From Syncephalis fuscata (lineage: Eukaryota; Zoopagomycota; Zoopagomycetes; Zoopagales; Piptocephalidaceae): a stretch of DNA of 64,000 nucleotides. Shown here in pieces: positions 1 to 64,000 of this stretch (positions are counted from its first letter, which is position 1; each line of letters opens with the position of its first letter). Made by a program: the position numbers and the translations under genes. The DNA is taken from positions 1-64,000 of the forward strand of contig JAHLTZ010000016.1 in NCBI GenBank assembly GCA_025786725.1, read 5' to 3'. Below the pieces are notes generated by a model that worked only from the letters and a program-made list of their open reading frames with translations, made no database searches and was not told the DNA's origin.

Positions 1-90
1 GTGGGACAGAATGGGAATGATATAGGTAAATGGTGGATATATGCATACTGGATAACGAATCTATGATGACGAGTATTTGATGACTGATGT

Positions 91-260
91 CACTCACCAC
101 CCATCATCATGTTCAATAGATTGGGCGTTATTAAATATTAGTCATTTGTCCCCCAAAAAGCAATAAGTGTGATGATGTGACGATTAAATAAAACTCACCA
201 CTTGTCCCCATGTTCAATAGAGTGAATGTGCAGTGCAATTGCGCGAATGTTATCAAATAT
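91..260 (+). repeat. Dispersed motif A, two copies
   Basis: Two adjacent versions (91-154 and 193-260) of a motif reading roughly CACTCACCACTTGTCCCC, then TGTTCAATAGA, then GAATGTGCAG, then CAATTGCGCGAATG and TTATTAAATATAG. The core ATTGCGCGAAT is close to its own reverse complement (ATTCGCGCAAT). Confidence 0.6.
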
Positions 261-954
261 ATTTATTTAATACCAGTCACATACATTGTCAATAAACTGT
301 TTAGTATTAATTTAATAGCTGTGACATAAATAAGACAGTTAACTAAATAAACCATTGATACTACTCCTACATCAACCAATCTACATATGTCATAAGTAGC
401 CATCTGATAAGTTTATACAATTTAGTCTAGTTTGGCTATTATAAGGCTGACACAGTATCACTAGTAGTTTACCATCTTTTTACATTTACGCTGACTTCTG
501 GGTCTTTGCATTGTTTTCGTGCTTTCTTATCTTGCCTATGCTGTTTTTTAATGCACGCCGTTCTTTTTTTTGCGTTCATCACAAGACAGTATAGAAGAGA
601 TTGACAAAATCGATGGCCATCATCAACACATGCTTCAGCATTGATTGCTTGATCAAGTCATTATTCATATTAGCTATTAACACGTGTATATCTATGTTAA
701 CCATTAATGTGGAATAGTTACGTAAGTATATGATTAATATTTTCTGATTGTTAAATACAAATAAAGCACGAGCATAGCTATAATGAGTAATTAAATTAAA
801 TTAAATGGAACCATGTTTTATTACTACAATTTTGCATAGTTGAGTAGGAACGGCCAATTGCAAGCTTGTTGATAATATGCTGATACCATTGATTAAATAG
901 TGAATAAGCCGAAGCATTGGCTAAAACTTGATGTATAAATAGACTGGACGGCAG

Positions 955-2358
955 TTATCGAATGGCCTTGCTTTTTGCCCAATATATACCTAAAGTTTGT
1001 TGAACTAGCAATTTGATTAGATTACCAATGCTAATGCCTTGAAAGTGTTGGTTATTTTATGTTTATAAGCAGATATAACACATATCACATGATTAATATA
1101 TAATTGGTTAATATACAACGCCACTTACAACCTATTAACACGAGTTATTAGACACACACAGTGCGTGTCATACAATTAATATATATTTGGTTAATTAAAA
1201 TTTTACTTACAGCCTATTATATAGGTCATTAGATGCACACAATGCATAGTATATGGTTAGTATATACCTAGCTAATATACAATACCACTTATGACCTATT
1301 AATACAAGTTATTAAACACACAATGTATATGGTATACACTCAATATACAAATATTTAATATTCAATGCCACTTACGACCTATTCATATGAGTTATTAGAC
1401 ACGCGATGTGTGTCATATGATTAACATATAGTTAGTTAAATTAATAAAAATCACTTACAAACTATTATATAGATTATTAGGCACACACGATGTGCGGTAT
1501 ATGATTAGTATGTGGTTAGCTAATATGCAATGCCACTTACGAGCTATTATATAGGTCATTAGACACACACAATGCGCGGTATATGATTAGTATCTAGTTA
1601 ACTACTATCCAATGTCACTTACGTCCTATCAACACAAGTTATCAAACACACAACATATATAATATATGCTTAGTATATAGTTAGTTGATATACAATATTA
1701 CTTACGACCTATTAATATGAGTTATTAGGCACACGGTACGTGTCATATGATTAATATATAGTTGGTTGATTAAAAAATTACTTACAAGCTATTATATAGG
1801 TCATTAGACACAAGCGATGCGAGGCATATGATTAGTATATAGTTGGCTGATATAAAATGCCACTTACTAGCTAGCAAAGCCAATTTAGCAGCATAAACAT
1901 TGTTTAGTTAACTAAAAACTAGTTAATGTTATTGCAATATACCTCCTATTAATATAGATTTGGTATATTAGCATTCTGAATGTGGCTTTTATTTATTGTT
2001 TTATGTTAAACGTACTCTTAGCTAATAATTCTATATTTATTTATTTTAATTAATGAGCAATGGTTAGCCAAAACATCAATAATCATGTATGCTCAAAACT
2101 TACGGGCTATTTACGTGTGTTATAGCATTCATTATGTGTATAACAACATATAGTGAGTACCAAAACAATGATCCATCATCACAACTTACCACCTAGTACC
2201 ATTGTTAGTTAAACATAATGTTAGTAAACATAACACTTGAATATTTATTGCGATTGCAACATACCACGACGGGCTAGAGTTGGATTAGCATCTACCATGG
2301 CTGTAGTGGCCACAAGAGCCATGATAATGGTGCAAACGACGGCAATAAAAAGCTTCAT
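955..2358 (-). CDS. Secreted basic Cys-containing peptide encoded by a signal-peptide exon plus 14 microexons (copy 1)
   Basis: Exon 1 (2358-2265) encodes a signal peptide starting MKLFIAVV and ending near VDA, then NPTLARR. Microexons follow on the minus strand at 2192-2190 GTG, 2106-2104 CCC, 2021-2016 CTAAGA, 1945-1943 GAG, 1870-1868 CTA, 1788-1786 CTT, 1708-1706 GTC, 1625-1623 GAC, 1543-1541 CTC, 1461-1459 TTT, 1378-1376 GTC, 1295-1293 GTC, 1213-1211 GCT and 1131-1129 GTT. The last exon is 989-955 (stop TAA). All introns are phase 1 and 70-83 nt long, except the last (139 nt). Nearly all run GTAAGT to TAG. The spliced frame is open for 57 codons; the part after ARR reads GAPKRATCRPLCRRCC and then IYWAKSKAIR. 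It holds four Cys and many Arg/Lys, and RR/KR pairs suggest Kex2-type processing. The donor after the 1295-1293 exon is ATAAGT, so that exon may be skipped. Function unknown. Confidence 0.72.
990..2264 (-). repeat. Tandem array of intron units of U1
   Basis: Fifteen introns in a row. The ten between 1132 and 1867 are clear copies of one another with a period of about 80-83 bp. They share GTAAGT at the 5' end, a run like TATACTAATCATATGAC in the middle and CTAATAAC plus AATAG at the 3' end. The nucleotides between AG and GT vary from unit to unit, while the flanking splice signals stay constant. Confidence 0.85.
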
Positions 2359-2477
2359 GTTGATATTAAATTGTTAAGGCAAACAAATAGAATGAACAAA
2401 GTTTGGTAGCAGTGAGTATTCGGTAGAAAATGGCGTGTGATGATGACAACACTTGTTAGTTTTGCGTACACTGTGGC

Positions 2478-2486
2478 CTATTTAAG
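2478..2486 (-). promoter_or_regulatory. TATA-like element of the U1 microexon gene
   Basis: CTTAAATAG on the minus strand lies about 120 bp upstream of the ATG. The same nonamer occurs 135-143 bp upstream of the starts of the U2 and U3 copies although the surrounding sequence has diverged, which suggests a core promoter element. Confidence 0.45.
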
Positions 2487-4520
2487 TCCATGGTTATGCT
2501 AATATACCAGTATACTGCGTTGCATGGACTATACCATTAAAATGCAATATAAATCAATAGGAACACGTCCATATGGTGGTTGAAGCACGTGCATACCAGC
2601 ACACTGATGGTATGATAATTTGTAGTCAGGTCTTTATTCTAACCTGCTCAGCGCTGGCACGAATGATGTAGCAATATCATCATTTAATAAATGTATGATA
2701 GAGGTTTGCGTAAAAACTAGTACTGTGCTATTATGCAATTCGACCATGTGACGCTAATTAAATCTATTGGTTCTAAAAAAACAGGGATGATGTATCGTTG
2801 TGTCTTTGCTGTTGCTTTCAACGACAGCTTCAATCTTCGGTATTTTTATGTATCTAAAACAAACGTAAAGCATCAATACAGTAGCAACGCTATTGCATTA
2901 GGCCTTTGGTTCTTTACAGACATTTACTGTTGTGCATAAACTGATTATATTCTCTGAGCTATGAAAGTATATTGATTGGTTTGCATATGCGTTTAGCATT
3001 GTGGCTTGCCTACAGAAATGAATGGTTTATTTTTAGAAAAACATTATCAAATGCTGATGTAAGTTCTACTATTGATCAGGGATTATTTTTATTGCTTACT
3101 GCCTGTTAATCATATGCATTTTTGATAATGAATCATTACCTTCTATCACCAGTATCGTTTATTTCCAGCACCAAAGCAACGTAAACTGACCAAATGGCAT
3201 GTAGCTCTACATAAAGACATTGGGCTATGTCTATCAGGCTGCCTCAATCAGATACAATCAATGCTGAGTGTACAGCAGCAGTTCATGGTATGTCAATCAG
3301 TACTCTCCTGTTGTGTAGATGATTCATACAGTAATGACTTGATTAAAATAACAGGTTTGCAATCTGAAGTCTGCGTTATGTGTTACACACCCAGGTCATG
3401 TTTTTACGGCCCCAATTTAATAAAAATAATAATTGAGCAGATTATAGCTATTTCAGCGATACTATTACTAGTCGTACCACTTTCCAGTCACTTTTCTGCT
3501 ATAGCTATGTATATTAAATATTATTTGCTGAGTAACATGGAAATAAGCAATATTCAATAAAATTCAGTTGTTTATTCACTGTCATATTGTATACAACCAT
3601 ATTTACGATTAAAAACTTATAAAAAGTATTTATAATAAATAGCTGATCATTATACTTACTGCTTGTTATTGATACAGCATGTATGCCTATTGCTCTGTAT
3701 GTGTCTGCTTATAATTGTCTATTTGCTATTACATTGTATCTCATATACATTACTTGCTAATGTAACTTTAGTAGAATAACTTTTATCAACAAACATTAGC
3801 CCGATACACAGCATTATAATATATAGCCTATTCTTTACTTGCTTTAAATATTTTAACAAAACACATGTTTTTATCCATTATTTATTTTAAACAATCAAAG
3901 TTATAGCTAACTATTATCAACTAATTCGCCCCTAATTAGCCATCAGTAATCAAAGTGCTAAATACTTTTAATAAACCAAAAGTTTACACATACCTCTAAT
4001 ATTTGTTCTACCGATATAGCTCAATGTTAAGTGCAATGACCAAGCTTTATAGTAATAGAGCTGGAACCAAACAGACAACAGCACTAGATATCACATAGCC
4101 AATATGTAATAAAATAGTATACATTATAATGAGTATGCAATATTAAACGAGATTAGCAATGTTAAGTTATTGAGTATATATGCATGATCAATGAATGAAT
4201 TAGTCATTTACTAATAATAAAACTAGAACAAAAATAAAAATAGTTTTGAATAGAGGAAGGTTAGGCAATTATAAAATAATATATAAAATGATAAATGTAC
4301 GGTGAAAAAGCATATAAAATGAAGTTAAAGCTATAGAGCATACAACGCAATAAATGGGCTGAGTGAAATGTGTTGGTGTGTATAATAAATAAAGTGTGTC
4401 TAGCCTATCATAGAATGGTATATGATGACATGAAATAGTATAAAGATGATATAGCTAAATAGAGTATATATGCATACTGAATAATAAATCTACAACAATG
4501 GGTATTTTGATTATTAATGT

Positions 4521-4584
4521 CGCTCACTGCCTAGTTCTATGCTCAATAGAAATGATGTTGCCAAATCTAGTCGTTTGACCCCTA
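4521..4584 (+). repeat. Dispersed motif A at the end of U1
   Basis: Degenerate copy: CGCTCACTGCCTAGTTCTAT, GCTCAATAGAAATG and TAGTCGTTTGACCCC are recognisable; the GCGCGAAT core is lost. It sits just upstream of the kinase-like gene. A further partial copy with GTCAATTACGCGAATGC lies at 6548-6608. Confidence 0.45.
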
Positions 4585-4902
4585 ATAGCACTGAATAGTT
4601 AATAAAATGTTTTTTTTGCTATACTATAATATAAACACACATTGTTACTTACTTTTTACAGTTTATCTATTCGCTATAGCTATAGCGTCCCAATCAATGT
4701 GAACATTACTATAAAGCACCACTTGAACGCGTGGAGCTGCAATGGCCGCATGATTGGTGTGATTTAAGCACATGATTGCACAGCGTGACGCGGTATCAAA
4801 ACGACAAATGCACAGCCCGCAGATACATACGCAAGCATCTTTACTTCTTTACTTATTTCTTCTATTCTACTGTAGCTATACCACCAATATTGTTTGTAAA
4901 CC

Positions 4903-6183
4903 ATGCGCCATAATTGGGTTCTACCTTCAATATGGGCAATTATCAATGCCAGTAACTATCTGGCTGTTGGTATAATGCCAACTTATTCACCAAACCATTG
5001 TCGTCTTTCGTTGACGTCTTCGTTGTGGCTTTCGGCAGAGTATGAGTCGCACTTTGAAATGAGCTCAACCAACGATTTCCTTCCATTTGCTGTATATAAT
5101 CAAGAGCCAGAAGTTGGAGAGGAAGAGGCACTTGGTGTGCCAGGATTAGTATTTGATAGTGAACGTACTGGCGGTGGTGCCATGAGCGACTACACGGCAT
5201 ATGTATCCTACAAAGACCAGCCAGGATTTATGAAATGCAGCTACCGAACCTTCTGCTACACTCGTGAAGTTCGTGCGCTAAAGGTAAATAGATAACATTA
5301 TATTGCTGCTTACGACTTATTATTGCTATTATTATAAATCAATTTAGAAAGTTAATAAATTAAATCCCCAGCTGCCTGTAATACCTGAATGGCCAGGCTA
5401 TTCCGACCCAATGCCATTCAGTAGCTATGTCCCCAGTCTGCTGACCTATTTTCGCACTGGAGATGGGTTCGGATGTATTGTAATGTCATTGGCCAATGGT
5501 ATTACACTTAAAGAATACACTAAAAGTCTTAGTTCGCTTCAAAAGGATGTAGAACTACGCGACGTAGTACGGCAATTGCTTATTAGTAAGTATCTAGTAT
5601 AGTTGGTTGATACAATGTCTAACCGATAACTATAGGTCTTGCCTATTTACATCGCTCCGAGTGGGTGCATGGTGATCTTAAGCCAGACAGTAAGTAGGCT
5701 GTGCAGATAAGAATTAAACTAACTTGTACAATAGATGTTATGGTCCAAGTAACGCCACCAAGAACCGATGGCAAATCACGTGTTCAAGTAACACTGATCG
5801 ACTTTAATCTCGCATTTCCAACCATCAACGGTACTAGTCCTCCAGCAGGTCACACCGTCGGCTATACACCACCAGAGTTTTATGGATCAAAACAAACCGT
5901 CTCACACTCATTTGATAGTTGGTCATTAGGTGCAACGCTTTATGCGTTATTTACAGGCCATGCTCCGTATGAGATTGATTATGACGAAAAAGGAACCACT
6001 GGTGTATGGTCATTGGAAAAGCGGAAAGAATTTATGCGCAGCATGCTTAAGCATCAGCAGCATAGCTATCAACAGCTAAACTGCAGCGAAGAAGCTCGTG
6101 AATTTATTGAAACTCTAATGGTAATTGACCCAGCAAAACGAGTTACAGTTGAAGAGATTATGTGGCATAAGTGGCTTAAATAA
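4903..6183 (+). CDS. Protein-kinase-like protein with HGDLKPDN and DFN motifs
   Basis: Four exons: 4903-5283, 5372-5585, 5636-5689 and 5735-6183, with canonical introns of 88, 50 and 45 nt. The spliced product shows a complete kinase fold. The N-lobe has a Gly-rich stretch (TGGGAMSD), a candidate ATP Lys in FMKCSYR and an alpha-C Glu in REVRAL. The catalytic loop is HGDLKPDN, so the usual HRD is HGD but Asp, Lys and Asn are kept. The metal-binding motif is DFN in place of DFG, followed by TPPEFYG (APE-like) and DSWSLGATLYALFTG. DFN and HGD suggest a divergent, perhaps still active, Ser/Thr kinase. The N-terminus is uncertain: the ATG at 4903 follows an in-frame stop. A hydrophobic stretch beginning near 4808 in another frame (LLLYLFLLFYC) could be a signal-peptide exon joined by an unrecognised intron. 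Confidence 0.8.
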
Positions 6184-7050
6184 CTCATGAACCAATGAAG
6201 CTTTAATGGTAGCAGGTGATATTCTATACAAATAATAAATTAGAAAGGCGTGTCATTTTATCCAATGCTTATTATTATGCTAGTATATTTGGACACAACG
6301 GCAAAATTGCATTACTATTTACAAATATCTGATAGCATAAAGTGAAGGCGGTGTTAAGTGGATTGATTGAAATAATAAAATAACAAAATTATACAAAAAA
6401 AAAAAGTAAGCTGTATAATATATAAATTGAATAAAATAAAACAAATTAACAAAAAGCTGTATTATATATAGCCTAATAAATAAAATGAATAAAGTGTGTT
6501 TATTATATCGCATAATGATACATATTAGCGTGGGACAGAATGGGAATAATGTAAGTAAATGAATGTGTAGGTCAATTACGCGAATGCTATTAAATTTAAG
6601 CATTTAATTTTAAATCGTATTAAATGGTTTAGTAATTTGTTTAATATTAACATAATAATAACAACAGATATTACTATTGAAATAGATGGTGTGGCTATAG
6701 ATGCATCGAATGTAGCTAGTTGTAGTTTATTGCTATTTGCAAAAGAATACATTTATTAAATTAATAAATGAAATAAAGTATATGTAACAAGCTGAATAGC
6801 AACAGCTCCCTTGTCACGATAAATCAAGTGTTGGGATTATGACAGTATTAGTTACACCGCCTTCATTGCACTTTTATAAATAGCATTAGTGTGTAGCCGA
6901 TGATCGCTTAACTATTTTTTGAAATAAAAATCACACATTTAATATTTTAACACGATACGTTTACTAATAAGTATCACGACTATAAAATAGCTAACAATAC
7001 ACGCTTTATAATGAAATATTATCTTTATTCACAATCCGTGTTTACGAATG
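6184..7050. other. AT-rich intergenic region
   Basis: Poly-A/T-rich DNA between the convergent kinase-like and TTL genes. 6440-6560 partly repeats 4380-4440 and the first 40 bp of the window (GTGGGACAGAATGGGAAT at 6530 and at position 1), so relics of the repeated unit flank the kinase gene on both sides. No gene is supported. Confidence 0.6.
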
Positions 7051-8385
7051 TTACAGTATATATAATAATATTGTAACGCGAATCAAGCAACTAACTAACG
7101 TATTACATTGACTTATTCTATCATATACAAGTCGTAGACGATCGTCTTTTGGCAGTGTATCATCAGATGATGTGGATTGATTTATCGCATCGACAAACGG
7201 ACAAACAGCAACCTTGACTGTTGCTTCAAACAGGCCCCGTACTAGGTCGCGTAGGCGGTGGCCTGTTTGTGCAAAATCAGGGAATGCATTGGCTTCGAGC
7301 AGCCATACATTGTGAGATTCATCGATAAGAAAATCAAATCCATAGAGTTCAAATGCATTTGGCATTGGCTGGAAGCCAATAGCATCCGATGATACTGCAG
7401 CAAAACATTCACCCAATACTGACGCACACTGGTTGAATATCTGCTCTAATGTTGTAGCTTTAAGACCATGGTTTGTTAGATTCCAAAAAGCGCGTACAGC
7501 TTGCGCTTCATCAAATGCCTCATTGTGCTGCTGAAGGCATGTATTTGTAAGATGTCCTTGCAGCGATTCTATACTAGTAATATCATAGTCAGTGCCGGCA
7601 AAAAGTGCCAGCATTTCGCGATATAAATAGACTTGCGTTCGTCCTACAGATAGTACATAAGCACGTAGATGGAATTTCCGTGAATCATTTGGTAAAAGCA
7701 ACGGTTGCGCAATATATCGTTGAATGACCCATTCTCTCAAGAGCCATGCACTGCCCTGCTCGCTATCCGCATCTTCGTTGGCATCTTCTGCTTCGCTATC
7801 GCTTTCTCCAAAAAGCTCCTCTATCATTGTTTCCATGCCTGATAACGAATCTAGTAAATAGATGCCTACACCGCGTCCAGTCATTGAAGGCTTCATGATA
7901 AAGCGTTCAAGCTGCTTGGGATCATTACATGACAGATTATTACGAAATCCACGCTCAACTTCCCAACACTCATTTAGTGCTTCATCAAGATAGTCAGGAT
8001 GATCCAGACGGAATATCCACGTCTCTGGCACATGCTGTTTTAGCAAGCTTTGGGGTCGCTTTGCGCAGTAATGCTGAAAGGCATTGGCCATTTGAATTTT
8101 ACGAATTAAAGCTTTTCGTATGCAGTAGGAATTAATTAAGCTGCGTTCAGGATGCTTACTGGCTATATCCCAGTCAATCGATTCGTATTCGCGCCACTGT
8201 AAAACGGGTACAGTATTGCTACAAACGTAAGCATCTTTATTACGAGGTGGCCACTCCGAAACAATAGTCAACGCGGGACATAATAGCGCTAATGTTTCTC
8301 GTACTAGTATATCCACATACGGATCATCAAGACGGACTACAGCCACCATAGACGAGTGAATATCGATACAGCTGTGGGTGGCCAT
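7051..8385 (-). CDS. Tubulin-tyrosine ligase family (TTL-like) protein
   Basis: Single-exon 444-aa protein. The start chosen is the ATG of MATHSCID at 8385; the open frame continues upstream to 8466, but that part is a Phe-rich translation of A/T runs. ATP-grasp/TTL features follow in order: MTGRGVGIYLL (ATP-binding loop), WVIQRYIAQPLLL followed by SRKFHLRAYVL, HLTNTCLQ, then FELYGFDFLIDESHNVWLLE and EANAFPDF, which matches the FDF..D....WLLEVNA.P motif of the family. TTL-family enzymes ligate amino acids to tubulin tails or other proteins; fungal relatives such as yeast Pby1 have no settled substrate. An acidic insert (ESDSEAEDANEDADSEQ) interrupts the central part. The reaction is inferred from the fold only. 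Confidence 0.85.
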   Translation of the reverse strand: MATHSCIDIHSSMVAVVRLDDPYVDILVRETLALLCPALTIVSEWPPRNKDAYVCSNTVPVLQWREYESIDWDIASKHPERSLINSYCIRKALIRKIQMANAFQHYCAKRPQSLLKQHVPETWIFRLDHPDYLDEALNECWEVERGFRNNLSCNDPKQLERFIMKPSMTGRGVGIYLLDSLSGMETMIEELFGESDSEAEDANEDADSEQGSAWLLREWVIQRYIAQPLLLPNDSRKFHLRAYVLSVGRTQVYLYREMLALFAGTDYDITSIESLQGHLTNTCLQQHNEAFDEAQAVRAFWNLTNHGLKATTLEQIFNQCASVLGECFAAVSSDAIGFQPMPNAFELYGFDFLIDESHNVWLLEANAFPDFAQTGHRLRDLVRGLFEATVKVAVCPFVDAINQSTSSDDTLPKDDRLRLVYDRISQCNTLVSCLIRVTILLYIL

Positions 8386-9970
8386 GATAAAAAAAACAAC
8401 TTCTACGAAGCTTACGAGAAATAAAAAGTAAAGAATATGCTGAAAAAAAAATGTGTAATGTAACAAATTTTCCTTCCACGCAATTTATTATTTCCTTATT
8501 TAGTAGTAATGTCGTGTATAACTAATAAAATAAAGTGAAGAAAATTCCGAGTTTTTTAAAAAAATAAAAAGTGAAGGCCAATATTTTATTATAAGATATA
8601 ACAATGTTACTACTCCACATACTCAATAAATTGTTAGTAAAGCTTAAGTATATTGATTACTAAACATAGTAGTTCAAATCAATTGCTAATATTATTCCAT
8701 GATTTACACCACATTATTAACACCCATGATCAACACGCGACTAAACACCCGGTCCTACCGACTTCTAACAACAGCGTCAATCAATTACTACTCTTATCAA
8801 CCATTCGAATCCTTTGTAAAAAACTTTCTAATTGTTATCAACCATTAAGAAAGCAACGAACAAACAATAAATTCAAGTCTTTCTTAGCTATTGCTAAAGG
8901 TCATTTGTTGTAAAATATCGCTACTATTTTGCTATCTCAATTTTAAATTCACTTCATTGCTAAGTTTTGGACCTTTTCGTGCCATCCCAACCTATTAGTA
9001 ATATTTAGGCTGGACTGGCACGTTTATTAGCTAGTTTTACACTAGCTATTCTATACTTTATTATATTTTTAATAAGGAATTAATCATCTTTTATTAAGGA
9101 CCTAAGGTAAGCATTTATAATACTAACAATCTTGTTTCATAGGTTATTAAGATGAGTGTAGTATTAGTTATCGATTTATTACTTTTCTTTCAATAAAATA
9201 GCAACAATAAAAAACAGCAACATTCTTTTTGAATTTAACATAGCATAGATATCTAAATTAAAATTTTTAAAAAATGTCTACTTGTTACGAAGATAATTAC
9301 GCGTTTTTTATTATACAAATACTTTATCGTAATTATATTAATTTAATATCCGCAAAATTCATATTTGTTACGCAATTTTATTAAATAACAGCAATATTAT
9401 TGATCTAAGATGGTTTAGAAAGTGTAATTATTTAGTATCTCCATCCTATATGGACTTGACAATAGCAAATATATTGTATACTTTGTTATGTCAAGTATTT
9501 CTTTATTTAAATATCAAATAAATATTACGCTTGTATTACAATACAACATAGTATATGTACATATAACATAAATACATGCCAGCCGTGCAACTAACAGACT
9601 ATATTATGCAATCACCATACTCATACCATTTACTCTATCTGCCATAGTAATACTGTTTTGCCTTTAATTACATTGCTACAAGACAATGGTAATATTATTT
9701 ATGTGTTATTAAAATTAAAATTATAAAATTATTTTACTTGATCCGTAGCTATTGCTATAAAAGCACTGATTATACATTAAATTTATTTTAAAATATAACA
9801 ATTGAAAATGCATGCATTTCGGTATTTTAACGTAAGCCTTTTAGCTATTTATGTTATAGTTTAGTGTATTGTCGAATAAAAACAAACATCAAATGACTAA
9901 TAAAGCACTAATATATAATCCACACAATCAATTAGCTAGTACATTTTGTTCTTGAAATTATCATAGCACT
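8386..9970. other. AT-rich intergenic region with one hairpin
   Basis: Nearly 1.6 kb without a convincing gene. An imperfect inverted repeat at 8978-9022 (CGTGCCA...TGGCACG outer stem, CC/GG pairs inside) is the only clear structure. An 86-codon frame at 8653-8913 has no recognisable domain and no good start context. Confidence 0.6.
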
Positions 9971-10554
9971 TTATAGCACACTGGGACGCTCCCAGCCACA
10001 GTATGGACAAAATCGCCAGCTAGAAGATCCAATGGCAGTACTGCAAGCACCACAGTGATCCATAGAGTTTTCGCCTGCTACTATATTTGGATCTCTATAA
10101 GCTTGTTCCGCTGCGGCCAACGTTGCTTTCTCGTCACGATCCGGTAGATATGCAGGCGGCTTTTCTTGCTTTCTAACAGATGAAAATATTTGACGCTGTC
10201 TCTGAGGATGTGCCCCTGGTTGATCCACGTATCCACAACGATGACATACCCACACTGCATGGCCTCGATATACCTAAGTATATAATCAAATTGCAAAATC
10301 AATTCGTATAAGTGCACTATTTTCGCTACTATATAATTGCTTACAGGGAATAGAGGGACAAAGAACAACGAAAGCCGCTGATCGACTCGAGTTTGCATTA
10401 GTGCACATGCACCACATTGAGGACAGGTACGGGCCGTCTTCTGTAGCCATTTACGTTTGGGCGAAAGCCCAACTGATAAGCATATTATTAGTAATAGTAG
10501 TGGTATATATCATTTAATTAATAACTTACTGATAATTAGAAAGAACTCGAACAT
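9971..10554 (-). CDS. Zinc-ribbon protein (zinc-ribbon 15-like family)
   Basis: Three exons on the minus strand: 10554-10530, 10472-10345 and 10273-9971, giving 151 aa. It starts MFEFFLIIIGLSPKRKW. The first zinc ribbon is CPQCGAC, then TRVDQRLSLFFVPLFPV, then VWVCHRCGY. This CxxC-hydrophobic-LFFxPLFPx-CxxCGY layout is typical of small uncharacterised fungal zinc-ribbon proteins. A second zinc ribbon at the C-terminus reads CGACSTAIGSSSWRFCPYCG. Phases agree at both junctions (1 then 0). The molecular role is not known; structural zinc binding by eight Cys is inferred. The middle part (PQRQRQIFSSVRKQEK) is a polar linker. Confidence 0.75.
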
Positions 10555-11262
10555 ATAAAAGCAACCAAGTTAACAGTAGAATAAAATGTAGAACATCACA
10601 CAATTGCCGTGTTTTTTCTTCAAATAAACCAGACTGTTTCACTATGGTCTTAGTCTTTGACTTGCTATCTTTTTTGCAGCCAAGGTAGCTTTGCTAATAA
10701 CTGTGTGATCTAATATCTTAGAAGGCTTGTCTAAATATAATTGATAATATTCATGTGTATAGCTACGTCACTATATTACAACATATAACCAATAGCCAAT
10801 GACTTGTATTATAACAAATTAAAGATTATTTATTTAAATCCTGTTGGATGTTCAATCTGTCTCAATCGACTATCGACTGCTTGTACAAGCTGTAAAGAAA
10901 TTGGTATAGTCATTAATATGCCGTTAATGAACAATTGCCATTAATTTAATACCTAATAAATTATACACATTACTACTCTATTCATACTGTTTGAATCTAC
11001 ACTAATCTATACCAAACAATGAATTGTACTTTTATATACGTTTAACATGACAAGTATAGCCATTTATCCATTCACTAGCCAACAATAACAATTAAGCAGT
11101 TGAGCAGTATTAACCAGTTAATTGTCACGTTTAATTAAATAACCTTATTTCTGTTTTATTTTTATAGCATGTTTTAGTCCATATATATGTATTGTTTCAT
11201 TTGAACACACATTATGCAAACTATAATTGATTAATGAGCATGCTTTATTTTAATAGATTAAA
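10555..11262. other. Intergenic region
   Basis: About 0.7 kb of AT-rich DNA between two minus-strand genes; it holds the promoter of the zinc-ribbon gene and the 3' flank of IPI1. No ORF with recognisable content. Confidence 0.55.
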
Positions 11263-14200
11263 TCAAAAGTCTATGACTGGTGGTAAACTGGCACATAAGT
11301 AATTACGAATTTCCTCGCTTAATCGCTTATCTGCAATATCATTATAATGACATTAAAACAAAACTTAGTTATTCTCTCGACCAAATAATCATCATTCTTA
11401 CCATCTTTACATGTAATAACTGCCGCTTGTAAGCGTTCATTCAGCTGGCTTAAATAGTAAAGTAATTCTATGGCTTTACGTTGTATTTGACTAGGTAGAC
11501 TTACAAAGGGGCCAAATATAGGACCTATCATATAATCATTAACCATCATAATAAGTACCAAGGCTCATAATAATAACGACAATGATAATGATAACACTTA
11601 CCTTTACCGGGTAGCGTAACGTGGAAAAATGGAATCAAATTCATTTGTAGCTGTTTCAAAAACTGTATTACAATTAGCTTATTTTAAATCATTTTTACTT
11701 ATCATTTTACTTACCTGATTATCAAGAGAACTACGTTTACATTGTCGTTTAACAGCATCATTCAAAGCATCAAGAACCACCTATACATACACATGATTTA
11801 TTAGTCAACTGTTATACATCTATATGGCTAGAATGTTTTGTTATAAACCATAGCAGTACCTCTGTTGTTTCAGGATGTAATGTTTTTAAATTCCACAGCA
11901 TCTTGGGTAAAGAAAGTAGCCAACGTTCTAAAGCAACTGCTTCTATAGAACGCGGCTTTATTCGAAAAGTGCCCTTATACTGAGAATGGCATTCCGTCTA
12001 ATGCTATGTTAGCCATCTACCCTTCTCGTATCTAATCCCCTGTTATACTTGCCTTGGTTAAATGAGCAATAAACTCTACACAAAGTCGACGAGATGGTGA
12101 GGTAGCATGGCATCGTTCACCATAAGCACAAATTGCCTAAAATTAAATACACAGCAAATGAGTGCTCTATAGTAGGTCTATTCAAACTATGTCTACCTGG
12201 AATAGAATTGCCTGTTCACTAGCCTCTAAACAATTCATCAGCGTCCACACTGACGGCATCATAGCTGCCAACTGTTCTGGCGGTATTGAATGTACCATAT
12301 TATCTGACTTGTTAGCCGATTTCTACATACACATTGATGTCAGTAAAGCATAAATAGATGGCCGTTTCAACTAATCATTACCGCAGCAGTAGTGTGCCAG
12401 TCAAATACTTCAAGCACATAATCGACAACCTGGCCTGTCCATGGCGGTGCCTGATGATTAAGTGCAGAGTCTTGGTGCATATTCTGATCCTGTGCCATTA
12501 AATAAAGCGATGTCAATTCGCAGAAAGCCGCATTCATGTCTTGTAGTGTCGATTCGGTCTAATATTATAAGTTAGCAACTTGTACAATATATTATTTTAT
12601 GTATTACCTTTTTATCTATTATTTTATGCATATCTTGGCCATAAGGAAAATAAAGTGTAAAATGCTGTAATAAAGACTTCATATTACTATCGATCCAACT
12701 AGCCGTTATCTAATTGAAATATGTTAGCTGTAAATACTATAAATAATTGGTAGCTAACCTGTATCGATATTTGTCGTCCAAAAGCGGCCCGCCATAAAGT
12801 ACGTAAAATACGTAATATTAAATACACGGTACCCAATGAATCATTCGATAGTATATCTCCATGTGCTGTAAATACACTAGGAGCAGACTCTAGCCAAATA
12901 GCTAGTAAAGCAGGTCGCAACGCATCCAGTAGATTAAGTAATTCGGTAACATTCATAGCATTATCACTGCGATCAGTATCATTCATGTTGGTAGACGGCG
13001 TAAATGGATTAAATTGCTTTGCTGCCGTGCCAGCAACTTCATTATGAGCGTATAAAAGTGTTTCAGGTGCATTTAACAAAGCTGATAACGTATGCTATTG
13101 TATGGTTGTTAGTCGTTGCTTATAAGTCAATATCTATATCCTACACTAGCCGGTGATGACCAAGATAAGCAAGGAGACGGAACTGATGCCACATATGACC
13201 TTGATAGTGGCTGATACAGATAATTATTAAAGAACCAATAACTACAATAATACATTTAATTATTTAGTATAATAGATTACTGTAGACTTACGGATCATAT
13301 GCCAATTTGGATGCCGTTATTTTTGTACTTGCTTCTAGGAACCGGCATAGACTTCCCAGTACATCAATACGTAGCTTTTTGTTATTAGCATGTATACTTT
13401 CATTACTATATTATAGCCATTAAAATAAATACCTTTTGTGATCCCACTGTACTTTTTGGATTAATAAATACTGAATTACGTGCCGAACCTGCTAAATACA
13501 TTTATAAACATACTAATCTATATATATATATATTCTATACCGCTCACCAGTATTATAGGCACTGATAGAAGAAGTTGAAATATTACCATGGTTCTGATTA
13601 CCGCTTAATAGACCAATATAGTTAGGTATTAACTAGATGATTACTTATTAATATCAATAGTATTAATATGCAAAATATTAATTACCAATGGCTGTTGAAC
13701 TACCACAAATTCAGGCGCTAATTTAATCCATAAATCGAGAAATAAAAGCGATCCAGCTTGTATAGTTTCATTTAAATGTGTCATGGCTGATCGTGTGTAT
13801 ACAACAAGTACAGGTAGAAATGGCGCTAAATTGGTCTTGTTACACGACAATTGTCAGTAAAAAGCTGTAAATTACATTAAACCTCTTACCTTATCAAGTG
13901 TAGGTAGGAATTCTTCTAATAAACTATAGAGTGCTTTGCGCACTTGATTATCTTCATCCACCAGTAGACTGGCCATAATATTAACGATACTGCTTAATGA
14001 TGTTGCCAACAAGCCAGGATGCATACGGAACAGCTCACAAAGTCCATTTAAGGCATCTACTAATAGGTAAATCAATAGTTATTTAATGATCTATCAATTA
14101 CCTCGTCGAGTAGATGCACTATAATGTTTTAATTGAGCAGTTAAACTGCCTAATGATTGGTTACGTGAATTGGTTGCTTGATGTGATTTATCAACAGTTA

Positions 14201-14459
14201 AACTCTGTCCCGGCAATACAATAGCTATATTGTTTTGTTGTTGTTGTTGTTATTATTACAAATATAAAGTATCTTTATTGATAAACTACCTTGAGATTTA
14301 AACGAAGTCGACGTTGCATTGTCAGCCACTAGTTTCTTCTTGCCGACTTTAAGTTTTTGTTTCTATTAAAACGTTAATTTTGTAGTATACCACTTGTAGA
14401 TTCTGGTCTACCTTAAAGTCTTCGGCCTTTAGCTTCTTCTTGCGAGTGTTTTTAGGCAT
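11263..14459 (-). CDS. IPI1: Pre-rRNA-processing protein IPI1/TEX10
   Basis: Multi-exon gene. The N-terminus is diagnostic: MPKNTRKKKLKAEDFK (exon 1, 14459-14412), then KQKLKVGKKKLVADNATSTS, FKSQ, SIVLPGQSLT and LTAQLKHYSASTRRDALNGL. This is the conserved start of Ipi1/TEX10. HEAT-like helices follow (FRMHPGLLATSLSSIVNIMA, DEDNQVRKALYSLLEEFLP, SLLFLDLWIKLAPEF). Later short exons are AT-rich and poorly conserved. The last exon ends LCASLPPVIDF with the stop at 11263. In yeast, Ipi1 acts with Rix1/Ipi2 and Ipi3 in the Rix1 complex, which processes ITS2 and matures pre-60S particles with the AAA ATPase Rea1. I did not fix every one of the roughly dozen introns. The promoter is shared head to head with FMN1 (146 bp apart). 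Confidence 0.85.
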
Positions 14460-14605
14460 GGTGCCAGCAATTAACGACAAAAGTGGTGCTGAAAGAAGAA
14501 AAAGATAAAAAATAATGAACACACATTTTATTACTAATACACCAGCACAATCACTGAAAGTGACGTATCTTTACTTCTTTCGTCTTTTGGTTTATTCAAT
14601 TTGTC

Positions 14606-15300
14606 ATGGCAGAATCGCGTCCTTCTATTGTAGGCGAAGAGGTGCCTGCCTCTTCATTTCCCGTATTCTTAAACTCCAAGGTTATCCACGGCTTTGGTCG
14701 GGGCAGTAAAGATTTAGGCATTCCTACAGGTAGACTACAATAGACGAGAATGCGTTGGGCTATCAACACACATCCTACTGACCACTGTACTCCCTAGCTA
14801 ATATGGAGGAGAAAGCCCAAGAAAGTCTGTGTAAAGACGCGAAATTAGGCGTATACTATGGCTGGGCACAAGTTGTAGGCGTGGAAGACAACACAGTCTT
14901 TCCAATGGTGATGAGTCTTGGCTGGAATCCATTCTACAAGAACGAGAAACGATCGGCCGTAAGTACAAATTACAGGCCATTGCACACTATAAACACTTAT
15001 GACAATTTACTATCTATTCTTTAGGAGGTGCATTTGATTCATCAATTCTCAAATGACTTTTATGGACATCAAATACGTGTAGCTTTATTAGGATACATTC
15101 GACCAGAGAAGAATTACGATAGTTTAGGTAATATGGACATTGACTAGTCAACTGAATAACTAACTAACTCTATTCATATTATAATAGATGCTTTAATTGC
15201 AGATATCCATATGGATATTAAAGTGGCACAGAACTCGTTAAATCGTCCTAGTTACCAAAGTGTGGCACGGCATGCATTTTTTTCACCTGATCAACAATAA
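14606..15300 (+). CDS. FMN1: Riboflavin kinase
   Basis: Four exons: 14606-14729, 14798-14958, 15025-15127 and 15188-15300. The product is about 166 aa, normal for a fungal monofunctional riboflavin kinase, and starts [17 protein letters not shown]. Hallmarks are [15 protein letters not shown] (flavin/ATP loop with the PTAN motif, created by the first splice junction), [26 protein letters not shown] (the catalytic Glu region), and [21 protein letters not shown] with [18 protein letters not shown]. It phosphorylates riboflavin to FMN using ATP. The stop lies 30 bp from the stop of the convergent TRM9 gene. Confidence 0.95.
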
Positions 15301-15329
15301 ACAAAAAGTTACATTGTAATCTCTAATGA

Positions 15330-16492
15330 TCATTCCTTTGTAATAATAAGATACCAATTATCACGGTCATACCCAGACTGTGCTATATGTGTATGTGGTA
15401 ATGATTCTACCAGTGCATCCAATTCTCCTTCAACGAATAAATGATAATAACTACAATACCATGTAATTAATTAACTGTATTAATTAACTATTAATACCGT
15501 TAAATACTAACCGTTGGTAGACATGTGCCTCTGGTGTCTCTAAGGCAGTTGGATCTACACTAGATGATGGTGGCGATACGGTTACCGTCTCTTCTCGCTG
15601 TGATTTGGGCATTTGATTTATTTTAGTTACCCATGGCACTAATACATCTGGATGATCTGGATCAAATTTACGACGGCCCTATGTTAATTACAGTTGTTAA
15701 CAAAATATTATTGTTAATAATACTGTGGAATATTTACCTTTTGTTCCATGGCCCATACAAAAATAAGCAGCTGGCCCCCTGGCCTTAGCACTCGAAGTAG
15801 CTCCTAAATATGACGAATTAATTTAACTATAACCATACTGGTAGTCATTAATAATAAACAATTACCTTAATAGCGGCTATTCTACGTTCTGGTGACGTGA
15901 AATGATGAATAACCGCAATGGATAAGGCAAAATCCTTTATAATGATAAGTTTAGGCTATTACTATCGAAATACGATGACTATCTTGTATTGTATAGCATT
16001 ATATGGTATAAAGGATACAAATCGTTTACTAACATAAGGCAAACTTAGATTATCACAGCACATTACTTCATGTTGGCGTTCATGGGCTATCGATACTAGG
16101 GATTCGCAGCTATACATCAATTATAAGCTATATGGTTATAAATACAATAACAACAACGATTGATATTACCGATCAGATCCAATAGTATAGACATCAGGAC
16201 GAACACCAAGATATTTCCCGTTACCACAACCAACATCGACACCAATAGCGCCTTTAGGTAACTGTTGGAGAAACTGCTCCACTACTGGCCATGGCTATTT
16301 ATTACACAAATAAATACAGTTGGTTGGTTAGTTAGTTATACAATAGCTATTTAAATAAATAAATAACTAGATAACTACCTTGTAACGTGTCTGGCTGAAA
16401 TGACCAGCAATAGCCTCATAGACTTGGTGGACATAGCGTTCTTCCTTCTCTTGTTCACTTAGATTCAATGTATCTGGAATGGGGTCTGGCAT
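15330..16492 (-). CDS. TRM9: tRNA wobble-uridine carboxymethyl methyltransferase TRM9
   Basis: About seven exons. The protein starts MPDPIPDTLNLSEQEKEERY with VHQVYEAIAGHFSQTRYK (the usual YDxIAxHFSxTRxKPWP block of Trm9/ALKBH8), then PWPVVEQFLQQLPKGAIGVD and VGCGNGKYLGV (SAM-binding motif I), GSDRS, CCDNLSLPY, DFALSIAVIHHFTSPERRIA, ELLRVLRPGGQLLIFVWAMEQ and the C-terminal YYHLFVEGELDALVES. Trm9 with Trm112 adds the terminal methyl group of mcm5U/mcm5s2U at position 34 of several tRNAs. Its promoter faces URA3; the two ATGs are 142 bp apart. Confidence 0.93.
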
Positions 16493-16634
16493 TGTTGTTA
16501 ATAGGTTGTGTAGTAACAGTGTGCTAAAAGACAAAAAGATACTAAAACAAACGGCGAAACAGAAAATAGTATCATTTTTACTCTTTTCCTTCTTGGTCTA
16601 TAGCATAGTATATACAAGTAAAAGGTTAACCAAT

Positions 16635-17509
16635 ATGTCAAAGCGTTCTACGACTACACCATTTGGGGAACGGGCCCAAATACATGAGAATTCCGTTGGT
16701 GCAACTCTACTTAATCTCATGGAGCGTAAAAAAACGAATCTATGTATTGCAGCCGACTTGACTACCAAACAAGAGCTGTTAGCACTAGCCAATGCCGTAG
16801 GACCCCATATCTGTCTATTAAAAGCAAGCCATTGAACAATACATATATATATATATTAAAATACTAATATTGTTTTATTAATATTTAGACACATATTGAT
16901 ATTGTACGCGACTTTGATTACGACCTTGTCGATCAATTGACGCGACTTGCTTTGCAACACGATTTTCTTATTTTTGAAGATCGTAAATTCGCCGATATTG
17001 GCAACACTGTGCGTCTACAGTATGGTGAAGGTGTCCACCGTATTGTGCAATGGGCCCATTTAATTGATGCCCATACATTACCAGGTGATGGTATTGTTCG
17101 AGGACTTAAAGAAGTCGGTGTGCCATTTGGACGTGGACTTATCCTACTTGCTCAAATGTCTAGTGCCAATTCGCTATTTACACCAGATTATACAGCAGCC
17201 AGTGTAGAAATGGCCCGTGCCCATACTGATTTTGTCGTAGGATTTGTTACAGGCAGCCGTTTGACCGATGGTGAAGATCAACGCGATTTTATCCACTTTA
17301 CACCTGGTGTGTCATTATCGGCAACAGGCGATGCACTAGGCCAACAGTATCGCACACCACGTCAAGCTGTACTTGAATGTGGCACAGATGTGGTCATTGT
17401 TGGTCGTGGTATCTACGGTGCAGCTGATCCGGCTATTGAAGCCAAAAGATATCGCGATGATGCCTGGCAAGCCTATTGTGAACGGGTTGGCAATATAACT
17501 GAACTATAA
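16635..17509 (+). CDS. URA3: Orotidine-5'-phosphate decarboxylase
   Basis: Two exons: 16635-16823 and 16889-17509, 269 aa. The start chosen is the ATG of MSKRSTTTPF; the longer upstream frame is not conserved. Active-site blocks are LCIAADLTTK, CLLKTHIDI, FLIFEDRKFADIGNT (catalytic D-K-x-x-D) and VRLQYGEG, then FVTGSRL, FIHFTPGVSL and VIVGRGIYGA. It catalyses the last step of UMP synthesis. The intron (65 nt) begins GCAAGC and ends TTTAG. The conserved CLLK|THIDI join requires this GC donor, so it is a GC-AG intron. Confidence 0.97.
16824..16888 (+). other. URA3: GC-AG intron of URA3
   Basis: AAA|GCAAGC at the 5' end and ATATTTAG|ACA at the 3' end; TACTAAT is a good branch site. No GT donor restores the conserved protein sequence. 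Confidence 0.85.
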
Positions 17510-17721
17510 AGCTTTTTCATCTATGTCTATCAATAATGATTAAAACAAAATGAATAATTAACAAACGATGATAAATATAGATTAATTAACAAGTGACTAT
17601 CCACTAGTATGATTAATGACAACATTTTTAATTGAATTTATTTATTCACTCACTACTAAAATATAATAAAATAGACGCAAATGCAAATGCAGAAAACATA
17701 CAAGAAGAAACTATTGACGCT

Positions 17722-20700
17722 TTAGTAGCGTCCACTAGGCAATGAAGTGGGAAGTGAACTAGCCAAATGAGATGGCACTGGACCAAGAAGTGAATTAGTA
17801 TTCATACTTGGCCCATTTGTGCCATTGTTATGGTTAGAAGTGTGAACAAGGCGCGATGGTAATGGTGGCGATGCCGCATTAGTATATGATTGCATTGCAT
17901 TGTTCATTGATGCAGCATGTCTTATTCCGTCTAATGTTGTCGTTGAATGATGAGGATGTGAATGATGCAAATGATGAGGCAGTGAAGAAGGCTGATGATA
18001 AGAAGAAACAGGCGGTTGAGAAGATTGATGTTGATACTGCTGTTGTTGTTGTTGTTGTTGAGTGTGATGTAATGGATGGTGAGCTGAAGATGAATTGTAG
18101 TCATATGAAGATGGCTGCAGTGCATGAGATGGTGGTGGTCGAAGATTAGAATGACGATATGAATGTTGAGATGGCATCGACGATCCCATTGGATTCAATA
18201 ATATATTGGACGCTGTTGAAGATGCAGTTGGATGAGTATTAATGGTAGATGGATCCGATGCAAGTGGTCCACGTAACATTGAATTACTCATACCATTTGT
18301 ACTAATACCCGCATCAACAAGAATGCGTCCCAGATCGGTGGCCACCGCAGTAGCAGCCGCTTTAATTGATACACTATTCACTGCTTCTAATCCATCCATT
18401 CCGTTAGCCCGTGCTACTCGGCAATCCTTGTGTGCTAGTAACAAAGTCTTTAAATTAATAATCTCTTCTCTTAAAGAGGTTGCCTGATCTTGTAGTTGGT
18501 CATTTTCACGAGATGTTAAATCAATTCGGTGTTGTAATTGATTGAGCCATGCCTTTTTGCGCTGTCGGCATTTGAGTGCAGCTATTAATGGTAATAAAAT
18601 TAATAAACTTAGCTATATCCAATATCTATTGCTCTACGCTTACCAAGTCGATTACGTTCAAGGAAGCTTTGTCGCTTTTCTCGTTCATCATCGGGTAAAT
18701 GATCTAGATTAACCTTTGGAATACGGCGTCGATCAATAGTTTGGCGTTTAGTAAGCGGTAGACCTTCCATTAAATGGCCATAGCTCTCCATATAGTCGGC
18801 GGCAGGTACAGATCCGCGTGGTGTCTTGGGATTTTGTGAGCGAGATCGTTTAGCAGGTGTGACAGATTTTGTATGCTGGTCTTCGTTGCTACTACGTTCA
18901 CGTAGCCGTGTAGTCATAGTAATTGTGTTGTTGATGTGTTTGGCAGTAGTTTCTATTGGAGAAAATGTACTATTATCCATAGCAGATGTTGAAGGGGGCG
19001 ACGACGATGACGACGGCGACGGCGACGACAAGTGCGATGGTGGCGGTGCATACATTGGACCAATACGTGGTGTATACTTTTGCGACGTGTTCTGTGCCAC
19101 AGTTATATGAGCCGCCTTGGTCGACTAATTGTCATGGTGTAAGCATAGCTGTCATTAGTACGCTTGATTCAACTTACCTGTGAACCAGTAATATCCGATG
19201 ATGGCGGATGGCTGCCATTCGATCCTGTGGCCACGTGCCTACCACTATCACCAGTCATATCATCGTGCATAGAGGCAGCAGTAGAAATGGCCGTCGTCGT
19301 CGTTTTAGCTTGATTATTATTACAATTGGTGAGCTGGTCCGGTGCAATGACTGCAGGCAGTGAAACCAACGGATTCAATTCATTGGAAAGTACCATAGAA
19401 TCTATGGAAGTATCCATACTTACAGCTGCTTCTACAACTGCAGCAACTGCAGCTGCACGTACCTGCTCCTCTCGTTTAATTGCTACTTGTTCCTGTGCTG
19501 CAGCGGCAAAGAGTGCAGCCGTCATTGGCGACAGCGGTGGTGCGTTAGACGTGTTTGGATTAAGACCGACCGCCTTAGCGAATAGTGGATTGATAGCAGG
19601 AGCACTGAATCGGGTTGCTACACCGCCATCTACCGGTCCTGATGCATTAACAGTTGATGTGTAGCCGTGGCTTTGACTATTTGTGCTTAATACATTTGAA
19701 ATTGAATCCATAATTGTTTCGTTTTTTGGATTTACAAATTCGTGATTGGCACTTGGTACAGTTGATAAAGAAGATATAATTTGCTGCCCACTGCTTGAAG
19801 ATATTTCGGTTATGGGCGGTACAATTGCTAATGATGAAGTGGGCGAAGTAGGCAATGCTACACTGCTAGTACGACTTATACTGCCGTCACTACTATTGCT
19901 GATACTGCTGTGGCCTGTATTACGGTGTGTAGATGCAATCGTTTTTGCTAAAAGGGGCTGTGGCGAGTCCCTTGGTCCTTGTAGTAGGCTCGGAGATAAC
20001 GGCCCGAATCTTAAAGAGTCCCAGCCAAAAACTCCTGTATTTGCCGATGAACGAGTTGTAATGATAGCCGGATTAGGCGAGTCAATAGACGCGGCAGGAG
20101 GTAGTACTGTTCGTGGTGATGGTCGCTGTCCTTTTGCCGAACGGCCAGTAGGTGAAGAGTCAATTCCAGTAGTCGATCGTGTCTTTGTACTGGATACTGG
20201 TGCATCGAGTGTATTTACGGATCGAAGAGATGATCCAGCTGTCGTTATTAAGCTGCCGTTGCATCAGTAGTGCAGTGGTAGTTGCACCGTTACGATAATC
20301 TCCAGTATTGGCTGGTGGATTAGGTGCAGATGATCGACGTTGACCTGATAAATGGCTGTTATTGCCGTAATTACTACTATTGTTGGTTTGAGTCAATGGT
20401 AATGTACCGTCTTCTTTACGTTTATTCGTCGTATCCGATAAAGCAAATGTATCTGCTCCTAAGAATGTCGGATCTGATTCAGGAGATGCAAGTTGCGAAA
20501 AAGATTGTTCAAATGGATTTGGCTCAAAATCCAACTTGTTTAAAGCGGTTAGAAAGCGAGACGGAGTTTGACCAGCCAGATCCAACGAAGCAACTTCAGT
20601 TGATGGTACAAGTAACTGCTGCGGTTGGTGCTGTTGTTTCTGTCTAGCCGGATTGGCTCTATTCGTAGCAATTGTTGCTGTAATGTCGGCAATAATAGGC

Positions 20701-21660
20701 TCTATAATACAATAGATTAGCTACTATAATTTATCATTAGTCGTTTATTGTTTAGCATATGCATATATCCGCAAATAGTATTAACAATAATAATGCGCAT
20801 ACATACATAATGAGTTTGTGCACTTGCTATTAGTATTTCCAATATCAATACGCTTAATATTACTATTGCTTGAATATTAAATAAAATGAATTGGAAAATG
20901 TTAAAGAAACAACTAGTAAATGAAAGTAGTTTCGCCTAATTTGATATACGATTTCTTGACGTCATAATGACATAAATTAAATGACGGATATGGAAAGCAT
21001 TTTGGCCCTAGTAATATGTGATCCAGTATGAAAATCACTACCGATTGGATGAATGGACGGATGATTAACCGATTGGCCAGTTTGTCCTTTCTCTCTCTAT
21101 GTGTGTGTCGGCCGGACCGTCAGCCGACTGGGCCGTCGTTTAATCATTGGGCCAGTATGACACGCCTCAAGAGCATGTGTTATGCAGTAACTAAACCATG
21201 CCATGCGATAAATAGAGAGACTATTGCATGGCACAACACATACATACATACATATCCACACACAAGTATACACTCACTCACTCACACATTCACACACACT
21301 CACACCGCATACACGCAAGTGCATACATACATACATACATACATACACACGTATACACACATATACATGTATATATAACTATGAGAATTTATAGAATGTT
21401 ATTTGAATAACATCATATAGACGCCAAGACTACCGAGCTTTGTATACACACGCTGCATTCAGAATAATACTGGTGGTATGTGCTGGTGGATACGATAATT
21501 GGTTGTAGCGATTACCGTATCTACTAGAACAGCGTACCAGTATTACGCTAGATACAATGCGCACAGTGTAATACAAGTAATCGGTAGATACGTCATGATG
21601 ACCGCATAGCGCATTCTATATAAAACAATAAAGCTTACCAGATAAATCGCGCTCCGCCAT
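17722..21660 (-). CDS. ATF/CREB-family bZIP transcription factor (Atf1-like)
   Basis: Deduced exons on the minus strand: 21660-21639, 20701-20288, 20238-19178, 19124-18644 and 18581-17722. All phases match. The bZIP begins in exon 4 (FLERNRLG) and continues in exon 5 as AALKCRQRKKAWLNQLQHR, then TSRENDQLQDQATSLREEII and NLKTLLLAHKDC, the signature of fungal Atf1/CREB-type stress-activated factors. The N-terminal half has SLDLAGQTPSRF and LDFEPNPFEQSF, also typical of Atf1 orthologues. The rest is low complexity: Ser/Pro-, Ala- and Gln/His-rich stretches (near 18030-18090 and 19000-19060). Atf1 homologues are targets of the Sty1/Hog1 MAP kinase; SP/TP sites are abundant here. The first intron is about 937 nt, far longer than others in the window. 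The intron at 20287-20239 is a 49-nt GTGCAA-donor inference. Confidence 0.85.
20702..21638 (-). other. Long first intron of the bZIP gene
   Basis: Donor G|GTAAGC after MAERDLS and acceptor TTATAG before the EPIIADI codons; joining restores a phase-1 codon GAG. It contains plus-strand CA/TACA simple repeats (21236-21370). Its unusual size makes it a candidate for regulatory content. Confidence 0.65.
21230..21372 (+). repeat. CA/TACA microsatellite
   Basis: Imperfect runs of CATA, CTCACACA and TACATACATACA followed by CACACATATACATGTATATA inside the long bZIP intron. Confidence 0.8.
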
Positions 21661-22117
21661 ACTTGACGCTCGATTTAACACAACGACTAGATTAACGACT
21701 ACAGAAATTCACCAGCACGTAGATAGTTAACCAATGCAACAAGTTGGCGTAATTGGAGACAAAGGTGAAAACAAGAGTAGTAGACTCGGAGTGAACGTGG
21801 TGTGGAAAAAGTATGAGCTCATCCATATGAGAGGATGACGGTTAAAGTGGGAAGAAAAATAGGGTGATATAAAGTGAGAACGAATGAGGAATAAACGAGC
21901 GAGCAAGCAGGCAGGCAGGCAGGCAATGTAATATAGGTGCAGTTGTTACTTGTTCGGCAGAGGGGTAATTTAATCGGAGCCACCAGGCAGTACAAACCCA
22001 CGCGTATGCGTGGTCACAGCCAAGAAGACAGGATATGAGCAGTTGGAAAGAGAGAGAGAGTAGAGAACAAGATAGAGAGATAGAAAGAAAGAAAAAGAAA
22101 GAAAATATAGTATGAAT

Positions 22118-22151
<34 letters not shown>

Positions 22152-22399
22152 AGCATGAATGTGTGTGTGTGTGTGAGAGAGTGGGTGGATGTATGTATGC
22201 AGCACCGCTATAACCATAAGCCCGATTACTAAAATAGTTTCTCCGCTAGACCAACATCCTTGGCAATATAGTAGAAATGTATTGTACAGCATGATGTGAA
22301 ACTAAAACGCATAAAGCACACCGCGTATAGTTGTTTATTTTGTGCACAAACTAGTCTTGGTATAAAGTGTGGATATGCTTGCAATAGCCGCTACCATCA
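21661..22399. other. bZIP promoter region and cyclin 3' flank with simple repeats
   Basis: Holds a GGCA run (21908-21925), a GA-rich stretch (22040-22110) and a GT repeat (about 22120-22182). No gene is supported; frames here are translations of the repeats. Confidence 0.6.
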
Positions 22400-22664
22400 T
22401 CAATGGTAAGCATCTACTACTACTTGACATGTATGCAGGTTGCACACTTACCTTGTACTTGTTCTACGTTGGATACATTCCAGCTAGCACACCACTACAA
22501 CAGACCATTAATAAATAAAATATCTATTTATGTCATTCTATTAACTCTACCTTGTTAAACGAGACCGGTAAAGATAGATTTAAAACACGTATGGCCGTAT
22601 AAGTACAGGCAAGTGCCACTATATGTGGTGGATAGTCAAGCGACAATGTCTCGGATCGCATACT

Positions 22665-22699
<35 letters not shown>

Positions 22700-23861
22700 T
22701 AATACATATGCATCCAGTTTATAGCAACAGTTAAATAAAATAGCCCTGTTGAATCCAAAGAACCACATGTATAAATGCTTACCTATCATTGGCATATGAC
22801 CATGCAAGTTGTAAGAGTGTACGGGCCATTGGCTGTCGTGAAGGTGGCAGTACTTCTAAACACGTAACAGTTTAGAATTCATACGTATTATTGGTATAGC
22901 TATATGGATACAATTACTTGTATGTTCAAGTAGGCGCACTACTTACTACTATCATTAGAATTGCTATCCGCATCGTCGTTATTATTACAATTGTTGTTGT
23001 AGTCATCTTCATCATCTTCGTTGTCAGATACGTTATCTGGATTCTCTATATATTTATCTGGTTGTAATAAGCGTTGTACCACTCGTGATACCCATATATG
23101 TGGTGTTGGTACATTAACATCAAATTGTAATATACGTAATACTGCTAGCTCTGCTGCAACTAATGAATCTCTCATACGTTGATATTTCTAATATAGTAAA
23201 TCATATATAATATATAATGTATGTATAAATGTTATTAAATAGTAAATTACCATATAACTATACATAATACCTACGTCATCAAGATTCAAGTACGGTTGTT
23301 TGGTATTTAAAACACTATTGACAAAGCATAATTAGTTTATGTATAATATTTGATTGCTATACGCACAGATAACTAACATTAATAAGATCGCGTACTTTAC
23401 GTAATGTCTCGGTTGATTTGCATGCTAAATGTAGACACGCGGCTCCCATTAACTAAATAGACCGTTTAATATTAATATTGAATTATAAACGACTAATGTA
23501 ATTACATGTTCATCCAAATCAATATACTCGACCTCTTCCTTTGGCGCCTCTCTTAGAAAGCGACGACATTGATGAAGATAGATTTGTGCAGTAGCCGCCG
23601 TCATACGTGGTCTACAATTTATTATCAAATATTAATAACATTAATTAATAGTATTATCAATTAATATTAATTATTTAACTATTATAGTCACTAGCGTAAA
23701 TAAAACACTTACAATTCAAGTAGATCGCTACATATTAATAGAAATTCAAATACTGGCAACGGTTCTATAGCTCTTCGCTCAGATTCCCGGTCGGCTTTGC
23801 CTGGGATTGGCAACTTTGCTGCAGACGAAACAGTGGTTGTTGGTGTAGACGAGTCGTTCAT
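22400..23861 (-). CDS. Cyclin, cyclin-Q/cyclin-L-like transcriptional type
   Basis: At least eight short exons. The start is MNDSSTPTTTVSSAAKLPIP; the stop at 22400 follows VSNVEQVQDAYH. The first cyclin box reads PRMTAATAQIYLHQCRRFL, EEVEYIDLDEH, LMGAACLHLACKSTETLRKV and RDLINV. RMRDSLVAAELAVLRILQFD then VNVPTPHIWVSRVVQRLL matches the RDSIVQCELLMLRVLRF..PH block of human cyclin Q (CDK10 partner), also seen in L/T cyclins. An acidic Asn-rich insert (NVSDNEDDEDDYNNN) follows. The second box has LPPSRQPMARTLLQLAWSYA and SLDYPPHIVALACTYTAIRV. Such cyclins activate transcription-linked CDKs. One intron carries an ATAG tetranucleotide repeat (22664-22698). The promoter is shared with CIA1 (101 bp between ATGs). 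Confidence 0.85.
22664..22698 (+). repeat. ATAG tetranucleotide microsatellite
   Basis: About nine ATAG units inside a cyclin intron; a similar GATA run lies in the first PRP43 intron (62715-62741). Confidence 0.9.
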
Positions 23862-23961
23862 GGTCTTAGAATGAGAAGCAATCTAGCAGTGACTTGTCAC
23901 CCCGTCCACGCTTTTAGCTGTTTTCTTTTCTTCATTTGTCCGTAACTCTCTGCTGTCACGT

Positions 23962-25381
23962 ATGCCGCCACTTGAACTAGTTGCCGAACTAAAAGGTAAG
24001 CAGTAGTTACACAGCAGCAAGCAAGCAATTAACCCTACGCCTATTACTGCGTATCCATTCATTTATTCATTCATTGGTGTTTAGGCCATGCCGATCGGGT
24101 CTGGCAAGTAAGCTGGCACCCTAAACAACTTGCCTTAGTCAGCTGTAGTGGAGACAAGACAGCGCGTATATGGTCACCATCCAATAGACAGAATACAAGT
24201 GAAGGAAATAGTATTTCGGCTGACTGGCACTGTGTTCATATATTAGAGGGTGCTCATGAACGCACTATACGCAGTGTTGCCTATTCACCTTCGGGTAAGA
24301 CAATTGCTACGGCCAGTTTCGATGCATCCACTGCCATTTGGGAACAGACAGGCGATGATGGAGGTAATACCAGCAATAACTGCCCAGTGGATAGTAGTTA
24401 AATGGAATAACAATATATAGAATTTGAATGTACAGCCACGCTAGAAGGTCATGAAAATGAAGTGAAAAGTGTAGCCTGGTCTTATAACGGCACTCTACTC
24501 TCCACCTGTAGTCGAGATAAAAGCGTATGGATTTGGGAAGGTAGGTCAAATAGTATAATCCATTTAGACATTATGCATAACCTGTATTAGTTGGTCAAGA
24601 GGGAGAAGACTTTGAGTGTGTCAGTGTATTGCAAGAGCATTTACAAGATGTTAAAATGGTAGCATGGCATCCTAGTGAAGAAGTAAGTATACCAAGCTAC
24701 TTATTCCATCCATTAAACGACATTTGTAGCTATTAATATCCGCTAGTTATGACGACACAATTCGTGTATGGCGTGAAGATGACGATGATTGGTATTGCGC
24801 CAGTGTATTGTCAGGACATCAATCTACTGTTTGGTCGGTTGATTTCGATAAAGATGGTCGTCATATTGTATCAGGCAGTGACGATAATACAATAAAGATA
24901 TGGAGACGGCAAAAGACAGCAACAGAAGAGCAACGTAAGTTGAAATATGCACAAATAGGCGTGTATATACATATACATATAATGATTTATTCTAGCATCT
25001 GTATTCCGTCGACAGAACCACGACGCACTATGGCAATGTGTTGCAACCATTAATGAACAACATAGCCGGTGTATCTATTACGTGTCATGGTCAAAAGTAC
25101 ATAATAGAATAGTGACAGCATCAGGCGATAATAATGTCAAAGTATTTGAAATCAACGAGGTATGAGTTATTTTACATTAATAATATCTAACTGATAAATA
25201 CTTGTATTTATAGGATATGTCAACCGGAACACTATCTACACAATTAGCTTGTGTAAAAGAAAATGCACATGGTGTTACCGATGTTAATGTAGCAATATGG
25301 TGTTCATTACCAGAATATGGAAATCTACTGGCTACTGGGGGAGATGATGGCATAGTTCGTATCTGGCGTTATAATGAATAA
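23962..25381 (+). CDS. CIA1: Cytosolic iron-sulfur assembly component CIA1 (CIAO1), WD40 protein
   Basis: Multi-exon gene. It starts [20 protein letters not shown], followed by [120 protein letters not shown] and a last blade [18 protein letters not shown]. That is seven WD blades, as in Cia1, with the family-typical order and length. Cia1 works with Cia2 and Met18 to deliver Fe-S clusters to cytosolic and nuclear apoproteins. Introns are short and lie between blades. It shares a short head-to-head promoter with the cyclin gene. Confidence 0.93.
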
Positions 25382-25687
25382 AAGAGAGCTATCGATGGAT
25401 TAGTTTACAATGCAAATATAGATACAGATATGTAATAGCATCATTTTATTAATCATTAAATAACGTCAATTATTTATTAATAATACTCTATAAATATAAC
25501 TATTTAACTGGGTCAAATAGCAAAAGTGTAACAAAGATTTGATTTATTTAATTGGCATGTTTAGTAGCACTAGATATTAGAGATTATCCACTAGCGTCTA
25601 TCTACCGGCTTATCTAGGTCGATAATTGCCGATACTTACGCATGGCGTCTTTTCCTTTCAACTCTATCCAACTTACTGTTTAAAACC

Positions 25688-28182
25688 ATGACTATTCGTT
25701 CACTCGGTGTTATATCGCGTAGTAGCGTACTAAATACGCCTACTACTATTAAAACTGTTCAGCCGTCAACAAATTACTTATTATTGTCGCGTCAATTAAG
25801 GTAATAGACGACGGTCTAGCTAGCCACTTACTTATACCATTCCTCTAGAAGATGGCCTATACGTCAGTATGGTACGGCAGTAAAGACACCAACAGCACCG
25901 CGTACATTTGAACTACAGTCTAAAATGCCTCGTTTGCCCATTCCAACACTTGAGGAAACTAGCCAGCGCTATTTACGCTCACTCGTGCCTATATTGACCC
26001 CGGAGGAATATAAAAGATCCGAGGCAGCGGTACACGAATTTGTAAAGCCCAATGGCTTTGGTGAGGAATTACAGCATCGTCTACACAGCTAGATCGATCA
26101 TCACCGGTAATAATCGCTACAATCATTGTAATTGCTAATATCATCTAATGCACAATCATTAGAACTCTTGGCTAGAAGATATATGGCTTAACAAAGGCTA
26201 TCTTGAATGGCGTGAACCATCACTGATTAATGTTAATTGGTGGGCGCAATTCAGCGATGCGCCATCAGGCCTTTTCCATCCTATGCCACCACCGGGTGAA
26301 TTTACCGCCTACCAAGCACGTCGAGCAGCCGGTCTTGTATCGAGTTTACTAGATATTAATGATCAATTAAACAAGTAGGTGACTGTCGTCATAGTATTGT
26401 ATTCATAGTTATTTACTGTAACTGTATTCACCCATACCAGCGAAACATATCCAGTGGAAATGGCCCGTGATCGTCCAATGTGTATGCGCCAGTATCAGTG
26501 TCAGTTTGGAGGCATTCGTATTGCTGAGAATCCATCTGACAGAATAGTTAGTGTGTATCCAGCATTGGCTCGTCATATTATTGTACTTGTTCGTGATCAA
26601 ATATTTAAAGTGCCAGTTATTGCAGATAGCGGTAAACGTGTACCAGTCCAGTTATTGGAAAAGTCAGTTACATAGTAACTATATTATAATTAAATATTTA
26701 CTGAAGCTACATAGACAATTGGCTGCAGTTATTAAGCAAGTGAAGCAAGACGATGCACAACCACCAATTGGTGTGCTTACTGGTGGCAATCGTGATCGAT
26801 GGGCCAATGTAAGTAAATACTTTTATTGACACACCTATATATTTGTTTATTGTTTATTTATTGAATAATTAATAGGTTCGAGAAAAGCTAGTATCGCTAT
26901 CTGATACTAATAGGCGTACATTGGATGCTATTGATACATCGTTATTTGCCATATGTTTGGATGATCATCCAGCCTCGCTTAACTATGATGAGGCCCATAA
27001 AGAGCTATTCCATGCCAATAATGCCCATAATCGCTGGTTTGACAAGCCAATTCAAGTCATCGTTGCTAATAACGGGCGTGCCGGTGTTAATGGAGAGGTA
27101 GTGATAACATATACTAAAAGCGAATCAACTAATGCAACTGTATATACCAATAGCACACACCGGCCGATGCAGTAACACCGGGCACTTTCTTTGATGCTAT
27201 TCTTAAAGCGTAAGTATAAATACATAGTATAATAGCTAAGTTTATTAGTAAATACTAACTTGCTGGCAGTGAACCATCTCGTGATCCTATCAACGTTGAT
27301 GACACTGCTTCACTTGCGTCACCAGAACATCTTTCCTGGACAATTGACTCGTCAGTCAGTGATGCCATTGAGCAGGCAGAAAAGGAAACGGCCAAGCTAA
27401 TTGGTGGCATTGACAGTGTAATACTACATTATCAAGAGTTCGGCTACGAGTATTTGAAACGCGGTAAGTATAGCTAGATTAACTAATATAATGGATCAGT
27501 ATATATACATATACATAATAATAACGTTATTATTTAGTACGCACCAGTCCAGATGCTACAGTACAGATGGCATTGCAACTAGCCTTTTACCGACAACACG
27601 GCCGGCCATGTCCTACGTACGAGTCGGCGTCAACTCGTCTATTCCTTCACGGACGTACAGAGACTGTCCGTTCCTGCTCAATAGACAGTCTGGCATTTAC
27701 GCAAGGATTTGACGACCCAAGCCTTTCGGTAAGTTACGCTGCTGAAATGGCAGTATATTCTAACCTACTACGACCACCACTAGGTACAAGAAAAGCGTGA
27801 GCTATTGAAAAAGGCCCTTAACGCACACGTAGAATATATGCGAGCTGCCTCTAACGGCAAAGGAGTTGACCGTCATTTGCTGGGTCTACGCTGCCAAATC
27901 CACAATGCAGAAGAACAGAAACAAGCGACGCTATTCACCGACCCGGCTTACCTGGCCTCCATGAGCTTTGAGCTATCCACTTCGAATATGTCGCCGGGCG
28001 ATAGATTCTGGGGCGGCTTTGGTGCTGTGGTGAAGAACGGCTATGGCATTAACTACGCCATCGGACAACGACATCTTAAGTTTAGCATAAGTGCCTGGAA
28101 CGAATGCTCTACCACCGACGAGATTGCAATGCGTCAGCAGATCTGGCGTGCCTTGAATGATATTGGCCAACTCATGGAATAA
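25688..28182 (+). CDS. CAT2: Carnitine O-acetyltransferase (with an apparent frame break)
   Basis: About nine exons. The N-terminus [19 protein letters not shown] then IKTVQ and [14 protein letters not shown] looks like a mitochondrial targeting peptide. Conserved blocks: [136 protein letters not shown], and [20 protein letters not shown]. The catalytic His is in GEH; its codon (27154-27156) is the first of an exon. The CoA/carnitine-site STS triad appears as [19 protein letters not shown]. The enzyme exchanges acetyl groups between CoA and carnitine for acetyl shuttling to mitochondria. After [10 protein letters not shown] the frame meets TAG at 26090, and homology continues one frame back (QLDRSSPNSWLED), so a base may be missing near 26085. 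Confidence 0.9.
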
Positions 28183-28405
28183 ATACAGACACGGCCATTA
28201 CGGCAGAACGAGTCATGTTTTATTATACTATACACTGCCGGTGGCAAATGAATATTATTGACAATGTATGCATAATAATTAGATTTACGCACTCTATACA
28301 CAAACTGAACAAAAAACTTGGTGCATAGTCTGGCACAACTATATGCACTAGATTTTACCAAAAAGAAACGCTTAAAGTTACTAGTAACAAGAAGCAAAAA
28401 AGAAG

Positions 28406-28477
28406 CGCCCGATGTGGGGCTCGAACCCACAGCCTTGAGGTTAAAAGCCTCACGCTCTACCATTGAGCTAACCGGGC
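28406..28477 (-). tRNA. tRNA-Lys(UUU)
   Basis: A complete cloverleaf on the minus strand. The acceptor stem GCCCGGT pairs with ATCGGGC, the D-arm is GCTC/GAGC around AATGGTA, the anticodon stem TGAGG/CCTCA encloses CTTTTAA (anticodon TTT), and the T-arm is GTGGG-TTCGAGC-CCCAC, with discriminator G. There is no intron. A TCTTTTTT run directly downstream fits a Pol III terminator. Confidence 0.96.
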
Positions 28478-28946
28478 TGGTTGCTCATGTTTTGTTAGCC
28501 AAAACAAGCATATTATTCCAGATTTTTATTTTATTTAATAGCTACAGTTTTTTGGTTTTTTGTAAACGGTACATAACAGCTACGCCAATTGAAAATCAAT
28601 ATCTTTTTACGTATGTAAAAACCTGAAAACCTGGTATATCTGTGATGTATATTGTAGTACTTGTGCATTAGTATAATTAGTATTACAAACCATTTATATT
28701 ATTAATAATTCTGATATTTAGCATTATTTTATAATAAATTATCCAACACTAATATAAAGATGTATGTATATGTGTGAACCAGCAGGTTACTACTTTTAAA
28801 TGCATTAAAAGCTATTCTAGTGGAGTTTTTTTAGGTTGGTTATAGTGTTATTGCTATATAGACTGTGCCATGACTAGCACTATTCTAACAATGTCATTTC
28901 AAGTGTATTTCATTCCTTTTTTAGATCGACAGCAAATCACTTGAAT
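28478..28946. other. Intergenic region between tRNA-Lys and the RRM gene
   Basis: AT-rich, holding the tRNA upstream flank and the RRM gene promoter; nothing else recognised. Confidence 0.5.
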
Positions 28947-29574
28947 ATGAGCGCGAAATCTCGGTCCACTTTGTTTGTAGGCAAGTATCTAAGCTTTTTG
29001 CGTACACATACGCTTATACATCTCATTGATGATACTATGGCACTTATAGGCGGTTTTGATGATCAAGTAACGCGAGAAATACTGTACAGAGCATTCTTGC
29101 CGTTTGGTGAGATCGCTGACGTCGAGATTCCGACAGATCCCAGGCAGAGTAAGTATTGGCATATTTGGCACTAATAGAATTCAATTCTAACCGCGATTGG
29201 CATCTGGCTATATACGTGCATAGGCGAGGGACATCGTGGCTTTGGTTTTGTTGAGTTTGTTGAATCGGCCGATGCGCAAGCAGCTCTAGACAATATGCAT
29301 ATGTCTGAACTGTACGGGCGCACGATTAAAGTAACAATGGCTAAGCCCATGCGTCATCGCGAGTTTCGCGACCGGCCTAGTAAGTTTTATTGGATAGGCG
29401 ATGTTAATTAATGCTAATGACGCTTTATTAGTTTGGGAGGACGAGGAATGGCTACAATGGCATGCAGAATCAAAGCAGGCGGCAAATGAAGCAGAAGGAA
29501 CGGCAGATTCGTCGGCTGTTAAGGAACAGCCTCTGCAGCCGGTTAAAATATCTACGCCTGCGCAAGAAGTATAA
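28947..29574 (+). CDS. RRM protein resembling the N-terminal RRM of PPIE/Cyp33
   Basis: Four exons. The product starts [18 protein letters not shown] then [18 protein letters not shown]2 is TLFVGGF. It continues [20 protein letters not shown] (RNP1 RGFGFVEF), then [32 protein letters not shown] and [14 protein letters not shown]. The KPM...RP-(V/I)W.D..WL tail after the RRM is characteristic of human PPIE (Cyp33), but no cyclophilin domain follows: the protein stops after a short Gln/Glu/Pro tail (TPAQEV). The first intron starts GCAAGT and ends TATAG; the LFVG|GFDD join requires it, making a second GC-AG intron. Likely a nuclear or spliceosome-associated RNA-binding protein. Confidence 0.88.
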
Positions 29575-32500
29575 TAAAGTAATGGCCGCAGTAAGCGTAT
29601 CCACGTGTAGTATGTTAATTATTAAGCAATGATAAATACTATATTTTTATTTATTGTACTTGTATATTAACGTATTTGATATTTAAGAATTTGTGCAAAT
29701 TATTGTGTATGTTATGTAGTTTGTGCATTTTAAATTACTTAAGCATGAATGGATGAGTTAATATTGCACTGTGTATAGAAAACGAGGCTAAAGCGTATTC
29801 GGTACTTGTAGATGTTTTGACGCAGCTGATTGAATATCTATTATTACCATACTAGACTGTAGTTTGAATGATAATTGGTACCACATACGACTAGCTTGTG
29901 ACAAGTAAGTAGCTATAGAGATAGCATGGCAGCTGTAGTGAATAATACGAGTAGCATTATGGAGCTTTGTGTTAATTATAGTAGGCATGGTTGATATCTA
30001 CTTTGACTCACCCAAGCAGTAAATCTTTTTACGCAATCAATTGTAATAATTTCAATAGTTGACGAGTTGATTAAATTGATTTGTGTTTAAATGAACATTT
30101 ATAATAAACATTAATGTAATATAATAACATTATTATTTCCATAAAATAAAATTGATTGAATGTAACAGAACATTGTATTAGTAATAATATTAAACATTTA
30201 AATAAATAATGTAACACACTATTTGAGTTTTTTGAAACATTTAAGGCCGATCATTATTAGTGTTGACTATGCGTAGAAAGATTGATCGAATGTTAATAAA
30301 ACCATATAATTGCAATTCCATATCGTTCCGCAGTTGTTGTTATTGTTGCTACGTACAGTGTGGTTTCTTGCGTCTAAATGGTCTTTTCTATTCTCCAATC
30401 TTCTACTGTCACATCAACATCATGATTAAATCATAATATTTTATTATAAGCAGCATAAAATACTATAACATTTATTAACACTAATATCGGACATTGAAAA
30501 TAGTGCTGATTAATTAAGGCTCCAATTAATTCAATCGGAGTCAATGTGGCACTACAACAAATAGCACTTGTCAGTAGTAAAAACTGATTGACGGTTTGGT
30601 ATTCGAGTTACGGATATCTTTGTCCTAGTTTGAAGCTAGGGGGTCAAAGTACAGTAGCACCTTAGGCATAATAGGCTACTAATTAGACAAATGTTCGAGT
30701 ATATTTGGTGAATAAAAATAGCAATTACAAAATAATATAAAGACAATATTTTAGATCCAGTGTTCATTGTTCTGCTAAACAAGCAGGTGGTGAATGGGAT
30801 TCTAGGCTATATTTGTATTCATTTGTATTGCTTGTTTATTAGTACCAATGGGTGTTGGTTGTTATATAGGTGATTTGCATTGCAATGGTGTTCAAACAAA
30901 GCGAATTTACTGGTTTGAATAGAACTTTTCTTTGTTCCTAAAACATACATTGGTGGTAGGATGTTAATTAAAACCATGTTATTTAGTAAAAAAACAAAGC
31001 TGGTCAGGTCATCGATCCAATACACTGATGATATGTTTAGTACAGTATCAATAAGCTTAATTGATAAATGTAACTAATAGACAAATTATTTGTGATTAAT
31101 ATGTGAAACTGGTTAAAAACATGCATATTCGATTTGATTCATCAATCTTTAATGAGCAGTTTATTTATAATATATCTATATCTATCATTATTACATTATT
31201 TTGATTTATCTGATAATAATATAATATAACAAAATATCTAATATTGGTTATAAATACTGATACTGTACTAAGATTAGAGATACTTTATTGAAAATAAAGC
31301 GTAATATGAGGCGCAAAACTTAGCATTGGCCTAACTATTCGCCTATGAGATGCTTGGCAAGATAACACGATAAATACAACAGTTATCGTAACGCTACACG
31401 TGGTACGCCATTGACTTGTATATATGTCTCGTCAAACAGATGTTTCAAATGAACATCTAGATGCCAGGTCGCTTGAGTAATAAGGAGCTGCCAATAAGCA
31501 GCTATCTAGATGCACTACATCTTGTGGAAAACATGACAGAAACAGGCAATATCACGTATCAAATCGATTTATAAAGCCAAATAGTCAGTTATAGTAAATA
31601 CAACTTCTTCAATAGTAGCTATTATTATTTATCGTCCGTTTTTGCAATAAAATAATTTAGTAATGATATATTAAATTATCTAAATTAACAATAACAAGTA
31701 ATCAACCGTTAGCATTTACTACTCTACAATCAATGAGCCTGATTAAAAATACAAGTATAAACATTTATTAATAGAGAGTACACGTATCAATATTCAACGC
31801 TAGATAAAGCCTTTTCATAGAAATACAGCTTGATTGCTAATTATAGCAACTGACTATTGTTGCACTTATACATTCTAATTGTAATAGCTGTCTTTCAAGT
31901 ATTGCCTTGTGCACTTGGCAGTAGTTTTTTGTCGCATTGGCCCCGTCCTTTTTTTCGTCTATAAACACTGCTGATTTTCTCTTTATTCTAGCGATATTAT
32001 TGTTATTGTTATTCTTATTGTCGTGCAAAGCCGCGGCTCGCGTTTCCCCGTCTTTTATTCTTATCCAGGCTAGATTAGCGGAGTCAAATAACTATAACAG
32101 CAGACGCATTACTTCTATTCGCGCTGTTGTTATTCCTTGTTTCTGCTTATTATTACTTATCTTTTGCGCCATATCAATTTTCTGGTTCGATATTCGGTCT
32201 ATACTGCCACTTTGGTAAGTTGTGTAGGAATGGTATTTTTAATAAGCCGTAGACCGACTCTTGAATGTGTGTTGGTGTTAAAATATACGACACTTTGTTG
32301 CGTATTTGCGCTAAGCTGGCATGCCTCAGCGTGTGCGTGCGTGTTTTTGTGTTTTTGTGTGCGTGTGTGTATCTACACGCGGCCTTACCCAACTTGGCCC
32401 CCTCCTACATGGTAGGAAGCGTGAGCTTGCGACAAGCAAGGCAAGTAGGAACGTCACATCGCGTGGGTTGCAGTACCGTATAAGCATCCTGTGCCGTTGC

Positions 32501-33477
32501 TTAAACTGTTGACTGCTGCGGTAATATGATGCGTCTACAGCCGGTTTAGCGGTTTAAATTATCCATATACAGAAGTCATTTGTTTGATATGATCTTTTCG
32601 CTTGAATATTTACAAATTATCTGGATTAACCGTTCCATTTGATAGAACAATATATACTGGTTATTTCAACATCTACCATCTTGCACCAAACAGTGTTTCT
32701 GGATTAGCATCAACTCTCTTACCATTACCGCGGATTGCCCCACGATCTACCTATTCATGCAACAGGTTGTCCATTGGGCCGTAGTTAATTTTTTCCCGTG
32801 CTTTACTGCGGCTGTTACTGCTACTATTACTACTATTTTGCCACGATTATACCTTGATTTATCGTGGTGATTAGCCATAGTATTGCTTACCATACGCCCT
32901 GTCAATCGCGTGGCTCCCACGTGAATAGCCCGCCAATACCATATTGTTTTGTACTGCTTACCGCTGCTGCCATCATCAGCATCACCACTTGCCTTGGAAC
33001 CGGTCGGGCCTCGTGCTAATGCATCACATGCCTTTAATCTATTCATTCACAGCCACACGTTTACATTTATTATTTTGGTCAGCAGCCAGATTGAATTTCA
33101 CGTCTTTATTTCTCGCCAAGGTAACACACCGTACGTGTTGACCATCTCTTTCATCTTCTCTGCTCTCCTTTACGTTTTGTAGACTCGATAGCCATTATCG
33201 CCACCACTAGCACTATTATAACAACATCCTTTACCTTTAGAAGTCACTACGACACTTATTATTTGTTTGTTTCCTTATATTCACATTTACTTTATTCAGC
33301 TTCATATAGACCGTCGACATTAGTCGCCTCTTTGCTAGTGTCCTACTGATACACATTGCAACTTTTGCTTTTTCTTTTTATTATAACTCTTTAAATTTCT
33401 TTATTACATTAGAATAGTTTCTTAGCGCTGTGCGCTGCATACCGCTTTGGATAGAATAGAGCTGGGCACTGTGCAGT
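29575..33477. other. Gene-poor region
   Basis: Nearly 4 kb. 30000-30670 is repeat B (separate entry). 30670-31900 is plain AT-rich DNA. 31900-33470 is pyrimidine-rich and less AT-rich, possibly long 5' flanking or leader sequence of the 695-aa gene. Frames in it (for example 31937-32218, with a run of Leu/Ile) show no domain and no conserved start. Confidence 0.5.
30000..30670 (-). repeat. Dispersed repeat B, copy 1
   Basis: Read on the minus strand, it runs from GTACTTTGACCCCCTAGCTT and AACCGTCAATCAGTTTTTA to TTTAAACACAAATCAATTTA and ATTGATTGCGTAAAAAGATT. Both ends match copies at 57600-58715 and 61370-62195; the interior is shortened and more diverged. Confidence 0.7.
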
Positions 33478-35565
33478 ATGGGTGCCAAACAATCCAAATC
33501 ACGCTATCCGAAAGATTATAGCCACTTAGCCACTCGAAGATATGACCGATCTTCGCAGCTTTCCGTTTTATTGACAACGCCTCAAGGATCTGCCACTCAG
33601 CCACTGCAATTATCACTGGCCGACAATGTCCAGTTGCCGCCAGAAGACGATAATAAAGCGAAGAAAGAGTCACGGGCCAATAGTTCATTACATAAGTTTC
33701 GTCGATTTGGCTGGTGTATGTGGGATATCCACGATGTCCCAAAGCAACGGCAATCTGGTAAAACACGCCACTGGAGAAGAACCGCACCACCTGGATTTCA
33801 ACGAGGCTGGGAATTTATGTTAGGTGTAAGCATTACTAATAACCAATCCCAGGCCGAACGTGATTGCTATCTTCGTATTACCAACTGGGTAGCAGATGTT
33901 ATAGAGGCAGGTGCAGTGGGTAGTTCAGCCGGTAGTGTAGGCGTTGAAGATTTTGATGTTCTACCTGAGAATTCGTTAGAACAAGTAGACACTGATTATA
34001 ATAATGCCGATTATAACACTAATGAAGATAAACAATATTATCTAAATGGTGGACAAGGCTTTGATGCATCTGAATGGCCCATAGCTACTGATGAGAAAGT
34101 ATTAGCACGTCTTAGTATGTCAAAAGAAGCTATGGTGCCATTGGATTGTGCCATTTCTGTACCATCCTCACCATCCTCACCATCACCATCATCATTAGTA
34201 CCAGCACCAGTAATAACAGCTACAGAAAACTTTGCATTAGAACAACCAGTATTAGAATTATCGTCATCGTCATTCAACGTATCCAACTTACCATCACCAG
34301 AATTACCATTATTGTCTTCATTGACGCCGCAATCAAATGAACCATCATTAGAGCTTGATACGTCAGCAACAGTTATACCTGCTACTAATGATGCTGAAGA
34401 TAAGCTTACAAATAAAGCTCGTGCCAATTATATGCGAGATTTAGATGAACGTCCAGTGACTTGGGTAGGTCCATTGCCGCCAGCACGCCATATACGACGA
34501 TCTATTAGTGGTACATCAGGTTTGGATAAGCATAGGCTGTGCAAGTCATGGGCACCGCCTTCCGATCGTATACGCGACCAGCAACAGCTGGCTACCAGTT
34601 TGATTGCGTGGCAGTTCACATCGGCTATTGCAGCATCAAATGGATCGCAGGTGCCATCTACGTCGCAAACAACGTCCTTTACTTATGCACACGACAGAAA
34701 CTTATCATCACCTACAACTTTTGATTCATTTAATACGCGCGATCTAACGTTATACAACGACTCATTAATTGTTAATGAAAATAACTCAGCCACATTAAAT
34801 ATGAACCATACTGATGCCATCTATGGACGTCGTAGAGCAGCCAGTATGAGTGTTGCCACTGGTATACGCTCACAGGAATTTGCAGCTTATAGTATGTCAG
34901 GCTTATCTTATTCATTACACCATCTCTACCAGCACCATTATCCCGACGGACGAATGTCACTATTATTACCAGAAGACAAATTAACTGACACCAATGCAGC
35001 AACAGGTCCTTCTGTTGTATCTCCTTCTACACCGACTAGCGTGATATCAAATCCTTACGAATCTGGACACTATTTATTGACATCAACACGATCACCGACG
35101 ATAATGAATAACAAACGAGTATCGTTAAATTCGTCAAATCATCGTTATTCAACTATCACCGTGACGGAAGAAGAAGAAGAAGAGCAAACTAAAGAGGAAG
35201 CAGAAGCAGTCGAGCAGGTCGATGGACATGGCCATCTATTGGAACAGCCTATCTTCGATGCATCTATCTTTGGTCGAACATCTGATACTATTAATCGGGT
35301 AGAGACCGATAATAATGATGCATCAAATGAGGTCAATGCCTTACAAGCAGCTGAGATGTCAGTACCAGCACTTGAACTAACCGTCAATTCTCGTTGGGGC
35401 TATGACTGGTCAGATATCGAAGATGAAGACTGCAACTTAGTACAAAGGCCGCGGTCACTGACAGGGCTTGGACCGCCACTGCGCAACTCTTTTGGGCGTA
35501 AACGAATCTATTCGCTCAATGAAGGATTGGTAAGCTTTCCCAACAAAATTATACCTCGAGATTAA
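33478..35565 (+). CDS. Orphan 695-aa protein with N-myristoylation-type start
   Basis: An uninterrupted frame, unusual among the intron-rich neighbours. It begins MGAKQSKSRYPKDYSHLATR: Gly2 and Ser6 with nearby Lys fit the N-myristoyltransferase consensus plus a basic patch, so membrane anchoring is inferred. The most ordered part is about residues 70-145 (FRRFGWCMWDIHDVP, HWRRTAPPGFQRGWEFMLGV, RDCYLRITNWVADVIEAG). The rest is Ser/Thr/Pro/Asn-rich, with an acidic tract (EEEEEEQTKEEAEAVEQVDG) and a conserved-looking C-terminus (SRWGYDWSDIEDEDCNLVQR, then RNSFGRKRIYSLNEGLVSFP). No family is recognised. The ATG at 33478 is the first after a long stretch with stops. Confidence 0.8.
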   Translation: MGAKQSKSRYPKDYSHLATRRYDRSSQLSVLLTTPQGSATQPLQLSLADNVQLPPEDDNKAKKESRANSSLHKFRRFGWCMWDIHDVPKQRQSGKTRHWRRTAPPGFQRGWEFMLGVSITNNQSQAERDCYLRITNWVADVIEAGAVGSSAGSVGVEDFDVLPENSLEQVDTDYNNADYNTNEDKQYYLNGGQGFDASEWPIATDEKVLARLSMSKEAMVPLDCAISVPSSPSSPSPSSLVPAPVITATENFALEQPVLELSSSSFNVSNLPSPELPLLSSLTPQSNEPSLELDTSATVIPATNDAEDKLTNKARANYMRDLDERPVTWVGPLPPARHIRRSISGTSGLDKHRLCKSWAPPSDRIRDQQQLATSLIAWQFTSAIAASNGSQVPSTSQTTSFTYAHDRNLSSPTTFDSFNTRDLTLYNDSLIVNENNSATLNMNHTDAIYGRRRAASMSVATGIRSQEFAAYSMSGLSYSLHHLYQHHYPDGRMSLLLPEDKLTDTNAATGPSVVSPSTPTSVISNPYESGHYLLTSTRSPTIMNNKRVSLNSSNHRYSTITVTEEEEEEQTKEEAEAVEQVDGHGHLLEQPIFDASIFGRTSDTINRVETDNNDASNEVNALQAAEMSVPALELTVNSRWGYDWSDIEDEDCNLVQRPRSLTGLGPPLRNSFGRKRIYSLNEGLVSFPNKIIPRD

Positions 35566-36373
35566 GAATGAAAAGATGTTGATTTTACAATACTTCTGAT
35601 ACATTAGCCCATGCGTTTTAATAAAAGAAATTATATTACAATAATAATAAATAGTATAGTATTAATACAACAGTAATGAATATTAGATGGCTTTAATTTA
35701 TTATTTGTATACAATGTAACATTTTTTCTCTTAATTTATTACATAGAATTAAAAAAATAAAAGACCAAATAGTTACACTTAATAGCATTCGCGCAATTAA
35801 GGTACACATTTGTTCTATTGAATATGAGAATGTGTGGTAAGTTATATTGGCCATCAAATTTATTATATGATAATTCTATTAGCATGATTGTTCTGTGTAA
35901 ATATATCTATTGCAAATATTGTCACATCGTTACATTTGCACAACATTGCAATATTGATACTTGCATTGTCTTATTCTCTAGCTTTTTACAATTCCATGCC
36001 GATCTATTTGGCGCTGACTAGCCCAATAATCAATAATCATAAATGACCAGTCCAATAATGTTTTAATAAAGCAAAAGTTTGTGCACACTCGTATTCATTG
36101 TTTATCTGTATGGCTCAATAAACAAAATAAATCAAGTTTATTGGTAATAAAGCTAGAGACAAACGGTTACTAGTTATGAATAGTATGTAGCTACTACAAA
36201 TAAGTAATATAGAATAGAATGCGTATACTGTGGAAAGTATATGAGTAGTAGTGCTAAGATTACAATGCATAAAACATTATCATTGGCGTACAATATCCAT
36301 GGACATTGTATGATACATCATTTGTATTTACAATAAATATAACCATTGCAGAAATGTAATTTATCATTTTGAC

Positions 36374-37470
36374 AGCTGTGTTTTAACAGAATATGCTATT
36401 TTCATTTATAATACCTTGAAATGACGATAAACATTAATTTACAAATTCAGACGTAAAACCATTGCGTCCATGTTATAAAGTATTCTAATAGCAATAATTT
36501 ACTTAATTAAACATTATTAAGATTGTGCATAACTTACGTATAATAAAGCAAACTGCATGATATTTTGCACAAGCATGCACATGACATACAGACAACTATT
36601 AGCGAAGTATACCGTAGTTGTGTTGCGGTATAGACCAATGGTTGCGATAATACGCTAATAAATGTGCAAAAATGGCCGTTTTTTTACCATTTATGGCTTG
36701 TGTAAACAAAATACAGCAAAATGATTGCTGGATTCGAGTTGTCCATGCTTAGTTATACACATTGGTATGTTTTATAGAACAATGATTTTTGCAAAAATGT
36801 TAGTCAAAAATGCAATTTACGTAATATTTGCTAACAAAAGCAATTAAAGTTATACGATTTTAAAGATTTTAATATTAAAAATGAAATTGGCATAAAGTAA
36901 ATTTAAAGCATTCACAACGCCAAAACAAGCATAATGGCAATTTAATATGCAGAAATATTGCTGTAAAGTGGCAATTTATGCTACTGATATACATATAACT
37001 TAGATTTTTGTTAGCAAATATTACGTAAATTGCATTTTTGACTAACATTTTTGCAAAAATCATTGTTTATAAAACATACCAATGTGTATAACTAAGCATG
37101 GACAACTCGAATCCAGCAATCATTTTGCTGTATTTTGTTTACACAAGCCATAAATGGTAAAAAAACGGCCATTTTTGCACATTTATTAGCGTATTATCGC
37201 AACCATTGGTCTATACCGCAACACAACTACGGTATACTTCGCTAATAGTTGTCTGCATGTCATGTGCATGCTTGTGCAAAATATCATGCAGTTTGCTTTA
37301 TTATACGTAAAGTTGTGCACAATCTTAATAATGCTTAATTAAGTAAATTATTGCTATTAGAATACTTTATAACATGGACGCAATGGTTTTACGTCTGAAT
37401 TTGTAAATAATGTTTATCGTCATTTCAAGGTATTATAAATGAAAATAACGTATTCTGTTAAAACACAGCT
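36374..37470. mobile_element. Foldback/MITE-like palindromic element (copy in U2)
   Basis: About 1.1 kb. Two arms of about 465 bp, almost perfect reverse complements of each other, surround a ~170-bp centre (about 36842-37011). The ends read AGCTGTGTTTTAACAGAATA and its complement. There is no coding potential and no clear target-site duplication in the flanks (TTTGAC / ATTAGAAT). It is absent from U1, so it arrived after U1 separated from U2/U3. Confidence 0.75.
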
Positions 37471-38098
37471 ATTAGAATATAGCTATTACGTTTTACAATG
37501 ATCGCATTATTGTTATTCCAACACTGTATGTATGTTATTATGGCAGCGTAACTAATAAATATACTATGTGATTGGGTAACACGTTATATGTGAATAGGTG
37601 CAATATTAATACGCTAAACATTAACACTAAATACTAGTAATAAACATCTATAAATCATATAATCAACAGATATTTGTTAATTGTTAATAAATAATTATCA
37701 ACATAAGCCAGCAGCTCTGTGTTAAAAACAAACAAAACAATACAAAGCTCTTGCTTTATTACTAGCCATATTTACTAAAAATAATAATAACTTTACTCAA
37801 TATTAGTAAAGATTCTCAGTTTCTAGTTCCATTTGTAACTGCTTAGTGTCATGCAGCTTATTCACTTTACGATGGTTAAACTGTGGTAGTTAATAAACAA
37901 TAATAGCTAAATTTATTATCAAAACGATATCAACTAAGCAACATGCTGTATTCTGAGTGTTAACATAAGTGTTAGTAAGTATCAAAGACTAATGCTGTAG
38001 TATAACATCAAGATAAGGCGTGCTCAGTCGTCTAGCCCACAGCTTCTAAAATCAGAATTGTAACAGCATTTAGCATTATTGCCGCATTTTCACTCTCT

Positions 38099-38515
38099 TT
38101 ATCCGACAATGTTATGATTAGCGCTATTAACATAATTATTGTCGGCGCAGACGTTATTTGCGGTGGTATAGGCATTCACATCCGAGTTGGCAATGTGATC
38201 AGCCTCATTTTGATGACTATTGAACGCGCTAGTGACTGCATTCGCGTTAAGTGCATTGTTATTTGCATTGAAGTTGTTGTTGTTTGATGCAAACCATGGG
38301 GAGTAGCCGCAATTGCCATAGCCATAGTTACCATAGCCACCGTAGCAGCCATTGTAGCAATATGGACTCCATGGCGCATACGAGCCGGGATAGCCACCGA
38401 TGCCGAATGATCTACGCTCAAACAAAGCCATTGGCTGGGCATCCACATGCTCATGAATCAGCATAATAATAGCAACAACAGCAGCAGTTGAAATAGCCGA
38501 ACGAAAAGTAAGCAT
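38099..38515 (-). CDS. Small secreted Gly/Tyr- and Asn-rich protein (U2 copy)
   Basis: 138 aa, single exon. The signal peptide MLTFRSAISTAAVVAIIMLI then HEHVDA is probably cut before QPM. A dibasic site follows (ALFERR), as in the microexon peptides. Next comes a Gly/Tyr region with paired Cys (YCYNGCYGGYGNYGYGNCGY), then an Asn/Ala-rich, prion-like C-terminal half with one more Cys. No homologous family is recognised; a cell-wall, adhesive or effector-like secreted role is possible. It is identical in sequence to the U3 copy. Confidence 0.8.
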   Translation of the reverse strand: MLTFRSAISTAAVVAIIMLIHEHVDAQPMALFERRSFGIGGYPGSYAPWSPYCYNGCYGGYGNYGYGNCGYSPWFASNNNNFNANNNALNANAVTSAFNSHQNEADHIANSDVNAYTTANNVCADNNYVNSANHNIVG

Positions 38516-40564
38516 CTTGTAATTGGATAGTTGATTGATATCAATTGAATGTGTAGGTCAGTATCTATTGCGAATGTAACAGTTCTATAATGTAGCGAGT
38601 GGAGTCAAAGTAGGTAATCAAGCTTGAATGATTGTTGTGATGATGAACTAACTAGTCGATAGCAATATTTGTTGCACATTATATACTAGTGGATTAAATA
38701 GTGACATGATGATGTCAACCATGATAAATACTAGCTGTCATTAAGATTAAGAACTGACGCTGTTAATTATTGCATACTAAACAATGACATGGTGGTACTG
38801 AATTGTTTTGTACCATTAATAGATATGCGTAGACACTGACACTTTATTTCAGACGACTAAAAGCAATAGCCAAACGTAGTGAGGCATTTGTATGAATCAA
38901 GTCAAACAACAAAATGACCGCATATTTAAATGATAATCAGTCACATAGTTGTGCCGATGTCTGCTATTGGTACGATATTAGATATAAATAAAGCCTACAG
39001 CAAAAACTGATATTTGTATTATTTGGAAATTAGCCAAAATAAATAAAGAATAAGCCATATACTATTTCAGTAATATGTGTTGGATTAATACTCATTAGTA
39101 AATATTATTATCATAAGATAAATATTGATTTAGTGTACCATATACACCTATTCAAAAAATATATAATTTATTATAAATGCATAAATGCTTTTATAGGTAC
39201 TAGAGTACAAGGACCAAGTATAAATACATCAATTATAAGAGCGCCGATACTATTACAGTATAATGGTAGCCAACTGATTGCCATTGTTGCATCAGTGTGT
39301 ATTGTACACGAGATAAGTTGTGATAACAAATAAGCAAGTACGCACAGACAAAGGCACACGCATAAATGCGGCATTAACTACAAGCAGTAAGCATAATGGC
39401 TAGCCACTAGTTATATATATATATATTAATGAATTGAACCGCTATATCTATGACGATATGTACGATGATAGTGAATAAACAATCAAGTTACACTGGAGCA
39501 TTGATTATCTCCATGTCACTCAGTAAATAATACATAATATACACAGTTATAGTAGAAAGCAGACAGGAGTTGGTATAGACGATGGATAATATTGCTAAAA
39601 TGATAGTAAGTTATTTAATGCATCACTTATCCTGAATTGCAGACGTAAAAGCATGACCCGAATGCATAATGCATAATACAAATTTTAGACTGTAAACCAG
39701 TTATTTCTAATCAAGTTATTGTAATATGAGTCATCTACGCAACAATACAGCCTAGTTGGTATGCCGTGAGCTGCTGCTGTACGCTCAACTTCAAGCATAT
39801 CTGGCTGAGTCATTCTGATGGACATATCACAATGTCCTTACACCGAGTTGCATGTTATTTAGTCAGTTTAATTTACTTTGAGGCCAAGCAATAACGACAT
39901 CAACAGCCAAACATGATCTTCTATTGTCAAAATGCATATAATTAACAGGAAATAAATAATACAGGCAATTTATACTCAACAACACAAACTGAATTAACAT
40001 TTAGTAGCACTGTACTAGAAATAATCTGTTTATCCTTGTAGCCATGCCACAATGTCAAATCAAACGCATGTATGAACCAATCAGTATATTTCCATGGCTT
40101 AAAAGGTAGCAGATGGTTTATGCACGACAGCATATATACGTGGGGAGGTAAAGGCTCGATGCAGCAATGTTATTGCTGTATTGATGCTATTTACTGCTTA
40201 GGATGAATGTAAATATGGGAATTGAGGATGTTAGTGAAAGCGACAGCAAATGCACAACAATGCATCATCGCTGTTTCTTTAGAACCAATATGTTTAATCA
40301 ACGCTAAATAATCGAATGTTGTAACATTACAATATGAATTGATAGGTGCATTTCTACCAAATGAAAACCTGATAATGGCAGCGCCGCTTCATTTGTGTAA
40401 TTTCCAGAAGGCTGAAGCAAAGGCTTGGTTGCGTTATAGCGTATCATCGATATGCCGATATACGCATGATTCAAGCCAGCACATGGATATGCTTTATGAA
40501 TGCACACTGCACATCAATGATATAATCCATACAACACATTATACTGGTGTCTTTAATAGTCAGA

Positions 40565-40573
40565 CTTAAATAG
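40565..40573 (+). promoter_or_regulatory. TATA-like element of the U2 microexon gene
   Basis: CTTAAATAG, 135-143 bp upstream of the ATG at 40708, at a place comparable to that in U1. The U3 equivalent is 50120-50128. Confidence 0.45.
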
Positions 40574-40707
40574 CACACAAATATACGCACCTAGCTAGTA
40601 GTATCATTATTACAATTTATTTTTTACTAAATACTTACTATCATCTACTTATCCTAAACACGCTCTATTGTCTATCCTACTTGATTTTTTAACAAATCAA
40701 TATTACC

Positions 40708-41623
40708 ATGAAGCTTTCTATTGCCAGCATCTGCGCCGTCCTCGTGGCTTTTGTGGCCAATATGGCTATGGTAAATGCTAAGCCAGTTCTAATTCGCCGT
40801 GGTACGTTGCAATTGCAATAATTAGTCATTTGATTAATTAAATACTGTTCGTATTATCGGATTGGTGTTATTAGGTCGTAAGTAATCCCATATATCGATT
40901 AGTCATGTATTACTTACACACCATTCCTTCTATGTGCTTAATAACCGCAATGTTAACAGCTCGTAAGTGGCATTGTATATTAAATAGCTATATACTAACC
41001 ATGTAACACCCAATGTGCGCACATTTGATAACTCGTATTGATAGAATGTAAGTAGCATGATATATTGATCAACTGTATACTAATTATATACCACCCGCCG
41101 TGTGTATTCAACAACTTGCATTACTAGTCAGTAGGTGGCATTGTATACTAACTAGTCATATACTAACTAAATGACATTCACTGTGTGGTTTGAATGATTT
41201 GTATTAATAGAAGGTAAGCTGTGTTGTACATAAAAAGCTATATACTAATTATATACCATTCACCGTGCGCGCTTAATAATTTGTATTATTAGCTAGTAAG
41301 CGCTATTGTACGTTTGCCAACTATGTGCTAACCATATAAAATTTACCGTGTGTGTTTAATAATTTGCATTACTAGCTAGTAAGCGTTATTGTATGTTTGT
41401 TAACTATGTGCTGACCATATGACATTCGCCGTGTGCGTTTAATAACATAAACCAATAGTTGGTAAGTGATATTGTATTTAATAAGCCATATGCTAAACGT
41501 ATATCATTCACTATGTGTGTCTAATAACTCTTATTTATAGGCTGTAGGTAGCTATGTATACCAAGTAGCTATGTACTAATCATACACCATGGACTGCGTA
41601 TGTAATAACTTGTGCTAATAGAA
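40708..41623 (+). CDS. Secreted peptide encoded by a signal-peptide exon plus ten microexons (U2 copy)
   Basis: Exon 1 (40708-40801, 94 nt) encodes MKLSIASICAVLVAFVANMA, then MVNA and KPVLIRR. It is followed by exons at 40875-40877 GTC, 40960-40962 CTC, 41045-41047 AAT, 41128-41130 TCA, 41211-41213 AAG, 41293-41295 CTA, 41376-41378 CTA, 41459-41461 TTG and 41541-41543 GCT. The terminal exon starts at 41622 (AAG). All ten introns are 73-82 nt and phase 1. Nine begin GTAAGT, GTAAGC or GTAGGT (the first begins GTACGT), and nine of the ten end in TAG (one CAG). The spliced frame adds GPQFKATIG after IRR and stops at a TAA split between the last two exons (T41543, A41622-A41623). The product is 40 aa, or a 9-aa peptide after signal removal and Kex2-type cleavage. 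Function unknown. Confidence 0.75.
40802..41621 (+). repeat. Tandem array of intron units of U2
   Basis: Ten consecutive introns with a period of about 82 bp. From the third onward they are recognisable copies: GTAAGTGGCATTGTATATTA, then CTATATACTAACCATAT, a purine/pyrimidine TGTGTG stretch, then TAATAACTTG and TTAATAG. The intervening triplets differ. Confidence 0.85.
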
Positions 41624-42704
41624 GGTAAGTAGAAGCACGTACTACCAACTTAATACCAACTTTATGATATACGCTGTATTTATTTATAATCACAAAATAA
41701 CCAATAATTTCAAACCATAGACATTGGTAGTTTAATTGAACTGTTGGTTCAACATACTTTAGGTATATATTCGGCAAAAAAGGCCACTTGACAGCTGCTA
41801 TTTAGCCCGTTTATACATCAAGTTGCAACCAATGCCCCGGTTTACCTGCCTTTTAGTCGATGGCATCATTATATTACCAACAAACTTAAAATTAGTCGTG
41901 TCTACGCAACTATGCAAGATTATAGTAATAAACTAGCAGTTCCATTTTAACTAGCTTCAATCGTGTCGTTATAATTATACTTATGTTTCATTTGTATCCA
42001 AAACTTGGCAAACATTAGCCAAATATACATATTAACAAAGGATTATGCAACTATTCTGTGCTAATGACTAGCCTGGCCGATGAATCAACCAAGCAATTAA
42101 TGTCGAAGCATATGTTGGTGATGGATATCAGTTGTTGTCATCAGCTTTATTAACTTTGCTGATCTTGATATCGTTTTACGATGAATTTAAAAAATAATAA
42201 TGTGCAGCAAAAAAAACAATTTAAGTAAAAGAGGAAAGCATAAAAGACAATATGAAAAACCGAAAATATGAAATGTAAATGTAGAAAAGTGATGAGCTAT
42301 TATTAATGCTATGCGGTCTTTTAATAACCAACCTGATTTAAACTGTATAGCTTTATCAGATGATTACTTATGGTATATGTAGACTGATAATCATAAATAG
42401 CAGCAGTAACACTAACAGTGTTGTTTGTTTACTTAAACATGAGCTTTAACGCTTTATCTTCTTAGCGTAGTATTGTAATGCTTCTTGCCATTATGTTGAA
42501 CTTGATTGCCACATCTTTACGTTGGCTGATTTAGAAAATAGTGATTTAGTTGATTATCTTGATTGTATTATGGCTATTGCATTACCCTTAAACATTATGG
42601 TATAATTTGGTGTTTAATGGCTATATTTAATAATATTTACGCAATTGAACATGGCACTAAGTGGTGAATGACATAATGAGTCAATTTATTATTATTTATT
42701 ACCG

Positions 42705-44627
42705 TAAATTTATTATCCAGTATGCATACATATTTTATTTATCTGTATCATTCCCATTCTATCTCACACTATCATATATTATTTATGATATACTAGACAT
42801 ATTTTATTTATTATATACTATAACGCACTTTGTTCACTTTACGCATTGCATCATAAACATTATAACTTTACCATTGTTATTCATACTATTTCAATTGTAT
42901 ATTTATTCTATTCTAAAGCACTTATTTTTAAATAAATTTGTTTCAACATTATTAATTGTAAACCTTAACTCATTCGCTCATTGCATTGTCATGCGCTATA
43001 GCTTTTCCATCAGTATTTACGTGCTTCTAACTACTTACCCATAGTTTTTATACTAGTGTACGCCTTATTGATCATACGGCACCAATAATATGAAAACATA
43101 TTTGGAATAACAGGCTATAGCCAAAAAGCTTTATTATTGATTAGTCAGCTCAGCCTAAAATAGAATAAATTCATTATTATCGATGTTACACCATAATATA
43201 ATTGTTATCTTTATTTTGCGAGTGTATACAGAATAAAGTCATCTACCATAAACTACTTATTTTCTGGATCATAAAAGTAATATTACTCAGTGAAAACTAT
43301 TACATTTTAATACGAGTGTTGCGAAGGAATTGGCCAGTGTGAGTTACGCGATTAGGCCGATATTATTTTGGCTTAAGCCACCATACGATGCGACTATTGT
43401 AAAGTTCAAAAATGGCCGTCGTACGTGCAAATCAAATCGACCCCTAAACGCCATGCAGCGGGTAAACAACTCCGTCAACAGACCGTTCGCTATCCATAAT
43501 GTTTCTTGATTTCTTACTCGGTAAATGCACAATGTAGAGCCACATAATTTATTAAAACACCCACAGCTGCATAACAGGTAATATGGAAGGTAAGCACTTT
43601 CACGTGGTAGACTTCAGCAAAGTCACATGGACTAGGCAGTCTGAGAGAATAACCAAAAGAACAACTACTTACCTGCATAAATACAACGCTAACAAAGCAT
43701 CCAGGTATTGCATAGTCAGCATTAGGCAATTCCAAAGCTATGCCAAGCATTTTACTTCAAATACACACGCCATAAAATCAGTTTGGTTACAATATAATTA
43801 ATTGCTGCCGAGCCGTCGATAGTTCGATTGAATCAACTGAATGGAGGCAAATAAAGCAGTCATGCAACAGCTAAGTGCAAGCAACTTTGAGTTGCAACGC
43901 TTTTAATTCCTGGATTAGGCAAACTAAATATCTTATTGGATTGTTATGAAACAACCGTACATATCAGCCATCGATACATTCATCATTACTAAATTCCTGA
44001 TTTCTACTATCTAGAGAGAAACAGAAACAAATTGTGCAACTTGGCCATGGGCGTCGCCTTTAACGTGGCAACTTATGCAGGCTAATTGGTGTATTGTCAG
44101 GAATGTGCTAACAATGCAGTGGTGCACGTGATGTTATCCAGCATTGCGCTTAGTCGGTTTCAGTAAAGCCATGAGTGGGTCGCCATAGGCCCTATTTGAT
44201 ACCTTTGAGCCCCTGGCAACTACCTGTAACACTATAGAAAAATTGCAAGTCTCATAAGAAACCACCATAAAGAACTATGCAGCATAATAGCGTGATTGTA
44301 TGATTTATGACTGATACTTATACAGCAATGTCTAATATTTCCTTCCAATCGGCCAGTGTAACTTTTAATCATGAAGGATGGGTTGATGGTACGGTCAGGT
44401 AAATAAAAGCATTGTCGATTCGCTACTACCCCAACTATTTCATCCGTTAATCTACAACACCCCGGCAGCACACATAGCTTGCATTGTTCTTTATACTTCA
44501 TTAATTTCTAATTTGTTAAATTCATTCATTTTTGTATCGACAAATATATACCCTTTTTCATTAGTATATAATTCACTCTTTCTTCGCATTTGTTTACAGC
44601 ATCATTAAGGAAATTTTCAACTAAATT
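42705..44627. other. Start of the unique spacer between the inverted arms
   Basis: AT-rich DNA. The frame at 42661-43044 is a Tyr/Ile/Leu translation of AT-rich sequence that starts inside the repeat arm. 43500-43800 has splice-site-like sequences on the minus strand around MLGIALELPNADYAIPGCFV, but no coherent gene could be built. Confidence 0.5.
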
Positions 44628-44852
44628 ATGTCGGATTGGACTTCGGAGACTATAGTACTTAATACTACGGGTAATACCAACGTAGATTGAAATATTTATT
44701 GCAATAACTAAAACCGATAAATAGAGCATTTTGCGGATGATTTGACCGAAACTGACATGTCCAATCTCGAGGTTCCCGATATTTATGTTTCTTTAAAGGC
44801 AACGGATAATAGCGAAGATTTGGCTGCCATCCCGAATATCAACAACAACTAA
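44628..44852 (+). CDS. Small acidic 56-aa protein, one intron
   Basis: Exons 44628-44670 and 44725-44852, separated by a 54-nt intron (GTAATA...TAACTAAAACCGATAAATAG) whose removal restores a phase-1 codon GAG. The product is MSDWTSETIVLNTTEHFADD, then LTETDMSNLEVPDIYVSLKA, then TDNSEDLAAIPNINNN. It is rich in Asp/Glu/Thr and shows no membrane segment, signal peptide or recognised domain. The GC content is locally higher than the surroundings, which supports coding. It may be a real small gene or the surviving end of a larger one: a frame at about 44909-45050 (FWLLSAEPTTNNHFNLLD) could be another relic. Function unknown. Confidence 0.5.
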
Positions 44853-45328
44853 TTCATTTAATAATATTACACGCGGTATTGTGTCTTTTGAGAAGACATT
44901 AATAATTACAAAGCTAGCTTTTGGTTACTATCGGCTGAACCAACAACTAATAATCATTTTAATTTACTCGATATTTCTGCTATACGCCATAGTACAACAT
45001 CTTTAACAACTTTACAATTGTATTTTTTGATAAAATGCATAACTAAGTGAACACTACAAGAGTTTGCTATGGCCAGTAGCTAAACTATTTGAGCCATTTT
45101 ATATTCTACGCTTTTTACTGATTTCGATGATATTATACTTATGTTTCGCTTGATAAAGCTATACTGATTTAATGATTTAAACTATAGTTGCGCTTCAATG
45201 TATTAATTTCAATGGCAACATCTGAATTATTGTTTATTTTATTACATATTGCTATATTATCATTCTAATATTGCACTATCATACGTATAATCAAATTAAT
45301 AGCCTTTATAGTCTATGTACCAGTTTAA
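44853..45328. other. Intergenic region
   Basis: AT-rich, apart from the possible coding relic mentioned for the 56-aa gene; it ends at the 3' end of the phosphatase gene. Confidence 0.45.
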
Positions 45329-45954
45329 TTATTCAAAGCCAAGACTTTGAAGAAATGCGTTAGAGCAACGCAATACCTGTTGGAAATTGTTCTCAAAACC
45401 ATCTTCGTCACCGTCATATGGATCTTTAATAATACGCTCTCCATTAGGATCATAATCACCAAAAAGCCTAACTGTATAAAGTATTAGAAAGACTATTTAA
45501 CAGTTGTCTCAGCTTACTAATAGCCTGTGAGTCTTGAGGTTTTAACTTCATCAAATTACTTAAATTGGATTCATCCATACAAAGAATGTATTCAAACTGG
45601 CCAAAATCTTCCTGTAATACTTGGCGAGCTATGTGATTGATTGGCACATTATGGCGCTGGCAACAACCAGCCGATCGATGATCCGCTGTCTTTCCCATCT
45701 AGATTAAATGTCAGATACCTTTATTATTCCATCTCTATAACTACCACTTGCATGTACTCCCGAAGTGCCAGCACTATCAATAATAAACTGATCGATCAAT
45801 CCTCGTTTATTGACCGCGTGTACAAACACCGCTTTAGCCATTGGGCTTCGGCAGATGTTGCCTATAAATTCAATAAACAATTCTTTATTATAAAGCTTCT
45901 ACTCCCCCTTTAGTCGATTTACCTACCAAGACATACAAATAGAACAGAAGGCAT
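45329..45954 (-). CDS. LTP1: Low-molecular-weight protein tyrosine phosphatase
   Basis: Four exons: 45954-45927, 45861-45752, then from 45698, and a last exon ending at 45329. The product begins MPSVLFVCLGNICRSPMAKA: the P-loop CLGNICRS is the C-x5-R-S active site, formed across the first splice junction. It continues IDSAGTSGVHMGKTADHRSA, INHIARQVLQEDFGQFEYIL, CMDESNLSNL and RLFGDYDPNGERIIKDPYDG, where DP in KDPYDG supplies the general acid. It ends FQQVLRCSNAFLQSLGFE. About 155 aa, normal for the family. The second intron (45751-45699) starts GCAAGT: the TSGVH|MGKTADHR join, matching TSGYHVGEPPDHR in other members, needs this GC donor. Divergent from UPF3, 248 bp apart. Confidence 0.93.
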
Positions 45955-46202
45955 ATTGTTTGAAACAGCTGAATAAAATAGACCAAAAAATAAAAGTGTT
46001 TGGCAGAGAATACGTCAGCTAAAAAAGAATCTCTTTTTATACACATACTCACATCACAACGTTCTTGTCTTCGCTTACATTCACCCAGTCCAAAACGCGA
46101 TTCAAATTGAGTCAATAGTGGCATGCACTATTAAACATAGCTGTTGGCCTACCTTCTATTTACCAACAAAGTACGACATTTTACAAGAAGGTCGGATAGA
46201 GT

Positions 46203-47865
46203 ATGGCACGAGGTGGTCATCGTGGTGGTCGGGGCGGTTTTGGTGGCGACAATTCGGTTCAACGTGGCCGTGGTGGTAGAGGACGTGGCGGCGGAGGACG
46301 AGGAATGCCAATACAGCAAGAAAAATCGACGTTAGATAGACCAGAGCTACAGCATGGACAATTACCAGCCAATAAGCCAGATACATCAGCGGCCATTAAA
46401 TCCAACGAGTTCTCGCAAAGCAACTCTTCCAAACGAGCACCAGTAGCAAGACCCGATACAGGCGTGGCTAGTGGGGTCAATGCAGCAATAAAGCCACTAA
46501 ACGAGACGAAAAAGAAGAAGAATGCAAAGAAAGCAAAAAAGAAGGCGTTGGCAGAAGCTACAAGTGCACCAGCGCCTAAAGTAAGCAAAAAAACATACAA
46601 AGGAAAGAACAAGGCTACGCCAGAAGAAGAGGCAGCGCAGCGTCGACGCGAAGAAAAGCGCGAAAGAGAGCGTGAACGGCGTCGCCAACGTGCGGCACGT
46701 CGTGCTAAAGAACGACAAGAAACAGAAGCAGCAGAAATGGCACGACGAACTAAAGTGGTAGTTCGACGGTTACCACCCACACTACCTGAATCTGTATTTT
46801 ACGAGGCAGCAGGCAATTGGCTATTAGATGATAAGATAGAATGGAAAATGTATTGTCCTGGCAAGGTGGCTAGCAGGTAAGTATTAAAGGAATATGATTA
46901 AATGGGCTAGCTTTCTAACGATATATTGAATTCTGTCAGCCGGGCCCAAGAAAACCGATATTCGCGAGCGTATATTCGTTTTCATACAATAGAACAAATG
47001 GTGGCTTTTCATCGAGGATTTGATGGACATTTATTTATTGATTCTAAAGGTAATATATCATTTGCATCATTTATCGGTAGCTAATTTTTCATCAATGTTA
47101 TTAGGCGAGGAAAGCTTTGCTGTTGTAGAGTATGCTCCATATCAGAAAATACCCAAAGAACGTAGCAAGGTAGATCATCACCAAGGTACAATTAATAAAG
47201 GTAAATAATACATGTGTTATATCACTAATCGTTAATGTATTTGCAATAGATCCTGATTATATGGCATTTCTCAAAAGATTAGAGGAGATTAAAGAAAATG
47301 GTAATGTAGAAAGTATTATGGACACACAACCAGAGGAAGAAGAGAAATGTAAGTTAATTATCTAATAACCAAATACATTTAATAATAATTAAATGGTGCC
47401 ACTGTAGCTTTATTGCCCACAGAAGGTAAAGATACACCACTACTCGAACATCTGCGTGAACAGAAAGCACTTATGGAAGCACGCAAACGAGAACGACGGG
47501 CACGGATTTCTAGTGCAAAGGCGGCATCTAGAGCTGAGAAAGCGGCGCGCGCAAAACAGCAAGCAAGTGCAAAAAAAGCTGCTTCTGGTAAAGCTCGACC
47601 TGAATCCGGTTCACGTCCTCCTAAGCCAGTCAAAATAGTTAAACGACCACCTGCTACCGCCGCAGCAGCGCCCAAAATTTTACTGAAACGGCCCACTGCA
47701 ACCAGCGAAGATATTACAAACGATCATAAAGATGAAGGTGCACCTAAAGTAGCAAAAGAGGGAACATCACGTTCGATAAGTCTGGCTTTAAATGCTGCGC
47801 TACAAGGTGGTAGCCGAAGTAAAGGCAGCGGTAAGAAGAAAGCTAATTCGCCTGAACAAAAATAA
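46203..47865 (+). CDS. UPF3: Nonsense-mediated decay factor UPF3
   Basis: About five exons; the first ends at 46876. The N-terminus is RGG-rich (ARGGHRGGRGGFGGD). A long basic, Ala/Lys/Arg-rich coiled stretch follows (RRREEKRERERERRRQRAAR). The Smg4/UPF3 RNP-like domain then begins TKVVVRRLPPTLPESVFYEA, with WKMYCPGKVASSRAQENRYS, RAYIRFHTIEQMVAFHRGFD, GHLFIDSKGEESFAVVEYAP and YQKIPKERSKVD, all in the usual order. The C-terminal part is Lys/Arg/Ala-rich (LLEHLREQKALMEARKRERR). Upf3 bridges exon-junction or mRNP components to Upf2/Upf1 in nonsense-mediated decay. The basic extension before the domain is longer than in yeast Upf3, and the RGG stretch is a notable addition. Confidence 0.92.
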
Positions 47866-49069
47866 TAACAACAACAATACTGGCGATTACTTTTTACTTT
47901 ATTCTATACTATGCGCTATGTTTGTTTTGTATTTAATTAAATAATTAATATAAAAGACATTGTTCATTTTTTTTGCAATTATGGCCTATTGTTAATAAAT
48001 AATAATAAATTGACTCATTATGTCATTCACCACTTAGTGCCATGTTCAATTGCGTAAATATTATTAAATATAGCCATTAAACACCAAATATACCATAATG
48101 TTTAAGGGTAATGCAATAGCCATAATACAATCAAGATAATCAACTAAATCACTATTTTCTAAATCAGCCAACGTAAAGATGTGGCAATCAAGTTCAACAT
48201 AATGGCAAGAAGCATTACAATACTACGCTAAGAAGATAAAGCGTTAAAGCTCATGTTTAAGTAAACAAACAACACTGTTAGTGTTACTGCTGCTATTTAT
48301 GATTATCAGTCTACATATACCATAAGTAATCATCTGATAAAGCTATACAGTTTAAATCAGGTTGGTTATTAAAAGACCGCATAGCATTAATAATAGCTCA
48401 TCACTTTTCTACATTTACATTTCATATTTTCGGTTTTTCATATTGTCTTTTATGCTTTCCTCTTTTACTTAAATTGTTTTTTTTGCTGCACATTATTATT
48501 TTTTAAATTCATCGTAAAACGATATTAAGATCAGCAAAGTTAATAAAGCTGATGACAACAACTGATATCCATCACCAACATATGCTTCGACATTAATTGC
48601 TTGGTTGATTCATCGGCCAGGCTAGTCATTAGCACAGAATAGTTGCATAATCCTTTGTTAATATGTATATTTGGCTAATGTTTGCCAAGTTTTGGATACA
48701 AATGAAACATAAGTATAATTATAACGACACGATTGAAGCTAGTTAAAATGGAACTGCTAGTTTATTACTATAATCTTGCATAGTTGCGTAGACACGACTA
48801 ATTTTAAGTTTGTTGGTAATATAATGATGCCATCGACTAAAAGGCAGGTAAACCGGGGCATTGGTTGCAACTTGATGTATAAACGGGCTAAATAGCAGCT
48901 GTCAAGTGGCCTTTTTTGCCGAATATATACCTAAAGTATGTTGAACCAACAGTTCAATTAAACTACCAATGTCTATGGTTTGAAATTATTGGTTATTTTG
49001 TGATTATAAATAAATACAGCGTATATCATAAAGTTGGTATTAAGTTGGTAGTACGTGCTTCTACTTACC

Positions 49070-49985
49070 TTCTATTAGCACAAGTTATTACATACGCAGT
49101 CCATGGTGTATGATTAGTACATAGCTACTTGGTATACATAGCTACCTACAGCCTATAAATAAGAGTTATTAGACACACATAGTGAATGATATACGTTTAG
49201 CATATGGCTTATTAAATACAATATCACTTACCAACTATTGGTTTATGTTATTAAACGCACACGGCGAATGTCATATGGTCAGCACATAGTTAACAAACAT
49301 ACAATAACGCTTACTAGCTAGTAATGCAAATTATTAAACACACACGGTAAATTTTATATGGTTAGCACATAGTTGGCAAACGTACAATAGCGCTTACTAG
49401 CTAATAATACAAATTATTAAGCGCGCACGGTGAATGGTATATAATTAGTATATAGTTTTTTATGTACAACACAGCTTACCTTCTATTAATACAAATCATT
49501 CAAACCACACAGTGAATGTCATTTAGTTAGTATATGACTAGTTAGTATACAATGCCACCTACTGACTAGTAATGCAAGTTGTTGAATACACACGGCGGGT
49601 GGTATATAATTAGTATACAGTTGATCAATATATCATGCTACTTACATTCTACCAATACGAGTTATCAAATGTGCGCACATTGGGTGTTACATGGTTAGTA
49701 TATAGCTATTTAATATACAATGCCACTTACGAGCTGTTAACATTGCGGTTATTAAGCACATAGAAGGAATGGTGTGTAAGTAATACATGACTAATCGATA
49801 TATGGGATTACTTACGACCTAATAACACCAATCCGATAATACGAACAGTATTTAATTAATCAAATGACTAATTATTGCAATTGCAACGTACCACGGCGAA
49901 TTAGAACTGGCTTAGCATTTACCATAGCCATATTGGCCACAAAAGCCACGAGGACGGCGCAGATGCTGGCAATAGAAAGCTTCAT
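49070..49985 (-). CDS. Secreted peptide encoded by a signal-peptide exon plus ten microexons (U3 copy)
   Basis: The mirror copy of the U2 gene. The ATG is at 49985-49983, exon 1 ends at 49892, and the microexons lie at 90693 minus the U2 positions (for example GTC at 49818-49816). The triplets and the split TAA stop are the same, so the predicted peptide is identical. No disabling change was found in any splice site. Confidence 0.75.
49072..49891 (-). repeat. Tandem array of intron units of U3
   Basis: Reverse-complement equivalent of the U2 array, ten introns, same triplets. Confidence 0.85.
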
Positions 49986-52170
49986 GGTAATATTGATTTG
50001 TTAAAAAATCAAGTAGGATAGACAATAGAGCGTGTTTAGGATAAGTAGATGATAGTAAGTATTTAGTAAAAAATAAATTGTAATAATGATACTACTAGCT
50101 AGGTGCGTATATTTGTGTGCTATTTAAGTCTGACTATTAAAGACACCAGTATAATGTGTTGTATGGATTATATCATTGATGTGCAGTGTGCATTCATAAA
50201 GCATATCCATGTGCTGGCTTGAATCATGCGTATATCGGCATATCGATGATACGCTATAACGCAACCAAGCCTTTGCTTCAGCCTTCTGGAAATTACACAA
50301 ATGAAGCGGCGCTGCCATTATCAGGTTTTCATTTGGTAGAAATGCACCTATCAATTCATATTGTAATGTTACAACATTCGATTATTTAGCGTTGATTAAA
50401 CATATTGGTTCTAAAGAAACAGCGATGATGCATTGTTGTGCATTTGCTGTCGCTTTCACTAACATCCTCAATTCCCATATTTACATTCATCCTAAGCAGT
50501 AAATAGCATCAATACAGCAATAACATTGCTGCATCGAGCCTTTACCTCCCCACGTATATATGCTGTCGTGCATAAACCATCTGCTACCTTTTAAGCCATG
50601 GAAATATACTGATTGGTTCATACATGCGTTTGATTTGACATTGTGGCATGGCTACAAGGATAAACAGATTATTTCTAGTACAGTGCTACTAAATGTTAAT
50701 TCAGTTTGTGTTGTTGAGTATAAATTGCCTGTATTATTTATTTCCTGTTAATTATATGCATTTTGACAATAGAAGATCATGTTTGGCTGTTGATGTCGTT
50801 ATTGCTTGGCCTCAAAGTAAATTAAACTGACTAAATAACATGCAACTCGGTGTAAGGACATTGTGATATGTCCATCAGAATGACTCAGCCAGATATGCTT
50901 GAAGTTGAGCGTACAGCAGCAGCTCACGGCATACCAACTAGGCTGTATTGTTGCGTAGATGACTCATATTACAATAACTTGATTAGAAATAACTGGTTTA
51001 CAGTCTAAAATTTGTATTATGCATTATGCATTCGGGTCATGCTTTTACGTCTGCAATTCAGGATAAGTGATGCATTAAATAACTTACTATCATTTTAGCA
51101 ATATTATCCATCGTCTATACCAACTCCTGTCTGCTTTCTACTATAACTGTGTATATTATGTATTATTTACTGAGTGACATGGAGATAATCAATGCTCCAG
51201 TGTAACTTGATTGTTTATTCACTATCATCGTACATATCGTCATAGATATAGCGGTTCAATTCATTAATATATATATATATAACTAGTGGCTAGCCATTAT
51301 GCTTACTGCTTGTAGTTAATGCCGCATTTATGCGTGTGCCTTTGTCTGTGCGTACTTGCTTATTTGTTATCACAACTTATCTCGTGTACAATACACACTG
51401 ATGCAACAATGGCAATCAGTTGGCTACCATTATACTGTAATAGTATCGGCGCTCTTATAATTGATGTATTTATACTTGGTCCTTGTACTCTAGTACCTAT
51501 AAAAGCATTTTATAATAAATTATATATTTTTTGAATAGGTGTATATGGTACACTAAATCAATATTTATCTTATGATAATAATATTTACTAATGAGTATTA
51601 ATCCAACACATATTACTGAAATAGTATATGGCTTATTCTTTATTTATTTTGGCTAATTTCCAAATAATACAAATATCAGTTTTTGCTGTAGGCTTTATTT
51701 ATATCTAATATCGTACCAATAGCAGACATCGGCACAACTATGTGACTGATTATCATTTAAATATGCGGTCATTTTGTTGTTTGACTTGATTCATACAAAT
51801 GCCTCACTACGTTTGGCTATTGCTTTTAGTCGTCTGAAATAAAGTGTCAGTGTCTACGCATATCTATTAATGGTACAAAACAATTCAGTACCACCATGTC
51901 ATTGTTTAGTATGCAATAATTAACAGCGTCAGTTCTTAATCTTAATGACAGCTAGTATTTATCATGGTTGACATCATCATGTCACTATTTAATCCACTAG
52001 TATATAATGTGCAACAAATATTGCTATCGACTAGTTAGTTCATCATCACAACAATCATTCAAGCTTGATTACCTACTTTGACTCCACTCGCTACATTATA
52101 GAACTGTTACATTCGCAATAGATACTGACCTACACATTCAATTGATATCAATCAACTATCCAATTACAAG

Positions 52171-52587
52171 ATGCTTACTTTTCGTTCGGCTATTTCAACT
52201 GCTGCTGTTGTTGCTATTATTATGCTGATTCATGAGCATGTGGATGCCCAGCCAATGGCTTTGTTTGAGCGTAGATCATTCGGCATCGGTGGCTATCCCG
52301 GCTCGTATGCGCCATGGAGTCCATATTGCTACAATGGCTGCTACGGTGGCTATGGTAACTATGGCTATGGCAATTGCGGCTACTCCCCATGGTTTGCATC
52401 AAACAACAACAACTTCAATGCAAATAACAATGCACTTAACGCGAATGCAGTCACTAGCGCGTTCAATAGTCATCAAAATGAGGCTGATCACATTGCCAAC
52501 TCGGATGTGAATGCCTATACCACCGCAAATAACGTCTGCGCCGACAATAATTATGTTAATAGCGCTAATCATAACATTGTCGGATAA
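52171..52587 (+). CDS. Small secreted Gly/Tyr- and Asn-rich protein (U3 copy)
   Basis: Translation identical to the U2 copy over all 138 residues. A TATA-like TAGTATATAATG lies about 165 bp upstream of the ATG (51998-52009). Both alleles of this inverted pair look intact, so both may be expressed. Confidence 0.8.
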   Translation: MLTFRSAISTAAVVAIIMLIHEHVDAQPMALFERRSFGIGGYPGSYAPWSPYCYNGCYGGYGNYGYGNCGYSPWFASNNNNFNANNNALNANAVTSAFNSHQNEADHIANSDVNAYTTANNVCADNNYVNSANHNIVG

Positions 52588-53211
52588 AGAGAGTGAAAAT
52601 GCGGCAATAATGCTAAATGCTGTTACAATTCTGATTTTAGAAGCTGTGGGCTAGACGACTGAGCACGCCTTATCTTGATGTTATACTACAGCATTAGTCT
52701 TTGATACTTACTAACACTTATGTTAACACTCAGAATACAGCATGTTGCTTAGTTGATATCGTTTTGATAATAAATTTAGCTATTATTGTTTATTAACTAC
52801 CACAGTTTAACCATCGTAAAGTGAATAAGCTGCATGACACTAAGCAGTTACAAATGGAACTAGAAACTGAGAATCTTTACTAATATTGAGTAAAGTTATT
52901 ATTATTTTTAGTAAATATGGCTAGTAATAAAGCAAGAGCTTTGTATTGTTTTGTTTTTAACACAGAGCTGCTGGCTTATGTTGATAATTATTTATTAACA
53001 ATTAACAAATATCTGTTGATTATATGATTTATAGATGTTTATTACTAGTATTTAGTGTTAATGTTTAGCGTATTAATATTGCACCTATTCACATATAACG
53101 TGTTACCCAATCACATAGTATATTTATTAGTTACGCTGCCATAATAACATACATACAGTGTTGGAATAACAATAATGCGATCATTGTAAAACGTAATAGC
53201 TATATTCTAAT

Positions 53212-54309
53212 AGCTGTGTTTTAACAGAATACGTTATTTTCATTTATAATACCTTGAAATGACGATAAACATTATTTACAAATTCAGACGTAAAACCATT
53301 GCGTCCATGTTATAAAGTATTCTAATAGCAATAATTTACTTAATTAAGCATTATTAAGATTGTGCATAACTTTACGTATAATAAAGCAAACTGCATGATA
53401 TTTTGCACAAGCATGCACATGACATGCAGACAACTATTAGCGAAGTATACCGTAGTTGTGTTGCGGTATAGACCAATGGTTGCGATAATACGCTAATAAA
53501 TGTGCAAAAATGGCCGTTTTTTTACCATTTATGGCTTGTGTAAACAAAATACAGCAAAATGATTGCTGGATTCGAGTTGTCCATGCTTAGTTATACACAT
53601 TGGTATGTTTTATAAACAATGATTTTTGCAAAAATGTTAGTCAAAAATGCAATTTACGTAATATTTGCTAACAAAAATCTAAGTTATATGTATATCAGTA
53701 GCATAAATTGCCACTTTACAGCAATATTTCTGCATATTAAATTGCCATTATGCTTGTTTTGGCGTTGTGAATGCTTTAAATTTACTTTATGCCAATTTCA
53801 TTTTTAATATTAAAATCTTTAAAATCGTATAACTTTAATTGCTTTTGTTAGCAAATATTACGTAAATTGCATTTTTGACTAACATTTTTGCAAAAATCAT
53901 TGTTCTATAAAACATACCAATGTGTATAACTAAGCATGGACAACTCGAATCCAGCAATCATTTTGCTGTATTTTGTTTACACAAGCCATAAATGGTAAAA
54001 AAACGGCCATTTTTGCACATTTATTAGCGTATTATCGCAACCATTGGTCTATACCGCAACACAACTACGGTATACTTCGCTAATAGTTGTCTGTATGTCA
54101 TGTGCATGCTTGTGCAAAATATCATGCAGTTTGCTTTATTATACGTAAAGTTATGCACAATCTTAATAATGTTTAATTAAGTAAATTATTGCTATTAGAA
54201 TACTTTATAACATGGACGCAATGGTTTTACGTCTGAATTTGTAAATTAATGTTTATCGTCATTTCAAGGTATTATAAATGAAAATAGCATATTCTGTTAA
54301 AACACAGCT
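53212..54309. mobile_element. Foldback/MITE-like palindromic element (copy in U3)
   Basis: Same element as at 36374-37470, in the mirror position. The central 170 bp keeps the orientation expected from the arm inversion, so it was duplicated with the unit rather than inserted twice. The window therefore holds palindromes nested inside a larger inverted repeat. Confidence 0.75.
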
Positions 54310-54844
54310 GTCAAAAATGATAAATTACATTTCTGCAATGGTTATATTTATTGTAAATAACAAATGATGTATCATACAATGTCCATGGATATTGTACGCC
54401 AATGATAATGTTTTATGCATTGTAATCTTAGCACTACTACTCATATACTTTCCACAGTATACGCATTCTATTCTATATTACTTATTTGTAGTAGCTACAT
54501 ACTATTCATAACTAGTAACCGTTTGTCTCTAGCTTTATTACCAATAAACTTGATTTATTTTGTTTATTGAGCCATACAGATAAACAATGAATACGAGTGT
54601 GCACAAACTTTTGCTTTATTAAAACATCTATTGGACTGGTCATTTATGATTATTGATTATTGGGCTAGTCAGCGCCAAATAGATCGGCATGGAATTGTAA
54701 AAAGCTAGAGAATAAGACAATGCAAGTATCAATATTGCAATGTTGTGCAAATGTAACGATGTGACAATATTTGCAATAGATATATTTACACAGAACAATC
54801 ATGCTAACAGAATTATCATATAATAAATTTGATGGCCAATATAA

Positions 54845-54925
54845 CTTACCACACATTCTCATATTCAATAGAACAAATGTGTACTCAATTGCGCGAATGC
54901 CGCTACATTTTGTCATTTGACCACT
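54845..54925 (+). repeat. Dispersed motif A at the outer end of U3
   Basis: TTACCACACATTCTCATATT, CAATAGAACAAATGTGTACT, CAATTGCGCGAATGCCGC and TCATTTGACCAC: a well-preserved copy. Its mirror copy opens U2 at about 35786-35840; shorter ones lie at 42620-42674 (minus) and 48021-48075 (plus). Confidence 0.6.
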
Positions 54926-55178
54926 AAATAATAATATTTTTAATGTTTTAATAAAATAAACTGTTTAATAATGTCAAATGACAAATAAACAATCGTCAAA
55001 TTGTTACATAGCAGTACTCTTACAACATCTACTGGCCAAATACAATTATTTTATAATAAAAATCTTTTAGTAGCATGCAAATAGTACTGCCATTACTTTG
55101 TTAATGAAATAAATAAACATAGACACTAGCATAAATATAGTTGTAAAGGTAAATAGGTCATATACAACCTTGTATTGT

Positions 55179-56261
55179 TTATTCGCTTTCTTTGGCTTCT
55201 GCTCCTTCAGCGGTCGGAATAGCCTCCGAATCGCTTGCAGGCTTTTCATCGCGCAAAGCAACCTTAATGCTAAGTTCACGGTCTTCAGCCACCAATACGG
55301 TCTGGCTGTTGATGAGACGCTGCTGCTCTTCTTCCGTCTCAAACTCAACAAAACCAAATCCTTTGCTGCGGGCAACGTTGCCATTGCGGGCGGTAGGGTG
55401 ACGACGAACTACACTGGCCGACTTGACCTTGTAGTCCTTGAAAAGTGCAGTCAAGCCTTCATTGTCCATGGAAAATGGCAAGTTGGCCACAAATACGGTG
55501 GTCTTGGATGGTTCGCCCAACTGACGAGGCTTGCGAGCTGGACGTGGCTTGCGCTTCTTGCCAGCAGCTCCTTTGTCGGAATTGGCCTCCGTATCGCTCT
55601 TGGAAGAACCAGCGGCAGCAGGAGAACCGGCAGCACCGGTAGGAGCACCACGACGAGGGCGTACCTTGCTACGACGAGTCTTGCCGTCCTTCTTTTGCTC
55701 GCGTGCGGCAGCGTTGGCTTCTGCATGCGTAATAATTTCGCCGTCTTCCGAATCGGCGTTAGCTTCTTTGCCAGTTTTGCTGACAGACTTGGTGCGTCTC
55801 TTACGTGGCTTGCGGGCCTTTGGCTCGCCAGACTGCGGCTTGGCAATCTCCACGTTAATTTCGCGACCGTCCAGTTCTTTCTTGCTCAACTGGGCTACGG
55901 CAGCGCTGCATTGATCAAGATTCTCAAATGCAACAAAGCCATAGCCGAGCGAGCGCGTGCCGCGAGTAATGACCTTGGCTTGGACGCTATTTGGGCAATA
56001 ATACGTTAGTCAATAATGCATACGCTCAATACCTTGTGATGTCGATCATAACAGCATTTAGCCATGCTATCTTGGTTTTTATTATACTTACACTGTGCCA
56101 GCGGGTGCAAAGAACTCGCGCAACTGGTCTTCAGTTGTTGTAAAAGCAATATTGCCAACAAACACCTTATGTGGATACTCGTCGACTATCGACGCCGAAG
56201 AAGCAGCGGCGGCTTCAGCGGAGGCTGGGGCCTCGCCCTTTGACTGCTGTTCAGTGGACAT
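55179..56261 (-). CDS. RNA-binding protein with two RRMs and an RGAPT/basic linker
   Basis: Two exons joined at GGCACAGT|C. The N-terminus MSTEQQSKGEAPASAEAAAA is acidic/Ala-rich. RRM1 is HKVFVGNIAFTTTEDQLREF with RGTRSLGYGFVAFENLDQCS. A basic linker follows (KARKPRKRRTKSVSK, RRSKVRPRRGAPT, KKRKPRPARKPRQ) with several RPRR/KKRK clusters likely to act as nuclear or nucleolar signals. RRM2 is TTVFVANLPFSMDNEGLTAL with RSKGFGFVEFETEEEQQRLI. It resembles fungal two-RRM proteins of the Rnp24/Sbp1 type. The codons are richer in G/C and more biased than in neighbouring genes, suggesting high expression. Exact orthology not determined. Confidence 0.88.
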
Positions 56262-58741
56262 GGTAAAATAACTTTAAACGAGGAGTAAAGTGTAGAAATG
56301 CCTACAGATGGAGTATATGCAGTCGACTATAGACTGTAAACAATAGGAACAACACGAGTGTGGCGTGTTTGTTCTTTGTGTAGAGGAGTGCGCGATGGAG
56401 TGCAGGATGGGATAGACAGTATCGAAAAGCACTAGGCTATGGGTGTTATTGATAGTGGTGCAATGAAGCGCAAGATTGAGACGGTGGCCGGGCACACACA
56501 CGCGTTGCGGTCGTCGTCGTCGTCGTCGAGGGGCTGGACGCGGCTCGCTTAGAGGGACAAACGGAAACTAGGCCAAAAAGTGGCTGGCTATAAAGTAGAG
56601 GGAAGATGATGAATTGGAAAGAAACACTGAATACATCAAACGAGCGGACATGGCGAGATATATGCTCTTTTGCGCTGTTCTCTCACTGAACCCATGCATT
56701 ATTGCCACCCATACAATTACACACACACAATAAATATAGATGCCACATCGCCTCATTTCACGTCCATTTCTGCCAATGGCCTGTGTGAGTGCTCGTTGAC
56801 CGCGAATTATGGTTGGTTCCTAATTAGGACACGTTTGAATAAAAAGAGAAGGAAAAGAAGGAGAAAAAGAAGGAGGAAGGATGCTGCCACAAGCAAGTAT
56901 AGTACTAATCGACACTACCATGGCTGTACATAAGTGTTCTATATACATTACACAGATACATTAACAAATACTGCTACTGTATATGTTCGGACACAAATAC
57001 ATATAATTGCTCGTATGGTTCTTGTAGACGTTTAACAGATGGCGGAGATATGGGCAATGCATACACCAACTACCAATCAATGAATGCCAACTGCTTGTAG
57101 TATCGCGTGATTGGTTAGTAGCATTGGACAAGTGGCATGCTCAATAAGCTGTATAGATTTAGAATTGATAGTTTTAGTAAACTATAAGTTTACTACCCAT
57201 CGCATTCTATTTTATTTTCATTTCTATGACATTAGCTGTTTTTCTTTTTATTCTCTCTTTATGCTTTGGTATCAACTAGTTACATGAAAACGATAGACGC
57301 TGCGCTAGAATGTAAGTATTAATAGAGTGTGGCATATGCTATGATGTATGGTTGTATTATTGTATCCCGTATGATGGAAATACCAATTCACTTGTCGGAT
57401 TTGGCGTCTGAAGTGGCAGGGATGGTCAATGGAGCCTGGCATGCCAGGAGAACCCACCGTTGCACCCTGTCGAAAGATTACGAATATTCGTTGCCGAACG
57501 AGTCTGAGGGATACTATAATATAACATATATTTACTGTAGTGTTGGATATGAACTATATTTATTTATAAATACTAACGATAATTACTATTGGATTAGGGG
57601 GACTATTGTACTTTGAGCTTCTAGCTTCAAACTGGGACAAAAAGATCAATAACTCCAATAAACCGTCGATCAGTTTTTAATACTAAGGTGATTTGTTGAA
57701 GCGGTGCTATGTCAACTCCACTTGAATTAGTTGAAGATGAATTAGTCCACACAATTTTTAATATTTGATATTAGTGTTAATGAATGTTGTAGTATTCCAT
57801 GTTACTTAAAATATAATAAATAAATGCTAATCCATATTATTGTTGCTGCAAAGTATTTAAAGCATTATAATTTGATTATTTAATGTCACCTACCATTCAG
57901 TTCCATATTCAATAGATTGAATGTGCAGTTCAGTTACACGAATGTTAACAAAAAAGTTATTTATTCAAATTACAATAAATAGCTCATAAATTGTTTAATG
58001 TAAAAAATAGTTATTTTTATTTAATTAATAAATAATGTAATATGTACAATCCATAAATTAAATGACATTGTACATACAAATACTATGAATAAATTAAAAT
58101 AGAAATGAAAAATTGTTCAAGTGGTGGAATAAAAGAAAGAATAAAAATCAATAGCATAAAAGCAAATATAATTATAGGATATGTCATCAGTAAAACAATG
58201 AGTGTAATAAGAATGACAAACAATAAAGACAAATATATTCATAGAACAATGCCACTGGTAAAATAAGAAGAATGGATATCAATACATAGACAAATGCCAT
58301 TATTATAAAACATGATATTATAATTAACAACTAAACTTTTAAGCATTAAATTTAGTATATAAGCAACAGTGTTTATTGAATGTTAAATAAAATACTTGTA
58401 AGCACATCTATTCTAAACTACGCCTTGTATATACAATTAAATAATGACCCATCAAGAGAGCAAGAAAGAGTTAACAAAAAATAGTATAAATAATTATACC
58501 TAACACACCACTTGAGTAAAATAAATGTTTAAAATAGTAGTTACTAATACAATGTTTTATTACATTTAATTATAGTTTATGGAAATGGTAATGCTATTAC
58601 ATTTATTGATATTTATTGTGAATGATTATTTAAACACAAATTAATCAAATCAACTCGTCAACTATTGAAATTATTACAATTGATTGCGTAAATCATTTGC
58701 TGCTCCTGGGAGATTAGAGTAAATCTTTCAAAACATATGTC
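56262..58741. other. Gene-poor region upstream of the two-RRM and CWF19-like genes
   Basis: 56262-57300 is mixed-composition DNA with a GTC triplet run (56509-56528) and a GAAG-rich run (56843-56880); it probably contains the promoter of the two-RRM gene. 57329-57616 has a frame without recognisable content. From 57600 on it is repeat B. Confidence 0.5.
57600..58715 (+). repeat. Dispersed repeat B, copy 2
   Basis: Begins TTGTACTTTGAGCTTCTAGC and AAACCGTCGATCAGTTTTTA, carries a copy of the dispersed motif at 57883-57953 (CAATAGATTGAATGTGCAG, ACACGAATGTTA), and ends ACAATTGATTGCGTAAATCA just before the CWF19-like gene. Confidence 0.7.
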
Positions 58742-61312
58742 ATGGGTAAAGATCGCGCGATAGACGGTGGTGAACGTAGCCGCTCGCATCGTTCCTCAGA
58801 ACATTCAGACGTTAAACGTAAGAGAAAGAAGCGATCTACTAAAGACCGTAAAAAAGAAAGAAAGCATAAGCGTAGTCATGAGTCTAAGCGTCGCCATCGC
58901 TCAGCAGATACGTCTTCGTCGTCGTCTTCGTCTTCAGAAGGCGAGACCAATATAGACTCATTTTCACGCGCCGACATTGACGATGACCTTTGGGTAGAAA
59001 AGACACCTATAGTAGATGTACCAGCTACAACAAGCAGTCTATCAACAACAACAACAACTACTACTACTACTACTACTACTACTACAACCGTCCTGCATGG
59101 ATGTTAGAAGTACCAGAAGAACTTGAAGGATTTGGTGCTATTAAACGTGAACTAACGCCACCTCCACCTCCACCTATTGACGAGGTATTAATAAATTACA
59201 ACACTTGTTAATGTTACTAATACAATGGTATTAATAGATTAAAGTAAGCGATCGTGAACTTAATACACTTCTTGTTGCGGGCACAGCTCTTGATGCTTAT
59301 CCAGAACCAGGTAAGTACCTGTATATTAATACAATGTAATGATTACAAAATACAAAATATGTGTATTTATACTATATTCTATTTATTGTGGTTAAATAGA
59401 ACAAAAAGCCATGGTGTATGGCGATGATGGATCAAGTTGGCGTATGCTTAAATTGAAACGAACATTAGAACTAGCTGATGAAGAGAAGCGTCCATTAAAA
59501 GAGGTAGCTATAGAACGCTACGGAGTAAGTTGAACAATCATCCATCAATAATTATAATCCAATTATTAACTAAATAAATGAATCTAGTCAACGGAGGATT
59601 TTGAACAAGCCATGTCTGAACGTAAATGGTTAGATCAACGAACAGGATCAAGTAGAATGAATTATGGCAGTAATATTAAGGGTACACGCACAGCAGCCAC
59701 CAGTGCTTTCCGTCGACCCAAACATCATTATGGAGATGATGATAGTGAAGATGATGATAAAGATAGTATGACAGATAGCTTTGGTAGACAACGACGGCCA
59801 GGTGAATCAACAACACGTCGATCACCTTCACCGCCGCCACAATATAAACCATCAGTTAGGCCATCAGTAGCACCAATGGCCCATACTACACATATAGCGA
59901 CAGTAGCCACACCGCTAGTTCAATGTATGTCTCAAAATGAATTGAATCGACTACAGGCCCGTGTATTACGCGCACGCATGCTTGGTACACCAGATGCTGA
60001 TGCATTAGAGGCACAGTATAAGATGGAAAGCGAGAAGGCCAAATCAGCCGGCGATCAACACGTTATTGTATTGACAGAAGCAGAATTACGCGGTCGTCGT
60101 GGTATTGCCGATAAAGTAGTAGAATCAAGTAAAACTAATAAACGACCAAAGGTAAGTATTAGTCATAATTAATAGTGTATCGATTTAACGTTTATTAGAT
60201 TGAGACCCACGATCAACAAGGAATGCGCATCAAGTATGGACACGCGGGCGAAGATGCTACTGTTGAAGAATTAGTACGTGAAGAACGTACAGGCACCACC
60301 AATGACTATCATAAAAGTATGGTGAAAGGCATAGCGCGCGATAGTCGATTCCAGGTAATTAGTAATATTAACTGTTATCTATAGTGCTAATATATAATCT
60401 ATAGGATGATCTAGATTATATGGATGAACAAGCAGATAAACTGGCAGCCCGTGTATCATCGGCACAGTCAACTACACAACAAGTACGACGTGATGCCATT
60501 GGTAATTATCAACGAGCACAGAAGGCTATGGAACAGTGTCATTACTGTTTCCGTGATGGTCGACCACCCACAGCACCGCTTATTTCACTAGGTCATCGGG
60601 CCTATTTGGCACTGCCCCCTACAGAACCATTAGTGCCTGGGCACTGTCTTATTGTGCCGGTACAGCATCAATTATCGATGCTTGAGTGTGAAGATGATGT
60701 ATGGACCGAAGTACGTAACTTTATGAAATGTCTACTCCATATGTTTCATGCGGAGGGACGTGGCTGTATCTTTATGGAGACGGTGATGAATCTAGACTGG
60801 CATCGTCACACCGTTATTGAATGTCTACCTATGCCAGAAGCACAAGTTCAAGATGCCCCTGCCTATTTCAAAGTAATATCAATGCTATTAATGTATATAT
60901 GCGTAATTAATATTTGTTGTTAATAATAGGAAGCTATTTTAGCATCAGATGAAGAATGGACACAACATCGTAAATTGTATGATACACGCAAGAATGGTTT
61001 CCGTCATACCATGACCCCTCGTCTGCCCTATTTCCACGTCTGGTTCACGCTTGATGGTGGTATGGTCATGTTATTGAGGATAAAGAACGATTTCCACCCT
61101 ATTTTGGTCGAGTAAGTTATAAAAAATATGAATTCGTGCCTTTATTTACTTATTCTGTACTATAGGAAATAATTGGCGGTATACTTGATCTATTACCACA
61201 GACATGGCGTAAACCACGACGAATAACCTCCACTAACATAATTAATATGAATGTCGCTAATTTCAAAAAGAATTGGGCTACTTATGACTGGACAGCACAA
61301 TTAGAGACATAA
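58742..61312 (+). CDS. CWF19-like splicing protein (two apparent frame breaks)
   Basis: Multi-exon gene. The N-terminus is Arg/Ser/Lys-rich (SRSHRSSEHSDVKRKRKK). DDDLWVEKTPIV is followed by an ACA/ACT triplet run, then RPAWMLEVPEELEGFGAI, WRMLKLKRTLELADEEKRPL, ERYGSTEDFEQAMSERKWLD and NELNRLQARVLRARMLG. The C-terminal CWF19 domains contain AMEQCHYCFRDG, HRAYLALPPTEPLVPGHCLI, VPVQHQ, GCIFMETVMNLDWHRHTVIE, CLPMPEA, RLPYFHVWFTLDGG and YGHVIEDKERFPPYFGREII, with the HIT-like Cys/His pairs. Cwf19/CWF19L proteins act in spliceosome disassembly with debranching enzyme. The frame shifts by one base inside or beside the triplet run (59030-59090) and again at about 61058 (GGTGGTATGG), where -1 reading restores DGGYGHVIEDKERF. 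Confidence 0.88.
59038..59090 (+). repeat. ACA/ACT triplet microsatellite in the CWF19-like gene
   Basis: Five ACA-type then about ten ACT units; translated as poly-Thr in the upstream frame and as Asn/Tyr runs in the frame that leads to RPAWMLEV. Confidence 0.9.
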
Positions 61313-62369
61313 TTGATAATGAGAAAACTAGAATATAAGGAGTTAATGAACATGTTTTATACTAATAACTCGAATAATAAACCGTCGATCAGTTTTTAAT
61401 ACTGAGAGGTGATTTGTTGAAGCGGTGCTATGTTAATTCCGTTTGAATTAGTTGAAGAATCAGTTTGCACAATTTCAATATCAAAATAGATATTAAATAG
61501 TATTTCATGTTACAATAAAATATAATAAATAAATAAAGATTAATTTATATTACTGTTACTTTAAAGTATTTAAAGCATTATAATTGGATATTAATGTCAT
61601 TTACTATTCATCATTATATTCAATCTATTGAATATTATTAAATAAAGTCATTTTAATCACAAATCATACTAAATAGCTAATGAATCTAATTAAATTGTAT
61701 AATAATGTTAAATGGTGCACAATATTTTATATGATGGTGCAGTTTATTTAATTTAATTAACAAGCACTAAAAGTTAAAATGAAATGGAACATAGCATATA
61801 TATATATATATTAGTGCAATAATACTAATACAATCAAATAGAACAATTAACTAAATAATTATTGATATCATTGCTAAAATAGCTAACATGGTTGTAATTG
61901 TAGTGAGTGTAACTCATTATAATATGTTAATGTTCAATATTTTCTTACACATGATCAACAACAACAACGATCAACCTTAAATGTCCCAAATAGATCGAAT
62001 AGTATGTTACATTGTTTATTTAAATGTTTAATATTATTATTAATATAATGGCCTATTACATTTAATTATATTCTATGGAAACGATACTAATATTATATTA
62101 GATTAATGTTTATTGTAAATGATTATTTAAACACAATTCAATTTAATCAAATTATTACGATCGATTGCGTAAAAAGATTGCTGCCTGGTGGATTAAAATA
62201 GATATTTACCAAAAATAAATTAAATTCAAATATCAATAAAATAAAACATTTTTCTTCTTTTTTATTTCTAATCGCTTTAGTTATCGTGTGTGCGTACACG
62301 CTTGTGTTTGCGTGTCTGTACTGATTGGCGTCGTGCATTTCTATTTACTTCTTCTTCTTCTTGTTCATC
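61313..62369. other. Intergenic region between CWF19-like and PRP43
   Basis: Filled by repeat B (61370-62195), which has a degenerate dispersed motif at 61594-61652 and a TA run at 61797-61811. The last 170 bp, with pyrimidine runs (CTTCTTCTTCTTCTTG) just before the ATG, is probably the PRP43 promoter and leader. Confidence 0.6.
61370..62195 (+). repeat. Dispersed repeat B, copy 3
   Basis: Starts AATAAACCGTCGATCAGTTT and ends ATTACGATCGATTGCGTAAA; about 70-80% like copy 2 by eye, with internal deletions. Confidence 0.7.

Positions 62370-64000
<1,631 letters not shown>

Follow-up and report, generated by a model that had tools for sequence, protein, structure and literature searches.

The 64,000-nucleotide stretch of Syncephalis fuscata DNA analysed here (the window) carries on its forward strand, at positions 40708-41762, a predicted gene whose body consists almost entirely of exons of three nucleotides. 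Exon 1 (40708..40801), which is conserved in related loci, comprises the ATG, the sequence encoding the putative signal peptide MKLSIASICAVLVAFVANMAMVNAKPVLIRR and the first base of the next codon, and is followed by a phase-1 donor, GTACGT at 40802. The microexons on the same strand are GTC (40875..40877), which completes a codon for G, CTC (40960..40962, codon P), AAT (41045..41047, Q), TCA (41128..41130, F), AAG (41211..41213, K), CTA (41293..41295, A), CTA (41376..41378, T), TTG (41459..41461, I), GCT (41541..41543, G) and AAG (41622..41624), the last junction (GC/T + AA/G) creating a split stop codon, T/AA. Read in phase 1, the product is thus signal peptide-RR-GPQFKATIG, followed by TAA; the arrays at loci L027 and L028 similarly end with CTT/AAG. 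The initial annotation had counted nine consecutive 3-nt internal exons; they are real, but there are ten, the tenth carrying the stop. Its remaining description of the gene, namely TAG or CAG acceptors, donors of the type GTAAGT, GTAAGC or GTAGGT, a constant phase 1 and an open frame giving GPQFKATIG before a stop, agrees with a direct reading of the sequence, and the short introns proposed to be tandem copies recur with a period of 81-85 bp between successive microexons, as determined by direct reading and by script.

Downstream of the array, positions 41691..41702 (+) represent a remnant of the start of a terminal exon, ACAAAATAACC, in which the acceptor AG is mutated when compared to the ATAG/AATAACC of several relatives. 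As the stop lies upstream, this loss may matter little. The remnant is followed by a 3' UTR that is conserved in the family and ends at an AATAAA (41703..41932, +); the region 41684-41932 is 77% identical to positions 817-1068 of the window. The window copy is atypical in being short (nine residues), free of cysteines and devoid of the usual terminal acceptor, and might therefore be a marginal member of the family. A strict microexon motif occurs 15 times on the forward and 25 times on the reverse strand of the window, the longest run with a spacing of 78-90 bp comprising ten motifs on each strand. In 200 strands simulated with first-order composition the mean number of strict motifs was 2.6 and two were never in register, and a chance origin of the array was set aside on these grounds.

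The gene has further copies within the window. A second one with identical microexons is located at 48931..49985 on the reverse strand, as part of an inverted duplication whose arms (35785-42701 and 47993-54900) are 99.67% identical. Another family member resides at 1089..2358 (-), with exon 1 at 2265-2358, the microexons GTG and CCC, a 15-nt exon (AATTATTAGCTAAGA), GAG and then an array; its terminal acceptor is mutated, and no stop was found by the rule applied. Accordingly, the gene proposed at 40708-41762 is confirmed, but as part of a family rather than as a single gene: the start of the signal exon has 180 matches in the S. fuscata genome at no more than three mismatches (control, 0). 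Over 90% of its length, a tubulin-tyrosine-ligase-like protein encoded in the window shares 95% identity with a protein of S. fuscata. The array of the window matches at least 132 places in this genome, a search with the signal peptide at the protein level gave at least 150 matches listed among 331 candidates, and the motif TAATAG-N3-GTAAGT...ATTNTATA was found 3756 times at up to two mismatches, with three matches for the reversed control.

Sixty-five loci (L009-L073) were read, in groups of 20 longer ones, 5, 20 short ones and 20 of about 2.4-3 kb. Seventeen of these are intronless, 39 yielded 40 array models, and nine stayed outside the models, either because the start was not recognised by the pattern (L020, L023) or because they had fewer than six microexons or no recognised donor (L048, L049, L056, L058, L063, L064, L067). 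Together with two models from the window, the identical second copy being omitted, this resulted in 42 final models, each with at least six microexons and chosen by their splice scores, irrespective of the reading frame; the number of internal exons per model ranges from 6 to 36. Commonly, exon 1 ends with ...CGT CGT G/GTATGT or a similar sequence, followed by 3-nt exons. An additional exon of 15 or 21 nt is present in 10 of 48 models; together with the next microexon it reads ...-KR and adds a second dibasic site (APLAKR, QLLAKR, VPLAKR and similar), the longer array coming after it. In several genes the array is closed by a terminal exon beginning ATAG/AATAACC or similar, with an in-frame phase-1 stop, and behind it lies the conserved 3' UTR with its AATAAA. 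By a rule that is loose and favours a nearby stop, a phase-1 stop within the array or the terminal exon was identified in 22 of the 31 intact models with enough downstream sequence; among the nine models without one, two (L012 and L021) do stop when inspected by eye. Exon 1 is frame-shifted or altered in 5 of the 42 models and splice sites have been lost in several units, indicating that part of the family is decaying. Some models are interrupted by gaps of approximately 160 nt, in which a dead or overlooked exon may lie. The public annotation has not recognised the arrays at two of its models: P0124 runs through a microexon donor, and P0130 begins inside a microexon donor and continues into the intron.

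The length of the exons appears to be fixed throughout the genome. With constant flanks and up to three mismatches, exon length 3 gave 2272 matches (reversed control, 0), compared to nine for length 2 (control, 0), a single one for length 4 (a shifted 3-nt case, no more than the one match of the reversed control), and 48 for length 6, most of them likewise shifted 3-nt cases (control, 0). The 42 models contain 793 internal exons, 766 of which have 3 nt, 20 have 6, four have 15, two have 9 and one has 21 nt. The claim that essentially every exon is a single codon thus stands for the large majority, with 27 exceptions. In this final run only multiples of three were permitted as exon length; when 2, 4, 5, 7 and 8 nt were also permitted in an earlier run, these lengths were used for 2 of 503 exons (31 models listed). 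Both 9-nt exons belong to L012 and L021, at a unit lacking the usual acceptor, and may be miscalled. Across the 766 units the three microexon positions have entropies of 1.95, 1.72 and 2.00 bits, compared to 0 bits for the AG and GT and 0.13-0.28 bits for the rest of GTAAGT. In 37 models, in which AG and GT were required, the donor is GTAAGT at 622 of 708 internal exons and the acceptor TAG or CAG at 707 of 708, and the introns have a median length of 79 nt, with 91% between 70 and 95 nt. The spacers of the arrays thus carry the canonical donors and acceptors of spliceosomal GT-AG introns. These signals bear on the idea that the spacers are excised from DNA, in a manner similar to the internal eliminated sequences of ciliates, rather than from RNA. 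The intronless versions present in the assembly would be in line with such an excision, but they sit at other loci and differ in sequence, and with spacers flanked by splice signals we regard this possibility as extremely remote.

We then asked of the models how the exons are read. Among 839 codons, stops occur 4 times in phase 1, 98 times in phase 2 and 5 times in phase 0, and the four phase-1 stops are located in the last exon (three) or next to last (one). As phase 0 is nearly as free of stops, phase 1 is singled out only by the phase of exon 1, by the intronless paralogs and by exon order, so that the decisive test makes use of the latter. A stop in phase 1 requires that an exon ending with T is joined to an exon beginning with AA, AG or GA. 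With the last junction omitted, 1 of 709 adjacent junctions of the 42 models forms a stop, whereas 1000 shuffles of the exon order within genes gave 28.5 on average and never fewer than 15; when restricted to the 35 models without close copies, the values are 1 of 601 and 24.4 expected. No such avoidance is seen if one exon is skipped (33 stops in 667 junctions, shuffled 26.6), and skipping two, three or four exons gave 27/625, 20/583 and 20/541, compared to shuffled values of 25.0, 23.1 and 21.6. A model-free version, based on a strict regular expression applied to the loci from L009 onward and the window (97 uninterrupted runs, reduced to 87 distinct ones with 750 exons), yielded 5 stops at 663 adjacent junctions as opposed to a shuffled mean of 23.0 (minimum 10), each of the five lying at one of the final two junctions of its run, and 27/576 (shuffled 20.0) and 13/489 (17.1) when one or two exons were skipped. 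Since stops are avoided between neighbours only, selection seems to see all exons joined in order and in phase 1; the complete set of microexons is apparently read in this way, and skipped forms seem to be unseen by selection. Alternatively, any subset of the symmetrical 3-nt exons might be included, so that combinatorial splicing generates many peptides from each gene. Internal exons of 3 nt or, in the remainder, of other multiples of three (the only lengths allowed) would render skipping neutral with respect to the frame, an argument that has also been made for schistosome microexon genes in the available part of the respective study (PMC4671649). However, joins across one to four skipped exons form stops at about the rate expected by chance. 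Combinatorial splicing is therefore an unlikely principal mode of expression, which leaves room for minor skipped forms.

The reading as single-codon exons in phase 1 that yield a secreted peptide, as put forward in the initial annotation, is supported by this order-dependent avoidance of stops, by the genome-wide fixation of exon length 3 and by the intronless paralogs. In the latter (17 of the 65 loci fetched) the introns are absent and the signal exon reads straight into the peptide, as in processed retrogenes, and the 3' UTR of the family was matched behind all 17. Eleven of them have a cysteine framework close to CxxCxxxC...C...C in common. Arrays read in phase 1 also give peptides of this cysteine-rich kind, as exemplified by L072 (GLEECWACMDECTTIYTTAECRKNNCAKQCRK), L071 (GDPAQCAACENCKRRTGLDWGKCRNGSCRTIC) and L059 (GSYGKACMVVCKDRGELSKEQCQGKCYNQCNNPQP), and the intronless sequences AVEPLAKR and DAAPLAKR match AVAPLAKR of array L018, which is assembled from a 3-nt, a 15-nt and a 3-nt exon. 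A profile was built from the 11 intronless peptides and compared to 29 array peptides, 28 of which were scored. The summed positive score was 74.8 bits in phase 1, compared to a mean of 22.3 and a maximum of 50.5 for shuffled exon order (n=100), and the other frames of the arrays gave 1.6 (phase 0) and 28.9 bits (phase 2). Six array peptides exceeded 5 bits (shuffled mean 0.72, maximum 4); the number with any positive score, 15, was not unusual (shuffled mean 11.1, maximum 17), and 13 of the 28 did not match the cysteine profile. Individual scores are modest, the best being 13.2 bits.

Pairwise comparison of all 493 array-intronless pairs, in which the real peptides included residues of the terminal exon and the shuffled ones did not, gave scores of 71 for L071-L051 (shuffled 20.3, SD 5.5, maximum 52), 70 for L072-L041 (21.3, SD 5.6, maximum 51) and 62 for L070-L029 (24.9, SD 5.5, maximum 41). 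These three best pairs are about 7-9 SD above shuffled order; the tenth-best pair, with a score of 49, is below its shuffled maximum of 53. The composition of the codon positions of the arrays in phase 1 also resembles that of the intronless relatives, with T in third position at a frequency of 0.48 in arrays, 0.38 in intronless genes and 0.31 in one ordinary open reading frame of the window. No contiguous genomic copy of the L072 array peptide was matched, an empty result that is uninformative for this search. A protein profile search with ten intronless members, whose sensitivity is limited to shared 5-residue words, returned 14 of 87 candidates at E <= 1 and no relatives outside S. fuscata. 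Four Pfam families were hit by one member each, with a best E value of 0.016 and none convincing, and matches among solved structures (trypsin inhibitor, vicilin peptides) were found at E values of 2-9.7 only. Alpha-hairpinin-like cysteine peptides form a class characterised by two CxxxC helices.

Comparison of paralogous arrays indicates where the sequences change. In 11 paralog pairs, some of which share a gene, 142 of 614 exon bases (23.1%) differ, compared to 1513 of 15806 intron bases (9.6%), 52 of 1032 bases of exon 1 (5.0%) and 9 of 776 bases of the AG and GT (1.2%). Some of the closest pairs show no difference in their microexons at all, and when single units are considered, exons and flanks are alike as long as the flanks differ by less than 3% (0.9% and 0.8%, respectively; 72 units). 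At flank divergences of 3-8% (mean 5.5%, 14 units), 8-15% (12.1%, 13 units), 15-25% (21.0%, 20 units) and 25-50% (32.2%, 39 units), the exons differ by 11.9%, 41.0%, 53.3% and 65.0%. This excess suggests diversifying selection on the microexons, with the figures possibly inflated by misalignment of units. It is also relevant to the question of whether the arrays represent a noncoding satellite of decayed intron copies that is spliced out in one piece as a long intron, with the microexons as mere cryptic splice sites. The units are tandem repeats, some of which have lost their splice sites, and a passive amplification of tandem introns is conceivable. A neutral satellite, however, would not be expected to diverge more in its exons than in the flanks, nor do the fixed exon length, the order-dependent avoidance of stops and the cysteine scaffold common to contiguous paralogs fit such an origin, which we thus consider highly improbable.

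The history of the intronless genes was addressed by a tree of exon 1 and 3' UTR with 49 rows, 17 of them intronless, and 329 columns; 10 of the 42 array rows without a usable 3' UTR match, mostly at the ends of stretches, were left out, and this tree was used instead of a stricter 3' UTR pattern that retained just 32 rows. A single clade of intronless genes was rejected (AU p = 0.009), and the lone clade with a support of at least 85 is the small and mixed group of L040 and L032 (93). The upstream comparison covered two intronless loci. L029 is 90% identical to the array locus L033 over 320 bp, beginning 224 bp upstream of the ATG, and L031 shares about 25 bp upstream and one 40-bp piece. As L029 thus has promoter-side sequence in common with array genes, a plain retrocopy can be dismissed for this locus, and the intronless genes may owe their origin to recombination with cDNA and not to retroposition, with the opposite direction as a less likely alternative. 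According to the latter, the coding reading would be kept, but the intronless form would be ancestral and introns would have been inserted behind position 1 of every codon. The flanks and the 3' UTR shared between L029 and array genes are compatible with this history, and introner-like elements, which can spread introns, might provide a route for such a gain. On the other hand, introns that are alike, in one phase and spaced by about 83 bp are explained by duplication of a unit and not by independent insertions, and the near-identical genes L012 and L021 differ by two units, i.e., two codons, through an insertion (TTC CTG), and also in units with a lost splice site. The non-monophyly of the intronless genes fits a repeated loss of introns at least as well, and we consider intron insertion into intronless ancestors to be rather doubtful.

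Taken from the genomic sequence, the arrays are very probably protein-coding genes in which the region of the mature peptide is split into single-codon exons, with the microexons spliced in order to encode short secreted peptides. The signal peptide would come from exon 1, in most cases together with a dibasic (RR) site of the Kex2 type, and the exon would break off one base into a codon. A unit of approximately 83 bp would consist of an intron of about 79 nt and a 3-nt exon, by which all introns are in phase 1 and each unit contributes one amino acid. Splicing of the microexons and their inclusion in the mature mRNA, for which stop avoidance and the intronless paralogs argue, would be constitutive and in order. 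Acceptor and donor are separated by only 3 nt and are probably not both occupied, as components of U1 and U2 would presumably be unable to share such an exon simultaneously, so that splicing most likely proceeds stepwise and is intron-defined; the near-perfect GTAAGT donors might compensate for the missing exon context and leave the exon bases free. The stop would be provided by the terminal exon or the last microexon, ahead of the conserved 3' UTR. As products, short and in many cases cysteine-rich secreted peptides are predicted, and the RR and KR sites are likely to be cut by a Kex2-type protease. Species of Syncephalis are parasites of mucoralean fungi, and in such a mycoparasite the most likely role of so variable a peptide family would be in the interaction with the fungal host or in antimicrobial action, possibly on competitors. 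A unit that is symmetrical and complete in itself could be duplicated, deleted or deprived of its splice sites with the gain or loss of one residue and an unbroken frame, and the three exon bases would be able to diversify between conserved splice sites. For several of the intronless paralogs, an origin from spliced mRNA by recombination with cDNA is probable, by which a peptide would have been fixed.

Structurally, the genes correspond to microexon genes (MEGs), with a long 5' signal exon and a body of mostly symmetrical microexons. The schistosome MEGs (PMC4671649) similarly encode small secreted proteins, the signal peptide being encoded for the most part by a long 5' exon and the body by mostly short, often symmetrical exons; their microexons are shorter than 36 bp, and 26 of 33 are symmetrical in MEGs 26-32. 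In contrast, the exons of Syncephalis are nearly all of 3 nt, are arranged in tandem units of about 83 bp and show, in the order of adjacent exons, evidence for full inclusion. Comparable features are found in the KQY/KHI genes of the pea aphid, in which a conserved signal exon precedes a divergent body of many miniature exons, KQY1a having 37 exons of 6-416 bp, and in the bicycle genes, whose internal exons share one phase, mostly phase 2 (PMC7495047, PMC9168663). The aphid cassette and bicycle families are, like the one described here, effector-like and rapidly evolving, but no tandem arrays of single-codon exons were met in the accessible portions of the aphid descriptions (PMC7495047, PMC9168663). 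Profile, Pfam and structure searches gave no homology to the schistosome MEG or the aphid bicycle/KQY families. By analogy, the Syncephalis family thus works like the MEG and aphid families, in a more extreme form, and is not shown to belong to them.

Isolated exons of this size have been reported before: a 1-nt exon in APC11 of Arabidopsis (PMC4674806) and in CYP621A of Fusarium (PMC12940212), a 3-bp exon in homothorax of Drosophila (PMC7392893) and plant microexons of 1-15 nt (PMC8831610). Together they indicate that exons of 1-3 nt are within reach of spliceosomes, fungal ones included, and are easily overlooked in annotation. Such exons are single and reside in ordinary genes, whereas in Syncephalis there are 6-36 per model, hypervariable and in many genes of one family. 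The sites of recursive splicing are generally described as leaving behind nothing or cassette exons in long introns. Stepwise processing of this type, in which a donor created directly beside a used acceptor would be employed, is the likely route for the arrays, but each step in an array would leave one codon. Such an array had been proposed to be undescribed, and within the open-licence PMC literature, the scope of our search, neither arrays of single-codon exons nor the Syncephalis family were found to be reported.

It might be hypothesised, with somewhat more in favour than against, that the family represents a new gene organisation, in which one-codon cassettes reside in near-identical introns, gain and loss of units or of their splice sites edit single residues, exons outpace introns in their evolution and spliced versions can be rewritten as intronless genes. 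Exons of 3 nt are considered to be exceptional and difficult for the splicing machinery. If the proposed reading is true, the spliceosome has to run stepwise through tens of them with high fidelity, and intron duplication would be linked to the diversification of proteins at codon resolution. One fungal genome with thousands of 3-nt-exon motifs would provide a natural test of minimal exon size and of stepwise splicing, in which intron-bearing and intronless paralogs serve as internal controls. As the public models P0124 and P0130 run into array introns, other genomes may harbour similar families that have gone unnoticed.

Within the window, sequence self-comparison revealed an inverted duplication whose two arms, at positions 35785-42701 and 47993-54900, lie in opposite orientation, are each approximately 6.9 kb long with an identity of 99.67%, are separated by a spacer of approximately 5.3 kb, and carry the array gene. 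Further contigs of the genome, e.g. C57 and C236, likewise contain matches to the family on opposite strands. A second array member of the window is located at positions 1089-2358 on the minus strand and has an altered terminal acceptor, which reads ATAA as opposed to ATAG in its relatives; by the terminal-exon rule used, no phase-1 stop was found in this member.

Five of the 42 array gene models with at least six microexons (L009, L014, L015, L017 and L024) possess a frame-shifted or otherwise altered exon 1. As the array is largely intact in these copies despite the damage to exon 1, they are suggested to be recent pseudogenes.

Among the intronless loci, L031, L039 and L047 form a separate subgroup, in which L031 and L039 have a longer body (PPFGACKCRDDDGYCTSC) in common and L047 contains a short stretch related to it. 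Locus L048 harbors one exon of 9 nt, and the public gene model P0131 assigns to it a further, longer exon of, by our own reading, about 33 nt that leaves the phase unchanged. It is possible that L048 represents an intermediate between the single-codon and the intronless forms.

In five array genes (L025, L056, L058, L064 and L067), inspection of the locus sequences by eye identified a similar repeat-like sequence (near ...TTTTGAAGAGCTTGTGAGCCCC) that lies in the array introns and interrupts these genes. This sequence, which begins a short way 3' of a GTAAGT donor, is possibly a mobile element with a preference for that intron site.
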